DNA from: a virus
IMG/VR virus record: IMGVR_UViG_3300031566_013099
Span: 1 to 31,583 of that record
Reading direction: 5' to 3' (one strand)
DNA length: 31,583 nt
Made by a program: the position numbers and the translations under genes
In this document: piece after piece, positions 1 through 31,583 of the stretch
Layout of the letters: the number at the start of each line of letters is the position of its first letter
How positions within the stretch are numbered: the first letter of the stretch is position 1
The notes under the pieces: generated by a model
Databases searched by the model: none
Seen by the model: only the letters and a program-made list of their open reading frames with translations
What the model was told of the DNA's origin: nothing

Positions 1-91
1 TTCGCGAATAACACCTCTTTCGAGCCGTTAATTTCGCTGCCACTATTTTCCCATCCAACCGCCGTGGTCGGCACTATATTAAATCTTTCTT
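1..91. other. Intergenic stretch downstream of rplK
   Basis: No coding sequence is supported here. On the minus strand the last bases include an AGAGGTG purine run that could be the ribosome binding site of the next gene. By the usual rplK-rplA order that gene would be rplA (ribosomal protein L1), beginning just outside the window. This is inferred from gene order only. Confidence 0.4.
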
Positions 92-517
92 TCAGCCCTC
101 TATTTCAACGCCCATACTTCGGGCGGTTCCTGCTATAATCTTCTCAGCCTGGTCCAAATCGTATGCGTTCAAATCTTTGAACTTCCTCTCCGCAATTTTC
201 CTCACCTGCTTGCGAGTAACTTTACCGACTTTTTCTTTATTGGGTATCCCGCTGCCCTTGGCAATTTCCGCCGCTTGTTTTAGCAAAACCGCCGCCGGAG
301 GACTCTTGACCTCAAAAGAAAAACTCTTGTCCTTATACATCGTTATAACAACCGGAACTATAATCCCGTTAAGGTCTTTTGTTCGTTCGTTAAACTGCGA
401 AACAAACTGGCCTATCTTAACCCCATGCTGACCCAGCGCCGGACCTATCGGAGGCGCAGGCGTCGCCTGACCACCCGGTGCCTGCAATTTAATTCTCACT
501 ACTTCTTCTTTCGCCAC
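92..517 (-). CDS. rplK: 50S ribosomal protein L11
   Basis: This is a full-length L11 of 141 residues, the normal size. The N-terminal domain shows the family signature [20 protein letters not shown] (about residues 13-32), and the C-terminal rRNA-binding domain ends [13 protein letters not shown]11 binds the GTPase-associated region of 23S rRNA and takes part in factor-dependent GTP hydrolysis and the stringent response. It lies 66 bp downstream of nusG on the same strand, the common bacterial nusG-rplK-rplA order. It is chromosomal rather than phage-borne, and the nusG-rplK junction holds none of the 7-bp arrays that fill the phage junctions. Confidence 0.98.
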
Positions 518-583
518 TATTCACCTCAATCCTGCATCGCTTCTGACATAACTCAACACGCACCCAAAAAAGACAGTGCAAAA

Positions 584-1126
584 TCACAACTTTTCTATCT
601 GCCAATACTCTATATCCAGCGGCGTACTCCTGCCGAATATCGTAACTATCACTTTAACTATCCCCCGCTCAGGGTCTATCGAATCAACTATACCTTCAAA
701 ATTCTCAAACGCACCTTCCCGAATTTTTATCTGGTCGTCCTTTTCAAACTCAACTTTGATGCTTGGTGTCTCTCCAGGCTTTTCCGCTTCCAGAAGCATC
801 TTCGCCACGTCCGTATCGCGCATCGGCGTGGGAACTCCTTCAGTGCTGATAAAATCTCCAACGCCGGATGTCTCCTTAATCATAAACCAGGCCTTCTCCT
901 GCACGCGCCCGTCATCGGTCGGCTCCATCTCCATAAAAACATAACCAGGATACAGCTTACGAGTATGGACGGTCTGTTTGCTGCCGCGGATTCGCTTAAC
1001 CCGCTCAACCGGAACCTCTATTCTGCCGATTATATCGCCTAAACCTTTCATCTTCACCTTCTGCAAAAGAGCTTCCTTAACGAGCATCTCCTTATTTGAC
1101 TGGACTCGTAAAACGTACCAGCGCAT
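584..1126 (-). CDS. nusG: Transcription termination/antitermination factor NusG
   Basis: 180 residues with the NGN domain beginning MRWYVLRVQSNKE, the LYPGYVFMEM segment in the middle, and a C-terminal KOW domain (FEKDDQIKIREGAFENFEGIV). NusG binds RNA polymerase and couples it to Rho or to the ribosome. The ATG at 1126 is preferred over an in-frame TTG at 1165, because homologues begin at the MRWYVL sequence and the 13 extra residues are encoded at or beyond the phage junction. The usual upstream neighbour secE is absent. Phage-like sequence begins within about 10-30 bp of the start codon, so the gene's native promoter has been displaced or lies beyond the prophage. Confidence 0.95.
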   Translation of the reverse strand: MRWYVLRVQSNKEMLVKEALLQKVKMKGLGDIIGRIEVPVERVKRIRGSKQTVHTRKLYPGYVFMEMEPTDDGRVQEKAWFMIKETSGVGDFISTEGVPTPMRDTDVAKMLLEAEKPGETPSIKVEFEKDDQIKIREGAFENFEGIVDSIDPERGIVKVIVTIFGRSTPLDIEYWQIEKL

Positions 1127-1135
1127 ATTAAAGCC

Positions 1136-1385
1136 TGTTGTAAAACTGAGGTTGAAATGGCACAAACCGGACGTGGGTGGGATTAGGCAGGACTACCCGA
1201 ATTTATGCGGGATTGGGGCCTAATAATGAGGATTTTGTGAATATAGGCGGGCTGAAATTAAAAATTTTAGAAGTGGCACAAACAGGCCACCAGGCTGCAC
1301 ACGTTGGCCCAAAATGGCATAAATTAAAGAGACCTTACGAAACGTTTAATACCCTTTCAAAACCGCACCAAACCGGCCACAGGCG
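1136..1385. repeat. Putative prophage terminus with transposase end-binding repeats
   Basis: Related copies of a short site occur at about 1154 (GAAATGGCACAAACCGG), 1269 (GAAGTGGCACAAACAGG) and 1308 (AAAATGGCATAAATTAA), with a weaker one near 1364 (GCACCAAACCGGCCAC). Two GGGATTRGG copies occur near 1179 and 1209. Clusters of 20-bp-class sites just inside the terminal TG are the arrangement bound by MuA-type transposases. Candidate 5'-TG termini are at 1136 and 1153. The exact end and the target duplication cannot be fixed without the other terminus. The transposase encoded at 23748-25673 is the presumed ligand. Confidence 0.5.
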
Positions 1386-1633
1386 AAAATTAACTATTTA
1401 AAAACAAGACAATAAAGCGAAAGTTTTTGCCGCAACTTCGCAACTACAAACGCAAGTTAATTTTAGTTCTGAATTTTTAAGAACATAAAATTTTCAACCG
1501 GTTTTCGATAAAATTTTCAAAGACCAGCTACGCCCCATACAGGGCTGCAACAACAAAATGTCCAGCCTGCATTAACGAGGCGGGTTAGTATTCGCCCCGG
1601 CAGGCCCTCATATATTAATAAACTCAGTACCCA
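1386..1633. other. Non-coding phage end region with one hairpin
   Basis: No gene is seen in this AT-rich stretch. A hairpin at 1565-1605 (GCCTGC paired with GCAGGC, with an inner GGCG/CGCC stem) lies downstream of the minus-strand gene at 1634 and may end that transcript. Its interior weakly resembles the 43-bp element found at 20484 and 21790. Confidence 0.35.
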
Positions 1634-1861
1634 TCATTGGTGTGTTTTTGATGAGCGTTTTAGAATTCGGTTTTTACGCTTATATTCGGTTAGCTTACCT
1701 CCGGAAATACGCTTCAAATCAGCGGTGAGCTTATTATTCGTATCGAGCAGGTTGCTGATAATCCTCGTGTTGCTAATCCGGCCTTCAGCGAAGGCATCAT
1801 CCTTTACTTTTTTAAGCCGGCGGGTTCTTATTATATGCACCGGCAAAAACGGTATTTTCAT
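1634..1861 (-). CDS. Small basic phage protein, unknown function
   Basis: 75 residues starting MKIPFLPVHIIRTRRLKKVK, followed by a charged helical stretch with coiled-coil-like spacing (about residues 20-50) and a very basic tail. Short proteins with an MKIPF start followed by a helix are familiar from Mu-like phages, but I cannot name a family. It is the last gene before the phage terminus. The start context is weak (AGAG about 8 nt upstream). The segment ACGGTATTTTCATAATTATT around its start recurs at about 2032-2050, where it would encode another MKIP start that soon hits a stop, so this gene's 5' end seems to have been partly duplicated. Confidence 0.5.
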   Translation of the reverse strand: MKIPFLPVHIIRTRRLKKVKDDAFAEGRISNTRIISNLLDTNNKLTADLKRISGGKLTEYKRKNRILKRSSKTHQ

Positions 1862-2018
1862 AATTTATTCTCTTCGATTTTTTAAGTTCAGTTTCCCAGT
1901 GTTTTGACGATTCCTCAAGTGACCGAATCGGCGTGTTGCATCGCACACAAGCTCCATGCCTGAGTGAGCGAAGCACCACAACAATAAAACTTGATTTCCT
2001 TTTCAGTTTATGTTTCAT
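1812..2018 (-). CDS. Doubtful small ORF overlapping the previous gene
   Basis: 68 codons overlapping the preceding gene's start by 50 bp in another frame. It contains one CVRC pair and a charged segment (EESSKHWETELKKSKR), but no Shine-Dalgarno sequence precedes its ATG. A small zinc-binding protein comparable in position to Mu Com, which sits beside mom, is conceivable, but a second CxxC is missing. It may instead be a decayed remnant produced by the local duplication around 2032-2050. Confidence 0.22.
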   Translation of the reverse strand: MKHKLKRKSSFIVVVLRSLRHGACVRCNTPIRSLEESSKHWETELKKSKRINYENTVFAGAYNKNPPA

Positions 2019-2080
2019 AACAATTCACTAACGGTATTTTCATAATTATTTTCACCTTTTCGGCAGAGGGTAATTTGCTA

Positions 2081-2109
2081 TATTCAATATTCAATATTCA
2101 ATTTTCACT
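2081..2109 (-). repeat. 7-bp array, ATTGAAT type
   Basis: Four 7-bp units that read TATTCAA/TTTTCAC on the plus strand, hence ATTGAA-type on the transcribed minus strand. They lie 8 bp beyond the methyltransferase stop codon. These units contain TGA in every reading frame. Confidence 0.85.
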
Positions 2110-2116
2110 TCGTCCT

Positions 2117-3022
2117 TTAGGCGGTTTGTCTCCGGTTGTTTTTTTTATTCCACAAAGTTATCTGGGCCATGTCATTATTAACCAACAAAACTTCCGTTGC
2201 CTTTGCATTTTTTTTACCACGTGAACCTTGGTTGGCCATCGCCTTCGATACTATAATTTTATACTGGCTCCATTTGGGATACATCTCTTTAAGCCGCTTA
2301 TCATCATAATAGCTGACAACAATCCACGTCTCTTTGAACCGCCCGAGCATCTGGGCAAGTCTTATATGGTCACTCTCCTCGAAGTCGTAAGTATATTTTG
2401 CCCCCTTCACCAGATAAGGTGGGTCAATGTATATCGCTGTGCCCCGTTTATCGTCAATTCTCTCCAGTAATTCAAACGCATCCCACTGCAGGATAGTCAC
2501 GTTGGCCAGTCTGCGCCTCCAGGCAGGGATAGAACCAATCGCCGATTGAAACCTTTTGGCGGCATGCCCCCCGTTTGCCGTGTAGCGAACACAAAAACCT
2601 TGATTGTAACTATTTGTACCCGCAACGCCGTTTCGACCAAGCCAGGCGCAGAGGAAATAATCATAGGCCCTGTCGATGTCCGGCGCTTCTACTGGCTTAT
2701 GATAAGTTCTGTGTTTATACCGTTCAGCCGCTTCCTTAAATAACATCTCGCACATAAAAGTCCGTCGCAATCGTCTATATAGTTGCGGTCCAAGCCCCCT
2801 ATCCTGAACTACTCTTGCAAGATTTATCAGATCACTATGTAAATCGTTCACCGTCTCCATTATACAAGGCGGTTTTACCATGAGGACCGCCATCGACCCG
2901 CAAAACGGCTCCCAATAAACTCGATGCTTGCCGAGCAAGCCGACAATCCTCGGCGCCAGATTCCGTTTGCTCCCCAACCAGGGGGTGATAGCCTTAATTT
3001 TCATATTTACAGGTAAATCCAT
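2117..3022 (-). CDS. D12-class (Dam-like) N6-adenine DNA methyltransferase
   Basis: 301 residues. It transfers a methyl group from S-adenosylmethionine to adenine N6. Motifs appear in the order of D12/Dam-type enzymes: PWLGSKRNLAPRI (14-26), the AdoMet motif EPFCGS (38-43), an ND pair (59-60), and the catalytic DPPY (200-203). The recognition site cannot be read from the sequence. The ATG at 3022 follows the previous stop by 3 bp; an internal ATG (MKIKAI) is an alternative. No restriction endonuclease is adjacent. Position near the phage end matches the DNA-modification slot held by mom in Mu, so protection of phage DNA from host restriction is the likely role, by inference. Confidence 0.9.
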   Translation of the reverse strand: MDLPVNMKIKAITPWLGSKRNLAPRIVGLLGKHRVYWEPFCGSMAVLMVKPPCIMETVNDLHSDLINLARVVQDRGLGPQLYRRLRRTFMCEMLFKEAAERYKHRTYHKPVEAPDIDRAYDYFLCAWLGRNGVAGTNSYNQGFCVRYTANGGHAAKRFQSAIGSIPAWRRRLANVTILQWDAFELLERIDDKRGTAIYIDPPYLVKGAKYTYDFEESDHIRLAQMLGRFKETWIVVSYYDDKRLKEMYPKWSQYKIIVSKAMANQGSRGKKNAKATEVLLVNNDMAQITLWNKKNNRRQTA

Positions 3023-3025
3023 TTT

Positions 3026-3496
3026 CTATGCTGCGTTTAATATTAAAACATCCGTTGTTTTGTTGTAACTGACCCTCGTAAGGCCGGCCGGGACATCAGG
3101 GGCGATGTGGATATCGGCGGATACCTCTTCGGGTGTGCCCGAATGGACGTTGCCCCACTCATCAAAGCATCCGAAGGCAAATTTATACGCTCCGCAATCG
3201 AACACCTCGTGCGCCGCCTGCACGATAGCCGTGCCATGTCCGAAGGGGTATCGGCCGAAGGGCAGGTGGCCGAAGCCGGGGGCCTTCATACTAAAGGCCC
3301 TTCCCCAGTTGGACCGGCCAAAGGGCGCCCTGCCGAATCCGTAGATACCCGCCCCGCTGGGATATAACGGCAGCTCGCCCGACAGCGGGGTATCATAATC
3401 AATCTCACCAATGCCGCCATTGCCGAACAGCACAGCATAATCACCCGGCAGATAGCCGATACCGACAATAAAACTTACATTTACAATAGCGGACAT
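3026..3496 (-). CDS. Gly/Phe-rich repeat protein, probable tail-tip component
   Basis: 156 residues. The centre (about 45-92) is built from degenerate repeats of the form GxGxxPFGRxxxG (FGRAPFGRSNWG, FGHLPFGRYPFG), flanked by beta-rich ends. The C-terminal part (DVPAGLTRVSYNKTTDVLILNAA) resembles a small Ig or Fn3-like strand set. No family is recognised. It follows the hub-like protein in the tail operon and precedes the methyltransferase, a slot where siphophages carry tail-tip or fibre attachment proteins. No Shine-Dalgarno is present; the start codon abuts an ATCGAGT array ending GAGTAACGAATA-ATG. Confidence 0.55.
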   Translation of the reverse strand: MSAIVNVSFIVGIGYLPGDYAVLFGNGGIGEIDYDTPLSGELPLYPSGAGIYGFGRAPFGRSNWGRAFSMKAPGFGHLPFGRYPFGHGTAIVQAAHEVFDCGAYKFAFGCFDEWGNVHSGTPEEVSADIHIAPDVPAGLTRVSYNKTTDVLILNAA

Positions 3497-3498
3497 TA

Positions 3499-3554
3499 TT
3501 CGTTACTCGATACCCGATACTCGATGCTCGATTTACGATATTCAATTTTCAATC
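3499..3554 (-). repeat. 7-bp array between hub-like and repeat-protein genes
   Basis: On the transcribed strand the units pass from ATTGAAA/ATTGAAT, through ATCGTAA, to ATCGAGC/ATCGAGT and then the next start codon. The hub-like gene's TGA stop is itself part of the first ATTGAA unit. Confidence 0.9.
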
Positions 3555-5717
3555 CATCACGTTTTCAGCGAAACGAAGGTCTCTGGTAATCAGTTTCATT
3601 TTCTGCTTGTCGGGCAGATAAATAATCTGGCAAACCTCAGGGCAGATGACCTGCTCACCTGAAAGCTGGATACTCAGCGGATAGTCCCTGCCGCTGATTT
3701 TCTCGATGCCATCGCCGAGACAAAAAGCAGGCTCTCCTGTGCCCTCGCCCAGCCATAAACGCTCCAAAGTAAAGGCGCCGCTGATGGACATGTCCTGATT
3801 GGCGTTTCTTATGGCATCCAAGTGCTTATCGAACCATTCATCAGCACCCTTCTCGGCGGCGGGAAGGTCGCTCGTAGAAAACGAGCTCGAAGTCGTTCGC
3901 CTGGCGAGACCGTACTTTTCAGAGAAATCGTATAACTGCGAATGATGAAAAGGAGAGCCGACCATGGGGACGGGCGAGGCCTTGACGCCTAGGCGGCTGT
4001 CGAGCTGGACCGAAGCGGTGACACGAACACGGCTCTTCCAGGCACCGGCCTTGAAACTGCGACCGTTCAATTTGTCATCGCAAAGCGAAGTCCATAGATT
4101 AAGCGGCACACCATCGAGAGTGCCGCCGGCGATTTTGCCTTCGGCCTGGTCGGCCATCTCAGCAAGGTTGGCCTCATCGATATAGATACCGGCCTCCGAA
4201 CCGAGAGAGCTTATCGATGCGTTGATTACCTGCCAGCTGCCGCCACCGTCGAAGCTGAACTCGACCTTGATGCCGACCGTATTTAAATTGTCTTTATCAA
4301 CCGTTAAACAGGGCAGTAATCGCCTGTTAAAGGGTGCGTAACGGCGCTTGTAAGTGCTGCTGTCGCGAATGTACTCATCGTCAATGACCTTGGCGAAATC
4401 AAAAGGGCTGCCCCTATTATAGGTATCCGCATCGGTATAAGAGCCGGACTCGTTCAAAGACCACTTGCGGCCGACGTCACGGCGGAAAGCCGAGCCGCGA
4501 GGATGATAGTATTTATGATAACTGTAGGAATTGGGGTCGGTCAGCTGCTGCAGGTCGGACTCGGTTAAAAAGAGCCGGGTATTATTTTCGGAGGTGTCAG
4601 GCTCAAGCCGGCTGTCGAGCCAGGCGGGGACCAGTTCGGCTGTGAACTCGAAGCGGTGCGGGGCGCCGAAGCCCCAGGGATTGTTGATGACGGCGGCAAT
4701 GTCCTCGGCCATGTCCATATGCCATAACACCTTCACGCCGGCGGCTACGGCGGCGGCAATGCTCTCACCAGGGACGGGACAATACAAATAATGCAGTCTT
4801 GTCTTATTGGAGGCCGAACGCACGTAGCCGGCGGCGGAACCAGGCTTGTAAAAGACGAGAGAGACCCCACCATCATTCGAATAATCCTCGCGGAAGTCCC
4901 AGCCGATATGACGGCAAATCGAAGAGACGGCCTCGATGACGTTAAGGCCGTCAACGACAATGTTATACAACACCTTATCGAAGTCGGAATAGTCGAGACC
5001 GGCCAATTTATCAGGGTCGGGGACGGGAAAATACTTATAGGCGAGATTATAGAAGGGACTCAAAATATAACGGAGCATTTTACGCACCGTCCAGAAATCA
5101 CCGCCGCCGGCGTTGCAGAATACAGGGATATTGCATAAGGCGCTGCCGTAAACATCCTTATATTCAAGCTCAGTCTCATCGCAGTTGGTTAATCCGTTAG
5201 GATTGAAGATTATTCGACGGCCGGAAAGGTACGTGGCCGAATCGGAGATAGCAGCCTGCTCGGCCGTGCCGTAGCCGGTATAGTCATCAGGTCCGCGAGC
5301 TAACTGGCCGAATACGGGAGAGGTCACCCGCAGCAGCCAGCGAAAGTCCGAACAGGCGACGGCGTTGCGCTCGTAAGAGGAGCCGGACTGCTCACTTCCG
5401 CCGGAATAGCCGCTCATATAGTTAGTGACAAAACCCTTAAAAACAATAGTCCTTTCAGAATCCGAGCGATGGTCGGTGCGGATGCGGACCATATCACCCC
5501 AGGCAAGAGAATGAGTCTCATCCCAGCGCAGGTCAGGGAACCAGATAACGGCGACCGAAGAACGAGCGCCTCGATTGATTGTTATACGGTCGACCTTAGC
5601 GCTCCATAAAGGCTGCCAGGACAGGGCGAACTCGGGCGGTGAGCCGACAGCCTTTTTGTACTCGACAACCAATCGCTGGGCGGAGCGGGACAACTTTTTA
5701 TGATCGTTCTTTACCAT
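3549..5717 (-). CDS. Putative tail hub / tail-associated protein
   Basis: 722 residues. The N-terminal third (about 30-110) is beta-rich (RITINRGARSSVAVIWFPD, GDMVRIRTDH), as in gp27/late-D-type hub folds. The segment DGLNVIEAVSSICRHIGWDF resembles the helix found in baseplate hub and tail-associated proteins. The remainder has many aromatic and charged residues. Gene order (tube, tape measure, Dit-like, then this) is the classic siphovirus order, in which this position holds Tal or its equivalent. The assignment rests mainly on order and size. There is no Shine-Dalgarno: three ATCGAGT units run straight into the ATG. The C-terminus VMD ends at a TGA supplied by the next array. Confidence 0.55.
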   Translation of the reverse strand: MVKNDHKKLSRSAQRLVVEYKKAVGSPPEFALSWQPLWSAKVDRITINRGARSSVAVIWFPDLRWDETHSLAWGDMVRIRTDHRSDSERTIVFKGFVTNYMSGYSGGSEQSGSSYERNAVACSDFRWLLRVTSPVFGQLARGPDDYTGYGTAEQAAISDSATYLSGRRIIFNPNGLTNCDETELEYKDVYGSALCNIPVFCNAGGGDFWTVRKMLRYILSPFYNLAYKYFPVPDPDKLAGLDYSDFDKVLYNIVVDGLNVIEAVSSICRHIGWDFREDYSNDGGVSLVFYKPGSAAGYVRSASNKTRLHYLYCPVPGESIAAAVAAGVKVLWHMDMAEDIAAVINNPWGFGAPHRFEFTAELVPAWLDSRLEPDTSENNTRLFLTESDLQQLTDPNSYSYHKYYHPRGSAFRRDVGRKWSLNESGSYTDADTYNRGSPFDFAKVIDDEYIRDSSTYKRRYAPFNRRLLPCLTVDKDNLNTVGIKVEFSFDGGGSWQVINASISSLGSEAGIYIDEANLAEMADQAEGKIAGGTLDGVPLNLWTSLCDDKLNGRSFKAGAWKSRVRVTASVQLDSRLGVKASPVPMVGSPFHHSQLYDFSEKYGLARRTTSSSFSTSDLPAAEKGADEWFDKHLDAIRNANQDMSISGAFTLERLWLGEGTGEPAFCLGDGIEKISGRDYPLSIQLSGEQVICPEVCQIIYLPDKQKMKLITRDLRFAENVMD

Positions 5718-5841
5718 ACTCGATACTCGATACTCGATGTCGATTTACGATTTACAATTTACAATATTTCCGCCTTCGCTAAAGCTACGGCGGACAAGCA
5801 ATATTCAATTTTTATTATTCACTCTTCAATATTCAATATTA
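5718..5841 (-). repeat. Long 7-bp array containing a mobile-looking hairpin
   Basis: Transcribed-strand order: ATTGAAT units from the upstream stop (TAA at 5839-5841), a 31-bp GC hairpin, ATTGTAA/ATCGTAA units, and finally ATCGAGT units ending at the ATG at 5717. This is the longest intergenic array in the window. Confidence 0.9.
5769..5799. repeat. 31-bp GC hairpin repeat, copy 1
   Basis: TCCGCCTTCGCTAAAGCTAC followed by GGCGGACAAGC: a CCGCC/GGCGG stem with an inner GCT-AA-AGC. It is identical to the copy at 9576-9606 and similar to that at 6260-6290. All three sit inside 7-bp arrays. Confidence 0.9.
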
Positions 5842-6234
5842 AATCAAACATCTTCCGTAACAAATAAAATCGACGGTGACGTAGCCGCCGGCGTTCCAGT
5901 GAAAGAACTTGCCTTTTGCATCGGGGACTAAAGAGAGCTTATCGAAGACAACGTTGTAATAGGTCTGGCCGCCGTAGGTGTAATCGGCTTCAGGCACCCA
6001 CTGGTAAGCTTCGATAACATCGATGGCGGCCTGGAGAGCGGCACGGGCAGCGGCGTAACTGACACCGGCCTGATAAAAAGTACCGGTGATGACAAGCTGG
6101 CGGCCGCGAGTGCCCATAGCCATAGAGGTGACACCGTGGGCGCCGGGGAAGCCGGCGTACTGGCGCTCCGACTGGCGGGGCTGGACGCCGGCTCTTATAG
6201 CACTTCCAAAAATAGTCGTTAAGTTAGTTGCCAT
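5839..6234 (-). CDS. Putative distal tail (Dit-like) protein
   Basis: 131 residues. The motif YAGFPGAHGVTSMAMGTRGR (about 26-45) followed by QLVITGTFYQAG resembles the start of Dit and DNA-circularisation-N-type tail proteins, which form the ring joining tail tube to tip. A helix (AAARAALQAAIDVIEAYQ, about 61-78) and a beta-rich C-terminus follow. The position between tape measure and hub-like genes supports this call. The start codon follows an array ending GAGTAACGAATT-ATG without a clear Shine-Dalgarno, and the stop TAA runs directly into the next array. Confidence 0.55.
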   Translation of the reverse strand: MATNLTTIFGSAIRAGVQPRQSERQYAGFPGAHGVTSMAMGTRGRQLVITGTFYQAGVSYAAARAALQAAIDVIEAYQWVPEADYTYGGQTYYNVVFDKLSLVPDAKGKFFHWNAGGYVTVDFICYGRCLI

Positions 6235-6236
6235 AA

Positions 6237-6322
6237 TTCGTTACTCGATACTCGATACTCCCGCCTTCGCCAAGGCTACGGCGGGCAAGCGATGCTCGAT
6301 GCTTGATATTCAATTTTCAATC
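6237..6322 (-). repeat. 7-bp array with nested hairpin
   Basis: After the tape-measure stop the transcribed strand runs ATTGAAA, ATTGAAT, ATCAAGC, ATCGAGC, then the GC hairpin at 6260-6290, then ATCGAGT units reaching the Dit-like start codon. The order is the same as in the other arrays. Confidence 0.9.
6260..6290. repeat. 31-bp GC hairpin repeat, copy 2
   Basis: CCCGCCTTCGCCAAGGCTAC followed by GGCGGGCAAGC. It differs from the copies at 5769 and 9576 by paired changes: outer T-A to C-G, and GCTAAAGC to GCCAAGGC. Both changes keep the stem, so the folded form appears to be selected or copied as a structure. Confidence 0.9.
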
Positions 6323-6325
6323 CAC

Positions 6326-7957
6326 TTACGGTACCACGCCCGGGGGAAAAGTCCTCGGGCCCTGGCCGGTGTCATCTACACCGACTCGCGGATAATATTT
6401 AACGGAATTGTCGTTTATGATTACGGGCTGGCCAGTAGAACCTGCGGTTGGATTCTGAAGGGCTTCAAATTCTTCTAACCATTTATAACCTAATTTGCCA
6501 ACCTGCCCTCCTGTACCCATGAATTGTGTTAGCAGACCTGTCGGCATCTCCATTGATGTTTTAATCCTGTAAAGCAGATCTTCTTTTCTGAGCCGCTCCT
6601 CTTCCGTGCTGGGCTCGAAGGCAGTGATATCTTTTTGCAGGTATTCGATAGCCATAACATAAGGTTCAAGCTTATCGCGTATCCAGCGGTCTTCGCCTTT
6701 GGCGACAAGAATCTCATGCTGCTCTCTGGCGGTCTTTAATCTCTCCTGCCAGGATGCAAATTCGGGTCCGGCCTCGATGACGTCCGCCGCCCTGTCGGCC
6801 TCAGCAGCTTTTGCTTTTCCTAACAATGATTTTAAATAAGCTTGCGTCTGTGCATCTAAATTAGAGACTGCCGCACCTTCAACAACTCTTCGCGTAGCGG
6901 CCATTGTCCGCATGGCACCCGGCGTAATCATCTTGCCGATTCCGGTTGTAAGCTCCATTGGAAAGCCCTGGGCGGCGAGGACCTGGGCCCGGCGGGATTC
7001 GGGGATACCACCGACATATCTTAAAAGGGCGTCCATTCTTTCATTCATCGAGAGGGTCTCCCAGCTTACGCCAAGACCTTTCTCAATCGCCTGACGGGGC
7101 CGCTCATAGCCGCCGCCGGATAAACGCGCAACTTGCTCAACAAGCGTGGCCGCGAGGGCTTCGTTAGCTGTAACAGCGACAGCTCCACCGTAGGCGCTTA
7201 AACCCTCAGTCAGAGTGCCTCCCTGCGTTATATAGGCAGTAACTCCCTTTTGAGCGCCTGAGAGAAACTGGCCGAAATTAGTAGATTGACTGGCTGTATA
7301 GGCTGCCTGTAGTTGTGCAAAATACTGTTTATAGGCGGCTGTAGTCGGGGCGATGCCGGCGGCGCCTGCAAATTTAAATAATTGGCTGACCTCGGCAGGG
7401 CCGAGACCGGCGGTGCCGACAAACGGGGCGAGCTGGCCGGCAATACCCATAACCTGCGGACTCTTAATACCGCCCTGGGCGGCGAAGGCGATATCCATAG
7501 AGATAAGCATCTGCTGGGCGACTGCAGGAGAGGCAAGGCCTCCTGCTTTCTGCAGGGCGGCCGCCTTAGCGGCCCAGTCCATCTGACGGCCGCGAGTGCC
7601 GGTCTGAAACTCGAGGGCCTGGCCGATTTCGGCGAAACTGAGCGACTTTTCATAGATTTCTCTTTGGAGCTGCTGGATGCGCTCGAGCTTTTGTATAAGA
7701 GTAGTGATTATCTTCATCACAAATTGAAGGCCAAGGAATGCGCCAACAAAAGCCAACACCTGACCTTTTAAGGTTTCCAGGATTCTCCCCATACCGGTAA
7801 GCTTCTGTGTTGTTTTCTCAGTAGCAGCGGCGGCCTGCTTGCCGCCCTCGGCGGTCTTGGCGCCGACGTCTTTCGCGGAGCGGCCGACCTCATCGAGCTG
7901 CTGGCGGGTGCGGCCGGTGTCCTTGGCCTTTACGTGGATGTTGATGTCTTTGGCCAT
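6326..7957 (-). CDS. Tail tape measure protein
   Basis: 543 residues. It begins with a charged coiled-coil section (MAKDINIHVKAKDTGRTRQQ; about 1-60), then a hydrophobic segment (GQVLAFVGAFLGLQFVMKII, about 65-84), long Ala/Gly-rich helices, and a second charged coil (about 370-450). This is the usual design of tape measures, which set tail length and help pass DNA across the inner membrane. At about 1.5 angstrom per residue the tail would be near 80 nm, a rough inference. It lies directly after the tube gene with no frameshifted chaperone pair between them. The start ATG follows ATCGAGT units with no Shine-Dalgarno. Confidence 0.8.
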   Translation of the reverse strand: MAKDINIHVKAKDTGRTRQQLDEVGRSAKDVGAKTAEGGKQAAAATEKTTQKLTGMGRILETLKGQVLAFVGAFLGLQFVMKIITTLIQKLERIQQLQREIYEKSLSFAEIGQALEFQTGTRGRQMDWAAKAAALQKAGGLASPAVAQQMLISMDIAFAAQGGIKSPQVMGIAGQLAPFVGTAGLGPAEVSQLFKFAGAAGIAPTTAAYKQYFAQLQAAYTASQSTNFGQFLSGAQKGVTAYITQGGTLTEGLSAYGGAVAVTANEALAATLVEQVARLSGGGYERPRQAIEKGLGVSWETLSMNERMDALLRYVGGIPESRRAQVLAAQGFPMELTTGIGKMITPGAMRTMAATRRVVEGAAVSNLDAQTQAYLKSLLGKAKAAEADRAADVIEAGPEFASWQERLKTAREQHEILVAKGEDRWIRDKLEPYVMAIEYLQKDITAFEPSTEEERLRKEDLLYRIKTSMEMPTGLLTQFMGTGGQVGKLGYKWLEEFEALQNPTAGSTGQPVIINDNSVKYYPRVGVDDTGQGPRTFPPGVVP

Positions 7958-8033
7958 ACTCGATACTCGATACTCGATTTACGATTTACGATTTACGTTT
8001 TTAATATTCAATCTTCGATATTCACTATTCACG
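7958..8033 (-). repeat. 7-bp array between tail tube and tape measure
   Basis: Transcribed-strand order: GTGAATA and ATTGAAT units, four ATCGTAA/ACGTAAA-type units, then three ATCGAGT units joined to the tape-measure ATG. Confidence 0.9.
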
Positions 8034-8041
8034 GGTCGTAA

Positions 8042-8953
8042 TTATACTATGGCAATAATCTTATTATCGCCGGCCAGCGTCAGCTGGGTTGTGACATCAT
8101 TGGCGACGTCGAAGGCGGCAGTATATTCGGTAAAAGGGGCGTTAACGCTCGAAGAGCTGCCGATACTGTTAAAGTCAACGTTGGCGATTGTTACGGTCTT
8201 GTCGGCGGCGCCCTGAGACTGCGTGACGACCAGGACCAGCGCCGCTGCAGCAGCCGCGATTAGCTCCTGGCAGGTGAGAATGGCGCCGGTGACTTCGCCC
8301 GCCTGGAAGCTGATAGAGCCGCCGGCGGTAAGGCCGTCAAGACGGGCATCGACGCAGGTATAGGCAACGTCGGCATCGTTGCAGTCCTTTACAAGGGGAA
8401 GCGTCAGTGTGAAATTGAAGGCTGTAACGTGATAGATGTCAATGTTATTAGGGTCGACGCCGTGGACGGCAGTTTCAACACGATAGCCGCCCCTTGCTGC
8501 CGGGATGTAAGTCGGGGCTGCCTGGCTGTCGAGCACTGCCCACATAGCGGCGATCGTTACGGTCTCATCGGCGGCACGGCATTCGAAATCGAAGGTGATA
8601 GCGGAGTAGCCGCCCTTGGTAAGATTAATGCTCATTCGGTGAATGACGGGTGCGGTGATAGTGTGCTGGACGTAACCGGTGGCGGCGGCGACGCCGCTCT
8701 TTCGCTCATAAAAAACGTACGTGCCGACTACGCCGGTAAGCAGGTTCACCGCCACGGCCCAGTCCTGGGTAGTGATAGTGCCGCGAACGAACTGGCATTC
8801 CTTGTCTTTGAGAGGGACCTCAAGGCCGTCCGGGGAGCTGTACATCAGGTTGTCATAGCCGGCGTTAATGACGGCCAGCATAGTGCCGCCGGCGTCAACA
8901 CCGTTAATTACCGTAGCCTGAGGCAGACCCACTCGCTTATTTACAGTAGCCAT
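8042..8953 (-). CDS. Putative major tail tube protein
   Basis: 303 residues, strongly beta-rich, with alternating hydrophobic strands and few helices (one Ala-rich helix around LIAAAAAALVLVV). Its position just upstream of the tape measure and downstream of the terminator-type protein is that of the tube protein in siphophages. The C-terminal third (SISFQAGEVTG onward) could be an added Ig-like domain. It has one of the few good Shine-Dalgarno sequences in the tail block (AAGGAG before ATG), in keeping with a protein made in many copies. The family match is inferred from order, length and strand pattern. Confidence 0.55.
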   Translation of the reverse strand: MATVNKRVGLPQATVINGVDAGGTMLAVINAGYDNLMYSSPDGLEVPLKDKECQFVRGTITTQDWAVAVNLLTGVVGTYVFYERKSGVAAATGYVQHTITAPVIHRMSINLTKGGYSAITFDFECRAADETVTIAAMWAVLDSQAAPTYIPAARGGYRVETAVHGVDPNNIDIYHVTAFNFTLTLPLVKDCNDADVAYTCVDARLDGLTAGGSISFQAGEVTGAILTCQELIAAAAAALVLVVTQSQGAADKTVTIANVDFNSIGSSSSVNAPFTEYTAAFDVANDVTTQLTLAGDNKIIAIV

Positions 8954-8973
8954 ATTATAAACTCCTTAAATTA

Positions 8974-9035
8974 GTTCAATTTACGATTTACGATTTACGA
9001 TTTTCAATTTTCAATATTCGATATTCACTATTCAC
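8974..9035 (-). repeat. 7-bp array upstream of the tail tube gene
   Basis: Transcribed-strand order: GTGAATA, ATCGAAT/ATTGAAA, then ATCGTAA units. Here the final ATCGAGT section is absent and a true Shine-Dalgarno precedes the start codon instead. Confidence 0.9.
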
Positions 9036-9038
9036 GTT

Positions 9039-9515
9039 CTACAAACCAACCTGACTGACTTCAAAATTCATTTGGATGGCATGACGCTTCGGCGAATCGA
9101 AAATTTCGAGCTCGCCGGTATAATAAAATTCATCACACTCGATACTCTCATCGTCAGGCCTCTGTTTATCGAAAGCGGCAATGACGAGGTCGCGGATCTT
9201 ACTGGTACCGAGATTGCCGGAGCTGCCTGTCCTTGCATCGCCGGGGCTCTTACTTACAACGCCGATGAGAACGGCGAACTCGAGGACCTGGCGAAGGTCG
9301 TAATCGCCTTCGCGGGCGGCATCGGCCGACTGGTAAGAGACGAAGGCGAACGGCTCGTAACGGTCGAAGGCCTCAATACCGCCTGATGTGGCGCCGACCT
9401 GGTGACGCCAGACATCGGCGGTCTTAAAGACGGCCTTGCCGCCGGAGGTCATCGCTGCAAGTATATCGGCCATCCACTGCTCAAGCACCGCCATTAACCC
9501 ACCATCGTTTGCCAT
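9039..9515 (-). CDS. Mu gp37-like tail terminator protein
   Basis: 158 residues. The protein starts with a helix (MAVLEQWMADILAAM), then strands including YEPFAFVSYQSADAAREGDY, an EFAVLIGV strand, a LGTSKIRDLVIAAFD helix, and the end IQMNFEVSQVGL. This layout matches the gp37/DUF1834-type proteins of Mu-like phages, which cap the tail tube and join it to the head. It sits between the gp10-like gene and the tail tube gene, as expected. There is no clear Shine-Dalgarno; the upstream array ends ATCGAGCAGCAGATT-ATG. Confidence 0.65.
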   Translation of the reverse strand: MANDGGLMAVLEQWMADILAAMTSGGKAVFKTADVWRHQVGATSGGIEAFDRYEPFAFVSYQSADAAREGDYDLRQVLEFAVLIGVVSKSPGDARTGSSGNLGTSKIRDLVIAAFDKQRPDDESIECDEFYYTGELEIFDSPKRHAIQMNFEVSQVGL

Positions 9516-9522
9516 AATCTGC

Positions 9523-9625
9523 TGCTCGATTTACAATTTTCGATTTACGATTTTCAATATTCAATATTCAATATTTCCGCCTTCGCTAAAGCTACGGCGG
9601 ACAAGCAATATTCAATCTTTAATAT
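9523..9625 (-). repeat. 7-bp array with nested hairpin
   Basis: The array begins inside the TGA stop of the gp10-like gene (ATTGAATATTG), carries the hairpin at 9576-9606, continues with ATTGAAT and ATCGTAA-type units, and ends in ATCGAGC before the gp37-like start. Confidence 0.9.
9576..9606. repeat. 31-bp GC hairpin repeat, copy 3
   Basis: Identical over 31 bp to the copy at 5769-5799, nearly 4 kb away, although the surrounding 7-bp units have diverged. This points to recent copying or gene conversion. Confidence 0.9.
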
Positions 9626-10202
9626 TCCTGTCGATTTGCTCTTCTATCGCACCGGAGATGTCACCGAGCGAATCGGTGACGCCATCGTAAAGGGCGCCCG
9701 AGCCCTGAACGAAAACGCTCTTAACGAGGACAAAGAGCGGACGGAACTTGCCTCGCTTACCCTTCTTGTAGCCGAACAATAACTTACCGCCGGTCTTAAC
9801 GAAGAAGCCATCGGGGACCTGCCTCGGCGAGATGTAGCGTGCGACGCCGGCGCCGGTCAGGCCCTCGCCGATTGGAATACACAAAAACTTGGCCCTCTTG
9901 GGGACAATGGTCTTGGATTCATCGGATAACAGCCACTTATATTTGTCGACTGCGGAATTGGCACGGACGCCGACGACGCCATCGAGAGGGCCGGCCAGCC
10001 AGCCATCGACAGCGTTCTTGAGCATTTTTGTCCGTGTCCGAAGAACCTGGCCACTTAGATAATTTTTACTTACATTACTTGCGGCGAGCTTGACACCGGA
10101 AGCCAGGCCTGCCGAGCAGGCCTCGATTACAGCGGTACCCATCGAGCCGAGCTCGTCGACTACCCTTGCAAAATTCGGTCCCATCTCCAACTGAATCATC
10201 AT
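9612..10202 (-). CDS. HK97 gp10-like head-tail / tail completion protein
   Basis: 196 residues. A long N-terminal helix region (about 5-45) is followed by NYLSGQVLRTRTKMLKNAVDG, the LSGxxLxxRTG-like signature of HK97 gp10 and related minor tail proteins. Next come a central strand region (GVVGVRANSAVDKYKWLL) and a C-terminal helix. Its start overlaps the connector gene's end by 4 bp, so translation is probably coupled. Its stop TGA is supplied by the following 7-bp array. Confidence 0.65.
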   Translation of the reverse strand: MMIQLEMGPNFARVVDELGSMGTAVIEACSAGLASGVKLAASNVSKNYLSGQVLRTRTKMLKNAVDGWLAGPLDGVVGVRANSAVDKYKWLLSDESKTIVPKRAKFLCIPIGEGLTGAGVARYISPRQVPDGFFVKTGGKLLFGYKKGKRGKFRPLFVLVKSVFVQGSGALYDGVTDSLGDISGAIEEQIDRNIKD

Positions 10203-11152
10203 AACAGAGTACGCCTTACGTAATCATCCAAAGTTTTCTTTACCATAGGCAGCAGGTCCATAGGTGAGAATTTACTTATTGAGCCTCCTTCGAAGCCGAC
10301 TGACGAAAGACCTATGTCATCCTTTCTCTTAAAGAGGAACGATGCCTGCTCGATTGCGGCCTCGCGCAGGTCGGCAGGCAATACAAATTCGCCCTCGCCG
10401 GGTGTCTGGCCGGCGGAGCAAAAGCCGCCCTTGTAGATCACCTGAATGGAGTCGTCGAAATCGTACCAGCTGGAATATATCCTGTACAAAATACCGTTTT
10501 TGCCGCCGCCGACGAGGCGGTAGTCGGAGTCGGCCACAAGGGCGTCCGCCGAATCGAAATCGTAATCGTAAGATTCCTTAACGGAAGTAATCGAAACGAC
10601 AGGATAACGCTTGAGATTTAGGTACGAGGCGCCGCCGGTATAATACTCGGTGACATCGGTGGAGCTTAATAAAAGAAGCCTCCGGCAATAGGAATTAAAG
10701 ATGCCTTCCAGGCCGGAGATTATACGGCCGAGCATCGAATCGTGGTCGGTATTGTCTATGCCGAGCCTTCCCTTTACATCTTCAATAGTGCAGATGCGGG
10801 CGGAGGCCGAATCGGCCAGTAAAACAGCATCGGCGGTGGTATCGGCGCCCTCGGCACAGAGTGCCCGGACGCGGACAAACTTTGCGGTCTCGGTAAAAGT
10901 CCCGACCGATGCCTTGCCGGCAGCGATAGGGACGGCGGGTACGCCGGCGTGCTGGTCGGTCTCGGATGTGACACCGCCATCATCGGACGTATCAATCCGG
11001 ACATCGGTAATATCATCGGCACTTCCGCCGCCGGCGTTATTTATAATTACGGTAAAGCCGGAGACCTGCTCGATATTTGTCCAGTCGATGAGAATAGTCA
11101 GGCCCTCATTGACGGCGACAGCCGAGGATGTTTTAGAGATTAGTTCAGCCAT
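10199..11152 (-). CDS. Head-tail connector with extra N-terminal beta domain
   Basis: 317 residues. The C-terminal part (about 117-317: CTIEDVKGRLGIDNTDHDSM, RIISGLEGIFNSYCRR, YPVVSITSV, LPADLREAAIEQASFLFKRK) matches gp6/gp15-type connector proteins that form a ring under the portal. The first 115 residues are a separate beta-rich domain (LTILIDWTNIEQVSGFTVII, KFVRVRALC) that such connectors do not normally carry. It looks like an Ig-type decoration domain. The gene follows the small basic protein gene and overlaps the gp10-like gene. Confidence 0.65.
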   Translation of the reverse strand: MAELISKTSSAVAVNEGLTILIDWTNIEQVSGFTVIINNAGGGSADDITDVRIDTSDDGGVTSETDQHAGVPAVPIAAGKASVGTFTETAKFVRVRALCAEGADTTADAVLLADSASARICTIEDVKGRLGIDNTDHDSMLGRIISGLEGIFNSYCRRLLLLSSTDVTEYYTGGASYLNLKRYPVVSITSVKESYDYDFDSADALVADSDYRLVGGGKNGILYRIYSSWYDFDDSIQVIYKGGFCSAGQTPGEGEFVLPADLREAAIEQASFLFKRKDDIGLSSVGFEGGSISKFSPMDLLPMVKKTLDDYVRRTLL

Positions 11153-11187
11153 TTTTACATACCCGTTAAAATGTCTTTAACACAACC

Positions 11188-11454
11188 TTATTTCGTTCTG
11201 TAATCAGGACTTTTGACCGGCCGGAACTGCTTGTCCTTCGGCGAGCGTTGCTGCTTTCGGCCTTCAGCCGGCCGGCTGTTTTTGAGATTTTGCTTTCGCA
11301 TTTTTTTTACCTTCTTTTCGTCCCAGGGAGCGCAGGTATTTTTGTACTCGCCCTTAGGAAGCTGCTTAATAATATTGAGCGGCAGGTCGTATTTGTTGCC
11401 TTTGAGGAACAGGCCGGCGACACCGGCGTAAGTCGATTTCATAATTATCCACAT
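11188..11454 (-). CDS. Small basic phage protein, unknown function
   Basis: 88 residues. The first 45 (STYAGVAGLFLKGNKYDLP, then KGEYKNTCAPWDE) look folded; the rest is highly basic and probably disordered (KKMRKQNLKNSRPAEGRKQQ). The ATG at 11454 is chosen because AAGGTG lies 5 nt upstream; a second ATG five codons on is possible. It lies between the putative decoration protein and the connector. A role in head completion or DNA binding would be a guess. Confidence 0.6.
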   Translation of the reverse strand: MWIIMKSTYAGVAGLFLKGNKYDLPLNIIKQLPKGEYKNTCAPWDEKKVKKMRKQNLKNSRPAEGRKQQRSPKDKQFRPVKSPDYRTK

Positions 11455-11483
11455 AAGTCACCTTATTAAAATTCATTATCAAT

Positions 11484-11534
11484 ACCCGCCCGCCGCCGAA
11501 GCGGCGGGCAGGCGGGGGCATCCCTTATCAGGGA
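11484..11534 (-). terminator. Tandem hairpins after the decoration-protein gene
   Basis: Two stems lie 8 to 58 bp beyond the stop of the gene at 11542-12015. One is TCCCT-TATC-AGGGA at 11521-11534. The other is a 9-bp perfect stem GCCCGCCGC/GCGGCGGGC closed by a CGAA loop (UUCG on the transcribed strand) at 11488-11509. No T-run follows, so this is more likely an mRNA-stabilising or processing site or a partial attenuator than a full terminator. Confidence 0.5.
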
Positions 11535-11541
11535 ATCAATT

Positions 11542-12015
11542 TTAAGCCTCGATTAACTCGGTAAGACCCATCTCGGCGGCGGTTCTCGGCATTACATTAG
11601 AGGGAAAGCCGATTGCCAGAATAGCAAGGTACGAGCCGTTGACGGCGCCAACCGCCGAATGCGGGGCCTGCACCTGCATATAACGCTTATGGCTCTTGCT
11701 CAAATCGACGAAGATTCCGAAGAGCTTGTCATCCTCGTTGTACTGAATCGAATTGGCCAAAGCGGCGCCGGTGACGGCGGTGTAAGCGCCGCCGGTTGTG
11801 TCGCATTCTTCAACCAGAGGCGCTGTGCCTTCGGCGGTCGAGCCGATAGCGGCACCGGAAGCCACATCGGTAGTGCCGACTTCGAATAAAAATAAAACGG
11901 CTGCCAGACCGGAGGTGTCGAAGTAAGTATTGCCTGCGAAATCGCCGTTATCCTTCAATTCCGGTGGGAGTGTCATTTTGAGCTTTAAGGCCTTTAACAT
12001 TGCTCTCAAATCCAT
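11542..12015 (-). CDS. Putative capsid decoration / head protein
   Basis: 157 residues, beta-rich, with a middle section rich in Ala, Gly and Thr (TTDVASGAAIGSTAEGTAPL) and the ending LAILAIGFPSNVMPRTAAEM. Its location immediately after the major capsid gene, together with a good Shine-Dalgarno (AAGGAATAACA-ATG), suggests an abundant head component such as a decoration or stabilisation protein. I do not recognise a named family. Confidence 0.5.
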   Translation of the reverse strand: MDLRAMLKALKLKMTLPPELKDNGDFAGNTYFDTSGLAAVLFLFEVGTTDVASGAAIGSTAEGTAPLVEECDTTGGAYTAVTGAALANSIQYNEDDKLFGIFVDLSKSHKRYMQVQAPHSAVGAVNGSYLAILAIGFPSNVMPRTAAEMGLTELIEA

Positions 12016-12030
12016 TGTTATTCCTTTCGA

Positions 12031-12121
12031 ATAAGTTCATTGTTCATTGTTCGTATTGCGTATCGCGTATCGCAATATTCAATATTCAATATTCAATATT
12101 CAATCTTCAATCTTCAATCTT
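12031..12121 (-). repeat. 7-bp array between major capsid and decoration genes
   Basis: Transcribed-strand order: three ATTGAAG, four ATTGAAT, then GCGATAC-type, then ACGAACA/ATGAACA units, ending at a Shine-Dalgarno. The capsid stop TAA lies just before the first unit. Confidence 0.9.
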
Positions 12122-12123
12122 CT

Positions 12124-13506
12124 TTACGTTGCTGCGGTAATCAGGCCGCAAATCGGGCCGGCATCGGTGGTATTGCCGACGCCGTGGGCGTTGATGGCGA
12201 TGCGGTCTCTGCCGCGAACGCCGATGACGCCCTTCTCGAAGTACCGCTCACTCGATGATGCAAATTCGATGCCGCCGCGAACACCCAGCATTGCTCCCTG
12301 CCGAAGATTGGCAAGCAGCGCGCAAATCTGGCTAACGCCCGTTGCCTTGGGCATTACCTGACTGAACTCGACCGGATAGCCCAGATACGTCTTTTGACGC
12401 AGGGCCTGGCCGGTGAGGATTTCAGTTGCGGTTCCGCTGCCGGCCGCCAGGGCCAAGGACACCATAATCGTCCAGAAGAAATACTTGTGGACGTACCACT
12501 TGAGGTTCTCATCCTCGGCCATAACGGGCACTATGCCGGCAACCTTCTCGAAGTCGACCAGTGCTAATTCGGCGTAGGTATCACCGCTGCCGACTGCGAG
12601 TGACTTGATATTGGCGATAGTCGCATCAACGGAGAGCAGCGCTCCTTTGATGCCTGTGAAGCCGAAATAGGTGCTGGTGCCATCGCCGAGAAAGCCGCAC
12701 AAATCCTCGTAATAAGCGAAGCTGCGGGCGAACAGGCCTGCCAGCATCTCACCCAAAGCGACCAAGGAATCGTCCTCAAGCTCCATACTGTAACAGGTAA
12801 GAGCACAGAGGGTCTTTGGCAGCAGTGAAACAGTATCGACCTTAGGGTCGACTGCGGTGATTGCGCCGCCCTCGCCCGGGCAATAGACAGTCAAAAGGCT
12901 GTCAGTCTTGGGCTGTAAGGTCTGGCCGGCGCCCATCGGCATAACCTGGGCGTTGGCGCGGAACTTTCCATACTGCTCCAGGAGCATGATAATGCTCGGG
13001 ATCTGCTCGACAACGACGAGGGCGCCGCCGCCGGTCATCGAAGAGCCGGCCATCGTCTTATGGCCGCCGGCATCGAGCCAGTACGGCTCGATACCCATAT
13101 CATCGAGTGACTTCTTGGCTTTATCGTGACGGTCGGAGAGCTTCGAGATTCCGGCGGTAGAGGCGGCCATAACGAGCAGGGCAAAGGCCTTGGCCTCCTG
13201 CGGACTGGAGAAGTAGCCCCTGTAGTTGTTCCTGGTGTCAAGCAGATTAGTCATTCTGGCCTTGCCGAGCGTGCGTAACTGGGTCTGCAGGGAATCGGTG
13301 GCCTCCTTCATTTCGCCGATGCCGGTATTGAGCTTCTCGATGTCGGTCTTGGCGGCTTCGAGCATTTCCCTGTCGCTCTTGGTGCGCTCTTCGATGAGGT
13401 CAAGGACCTCCTGACGGGTGGCCTTGTTGGCGCTTATGTCTCCAACGGCCTGCTCAATAGTGTCGGCCGTTTCCTTCAATTTTTTTTCAATTTCCGTAAG
13501 GGTCAT
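12124..13506 (-). CDS. HK97-fold major capsid protein
   Basis: 460 residues. The N-terminal 85 residues form a long coiled coil (TEIEKKLKETADTIEQAVGD onward), the scaffolding delta domain usually removed by the prohead protease. The HK97-type core follows: a GGGALVVVEQIPSIIMLL segment, then STYFGFTGIKGALLS and GYPVEFSQVMP towards the end. The ATG at 13506 is used rather than one at 13530 because AGGAG lies 7 nt upstream and homologues start at the coiled coil. The gene follows the protease, the standard order. Confidence 0.88.
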   Translation of the reverse strand: MTLTEIEKKLKETADTIEQAVGDISANKATRQEVLDLIEERTKSDREMLEAAKTDIEKLNTGIGEMKEATDSLQTQLRTLGKARMTNLLDTRNNYRGYFSSPQEAKAFALLVMAASTAGISKLSDRHDKAKKSLDDMGIEPYWLDAGGHKTMAGSSMTGGGALVVVEQIPSIIMLLEQYGKFRANAQVMPMGAGQTLQPKTDSLLTVYCPGEGGAITAVDPKVDTVSLLPKTLCALTCYSMELEDDSLVALGEMLAGLFARSFAYYEDLCGFLGDGTSTYFGFTGIKGALLSVDATIANIKSLAVGSGDTYAELALVDFEKVAGIVPVMAEDENLKWYVHKYFFWTIMVSLALAAGSGTATEILTGQALRQKTYLGYPVEFSQVMPKATGVSQICALLANLRQGAMLGVRGGIEFASSSERYFEKGVIGVRGRDRIAINAHGVGNTTDAGPICGLITAAT

Positions 13507-13523
13507 TTTTAAACTCCTAAAAA

Positions 13524-13562
13524 AGTTCACTGTTCATAGCTTGTGGTTCGAAGCACATTGTT
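13524..13562 (-). repeat. 7-bp array overlapping the protease 3' end
   Basis: On the transcribed strand: TTCGAACCACAAGCTATGAA and CAGTGAAC. The last residues of the protease (about CASNHKL) and its stop are encoded within this array, just before the capsid gene's Shine-Dalgarno. Confidence 0.75.
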
Positions 13563-14307
13563 CCTTACCACTTATTACTATGTTTTCGATTCTTTCCAAC
13601 TGTTTAAGAGCGGCTGTAGTTTTGTCGTCTGGAGCGGATGGCTCGAACCCGCCGCCGCACAAAAGCGAGTTCGCAAATCCGTCCGAATCGACTATGACAG
13701 ATTCGAATTGGTCCAATCTGTCCTCAATACGCAAAACAAATTTGTCGAGCTGGTCTTTGAAGACCTGCTCGGTGACGGCCTTAACGGTCTCGGCGATATC
13801 GCTTCTGATATCCTCGGCCTCGAAAAAGCCCTTGGCCCTTACAAGCGCCTGGCGATTGGAAGGGACGGGGACGGCGGAGATTTCCAGAAGCTCAATTTTT
13901 GTATAGGTACGAACATAGCCGAGGTGCTCATCCTTTTGGTCCTCGTGTTCGAGAGGAATAAAACCGATACTGAATGCCCGCATGTGCTTGTCCCTGTAGA
14001 GCTGCCAGTATTCATCGCCCAGGGGGGTCCCGGCAAAACGCATAGTAAAGGTGACTATCTTGTCGCCTATTACGATGGATTCGGGGACGGCAGAGCCGAT
14101 GACCGGCGAAGAGCCGGTGCTTAAACGATGCTGATGAGTGGCAAGTATTACGGGGTTGGCCTTGAAGGCCTCGATAGTCTCGGCAAAGGCGGAGGGCAGG
14201 ATAATGTCGTTGTCACGGTCAAGGGCGCTGGTCGAAGCGACGGCGTCTAGGGTGCGCTCGGTCTCGTTGATTGATTTTACCTTGGCGAAAAAATATTTAG
14301 TTTCCAT
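13534..14307 (-). CDS. HK97-family prohead maturation protease
   Basis: 257 residues. This serine protease cleaves the capsid delta domain during head maturation. It shows the family pattern: ASTSALDRDNDIILPSAF (24-41), histidine in ILATHQHR (H58/H60), the nucleophile serine in AFSIGF (S113), and ELLEISAVPVPSN (139-151). The C-terminal 90 residues are helical (QLDKFVLRIEDRLDQFESVI) and may have a scaffolding role. It lies between portal and capsid. AAGG precedes the ATG and is formed by the end of the portal gene. Its own C-terminal tail is encoded by a 7-bp array. Confidence 0.9.
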   Translation of the reverse strand: METKYFFAKVKSINETERTLDAVASTSALDRDNDIILPSAFAETIEAFKANPVILATHQHRLSTGSSPVIGSAVPESIVIGDKIVTFTMRFAGTPLGDEYWQLYRDKHMRAFSIGFIPLEHEDQKDEHLGYVRTYTKIELLEISAVPVPSNRQALVRAKGFFEAEDIRSDIAETVKAVTEQVFKDQLDKFVLRIEDRLDQFESVIVDSDGFANSLLCGGGFEPSAPDDKTTAALKQLERIENIVISGKEQCASNHKL

Positions 14308-14309
14308 TT

Positions 14310-16769
14310 TTATACCTTATTCGTGGTTCGTGGTTCGTGGTTCGTGGTTCGAAGCTCCTTCTGCATGTCACTATATGAATAAAAGTTAATATTACTGTAA
14401 TGAGCGATACCGTAGCTCTTGCCGGCGGAGGCTATGGCGATTTCGCAGCAGCGGCAGTTGATAATATTGCCGGCCGAGCCGGCAGGGTCGCCCGGGTACA
14501 TTAAAAATTCACCGCCGACCTCGAACGGGACGTCAACGGCTATACCGGCGGCGTATCTGCCGCCGGCGGCGATGTGGGCGGGACGGACATCTTTATCGCC
14601 GCTGGTCAGCCAGCCCTTTAACTTAATGCCGGCGGATTTCATACCTTCGTGACGGCCGGTGCCGACGGCGCCGGCGGTCTGAGTGCGGGCGATTGAAATC
14701 GCCCGTGCCCTGTTGGAGCCCAAAACCTTTTTGATACGGCCGGACAGCTCGCTCAGACCTTCACCGGATTCCAGACCTGCCTTTAACTGCTCGGCGACCA
14801 TTCGCTGAGTGGTGGCGTTGATGCCGGTAATCTTACTCGATGAGAGCCGCATTTTGCCTGTTATCTTCAGCGAGAGCCTGACAGAAGCGGCCGCCTCGTC
14901 AAGGGCGGCCCCGGTAAGACCGGCGATTTCCGATAACGACTGGCGGATACCCAGTTCGGCAGCCTTATCGAAAAAGGTATGATTAATGACCTTGATTTTA
15001 TTGTTATCAAGCTTCAAATCGAAAACGATGCGGGCGATTATTTCGTCAGTTCGGGGTTCGGGGTTCAGGGTTCGGGATTCGGGGTTCATCGCAGCCTTCA
15101 GCTTGCTGAGTAAAATCCGCTGCTGTCTCAAAAAATACTTACGCATTGCCTCGGTGTATTCCCGCTCGATGCCGGCCCAGGAGATGACCCAGCTTCGCCA
15201 GATGCGAAGACGCTGAAGCTGGGAATCTTTTTCGATGCTCGATTCTCGATGCTCGATTTTCGATGCTCGATTCTCGATGCTCGATACTTGATTTTCGATG
15301 CTCGATACTCGATTTGCGATTTGCGATCTACCTTCCTCTTCGCCGGAGGGCGTCCCTTCGGGCAGTGATGGGCCGGTCAGACCTTCGAGGCCGGCCTCGA
15401 GCGCATAATCGGCGGGAATCTGACCCATAGTTATCCACCAGTGCTCGCCCCATTCGTTAAGCTCGTAAGGCAAATCGTGGGCCTCGATAAGATTGTTCAA
15501 AGTAACACCAGAATTGGTGGAATCGAGAACGCTTTTTGCAACTTCTCTTTTTGCCTCCTGAACAGTCGGATGCTGGTCGGCATCGAACCATAAAAAGACA
15601 GAGCGGTTCTGCGAAACGGCCTTATGAAAGGCATCGCGGAAAAAAGACCTCCTCGACAGTGAAAGGTGTTTCTGTCCGTGATAAAGTTTAGCGTCTTTTA
15701 AGGCAACACCGCGAGCCGAATCGGTATAAAAAAGCGACAGAATGCCGCTGGTAATATTGCCGGCGAACAAAGCAGCCAGAGGAATAATCGTATTGAATAT
15801 TAAATCCTTCTGCGCAGGGCCGTGAGAGTACTGGGCCTCTGTAACAAGACCGACAACGGCGGGCGGGACCTCGAAACAGGCGCAGATTTTGTTGTCGGAT
15901 TTGTCGGTAAGAGCGGCCACGTCCATATCAACCATCGTCTGAGCGACTGTCTTAACATCCATACCGCCGGCGAGGAGCACAGTGCGTTTGGCCTTGCCGG
16001 CACCGGCGTGACGGGAATCGAACTGGCTGCGGTGCATACGAATCTGATCTTCATCGAGTGAGCCTGGCATTGTTAAAATAATTCCAGGCTCGGCGCCGTT
16101 ATTGAGGGCTGAGGTATTAAATAAGGAGGCGGCGTAGCTGTAGTTGATACTCAATTCGGCGGCGACGGCGGGGCCTATGCCGTGATAAGGGTCGTATGGA
16201 TTGAAGTTCTTCCACTGCCAGACTTCATCTAATGTGAAAGTGGCACGCCTGCCGCCTGCACCGCGAAACTCCCAGCCCAAAAGTACACCCGAAGCGGTGC
16301 GATCGTGAGTGACGGCGTGCATCTGAGTGCCGCTGACAACGGTAATCTCCTTCGGCCGGCGGCCGGCCATATCGGTAAAGACCCAGAAGACGTCCCGGCT
16401 TAAGGCGTAATGGCCGATTGTCTCGGTGACAAACCGCTCCCAACCGAGAGATGGACTCTTAAATAATAAATCATAAGCGGGGCCGGACTCGATAATCTCT
16501 TCCTTGATATTCGAGATTACCGGCGGCAGGCCGCCGATGCCACTAATCAATTTATTAATACAGGCAAAGACCAGCTCGACCTGCTTGTAAGGACTTCTCG
16601 GCTTGCTGGAGCCGCCGTCAACGAGAGACTGGCCGGTGTCCCACAGGCGGGCAAGCTGGCTCAGACCGATACCCTTCCTGGCGGATTCGACCTGCCGGTC
16701 AACAGCGGCCTTTAACATCTCGGCGGCTTCGGGAGATAGTTTGTTCATTGTTCGTAGTTCAGCGTTCAT
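14310..16769 (-). CDS. Portal protein fused to MuF-type head morphogenesis domain
   Basis: 819 residues in a single frame. Residues 40-470 are an HK97-type portal (VFACINKLISGIGGLPPVI at 67-85; an FEVPPAVVGL stretch near 299-308). Residues 575-780 are a MuF (Mu gpF) domain: RARAISIARTQTAGAVGTGR (687-706), KLKGWLTSGDKDVRPAH (716-732), and the end motif INCRC (770-774). The portal is the dodecameric DNA gate; MuF proteins are minor head proteins. Residues 481-514 (I at 484, 491, 498, 505, 512), 561-574 and 803-819 are encoded by in-frame 7-bp arrays. The start codon (16769, or 16748) also lies in an array without a Shine-Dalgarno. Confidence 0.85.
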   Translation of the reverse strand: MNAELRTMNKLSPEAAEMLKAAVDRQVESARKGIGLSQLARLWDTGQSLVDGGSSKPRSPYKQVELVFACINKLISGIGGLPPVISNIKEEIIESGPAYDLLFKSPSLGWERFVTETIGHYALSRDVFWVFTDMAGRRPKEITVVSGTQMHAVTHDRTASGVLLGWEFRGAGGRRATFTLDEVWQWKNFNPYDPYHGIGPAVAAELSINYSYAASLFNTSALNNGAEPGIILTMPGSLDEDQIRMHRSQFDSRHAGAGKAKRTVLLAGGMDVKTVAQTMVDMDVAALTDKSDNKICACFEVPPAVVGLVTEAQYSHGPAQKDLIFNTIIPLAALFAGNITSGILSLFYTDSARGVALKDAKLYHGQKHLSLSRRSFFRDAFHKAVSQNRSVFLWFDADQHPTVQEAKREVAKSVLDSTNSGVTLNNLIEAHDLPYELNEWGEHWWITMGQIPADYALEAGLEGLTGPSLPEGTPSGEEEGRSQIANRVSSIENQVSSIENRASKIEHRESSIEKDSQLQRLRIWRSWVISWAGIEREYTEAMRKYFLRQQRILLSKLKAAMNPESRTLNPEPRTDEIIARIVFDLKLDNNKIKVINHTFFDKAAELGIRQSLSEIAGLTGAALDEAAASVRLSLKITGKMRLSSSKITGINATTQRMVAEQLKAGLESGEGLSELSGRIKKVLGSNRARAISIARTQTAGAVGTGRHEGMKSAGIKLKGWLTSGDKDVRPAHIAAGGRYAAGIAVDVPFEVGGEFLMYPGDPAGSAGNIINCRCCEIAIASAGKSYGIAHYSNINFYSYSDMQKELRTTNHEPRTTNKV
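14319..14366 (-). repeat. 7-bp array encoding the portal C-terminal tail
   Basis: GAACCAC-type units (four exact copies of TTCGTGG on the plus strand) encode LRTTNHEPRTTN, which repeats every seven residues. The array ends in AAGG-TATAAAA-ATG, so it also leads directly into the protease Shine-Dalgarno. Confidence 0.9.
15048..15089 (-). repeat. 7-bp array inside the portal-MuF linker (NPExRTL)
   Basis: Six units of GAACCCC type (TTCGGGG on plus) occupy 42 bp, an exact multiple of 21, and so keep the frame. They encode two copies of the seven-residue unit NPE(S/P)RT(L) at residues 562-574, between the portal and the MuF domain. Confidence 0.9.
15225..15329 (-). repeat. 7-bp array inside portal gene encoding a heptad coiled coil
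   Basis: 105 bp, equal to fifteen 7-bp units of ATCGAGN/ATCGAAN type, in frame. It encodes five seven-residue repeats of consensus VSSIEN(R/Q), with Ile at 484, 491, 498, 505 and 512 and V, V, A, E at the intervening a positions. Confidence 0.95.
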
Positions 16770-16799
16770 AGTTTAGTTCGTTGTTCATTGTTCGTTGTC
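16742..16799 (-). repeat. 7-bp array at the terL-portal junction
   Basis: ACGAACA/ATGAACA-type units start right after the terL TGA and continue into the first codons of the portal. Both candidate portal start codons (16769 and 16748) are the ATG of an ATGAAC unit. Confidence 0.85.
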
Positions 16800-18185
16800 T
16801 CAAAGTAAAATACATTGCGGGACTATACTCGACTGGGCGGCCTCGATACCCGTTGCGGCGGCCCAGAATTCATCCGCATGGCCGGCCTCGGTGCTGGCAG
16901 CATCGAAACGAACATTGCCGGCTACAGTTACCGTCTTTTTGACGGAATGGAAACTCTCTCTAATTGCCATATCAACGGGAACGCGGAGACGCCTGTCCTC
17001 CATCCGACCGAGGACCCCTGAGGCGAGATGCTCCTTTACAGGGCCGGTGAACTTGATTTTCTCGATGCGATAGCCGCCGAATCTCTCCTGGAGCGATTCG
17101 ACGAGCATATCGCCGATACCGGTTGCATCAATACACCCTCGCAGTATGTTGCGATTGGCGAGCAGGTCGCTTGCCACCTGCAGCTGGACGCTGTAAGGCG
17201 TTTTGTGCAATTTGATGATTTTACGACATATAAGGACATCGCCCACGAGCTCCCAAATCCAGAATACGGTAAGGTGTTTTTCGCGGCCGATATCGCCGCC
17301 GAGATAATAATAACGGTGCTCTTGCGTATGAGGGACGAGGGACTGAATGCAGTCGGCCAGCTCGCAGCTTTGATATAAATCGTAAGGAATGAGAGTCGAA
17401 GCGGCCGCCGAGGGGATGCACATATATTCCTGGTTGAAGGCGTCCTCGCTGCGGCTTTTGGCGCGGCACTCGCGGATCAGCCTCTCTCTGGCAGCGGGGT
17501 CTATACTATCGAGCTTGTAAATCTTCTCGGCGAGACCCTGCTCAACGGCAACGGTGAGCGGGACAAAATGATAGCTCCAGGGTAAGACGAGGTCTTTGTC
17601 GGGGTCGAGCTGACCGGCCTGAATTTTCCTTGCGACCTTTACGAGATTATCGAATTCGGAGCCCTCGCCGTTTCGCGTGGTCAATATACTAATGTCATAT
17701 CCCCACATTGTGCTCGGCGAGGCGGCGTCGAGCATCTCGCCGGGTTTGTCGTGCCAGTCGAACTCGTCAAGACAGATGTCACCGCCTTTGGACCTGAACC
17801 GGCGGGGATTACTGCTCATACAGTTGATGCGGCTGCCGGTGGGGAATTCGACAACGTAATTGTTAAACCTGTAACCCTTTTCGTCCTCGAGCTCTTCGGT
17901 AAAGACCTCGGCCACGGCCTTGAATAGCTTGCACCACTGCTGGCAGTAAAGAGAAAACTCGACCGCCGCCGATTCATCGGCGCTGGAGAACCAGTAATCA
18001 CGCCTGTGGTCGAGCAGGTTGCGGCGGCGGACCGCCCTGTAGCTCTCGGCGTAAGTGGCGCCGATACGACGGGACTTATCCCAGAGCTTAAAGCGGCTGT
18101 CATCGAGTATCCAGTCGTTCTGATATGGCAGAAAATAATCCTGCGACAGCTCGATAGTCCGGTTTATTTCTGTCTGAGTTACGAT
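16800..18185 (-). CDS. Mu gp28-like terminase large subunit, non-standard start
   Basis: About 461 residues, counted from an ATC at 18185. It is the ATP-driven packaging motor and nuclease. SRFKLWDKSRRIGATYAES (30-48) contains the Walker A-like KSRRIGAT (37-44); GGDICLDEFDW holds Walker B (D140, E141). RNase H-type nuclease acids are D298 (YLGGDIGREKH), D353 (CIDATGIGD) and D438 (GHADEFW). The first ATG/GTG/TTG in frame is a GTG at 17915, which would delete the Walker A motif, so the true start is upstream. AGGAG ends 10 nt before the ATC at 18185. A -1 frameshift at the A6 run in terS is an alternative. Confidence 0.85.
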   Translation of the reverse strand: MVTQTEINRTIELSQDYFLPYQNDWILDDSRFKLWDKSRRIGATYAESYRAVRRRNLLDHRRDYWFSSADESAAVEFSLYCQQWCKLFKAVAEVFTEELEDEKGYRFNNYVVEFPTGSRINCMSSNPRRFRSKGGDICLDEFDWHDKPGEMLDAASPSTMWGYDISILTTRNGEGSEFDNLVKVARKIQAGQLDPDKDLVLPWSYHFVPLTVAVEQGLAEKIYKLDSIDPAARERLIRECRAKSRSEDAFNQEYMCIPSAAASTLIPYDLYQSCELADCIQSLVPHTQEHRYYYLGGDIGREKHLTVFWIWELVGDVLICRKIIKLHKTPYSVQLQVASDLLANRNILRGCIDATGIGDMLVESLQERFGGYRIEKIKFTGPVKEHLASGVLGRMEDRRLRVPVDMAIRESFHSVKKTVTVAGNVRFDAASTEAGHADEFWAAATGIEAAQSSIVPQCILL

Positions 18186-18778
18186 TTTTTGACCACTCCT
18201 AAATGCTCATCTATGATTTCCTGGATTTTTTTACTGTCCACGCCGGCCTTAGCGAGCTTGGCCTTTGTGGATTCACAGGCCTTTTTGATCTTCTCTTCGA
18301 TTTGGGTGCGGATGTACTTGTCAGCGTTGATGGAGACCTGAGTGCAGTCCTTCATAGCCCTTGCTACATTGTGAATCTCTTTGGCGCTCAAAGATTCATT
18401 GCTTGCGATGAACTCGATGGTCTGGGCGGTTATCATTTCGGCGACGGCCTTCTGTGTGGCGGAGGCCTTATCGGCGCTAAGATCGGCCATGCATTCGCGG
18501 ACAATTAAAGCGGCGTTCTTCATTCGGCTCAACATCCGCATGCGAATTCCGAATCTGCCGACGGCTGATTTGGAGATCGTAAAACCTTTATGCTCACAGT
18601 AAGTAACCAAATCCTCGTAACGGGGCTTGCCGGTAAGCTCGCCGTCTTTGCCCTTGAAGCCGAAGGCCTTGAGGCGAGGGAAATCGGCGGGCCATTCGTT
18701 ATCAACGACCATACGAGTCAACGACTCCCGCAGCGAGGCGGGCAGTCTGTCAATTACGCTGTGAGTTCTTTTAGTCAT
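18179..18778 (-). CDS. Mu gp27-like terminase small subunit (DUF3486 type)
   Basis: 199 residues. HSVIDRLPASLRESLTRMVV (6-25) followed by a helix-turn-helix around EDLVTYCEHKGFTISKSAVG (55-74) is the start of gp27/DUF3486 proteins of Mu-like phages, the DNA-recognition partner of terL. The C-terminal half is a long coiled coil (KYIRTQIEEKIKKACESTKA). It starts in a TAATG overlap with a 22-codon gene. It ends GTC-AAA-AAA-TCG-TAA, with AGGAG just ahead of the A run; this segment overlaps the beginning of terL by 7 bp. Confidence 0.8.
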   Translation of the reverse strand: MTKRTHSVIDRLPASLRESLTRMVVDNEWPADFPRLKAFGFKGKDGELTGKPRYEDLVTYCEHKGFTISKSAVGRFGIRMRMLSRMKNAALIVRECMADLSADKASATQKAVAEMITAQTIEFIASNESLSAKEIHNVARAMKDCTQVSINADKYIRTQIEEKIKKACESTKAKLAKAGVDSKKIQEIIDEHLGVVKKS

Positions 18779-18846
18779 TAGTTGTAGTTTCTTATCAGCA
18801 GCCAGAGTAATGCGATAATCGCAATTACTACAAGCACCTTTAACAT
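18778..18846 (-). CDS. 22-residue single-helix membrane peptide
   Basis: The peptide MLKVLVVIAIIALLWLLIRN followed by YN is almost entirely one transmembrane helix with a basic start. It has a well placed GGAG, formed by the last codons of the upstream gene (CTG-GAG-ATA-TAA), 8 nt before its ATG. Its TAA overlaps the terS ATG (TAATG). The tight fit to both neighbours argues that it is translated. It could be a small lysis helper (holin-like) or only serve translational coupling. Confidence 0.55.
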   Translation of the reverse strand: MLKVLVVIAIIALLWLLIRNYN

Positions 18847-18847
18847 C

Positions 18848-19156
18848 TTATATCTCCAGGGCAGTGTCTGTCTGGGTCCGCTCGGCAATCTCCTTGCCGG
18901 AGGCGGTCAGCAAAACAGCCTTTTGCCTGAATTCGGCCTCCCCGACAATTTTTTCATTTACAAAGTCGAGCCAGCCCTTGCGGCGAAAGTACATAATATC
19001 CTTCTCGAATAGGGTGAAATCGTAAGTAGGGTAAATGTAAGTCATGTTGTCGTAAATCATTCCCAGCAGCAGAGGGGCCGGATCCATCATATTCAAAAAG
19101 GATAAAATCCTCCGGCGAACGAGTTTTATTTTTGCAACTTCCTTGTCTATTCCCAT
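18848..19156 (-). CDS. Mu gp26-region winged-helix-like small protein
   Basis: 102 residues from the ATG at 19156 (AAGGA 6 nt upstream), rather than the TTG two codons earlier. It has a helical start (AKIKLVRRRILSFLNMMDPA), then FTLFEKDIMYFRRKGWLDFV and KAVLLTASGKEIAE, a winged-helix-like pattern ending in a phage 'LT..G.e.A.' strand. Comparable proteins sit just before gp27/terminase in Mu-like phages. The molecular role is unknown; a packaging or regulatory DNA-binding part is possible. Confidence 0.6.
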   Translation of the reverse strand: MGIDKEVAKIKLVRRRILSFLNMMDPAPLLLGMIYDNMTYIYPTYDFTLFEKDIMYFRRKGWLDFVNEKIVGEAEFRQKAVLLTASGKEIAERTQTDTALEI

Positions 19157-19158
19157 AA

Positions 19159-19530
19159 TCAATCCTTATTATTGAGCAGCGAAACCATTTCCTTTACCGT
19201 GTTGGAGGCTATCTGGCCGGCAATCTGCGGAAGCTGCGAGATTATCTCGAACTTACCGCCCAATTCCTTAACGGCCTCGACAACATCGTCGAGACGTCTT
19301 CGCGTATAGCCGGCCTCCCTTAAAAAGTGACCGACACCGACGAACTCCCGCTGACAGTTCTGCTTGCGGGCGGAAAGCAGCTTGGCATCGGCCTCGATCC
19401 GGCCGATGCGGCGCTCCTGCTCATCGAGACGCTTCGATAACATTCGCAGATTATAGAGCACGAGCATACCGATAATTGTCGCCGAGGCGCTTAAAACGAT
19501 ACTTAAAACCTGCATGGCCGGTGACATCAT
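19159..19530 (-). CDS. Membrane-anchored coiled-coil phage protein (DUF2730-like)
   Basis: 123 residues. A single N-terminal transmembrane helix (VLSIVLSASATIIGMLVLYN, about 8-27) is followed by a coiled coil (LSKRLDEQERRIGRIEADAK) and a helical C-terminus. This shape and position, shortly before gp26/gp27-like genes, fits DUF2730-type proteins of Mu relatives. They are sometimes suspected of a lysis (spanin-like) function. Two adjacent ATG codons are possible; the second is better spaced from the GGAG upstream. It overlaps the preceding stop (TAATG). Confidence 0.6.
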   Translation of the reverse strand: MMSPAMQVLSIVLSASATIIGMLVLYNLRMLSKRLDEQERRIGRIEADAKLLSARKQNCQREFVGVGHFLREAGYTRRRLDDVVEAVKELGGKFEIISQLPQIAGQIASNTVKEMVSLLNNKD

Positions 19531-19865
19531 TACTCCTGTACCTCAAAAAAATGACATACCAGATAGCCGACCATATAAGCAAGATAGGCCTTCGGACCCA
19601 AAAAAATCCAGACGACAACGAAGGCGGCGATGATAATGACGTTGTCAACCTTCTTCTCGCACAATCCACGAATCCAGACGGTTATAGTGCCGTATTTTTG
19701 GCGGATAAGATACAAATCGAGAATACCCACAATGATAAAGACAATAATCGCCGGCCAGGTCAAAGACTTAAGCCACAATACAGCGCCGAGGACAGCCAAG
19801 GCGGCGCCGAGACGCTTTAAGAATTTGGGGCTCTTTGACAACTCGATGACTTTTGAAAAATCTAT
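19530..19865 (-). CDS. Multi-span membrane protein, apparent AUA start
   Basis: 111 residues if begun at ATA 19865, giving an N-terminus (M)DFSKVIELSKSPKFLKRLG. The next standard start is a TTG at 19841, which has no Shine-Dalgarno. AAGGAGG lies exactly 7 nt before the ATA. Three hydrophobic segments (about 24-36, 38-54 and 78-104) suggest a small holin-like or other integral membrane protein. It lies between the lipoprotein and the coiled-coil membrane protein, a probable lysis or membrane cassette. The start choice is an inference from spacing. Confidence 0.55.
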   Translation of the reverse strand: MDFSKVIELSKSPKFLKRLGAALAVLGAVLWLKSLTWPAIIVFIIVGILDLYLIRQKYGTITVWIRGLCEKKVDNVIIIAAFVVVWIFLGPKAYLAYMVGYLVCHFFEVQE

Positions 19866-19867
19866 TT

Positions 19868-20368
19868 TCAGGCCTCCTTAATTTTTTTAACTTCCTGTTT
19901 TGTCGCCCTGCTCTGAATGGCATTGGCGGTTTGTTTGAACTCTTCGGTCTTGTAAGGCTCAATGGAAAAGACAAGCTCTTTAATGCAGTTCAGCTTTTCT
20001 CTGAAGATATAAAGCAGTAGTATTACGGCGGCTATAATGCAGAGATAGGAGAGCAAGTCGCCGGCGGTAATTAGGAACTTGATAAAGAAACAGCCCAAGG
20101 CGCAAAAGACGGGAATGCCCAGCAGCCGCCCTTCACGGAAATACCACGCAGCCGCCCCGCCGATAACGCCAATCAAGACAAGCAGGCCGAACTGCTTGTT
20201 GGATTCAAATAAAACGTAAGTCCACTGCTTCGCCTTGGTGCTCATACCATCGATAATATTGTCGGGGACGGGAGAGACAGGCTTCTTCTGCGGAGCTGCA
20301 GCACAGCCCGTTAAAGATAATAAAACAGCGAGAAGTAAAATTCCGTTTAAGAGCTTTTTACAATCCAT
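19868..20368 (-). CDS. Phage lipoprotein with C-terminal membrane helices
   Basis: 166 residues. There is a clear lipoprotein signal: a KK start, a hydrophobic run GILLLAVLLSLTG, and the lipobox LTGC with Cys at 22. Then follow a Pro-rich linker, three hydrophobic segments (about 60-78, 83-100, 105-124), and a charged C-terminal tail. A lipobox followed by membrane spans is unusual; lysis proteins of the Rz1 class have the lipobox but not the later helices. It is first in the membrane-protein block and lies downstream of the strong promoter at 20559-20586. Confidence 0.6.
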   Translation of the reverse strand: MDCKKLLNGILLLAVLLSLTGCAAAPQKKPVSPVPDNIIDGMSTKAKQWTYVLFESNKQFGLLVLIGVIGGAAAWYFREGRLLGIPVFCALGCFFIKFLITAGDLLSYLCIIAAVILLLYIFREKLNCIKELVFSIEPYKTEEFKQTANAIQSRATKQEVKKIKEA

Positions 20369-20382
20369 TTACGCATCCCTGC

Positions 20383-20443
20383 ATTATTCGTGTTTCGTGA
20401 TTCGTAAATCGTGTTTCGTCAACAACGAACAACGAACTAATTC
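20383..20443. repeat. 7-bp arrays in both orientations
   Basis: About 20386-20420 reads ACGAAAC/ACGAATC on the minus strand, whereas 20421-20440 reads AACAACGAACAACGAAC on the plus strand. It is the only array in the window that switches orientation. Confidence 0.8.
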
Positions 20444-20454
20444 GGGGCGGGTTT

Positions 20455-20492
20455 AAAAAAAACGCCCGCCGGTTGCTCATCAACCGGCCAGC
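20455..20492 (-). terminator. Rho-independent terminator
   Basis: On the minus strand an 8-bp perfect stem GCCGGTTG/CAACCGGC with loop ATGAG is extended by CGCT/GGCG below one mismatch. It is followed immediately by eight T residues (20462-20455). This is the clearest intrinsic terminator in the window. It lies about 65 nt after the TATAAT box of the upstream minus-strand promoter. Confidence 0.85.
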
Positions 20493-20552
20493 GTGGATGG
20501 CTGATATTATTACTAACCCCAGGCGGCTTTTGTGCATCTGCCCGCCGCCTCC
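20455..20552 (-). ncRNA. Putative small RNA A (or attenuated late leader)
   Basis: A strong promoter and a strong terminator on the same strand define a transcript of about 98 nt with no convincing gene. From 5' to 3' it holds a GGAGG start, a hairpin AGGCGGC/GCCGCCT (20521-20550), a single-stranded AT-rich linker, and the terminator. A 43-bp part (20484-20526) is 36/43 identical to 21790-21832. An ORF beginning ATG at 20535 could be drawn, but it reads through the terminator and a 7-bp array. Alternatively this is the leader of the 20368 operon, with termination relieved by an antiterminator. Confidence 0.6.
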
Positions 20553-20558
20553 TATGCT

Positions 20559-20586
20559 ATTATAGTATTCGGCAAAGCGCCGTCAA
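20559..20586 (-). promoter_or_regulatory. Strong sigma70-type promoter for RNA A
   Basis: Minus strand TTGACG (20586-20581), a 16-bp spacer, and TATAAT (20564-20559). Transcription should begin near 20552. It lies just after the stop of the zinc-ribbon gene at 20597. Confidence 0.75.
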
Positions 20587-20596
20587 GGGCTAAGAT

Positions 20597-20974
20597 TTAT
20601 TTTTTTGGCAAATTTTGAGATATTTTCCTGAGAAGCAGGAAAATACCTCTCAAAGAATCAACGATCTCCGCAAGTCCCACCAAAAGAAAGCCGCCACCTA
20701 CACCCACTATGAACACAATAACAGACTCAGAAGCCACCGCAGCAAAAAGAGAGATTATTATTGCCAAAAAAGCCAATATGTTTAACATTGTACTGGAAGG
20801 TGGAGCTAAAAATTCAGATTCATCTCGCTTGATTTTCGGGGGACGGTCTATAATAATCGGCTTGTATTCGGCTGCAATGAAGCCTTTCTGGCATTTGAGG
20901 CATTTTATTTCTTTGTGGGCATAATGCTCGGGGACATCCTGGACGGCCTTGCAATTCGGGCATTGGGTCTTCAT
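20597..20974 (-). CDS. Zinc-ribbon membrane protein
   Basis: 125 residues. The N-terminus has CPNC and CLKC pairs (residues 5-8 and 24-27) forming a zinc ribbon with the pattern CPNCKAVQDVPEHYAHKEIK. Two membrane helices follow (about 62-80 and 84-106) and then a basic tail. Proteins of this make-up are common in planctomycete-like genomes and may have been acquired from the host. It begins 3 bp after the stop of the gene at 20978, so the two form an operon. Function is unknown. Confidence 0.6.
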   Translation of the reverse strand: MKTQCPNCKAVQDVPEHYAHKEIKCLKCQKGFIAAEYKPIIIDRPPKIKRDESEFLAPPSSTMLNILAFLAIIISLFAAVASESVIVFIVGVGGGFLLVGLAEIVDSLRGIFLLLRKISQNLPKK

Positions 20975-20977
20975 TTA

Positions 20978-21361
20978 TTAGCCTCTTTTGGCCTTTTTCA
21001 CCTTCTTTTTGGGTATTTGAGGCTCTATGGCCCTGCGAAAATCATCGAGGATTTGCTGCTCATCGAGCGTTAAGACCCGATAAATAGTGCCGGGCTGGGC
21101 CGTTTCGACCTCGGTCATCTCTTTTATCATCTTCATAGCATTATGTAAAGTTTTTTTTTCTGAAGATTCGGATTTGGATGTGGGCAGCGCATTGGCCTCA
21201 GCCAAACACTCTTCGCGTTGCTCCGGTGAAAGGTGTTTCAATGCCATTATTCCAGTAGAAATTGCCATCCTCAAACTACCGTATTTCTGCTGCCATTCTT
21301 TTACTGTAATTTGAGCCGCTTCGGTTAAAACCCTCTTACTGGTTGTTGTATTCTTAGCCAT
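20978..21361 (-). CDS. Leftward early protein, possible regulator
   Basis: 127 residues, hydrophilic and helical, with a very basic C-terminus (PQIPKKKVKKAKRG). The section TVKEWQQKYGSLRMAISTGI and the later LDEQQILDDFRRAI may be DNA-contacting helices, but no helix-turn-helix is certain. It is the first leftward gene, transcribed divergently from the RHH-like gene across 158 bp that hold the early promoter and operator. Divergent early pairs in temperate phages often encode the repressor, so this is the best repressor candidate by position only. Confidence 0.5.
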   Translation of the reverse strand: MAKNTTTSKRVLTEAAQITVKEWQQKYGSLRMAISTGIMALKHLSPEQREECLAEANALPTSKSESSEKKTLHNAMKMIKEMTEVETAQPGTIYRVLTLDEQQILDDFRRAIEPQIPKKKVKKAKRG

Positions 21362-21456
21362 ATTTACAATTTTACAAAAATTTTTTTACTTTACAAGTTT
21401 ATATACAATAAATACTTATGTGAAGAATAGAGAAAATGTGTGTAATTAGGTGTATT

Positions 21457-21491
21457 TTGGTGTTGACTTTCACCAACCGTGCCGACATAAT
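21457..21491 (+). promoter_or_regulatory. Early rightward promoter with operator
   Basis: TTGACT (21463-21468), 17 bp, CATAAT (21486-21491). A perfect 6-bp inverted repeat TTGGTG/CACCAA (21457-21462 and 21471-21476) encloses the -35 box. A second GGTGT at 21449 lies 10 bp, one helical turn, from that at 21459. A repressor bound here would block the early operon. The first ATG is at 21520, preceded by AAGGA. Confidence 0.7.
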
Positions 21492-21519
21492 TTAATAAGG
21501 CAAGAAAGGAATTTAAACT

Positions 21520-21810
21520 ATGGCGATAGGCCAACACGTTTATACAGGCAAAATCGAAGGATTGGTGCTCAATGCCTTTCAACTTTATTGCTCCAAAAGA
21601 GGTATTCAGACAAGCGGCGAAGGCATCCGTACCCTAATTCGTGATACATCCGAATACAAGGCTCTGTACGAGACTTTTATAGATGCACAGGATAACAACC
21701 AGGATGAAGAAAGTCAAGAAAATTCTTGCCCAGATAGCGAAAATTACCCAGATTCACAAGTTGCCGAACAGACTGAAAATGCCAATCAGCCGGCCAACGT
21801 GGCCGGTTGA
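21520..21810 (+). CDS. Small RHH-like early protein
   Basis: 96 residues. Residues 8-50 (YTGKIEGLVLNAFQLYCSKR, GIQTSGEGIRTLIRDTSEYK) read as strand-helix-helix, like ribbon-helix-helix DNA-binding proteins. The rest is acidic and low in complexity. AAGGA lies 9 nt before the ATG. As first gene behind the regulated promoter it could be a Cro/Ner-like early regulator. Its last six codons (PANVAG) overlap the shared 43-bp element and the terminal hairpin of putative small RNA B on the other strand, so that RNA is antisense to its 3' end. Confidence 0.55.
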   Translation: MAIGQHVYTGKIEGLVLNAFQLYCSKRGIQTSGEGIRTLIRDTSEYKALYETFIDAQDNNQDEESQENSCPDSENYPDSQVAEQTENANQPANVAG

Positions 21811-21910
21811 TATTATTATTAACACCGGGCGGGCCCTGCCCGGCCCGCCCGGAATGAAAACAGGCCGGCAGCAGCCGGAAACGATAAAAACTGAATATTC
21901 CTCCGTGAAG
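21775..21910 (-). ncRNA. Putative small RNA B, antisense to RHH-gene 3' end
   Basis: A minus-strand transcript from the consensus promoter at 21917-21944 would run about 135 nt. It contains an 11-bp perfect stem (21825-21835 with 21842-21852), the linker GTTAATAATAATATCAACC, and a terminal hairpin CCGGCC/GGCCGG (21790-21806) followed by a short T-rich tail (ATTTTC), a weaker terminator than that of RNA A. Its layout and 43-bp homology match RNA A. It overlaps the last codons of the plus-strand RHH-like gene and ends inside that gene. Confidence 0.5.
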
Positions 21911-21916
21911 ATAGGC

Positions 21917-21944
21917 ATTATAGGACAATGAGGCAGAATGTCAA
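21917..21944 (-). promoter_or_regulatory. Perfect-consensus sigma70 promoter for RNA B
   Basis: Minus strand TTGACA (21944-21939), 16 bp, TATAAT (21922-21917). Both hexamers are exact. It lies across the start codon of the plus-strand endolysin (21928), so firing leftward may interfere with early rightward transcription. Confidence 0.75.
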
Positions 21945-22473
21945 GAGAATTTTGGTTGTTATAGCCATAATTTTTTCCCTAAAGATACCTGCAGGCGGGC
22001 CTCACGTCACCTGCCTGCAGGGCGAAAATAATGCCGCAGTCGGGTTTTTTCCTTTGTCAAATTTATCATCACCCTCCTCCGAAAAGGTGAAGGTAGGCCG
22101 CCCTGCACCCCCCCTGCGGGGCGGCCGGCCGCCTGACTGGCTGGATGAGCTGATTGAGAAAATCTGGCTCAAGGAATCATCCGGCAGACTAAAGCCGCCG
22201 GACGGGGACGGCGGGGCGGCCGTTGGGCCGCTGCAGATCCACAAAAAAGCAATCGATGATGTCAATAAATTCTACGGGACGAAATATACGCTCGATGATG
22301 TCCGTCAAATCGCCCCGGCAAAAGAAGTGGCCAGGCTGTATGTAACGCTCTGGCTCGAGAAGCATAAAGAAGAGATTGCAGCGAGGATTTACAACGGTGG
22401 GCCGCGAGGATGGAGAAAAAAGTCAACGGATGAGTACTGGGAAGATGTGAAGAAATTGATGATTGATTACTGA
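21928..22473 (+). CDS. Endolysin / lytic transglycosylase-like protein with signal-anchor
   Basis: 181 residues. A basic, hydrophobic N-terminus (VKRILVVIAIIFSLKI, about 5-20) acts as signal or anchor. After a Pro/Gly-rich linker the catalytic domain carries WLKESSGRL with likely catalytic Glu83, AAVGPLQIHKKAIDDVN (97-113), and ARIYNGGPRGW (152-162), as in lysozyme and transglycosylase folds that cleave peptidoglycan. The linker (21-70) is encoded by two GC-rich inverted repeats. A signal-anchor fits the membrane-protein cassette on the opposite arm. It is unusual to find the lysin in the early-strand block. Confidence 0.7.
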   Translation: MRQNVKRILVVIAIIFSLKIPAGGPHVTCLQGENNAAVGFFPLSNLSSPSSEKVKVGRPAPPLRGGRPPDWLDELIEKIWLKESSGRLKPPDGDGGAAVGPLQIHKKAIDDVNKFYGTKYTLDDVRQIAPAKEVARLYVTLWLEKHKEEIAARIYNGGPRGWRKKSTDEYWEDVKKLMIDY

Positions 22474-22498
22474 TGATTGATTATTGGAATGAAAAAAA

Positions 22499-22714
22499 AT
22501 GATTGAGTGCATCGAGCAGAAAGGCGGGATGAATAAATACAACTTCGTATGCGAGGCGTGCGGAGATGAGTACGAATTGAAGGTTTCCAATGATGTAACC
22601 GACATTGGGTGCGACAGATGCGGGACGAGATACTTCCAGCATAACGATGAAAACGGCAAGCCGGTACTCGTTTTTACAGGGCACGTATTAAATACACAAG
22701 GGCAAGGCCAGTAG
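22499..22714 (+). CDS. Small zinc-ribbon protein
   Basis: 71 residues with two CxxC pairs (CEACGDEYEL and CDRCGTRYFQ, about 20 residues apart), forming a typical zinc ribbon. The ATG at 22499 or the one at 22529 (MNKYNFVCEACG) may be used. It lies between the endolysin and the structured leader of the next gene. A nucleic-acid-binding role is likely for this fold, but no partner is evident. Confidence 0.55.
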   Translation: MIECIEQKGGMNKYNFVCEACGDEYELKVSNDVTDIGCDRCGTRYFQHNDENGKPVLVFTGHVLNTQGQGQ

Positions 22715-22948
22715 TGAATAGAATTAGAAAGATTGGTTTTTCGTACAGCCCCAGCCGGCGGTGGGTAATAACACCGGCCAGACATAGTTGATCTCCTGAC
22801 CTTCGGTGGGTTATAAAGGTTAAACCCACCAGAATTGAAAAGTGAATTATGAGATACGACAAACCCCCGAGAAGGGCAGAAGCGGGGGACAGGGAGCTAA
22901 TTCCAAACCCCGCTTTTGCCCAAGGCTAAAAAAAGAAGGAGTTTAAAA
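22715..22948 (+). promoter_or_regulatory. Structured leader with competing hairpins
   Basis: This 234-bp gene-free stretch folds repeatedly. GGTGGGTT/AACCCACC pairs at 22805-22830. CCCCC (22864-22868) can pair with GGGGG (22884-22888). GGGCAGAAGCGGGG (22874-22887) can pair over 14 positions, one mismatched, with 22908-22921. The last two stems share the G-run and cannot coexist. A strong AAGGAG and the next start codon follow. Near 22759-22779 CGGTGGGTAATAACACCGG echoes part of the 43-bp element. The design suggests control of the downstream transposition genes. Confidence 0.45.
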
Positions 22949-23209
22949 ATGATACGATTAGGTCAGCAGGTTAGAGACAAGGTCAGCGGCTTTACCGGCA
23001 TTGCGACTGCAAAAGTGGAGTACTTGAATGGCTGCGTGCAATATTGCGTAAAGCCCAAAATCAAAACAAAGAACGACAATACAATGCCGGAAGGACAGTA
23101 CATTGACGAAGGACAGCTTGAGATAATCAGTAAAGGACTTCGTACGAAAAAGACCGGTACTGGCGGCCCAATGAGCGATGTTCCAAGCACTCGTTATGTC
23201 GCAAATTGA
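22949..23209 (+). CDS. Small SH3-like phage protein, unknown function
   Basis: 86 residues from the ATG at 22949, chosen over 22916 because AAGGAG lies 7 nt upstream. The core MIRLGQQVRDKVSGFTGIAT, then VEYLNGCVQYCVKPKI and IDEGQLEII, looks like a small beta-barrel (SH3/KOW-like) of a type often seen in phages. No function is known to me. It lies upstream of the zinc-binding and transposase genes in the early operon. Confidence 0.6.
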   Translation: MIRLGQQVRDKVSGFTGIATAKVEYLNGCVQYCVKPKIKTKNDNTMPEGQYIDEGQLEIISKGLRTKKTGTGGPMSDVPSTRYVAN

Positions 23210-23211
23210 GC

Positions 23212-23293
23212 TACGAACTATAAACAACGAACTTCGAACGCCGAGTATCGAGTATCGAGTAACGAGTATCGAGAATCGAGAATCGAGGGACGA
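23212..23293 (+). repeat. 7-bp array on the early arm
   Basis: ACGAAC-type units come first, then CGAGTAT/CGAGTAA/CGAGAAT units leading to the ATG at 23296. The orientation follows the plus-strand transcript, mirroring the minus arm. Confidence 0.9.
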
Positions 23294-23295
23294 TT

Positions 23296-23751
23296 ATGGT
23301 TGCATACACAGAAAAAGAAATAAAAGTTACAGGGGTGGTATGCCCGAGGTGTATTGAGCAGCTGAGCGGCTATTCGATAATTACCGAAGGGCCGGACCGG
23401 TACGGAAGGTATATTCGAGAATATTTCGGCTGGTGCATACACTGCGATACGGGGTTCGAGGTTGTACAATTCAAAAAGGACGGCCGCTGGCCTATACATA
23501 AATACAGATACTACGCGGCAAAAGCGGGATGCAAAAAGATACCGCCCTCAGAATGGACAATCTTAAACGAGCTGCCGGAGCCGCCGGCGGTAGTTACGGG
23601 GCCGGGCGGCGATTACGATAAGGCAATCGAGCTTACTAAAATCAATATAGAGATACTTACCGCAGCCAGCAAAGTGAGCAAGGCGGTTGCCGATGCCTTC
23701 GGTGAGTTTGTCGATGTGATAAAAAAATACATAAAGACAGACGAAAAATGA
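23296..23751 (+). CDS. Zinc-binding early protein
   Basis: 151 residues. CPRC (16-19) and CIHC (47-50) form a probable zinc site in a beta-rich N-terminal half. The C-terminal half is helical (DKAIELTKINIEILTAASKV). Its TGA overlaps the transposase start (ATGA at 23748), so the two are translationally coupled. It may act as a small accessory factor in transposition or replication, by position only. No Shine-Dalgarno is seen; an ATCGAG array precedes the ATG. Confidence 0.6.
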   Translation: MVAYTEKEIKVTGVVCPRCIEQLSGYSIITEGPDRYGRYIREYFGWCIHCDTGFEVVQFKKDGRWPIHKYRYYAAKAGCKKIPPSEWTILNELPEPPAVVTGPGGDYDKAIELTKINIEILTAASKVSKAVADAFGEFVDVIKKYIKTDEK

Positions 23752-25673
23752 ATAGATACGTCGATGCAAAAACAGCAGGAAAGTTAAGGGGGGTAACCCC
23801 TCAGTGGATTCGAATAATGTGTGCTAAGGGGCGTTTACCCGGAGCCATTAAGAAAAACGGCAAGTGGTGGATACCGATTACAGCACATCCCGACCTGGCG
23901 GAGGCGGAAGCGAAGAATTTCGATGCGGATGATTTCGCTCAGATTGCGAAACACAAAAAAGACGATGCGGTCGAAAGGCTCGGCGTTATAAACGAATTTG
24001 AAAAATTCGCAGCGGAGAATTCGAAAAACTGCAAAAACAGAAACAAGTTGCTGAATTTGTTCACGGCAGCACACAATATTAAAAAACGAACGCTTCAGAG
24101 ATGGCTCGCCCGATACAGACACCGGGGGCTGCTCGGCCTGGTAGATACTAGGGGCAGGACAAACGGGAAAGATGCTATAAGTCCGGAGGCATTCGAGCTG
24201 TTCAAGTCGATGTACCTTACCCAGCAGAAACTATCGGTGAAGACGTGCCTGCAAAACGTCTGCTTTGTCAATAAGAGCCAAGACGAAGGCTGGCGGCTGC
24301 CAAGCCTCGACTTTATGTATAAATATATAAACAGGCAAATCCCGGCGCCCGTGCAGGTGCTGCACCGCGAGGGACTGGCCGCTTACCAGGCGAAATACGC
24401 ACCTTACATTCAGAGCGAGCCCGACAGCGTGCAGCCGGGACAGTTATGGGTAGGAGACCATCATCAGTTTAACTGCTGGATTCGGCACAGAGGAAAATGG
24501 GTCCGCCCCTGGCTCACCGCATGGGAGGATTACAGGAGCAGGACCATAACAGGATTCCATATATCAACATCGCCGAACCAGACGACAATCCTTCGGGCTA
24601 TGAAAAAAGCGATTGAAAGTTACGGTCCGCCCGATGCGGTCAAGATAGACAACGGAAGAGATTACGACTCGCAGATGTGGACGGGGACTACGAAAGCAAA
24701 AAGAAGGGCGCTTCGCAAGGGATATATAGATGAATTTATGGTGACGGGAATTTATGCAATGCTCGATGTGACGGTGTCGTTCGCACTGCCTCATCGTCCT
24801 CAGTCCAAGTCGATCGAGAGATGGTTCGATACATTGGACTGCCAGTTTACAAAGACTATTGCCACCTACTGTGGGAAAGATTCCGAACGAAAGCCGGATT
24901 ACCTAAAAGACCTTCTGCAAAGCGAAAAGGCGAACGCCGCCGCATACGACATCGACAGCTTCGCAGAATTAGTCGGCGAGTACGTAAAGGTCTATAACAA
25001 CTCGGCACACAGCGGGGCGGGAATGGATAAAAGGGCGCCGCTCGAGGTGTTAGGCCAAAGACGCTCGCGCAGGGTCCTGATTGAAGGGGTTATCGAGCTG
25101 CTGCTGCGGGCGTGGAGCGGGGAAATATCAGTCGGCAAAAACGGTGTGCGATTCAAAAATATGCATTACGGCCAGTTCAATCCGTACCTATTGGCCTACC
25201 AGGGTAAAAAAGTCAGGGTCGCTTTTGACCCTGACAACTTAGCCGTTGTCGATGTCTATGATACGGTGACGCTAAAACTTGTAACACGGGCCGAGCAGAA
25301 CGAACTTGTGCGATACGGCCCAGGCGTGTCGGATGAGGCGTACAGAGAAGCGACCCGGCAAAAGGCAAACGCACTTAAAATCGCACGGGCATATAAAAAT
25401 TCACGGCTTACCGCAAATATGGATATCGCATCGCTCAGTATCAGGGCGGCGGCATCGCAAATCGACAATCGCAAATCGAGAATCGAAAATCAAGCCACGC
25501 TGCGGCCGGTAAAGACGCCGTTCGATACGCAGGTGGCAGAGCACAAGAGACAGGACGTTGTACGCGCCGTCAAAAAGGCGGCCGGTGCCGAATCGACGAG
25601 GACCGTGCTGGATATGGACTTTTCAGCGCTTAACCCGAACAAGCAGACAAGGAGAAAAATATTCGATGAATGA
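23748..25673 (+). CDS. MuA-like DDE transposase
   Basis: 641 residues, close to MuA (663). It cuts and joins phage ends to target DNA for integration and replicative transposition. An N-terminal MerR/excisionase-like helix-turn-helix (AKTAGKLRGVTPQWIRIMCA, 7-26) is followed by a second DNA-binding region (about 80-190). The RNase H core has D237 (WVGDHHQ), D301 (KIDNGRDYDS) and E357 (SKSIERWFD). The D301-E357 gap of 56 equals that of MuA D336-E392. A beta-barrel domain follows, then a MuB-contacting tail. A 7-bp array insert encodes QIDNRKSRIENQ at 571-582. Confidence 0.93.
   Translation: MNRYVDAKTAGKLRGVTPQWIRIMCAKGRLPGAIKKNGKWWIPITAHPDLAEAEAKNFDADDFAQIAKHKKDDAVERLGVINEFEKFAAENSKNCKNRNKLLNLFTAAHNIKKRTLQRWLARYRHRGLLGLVDTRGRTNGKDAISPEAFELFKSMYLTQQKLSVKTCLQNVCFVNKSQDEGWRLPSLDFMYKYINRQIPAPVQVLHREGLAAYQAKYAPYIQSEPDSVQPGQLWVGDHHQFNCWIRHRGKWVRPWLTAWEDYRSRTITGFHISTSPNQTTILRAMKKAIESYGPPDAVKIDNGRDYDSQMWTGTTKAKRRALRKGYIDEFMVTGIYAMLDVTVSFALPHRPQSKSIERWFDTLDCQFTKTIATYCGKDSERKPDYLKDLLQSEKANAAAYDIDSFAELVGEYVKVYNNSAHSGAGMDKRAPLEVLGQRRSRRVLIEGVIELLLRAWSGEISVGKNGVRFKNMHYGQFNPYLLAYQGKKVRVAFDPDNLAVVDVYDTVTLKLVTRAEQNELVRYGPGVSDEAYREATRQKANALKIARAYKNSRLTANMDIASLSIRAAASQIDNRKSRIENQATLRPVKTPFDTQVAEHKRQDVVRAVKKAAGAESTRTVLDMDFSALNPNKQTRRKIFDE
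25458..25496 (+). repeat. 7-bp array inside the transposase gene
   Basis: CGACAAT/CGCAAAT/CGAGAAT/CGAAAAT units, in frame, encode a seven-residue periodic segment (I572, I579). It lies between the beta-barrel domain and the C-terminal tail. Confidence 0.85.
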
Positions 25674-26787
25674 CGGGCTGCAAAAACAGTTCGAGCAGGA
25701 CGCCCGAATCATCGAGGAAAGGATGCCGAAAGATATGACCAAAGAAGAGGCCGACAAGGTTGCCGATAAGCTTGCCGCCTTTATAAAAGAGCGAGGCTAT
25801 ACACAGGCGCAGGTGGCGAGGCTGCTGAATATAAAAGATTCGAGGCTGAGCCAATGCCTGTCTAAAAAATACAAAGGTAACCTCGATGAATTTATAAATA
25901 AAGCTGTGCAGTGGATGGATTCGGTGCGGCGAAAAGAGCGGCAGGTGCAGGGGCCGCCGTTCGTCAGAACAACCATTGCGCAGAGTATATACGCACTTAT
26001 AAAGAAGACGGAGGACTTTTCCAGCAGCGAAGGCAGGATAGGAATCATTATCGGCGACGCCGGGCACGGCAAGAGCATATGCCTGCAGCAGTACGCAAAG
26101 GCAAATCGAAATACCATATACGCAGAGCTCGATGATACTATGCGCTCGACTACAATCTTCGCCGAGATTGCAAAAAAACTCGGAGTCGATTCATCGGGGA
26201 TGCTTGCCAAAGTCACCGAAAGGCTCATCGAGAACCTCCAAAACAGACACGTAATAATAATGCTCGATGAGTGCTCATCGCTCAACGTAAAAGAATTGAA
26301 CCAGCTTCGACAGATCATAGCGGTCAAATGCAGATGCCCCCTGATACTATCAGGCAATGCGGACCTGCTTAATACCATTATGCAGCCGAAGTCCCGGCGG
26401 GGATGCGAATCGCTCGACCAGTTCACATCGCGGCTGAGCTATATACTCAACCTCGATGCGGCGGCTGCGGAAAAGGACGGTGGACTATATACTACGGAAG
26501 ATATCCGAAAGCTCTATCAGTACGGCGGCATTCGACTGACAAACGATGCGGTAAAACTGCTGCAGAGAATATGCCGGTCAGCAAGGACCGGAAGGGTCCG
26601 CACGTGTGAGCTGATTATCATGGCGCTGCATACGGCAAGTGAGGTAAAAGATGCGGGCTGTATCGACGCAGAAGCAATTCTAAGAGCCATCGAACAGATG
26701 CGGCTGCCGGTCAAGGTGTGGCTGCCGGTCGAGATTAAAGAGCCGCTCGAAGAGGCGGAAGAAAAGACGGCAGCAAAGGCGGGATAG
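25666..26787 (+). CDS. MuB-like AAA+ target-selection ATPase
   Basis: 373 residues. MuB-type proteins coat target DNA in an ATP-dependent way and deliver it to the transposase. An N-terminal helix-turn-helix (YTQAQVARLLNIKDSRLSQC, 45-64) precedes the AAA+ domain with Walker A GDAGHGKS (130-137), Walker B HVIIMLDE (195-202), and a sensor-type PLILSGNADLL. The start at 25666 overlaps the transposase end by 8 bp and has AAGGAG upstream. A Mu-like HTH at the N-terminus agrees with DNA binding by MuB. Confidence 0.9.
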   Translation: MNDGLQKQFEQDARIIEERMPKDMTKEEADKVADKLAAFIKERGYTQAQVARLLNIKDSRLSQCLSKKYKGNLDEFINKAVQWMDSVRRKERQVQGPPFVRTTIAQSIYALIKKTEDFSSSEGRIGIIIGDAGHGKSICLQQYAKANRNTIYAELDDTMRSTTIFAEIAKKLGVDSSGMLAKVTERLIENLQNRHVIIMLDECSSLNVKELNQLRQIIAVKCRCPLILSGNADLLNTIMQPKSRRGCESLDQFTSRLSYILNLDAAAAEKDGGLYTTEDIRKLYQYGGIRLTNDAVKLLQRICRSARTGRVRTCELIIMALHTASEVKDAGCIDAEAILRAIEQMRLPVKVWLPVEIKEPLEEAEEKTAAKAG

Positions 26788-26790
26788 AAA

Positions 26791-26820
26791 TTATTGAATA
26801 TTGAATATTGAATATTGAGA
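26791..26820 (+). repeat. 7-bp array after the MuB-like gene
   Basis: Four ATTGAAT-type units lie between the MuB-like stop and the GemA-like start, the stop-rich type expected at a gene's 3' end. Confidence 0.9.
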
Positions 26821-26829
26821 AGAATTTAA

Positions 26830-27348
26830 ATGCTCAATAATAATCAAATAAAACTGGTTCAAACGGCCGTTAAGGCGGCCGGAATCCGCAGGAAAAAGGC
26901 CGAGGCCAGGTACCGGCTGCTGCTCGGCCAGTACAAACGGCCTGACGGCAGCCGCGTTACGAGCTGCAAGCAGCTAAACAACTCGCAATTAACCGATATG
27001 TTAGCAATCTGCGAGGCGCACGGCTGGCGGTGCCCTGATAAGGAGGCCGACCACTTCCGCAAAAAAGCGGCCGAGATTAACGGCGATGTCGCAAGCTTCG
27101 CACAGCAGTCGGCAATAAAAAAATTAGCAGGTGATCTGGGCTGGAACGACGAGCAGCTGAACGGGATGCTCAAAAGAGCCACGAACGGGGCGGCCGACAA
27201 TCTCACCAAGCTATCACCCCGAACGGCATACAATGTAATCGAGGCGTTAAAGTCGATGCTTTCCCGACAGATGGGTAAAAATTATTCAAATCTAAAGCAA
27301 ATCCAGAGTGACATGGAGGTCAGTAATGTCAAGAGTAAAATCGGATAA
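26830..27348 (+). CDS. GemA-like (Mu gp16, DUF1018) early regulator
   Basis: 172 residues. It starts NQIKLVQTAVKAAGIRRKKA and has the family-like segment ARYRLLLGQYKRPDGS, then CKQLNNSQLTDMLAICEAHG, and a C-terminal helix region. Mu GemA alters host gene expression and DNA supercoiling. It overlaps the Gam-like gene by 23 bp. In Mu these genes also lie in the early or semi-essential region after B. Confidence 0.75.
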   Translation: MLNNNQIKLVQTAVKAAGIRRKKAEARYRLLLGQYKRPDGSRVTSCKQLNNSQLTDMLAICEAHGWRCPDKEADHFRKKAAEINGDVASFAQQSAIKKLAGDLGWNDEQLNGMLKRATNGAADNLTKLSPRTAYNVIEALKSMLSRQMGKNYSNLKQIQSDMEVSNVKSKIG

Positions 27349-27841
27349 ACCCACGATTGTTCAAATCGCCGACTGGGAGACGGCCGATGAATACATTCGC
27401 AAAATAGGCGACCTACAGAAAGATATCCGCAAAGCAGAAGATGAGGCTAAAGATAAAATCGACAAGGCCAAGGCGGACCTGGCCGAGGCGGCAAAAACGC
27501 TTCAGGAAAAAATCAAGCTGTACGCACGAAGCCTGGAGGTATTCGCCGAAACCAATAAAGACCGGTTCAAAAAACAAAAAAGCATAACACTTAATTTCGG
27601 CACGCTCGGCTGGCGAAAGAGCACATCTATCAGCATCAAAAAGACCACGCTGGAATTAATTAAAAAGGCCTTCTCGCCGATAAAGGCAAAAATATATATC
27701 AGGACTAAAGAGACGGTCGATAAGGAAGCGCTTGCCAGGCTCACGGACGAGCAGCTGGTCCAAGTCGGGGCTCGGCGAATCGTCATGGATGCGTTTTTCG
27801 TCGAGCCTGATTTGCCCGGGGCGGTCGATTACATCGAGTAA
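27326..27841 (+). CDS. Mu Gam-like host nuclease inhibitor
   Basis: 171 residues from the ATG at 27326 (GGAGG upstream), rather than the ATG at 27308. A long coiled coil (ADEYIRKIGDLQKDIRKAED through about residue 80) is followed by KSITLNFGTLGWRKSTSISI, the conserved Gam core strand region, and a C-terminal domain ending VEPDLPGAVDYIE. Gam is a bacterial Ku-like protein that binds double-strand DNA ends and protects them from host exonucleases. Confidence 0.85.
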   Translation: MSRVKSDKPTIVQIADWETADEYIRKIGDLQKDIRKAEDEAKDKIDKAKADLAEAAKTLQEKIKLYARSLEVFAETNKDRFKKQKSITLNFGTLGWRKSTSISIKKTTLELIKKAFSPIKAKIYIRTKETVDKEALARLTDEQLVQVGARRIVMDAFFVEPDLPGAVDYIE

Positions 27842-27843
27842 AT

Positions 27844-28224
27844 ATGAACAAGGCAAATATAACAACGTTAGAGGCGGCCAGGTGTTTGAGCCTGCTGGAG
27901 ACGGCCGCCGAATCAATGGTGGCCGCCGAGCTGGCCAAAAGGCTCAGACTGGCCGGCAGCCGCGAGACGCAGAGACGGCATATAAGGGCCATCGTAGAGC
28001 ACCTTCGCAAAAACGGCTCGCATATCGTGGCGACCCTGACGGACGGATACTGGCTTACAAAAGACGACAATCTCTGGAGAGATTACCTCGAGGGCAGGCA
28101 AATCGATGCGAAACGAATCCTGGGCGAGACGCATAAACGTAAAAGGTCTGTCAACTCCCAAGGGCAGGGGACGCTTTTTAATATGAGAATATGCTGCGGA
28201 GTTGCCACGTGCGGGGTTAGCTGA
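27844..28224 (+). CDS. Winged-helix-like early phage protein
   Basis: 126 residues. AAELAKRLRLAGSRETQRRH (29-48) followed by VEHLRKNGSHIVATLTDGYW looks like a winged helix. A conserved-looking tail (WRDYLEGRQIDAKRILGETH) is of a type often seen in phage helix-turn-helix proteins. The last residues (RICCGVATCGVS) look like a spurious extension after QGTLF. It begins 3 bp after Gam, suggesting coupled translation. It is a probable DNA-binding regulator. Confidence 0.6.
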   Translation: MNKANITTLEAARCLSLLETAAESMVAAELAKRLRLAGSRETQRRHIRAIVEHLRKNGSHIVATLTDGYWLTKDDNLWRDYLEGRQIDAKRILGETHKRKRSVNSQGQGTLFNMRICCGVATCGVS

Positions 28225-28238
28225 AAGGAAGTTGTAAA

Positions 28239-28367
28239 ATGGCCAAAGAATACAAATATATCCGCTTCGAAGTAATCGGAGAAAAACCCAAAACGGAGGT
28301 GTGGGTATGTTTTAATAATAAATACGGACATAAACTGGATCGATTTTATAAAGAAGGTTTTAAATGA
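28239..28367 (+). CDS. 42-residue conserved-looking small protein
   Basis: MAKEYKYIRFEVIGEKPKTE continues to VWVCFNNKYGHKLDRFYKEG and FK. It has AAGGAAG 8 nt before its ATG and ends in an ATGA overlap with the next gene. Strand-rich sequence around VWVCFNNKYG suggests a tiny folded beta domain. The good ribosome binding site and coupling on both sides support expression. Function is unknown. Confidence 0.6.
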   Translation: MAKEYKYIRFEVIGEKPKTEVWVCFNNKYGHKLDRFYKEGFK

Positions 28368-28558
28368 GAACGGTAAGGAGATTAGGAAAAATGGATAGGG
28401 ACACAGAGAGGGCTTTATTGGCGGCACAGGTCATTCATTCAACTCTCCCAAATGTTGAAATTGAGATTCAAGGCAATTGTCATACAAACGGCACAAATAA
28501 ATGGCTGTTGCGGCTCAACCTCAGAGAAAAACAAAAAGGGCGAAAAAATGAGCAGTGA
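28364..28558 (+). CDS. Small early phage protein, unknown
   Basis: 64 residues with a helix (MDRDTERALLAAQVIHSTLP) and a beta pair (VEIEIQGNCH, KWLLRLNLRE), ending in a basic tail. It overlaps the previous gene by 4 bp (ATGA) and the next by 11 bp, typical of tightly packed early genes. No family is recognised. Confidence 0.5.
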   Translation: MRTVRRLGKMDRDTERALLAAQVIHSTLPNVEIEIQGNCHTNGTNKWLLRLNLREKQKGRKNEQ

Positions 28559-28829
28559 AAACCAGATAGTCTCGGTCGAAATGACAGCAGTCAAAAGAAT
28601 GGAGCTGGACAGGCAAATCTCCGAGGCAATGAAGGCAAAGGGCTGCGCCAACGGAGAATATAACAAGCTCGGATTAGGCTTTGAGCTGCCCGAAGGCTGG
28701 CCGGTCGATAAGGACTCCGAGATAACCATGGCTCAGCTTATTGTCCTTGCCCAAAAGCTCGATTTAAAAATAGTGATAAATGACTTGTGTATGATGCCGC
28801 GAAGAAAAAATGACAGCAATAGCGGATGA
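28548..28829 (+). CDS. Small early phage protein, unknown
   Basis: 93 residues from the ATG at 28548. Features: VSVEMTAVKRMELDRQISEA helix, GEYNKLGLGFELPEGWPVDK, and a C-terminal helix-strand (MAQLIVLAQKLDLKIVIND). It overlaps both neighbours. Function is unknown. Confidence 0.5.
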   Translation: MSSENQIVSVEMTAVKRMELDRQISEAMKAKGCANGEYNKLGLGFELPEGWPVDKDSEITMAQLIVLAQKLDLKIVINDLCMMPRRKNDSNSG

Positions 28830-29127
28830 TTACGAGTACGAGGAGCGGGCGGCGATACGGCGCTTCGATGCCGGTATCGACGAGCTCGAGGCGAACCAGC
28901 TTGCCCTGCTGGACTTAAAAGACAGACGAGAAGAAAAACAAAAACCGCCGGAACAGGAACCGCCGGCTGAGCTGCCGGCTGATAAGAAAGAGGCGATGGA
29001 AGTTTTAAGAGGCCAGGCTCACAAGCTCGGCGATGAGATGAAAAAAGAAGAAGATGAAAAAAAACAGTCACTGTTCGTTCAGTGGCTCGAAGTGCAAAAC
29101 AAAATCATAGAATTAAGGAAGCAGTAA
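28810..29127 (+). CDS. Charged coiled-coil protein, unknown
   Basis: 105 residues, highly charged. It has an N-terminal acidic helix (YEYEERAAIRRFDAGIDELE), a Pro/Glu linker (KPPEQEPPAELPADKK), and a C-terminal coiled coil (DEMKKEEDEKKQSLFVQWLE). It overlaps the upstream gene by 20 bp and lies 1 bp before the first fibre-type gene. It may be the last early gene or an assembly helper for the fibres. Confidence 0.5.
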   Translation: MTAIADDYEYEERAAIRRFDAGIDELEANQLALLDLKDRREEKQKPPEQEPPAELPADKKEAMEVLRGQAHKLGDEMKKEEDEKKQSLFVQWLEVQNKIIELRKQ

Positions 29128-29128
29128 A

Positions 29129-29923
29129 ATGACAAGAGAAGGATACACGGCGGGAACCGAGATGGAAGGCGGCTATCCGGCCGAGGCCGATATGCTCGCC
29201 GACATTAAGAACTTCGGCATCGAGCTTATAACGGACAACAACCCCAATTGTATGATAGATTATGTAAAATTTGCCTGGGGTATAGTCAATTCCTTATCCT
29301 GGGCCGGGGCGCTGGGGGTGTACTGCACGACAACTACAACGTTTAACGTGCGAGGCGGCAAATACCTTTATAAAGGCGAGGTCAAGACCTATACGCCAGG
29401 CGCTAACGTCAACCCAACCGATAACGATATGACCTATGTCTGGCTCAACGGCGATAACACTATCGGCAGCGGCATCGACGGTGATGGCTGGCCGAGCACC
29501 GAGCATATAAAGCTCGCAGAGATTGACGTTGACAGTGACGGCGATATTACCGATGTCCGGGACCTGCGAGGGCAGACTTTTCTTAATTTTGCGGCCGGAA
29601 GGGAAATCGAGGCCCATACCGGAAACGATACGCTCACAATAGCCGAATCGGATAGTATCCATACGAACCTGGGGGCATCAGGGGTGGTTACCCTTACCCT
29701 GCCGGCATCGGCACCGGCGGGGACGGAATTTACCTTTGCAGTACAGGCGGCCCAGGAGCTGCGGGTCGACCCGGGCTCTGCAACAATCAGAGATGACAGC
29801 GGCCAGACGGCCGACAAATATAAATCGGCCGACGCTATAGGTGAGTGTATAACACTGGTTGCCGATTCGAACGGAGACTGGATGACAACAGCAAAGAACG
29901 GTACCTGGACAGAGGAAGGGTAA
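29129..29923 (+). CDS. Putative tail fibre / receptor-binding structural protein
   Basis: 264 residues. A helical N-terminus (about 1-60) is followed by beta-rich sequence: FNVRGGKYLYKGEVKTYTPG, MTYVWLNGDNTIGSG, TEHIKLAEIDVDSDGDITDV, DLRGQTF. The C-terminal GVVTLTLPASAPAGTEFTFA with ITLVADSNGDWMTTAKNG is typical of virion surface or fibre modules. Its location on the early strand, away from the main tail operon, suggests a separate late or host-range block extending right of the window. Confidence 0.6.
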   Translation: MTREGYTAGTEMEGGYPAEADMLADIKNFGIELITDNNPNCMIDYVKFAWGIVNSLSWAGALGVYCTTTTTFNVRGGKYLYKGEVKTYTPGANVNPTDNDMTYVWLNGDNTIGSGIDGDGWPSTEHIKLAEIDVDSDGDITDVRDLRGQTFLNFAAGREIEAHTGNDTLTIAESDSIHTNLGASGVVTLTLPASAPAGTEFTFAVQAAQELRVDPGSATIRDDSGQTADKYKSADAIGECITLVADSNGDWMTTAKNGTWTEEG

Positions 29924-29926
29924 AAA

Positions 29927-31234
29927 ATGGCAGCAACATCGCCGGGCTGGAAAAAATTAGCATTGTATATGAAGCTGAACGATAACGCTGCGTCCCCTGT
30001 CGTTATCAATGAGGTCGGCGACAACGGTGAGTTGCACGGCGGCGAAGAGAATAGTTATACTTCGGAAATTGCCTGTGCAAGCGGCAATCCACCGTATCTT
30101 AACGGTGCTTTTTATTTTGAGCCGGAAGGGAACTATTATATTGTCGTCCCCGACAGTGCAGCCCTGTCAATTACAGGCGACTTAACCATTGCCTTCACGA
30201 TGAAACGGAATGGTGATAATTCCCATGAAAGCTTGATATGCAAGGGTATAACAGATGGTCAGCGAAGCTATTCTGTATCTTCAATGGATAGTGGACGATT
30301 GTTGTTTTATATCACGCCCAATGGAACACAGGCGAGCCGACAGTATTGTATAACCGGCGATGTACTGGCTGATAGCAGTTGGCAGCGAATAGTAGTTACT
30401 TATGATGCCGATGGTGCTGGCGGTAATGGGCTAGTAAAATGTTATATCGATGGAGTTGAAAAGACATTTACGCCGAGCGGCACAATTCCGAGTTCAATCC
30501 ACGATTCTACAGAGGATTTATATATAGCAAAAGGACTAAACGACTATTTGGCAGGTAAGCTCGATAATATAATCATAGATGCCAAGGTCTGGATGCAGGA
30601 AAATGTTAATTGGGATTGGAACGACGGCAATTGCCGGGAACTGGGACATTATCACAGGGTCTATCGCGGCCAGGACGGCATAATGGACTACGACAACGTC
30701 CAGGCCGTGATGGACATCGATGATTCGCAGGTACAGGTAAACGGCCAGGAGCTGCCGGCAAATACGATATGGCATTACATCCGCCGACAGGTAAGCGGCT
30801 GCGGCTTAGAGAGCGAGGATTCGCCCACCCTCATAATAACAATCGATGAAAACGGGGACATGGTGGGCAGCACGCCGAATCCGCCGGATGACTTAACACT
30901 CGAAAAATTGGCCGGGGCGAAATTTAAGCTACAATGGCGATATACGCCGACAGGCGAAGAGATTGAGCCGACAGGATTCAGGGTCTATATAGATTCGGGA
31001 GATGGATTCAACTTCGAGAGCCCTGCCGATACGGTCCCTTACATGCTGGGGCGCAACGGCGAGTTTAACTGGACTTCGGATGAATTAGTTGATGGCCAGA
31101 TGTATCGTTTTTGCGTTCGCAGCTATCGCGAAGCAGCCGGCGAATCCCAGAACACCAATTACGTTGCTGACTTTGCAGATTCACAGGGGCCTGATGCGAT
31201 TACAGGATTGCGGATAAGCTATCAGGAGGCTTGA
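29927..31234 (+). CDS. LamG-like / Fn3-like virion adhesin
   Basis: 435 residues. Residues 1-220 form a LamG/concanavalin-like jelly roll (ALYMKLNDNAASPVVINEVG; FYFEPEGNYYIVVPDSAALS; WQRIVVTYDADGAGGNGLVK; LAGKLDNIIIDAKVW), a fold that commonly binds glycans. A middle linker follows, then an Fn3-like domain at about 325-435 (PNPPDDLTLEKLAGAKFKLQ, FRVYIDSGDG, YRFCVRSYREAAGESQNTNY). This is a receptor-binding or adhesin design. It follows the fibre-type gene by 3 bp. The ligand is not predictable. Confidence 0.65.
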   Translation: MAATSPGWKKLALYMKLNDNAASPVVINEVGDNGELHGGEENSYTSEIACASGNPPYLNGAFYFEPEGNYYIVVPDSAALSITGDLTIAFTMKRNGDNSHESLICKGITDGQRSYSVSSMDSGRLLFYITPNGTQASRQYCITGDVLADSSWQRIVVTYDADGAGGNGLVKCYIDGVEKTFTPSGTIPSSIHDSTEDLYIAKGLNDYLAGKLDNIIIDAKVWMQENVNWDWNDGNCRELGHYHRVYRGQDGIMDYDNVQAVMDIDDSQVQVNGQELPANTIWHYIRRQVSGCGLESEDSPTLIITIDENGDMVGSTPNPPDDLTLEKLAGAKFKLQWRYTPTGEEIEPTGFRVYIDSGDGFNFESPADTVPYMLGRNGEFNWTSDELVDGQMYRFCVRSYREAAGESQNTNYVADFADSQGPDAITGLRISYQEA

Positions 31235-31235
31235 T

Positions 31236-31583
31236 TTGGGATTAGACGACAAAATCAAACAGATAAGTGTTGCAGCCAAAAACGAACAGCTGCAGTCGCC
31301 CGAGAGCGTGCAGAAAACCAAAGCCGTCAGGTACTCCGGGCTTGCCAGAAAGGCCTACTGTAAAACCGATGCACCGGAAGATACGAAGATTGTTTGTTAT
31401 CTTGACACCGATGAGACGGGCGAAGAAGTTGACGTATATCCCAACGTCCACGGTGGCCACAATCTCGACAAAGTTGTCCCACGATTGAAAGACGGCTTGA
31501 TGATGTGGGCTGTGTGGGATGCCGTTGACAGTAAGTGGCGGACGTTGGATTGGTTTAATGTCAGCAGGGACTGTGAAGAATGG
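31236..31583 (+). CDS. Partial fibre-block protein, TTG start, runs off window
   Basis: 116 codons remain open to the window edge. A TTG at 31236 is used because AGGAGG ends 7 nt upstream and the sequence MGLDDKIKQISVAAKNEQLQ begins naturally there. Later segments include IVCYLDTDETGEEVDVYPNV and MMWAVWDAVDSKWRTLDWFN, beta-rich and aromatic. It is probably another virion-surface or fibre-associated protein. No family is recognised. Confidence 0.55.
   Translation, partial: MGLDDKIKQISVAAKNEQLQSPESVQKTKAVRYSGLARKAYCKTDAPEDTKIVCYLDTDETGEEVDVYPNVHGGHNLDKVVPRLKDGLMMWAVWDAVDSKWRTLDWFNVSRDCEEW

Follow-up and report, generated by a model that had tools for sequence, protein, structure and literature searches.

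The 31,583-base IMG/VR record analyzed here in full (the window) encodes the gene set of a Mu-like phage, and two of its loci, termed units A and B, have in common an 18-nt word (word 2) that varies between phages and is kept within each. The word usually covers the 5′ arm and loop of an intrinsic terminator in unit A, and recurs in unit B at the end of the first early gene. The original prediction had raised the possibility that, by way of the B complement, RNA A pairs with the early mRNA, and the matching of A and B within each of 19 phages strongly supports it; the predicted pairing can thus be regarded as well supported. We propose that unit A serves the late operon as its 5′ leader and as an RNA-controlled attenuator, antiterminated by the early mRNA, a reading to which we give about an even chance on the sequence evidence.

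The phage and the two units

The structural genes lie on the minus strand from approximately 20368 leftwards, and the early genes on the plus strand from 21520. The window encodes a transposase (23748–25673; Mu DDE_2 and Mu-transpos_C domains), an AAA ATPase at the position of MuB, GemA, Gam, portal, Mu F and Gp27. No DNA similarity between the window and annotated phages was found, and the transposase had distant relatives among annotated phages (23–29% for the best listed). As the relatives of the transposase include MAG contigs labelled Planctomycetota, Phycisphaerae or Phycisphaerales, the host of the window phage probably belongs to this group (Planctomycetota/Phycisphaerae). Loci of like layout (designated by L numbers) were collected by transposase scans, and five more by an independent MuB scan; the nearest neighbor ORF used as an anchor recovered no relatives. 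The full comparison comprised 19 Mu-like (pro)phages, of which the host MAGs are Planctomycetota/Phycisphaerae. In L017, the transposase and MuB-like genes were found twice, approximately 9 kb apart, like two tandem elements. The early-strand end of the window bears an ORF with a Laminin_G_3 domain and a weak fn3 (29927–31234), unusual for an early Mu-like region.

The features of unit A and its surroundings are the following:
19868–20368, minus: first late ORF, 166 aa, lipoprotein-like, with a weak Rz-like spanin match (E = 0.0033)
20455–20488, minus: intrinsic terminator of A, GCCGGTTGATGAGCAACCGGC-GGGCG-TTTTTTTT, ending in eight T residues; at the same place in relatives
20476–20493, minus: CGCTGGCCGGTTGATGAG, the A copy of word 2, spanning the terminator's 5′ arm and loop
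20502–20517, minus: AT-rich linker GTTAGTAATAATATCA, common to A and B
20522–20549, minus: predicted hairpin 1 of A, GGCGGC...GCCGCC; equivalent in most relatives
20538–20543, minus: GGGCAG, the A copy of word 1, within the hairpin 1 loop; a weak case in the window
20559–20586, minus: PA, putative promoter of the late leader, TTGACG-16-TATAAT, with GCCGAA within the spacer
20978–21361, minus: divergent ORF, 127 aa, repressor-like by position only, with no family match

PA and PB, the two minus-strand promoters originally claimed at 20586–20559 and 21944–21917, are both near consensus (11/12 and 12/12, respectively) and are the top two promoter-like sites within 19000–24000. Each is followed by a GC stem, an AT-rich linker and a hairpin, as had been described. 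The reported identity between 20484–20526 and 21790–21832 (36 of 43 positions) was reproduced, and a repeat search widened the match to 53 nt at 81%. Within the window, the core sequence was found at A and B only. Exact core matches in other viral contigs fell in AT-rich sequence without the context of a unit and look like chance.

Unit A ends in the stem and T8 that the original prediction had noted. Wherever an A unit is present, it forms a leader with a terminator at its end, usually 40–90 nt before the first late ORF, and the position of the terminator is kept across relatives while its sequence is not. A promoter-like site starting with TTGA lies 77–126 nt upstream of the terminator in approximately 11 of 15 phages. 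No consensus-like promoter was seen between the terminator and the first late ORF in the window or its relatives. An intrinsic terminator in the 5′ leader of the operon to be controlled, here at 20455–20488 ahead of the ORF starting at 20368, is the arrangement of an attenuator. The competing view in the original prediction, a late promoter with an attenuating leader, gains support from the same arrangement, and the two views are compatible, A being the attenuator and the early mRNA its antisense partner.

ORF 20358–20537 spans unit A. As neither its start nor its frame is conserved in those relatives that were inspected (e.g., L014), it is probably non-coding. Unit B overlaps the last codons and the stop of the plus-strand ORF 21520–21810, to the end of which it is antisense, as had been claimed. 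Eight of 15 phages have GCCGA in the PA spacer, several of them in the form GCCGATA, which hints at an operator or activator site overlapping the promoter. A run of repeated ACGAATCACGAAACACGAAT-like text lies at 20380–20440, past the A terminator and ahead of the first late ORF. Many first late ORFs of the relatives look like lipoproteins, and in L012 (6655–6867), L026 (5370–5627) and L044 (6194–6415), on the minus strand, the first late ORF is a small RLxLxL...IRL protein. We rejected the identity of some relatives' first late gene as CsrA, for which there was a sub-threshold match in L044 alone (E = 0.037).

The features of unit B and the early region are the following:
21463–21491, plus: candidate early promoter, TTGACT-17-CATAAT
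21520–21810, plus: first early ORF, 96 aa, with no Pfam, NCBIfam or PHROG match
21782–21799, plus: word 2 complement carried by the early mRNA; CGTTGGCCGGCTGATTGG when read on the minus strand
21785–21811, plus: B hairpin 3, terminator-like, followed by ATTATTATTA on the plus strand, with the stop codon of the early ORF in the 3′ arm
21825–21852, minus: B hairpin 2, a covarying GC stem with word 1 (GGGCAG, 21836–21841) in the loop
21899–21907, minus: CACGGAGGA motif at the 5′ end of putative RNA B; same or nearly the same in L012, L014, L023 and L045
21917–21944, minus: PB, putative promoter, TTGACA-16-TATAAT, upstream of B and overlapping the start of plus ORF 21928

The small early ORF corresponding to that of the window stops within hairpin 3 in all 12 phages examined. 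The structure predicted for the first early protein, of moderate confidence (pLDDT 70, pTM 0.39), had no significant fold match, NikR and MatP being at the top with E above 1. The stems of B covary, with 86.7% of the cells paired and 24 two-sided changes, a result reached by none of 500 shuffles and far above the slid versions. The wobble counts for the acting strand of B point in opposite ways for hairpins 2 and 3. Since the T-rich tract at B is on the plus strand and no T-run follows the last B hairpin on the minus strand, B looks like a terminator for the early gene, and a minus-strand RNA would not end there. PB is recognizable in approximately 8 of 15 phages, 123–153 nt from the word. It was not recognized in L026, L031, L044 and L052 and is doubtful in L019, and the A–B words persist in all of them. 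Hence, the idea that B is a second small RNA of the same plan was not borne out: PB is recognizable in only about half of the phages, no minus-strand terminator is found and the pairing needs the plus strand only. Just past the PB start, CACGGAGGA has no obvious ORF start after it and resembles a Shine-Dalgarno or CsrA/RsmA-type site. The plus ORF just past B (21928–22473) has a signal-like N-terminal segment, no family match and a homologue in L012.

Words shared by A and B within each phage

When the A terminator was used as the query, the best 18-mer match up to the transposase was B hairpin 3 in 11 of 11 phages, the position of B not being supplied beforehand, and 14–18 of the 18 positions matched within a phage. 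In the alignment of the words of these 11 phages, the own pairs agreed at 172 of 209 positions against a between-phage mean of 9.2 of 19 (0 of 200,000 permutations as good), even with the own score lowered by L045 standing in the wrong register. At the nine positions outside the common CTGAG part, 6.8 agreed in the own pairs and 2.8 in the others. For the 19 phages, the own match was 16.2 of 18 against 9.1 for other phages, again with 0 of 200,000 permutations as good, and the own partner was the best in 18 of 19 rows.

A same-strand scan for word pairs, which used no B or promoter anchors, added L051, L052 and L031, and L023 was recovered starting from its B word. A preset blind rule found the A–B pair in 5 of 5 unseen loci from the MuB scan, which amount to four phages, L063 and L064 being approximately 98% alike. 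The rule alone is unspecific, as a pair of 15–16 of 18 was also found in 14 of 38 distant Mu-like phages when counted without regard to context, and it missed L014, L044 and L031.

A comparison of close relatives was provided by L066, L068 and L078, in which the surroundings of A and B are nearly identical and the loops differ. A reads GAGTT-AAAC-CA, GAGTT-GATT-CA and GAGTT-GTAT-CA in L066, L068 and L078, respectively, and B reads GAGCT-AAAC-CC, GAGTT-GATT-CC and GAGTT-GTAT-CC. The loop has changed identically in A and B across the three close relatives, with the flanks kept. Between L066 and L068, 45 positions differ in a 1.8-kb block, and 17 of them are inside 57 nt around the A terminator.

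In most phages, a second common word (word 1) fills the loop at the apex of both A hairpin 1 and B hairpin 2, with the stems differing; it is exact over 7–9 nt in 9–10 relatives. Within a phage, the two loops agree, for example, on the following:
L012: GTCCTTACC
L014: GTCTTCAGC
L023: GTCTGTAGC
L026: GCCGGCAGC
L044: GTTTCCGGC
L047: GTCCTTAGC
L063: GTCTCCCGC

With the hairpins chosen automatically, the mean longest common substring of the loops was 6.0 for own and 3.0 for other pairs (0 of 200,000). Plainer tests gave 8 of 100,000 with 9-mers and 974 of 100,000 with 11-mers. The window has only a short word 1 (GGGCAG), and in L031, L045, L066, L068 and L078 the word is weak or absent.

Proposed pairing of the late leader with the early mRNA

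As both words are common to A and B, RNA A is predicted to be complementary to the early mRNA at two places. Read on the minus strand, word 2 takes the 5′ arm and loop in A but the 3′ arm and 3′ flank in B, a placement coherent only as pairing of the A minus strand with the B plus strand. The loop of A would meet the single-stranded stretch before hairpin 3, and the 5′ arm of A that of hairpin 3. Consistently, the differences between A and B lean to changes that keep a wobble pair between these two strands (14 vs. 5, p = 0.03), though marginally. The binding energies, computed with kissing loops ignored, were for nascent A (5′ arm and loop) a mean of −16.3 kcal/mol with the phage's own early mRNA and −6.0 with those of other phages. 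The completed terminator binds at −8.0 (own) and −3.5 (other), and at approximately −2 to −4 in several phages. We rejected pairing between the minus strands of A and B, as own pairs were no better than others (−55.8 vs. −56.8). Altogether, a candidate trans RNA complementary to the leader was found, with the own-specific covariation expected if A is an attenuator.

The anatomy of A, its position and its own-specific complementarity in two words can be read directly in the genomes; for the direction and effect of the pairing, we infer the following. Transcripts from PA would form hairpin 1 and then the intrinsic terminator, leaving the late genes off. Once the divergent early operon is on, the plus strand of B, which is the 3′ end of the operon's first gene, would expose the complements, that of the hairpin 1 loop in the loop of early mRNA hairpin 2 and that of the terminator 5′ arm and loop around hairpin 3. 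Hairpin 1 would emerge first and may kiss the early mRNA; its place ahead of the terminator suits a recruiting site. The 5′ arm of the terminator would then be captured ahead of its 3′ partner, so that no terminator forms and the polymerase proceeds into the late genes. Both RNAs would have to be made and to pair in the cell, the outcome presumably being antitermination and not decay or repression. The strong binding of nascent A and the weak binding of the completed terminator fit the need of such a mechanism to be co-transcriptional. In the early mRNA, hairpin 2 follows hairpin 3 and could not help disrupt the latter co-transcriptionally. No Mor/C (PF08765) was found over the cut-off in 15 records, weak evidence given that these are partial contigs, and one sub-threshold match was present in a host genome. 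The leader terminator, with no late promoter seen after it and no Mor/C over the cut-off, makes trans antitermination the best reading. Nevertheless, word 2 leaves the lower part of the terminator stem free in several phages, in which a GC base of 5–6 bp could still form, and in L031 and L052 the word is displaced to the linker and the lower part of the 5′ arm. The five relatives with a missing or weak word 1 and its shortness in the window also count against antitermination, and a phage-specific late activator may operate.

The main rival builds on the same two-word complementarity and takes A to be an immunity antisense RNA, that is, a terminated RNA of approximately 100 nt made constantly from PA in the lysogen, which shuts the early operon. 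Its two loops would pair with the early mRNA, own or of an incoming relative, where the first early gene ends, and the shut-down would come via RNase III cleavage, a translation block or termination, as with c4 and P4 immunity RNA. A two-hairpin RNA with words in its loops and a terminal T8 suits such a role, and the clustering of L066–L068 differences at the A terminator is as for a specificity determinant. On the other hand, this reading leaves unexplained a terminator in a late leader for which no other promoter was seen. The pairing would also break the early mRNA's own terminator-like hairpin, favoring early expression, and the completed A hairpins bind weakly in several phages (kissing ignored). 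We consider immunity unlikely but retain it because the words diverge quickly, which would also fit specificity of immunity. The role of an active regulator might instead fall to RNA B, made on the minus strand from PB, as an OOP- or PRE-like cis-antisense to the early gene that could also compete with A for the early mRNA or read into the divergent minus ORF. The near-consensus PB at a fixed distance in approximately half of the phages and the CACGGAGGA-type motif kept in five phages speak for it, but the words persist where PB is not recognized and no minus-strand terminator lies past B. Action of RNA B as a cis-antisense or competitor is possible, not required by the pairing, and as an account of the system it seems improbable to us.

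Two further readings dispense with RNA pairing. The common words could be phage-specific DNA sites, either repressor operators or recombination sites, that overlap the hairpins by chance; operators likewise vary between phages and agree within one, and A and B are direct repeats on either side of a small cassette. Conserved copies of word 2 were found at A and B only in the fetched loci, with none near the early promoter or elsewhere, and we thus rejected a multi-copy operator or stoperator. Moreover, word 1 sits in the loops of hairpins of which the stems differ between A and B, word 2 is in the 5′ arm in one unit and the 3′ arm in the other, and the stems covary. For these reasons we find DNA sites very improbable. 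A duplication kept by gene conversion, without a pairing function, would agree with the similarity of A and B over 53 nt in the window, which suggests a fairly recent copy. In the relatives, however, identity is mostly confined to the words and ends at structural borders, and in L066 and L068 the A flanks are homologous and the loop alone tracks B. We give this explanation hardly any credence.

Known RNA systems and significance

STARs (small transcription activating RNAs) are synthetic RNAs that pair in trans with the 5′ side of intrinsic terminators and so permit read-through. They are engineered, whereas A and the early mRNA would be a natural case at an intrinsic terminator. The passages considered from a review on small RNAs and termination describe natural sRNA antitermination for Rho-dependent sites only (PMC6582626). 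In pT181, formation of the leader terminator depends on a trans RNA, and loop-loop kissing comes first and spreading follows (PMC4878617). Unit A is similar in being a leader with an intrinsic terminator and a proposed trans RNA partner. The pT181 antisense, however, promotes the termination that the early mRNA would prevent, and it is encoded opposite its own leader, a layout not found here, the partner being the divergent early mRNA on the plus strand 1.3 kb away.

P4 immunity RNA is a phage antisense RNA with complementary words likely borne in loops and with phage-specific pairing. The c4 RNA shares these traits, its pairing being specific to each phage and its complementary words probably exposed in loops (PMC12197685); its target is the ant mRNA, close to the ribosome-binding site. 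The likeness to P4 and c4 drawn in the original prediction is an apt analogy, as phage-specific complementary words are in loops here as well (word 1 in apical loops, word 2 in the loop and arm of the terminator), but no Rfam family was found at the gathering score in the window. In contrast to c4 of P1 and P7, a late leader is here matched to the 3′ end of an early gene, and the phages are Mu-like ones of another phylum. Lambda OOP and aQ and P22 sar are antisense RNAs that act on the overlapping mRNA (PMC12197685). PB and B resemble them as a minus-strand promoter just beyond an early gene and antisense to its end. To our knowledge, none of the three has a second, trans copy in a late leader. 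HK022 put RNA comes as two structured leader RNAs, related to each other and located near phage promoters, with a link to antitermination; it works on polymerase in cis and, unlike A, has no complementarity to another mRNA. No publication on the A/B system was found in an open-access library, which is no proof of its absence.

Proteins (Q, Mor/C, Ogr) activate the late genes in most well-studied temperate phages. Across at least 19 phages, the late leader and the end of the early mRNA have stayed complementary in two loops despite repeated turnover of the sequence, and the co-variation of A and the early message points to direct RNA–RNA control of the early-to-late switch or of immunity. We tentatively suggest, with somewhat less than even confidence, a natural RNA-only early-to-late switch, in which the end of the first early mRNA would antiterminate the late operon in trans and the diversifying loop words would stop a superinfecting relative from triggering the late genes of the prophage. 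If the pairing controls the late terminator, it would be the natural counterpart of STARs and could readily supply orthogonal RNA regulator pairs; in the case of immunity control, RNA immunity of the c4/P4 type would extend to phages of Planctomycetes.
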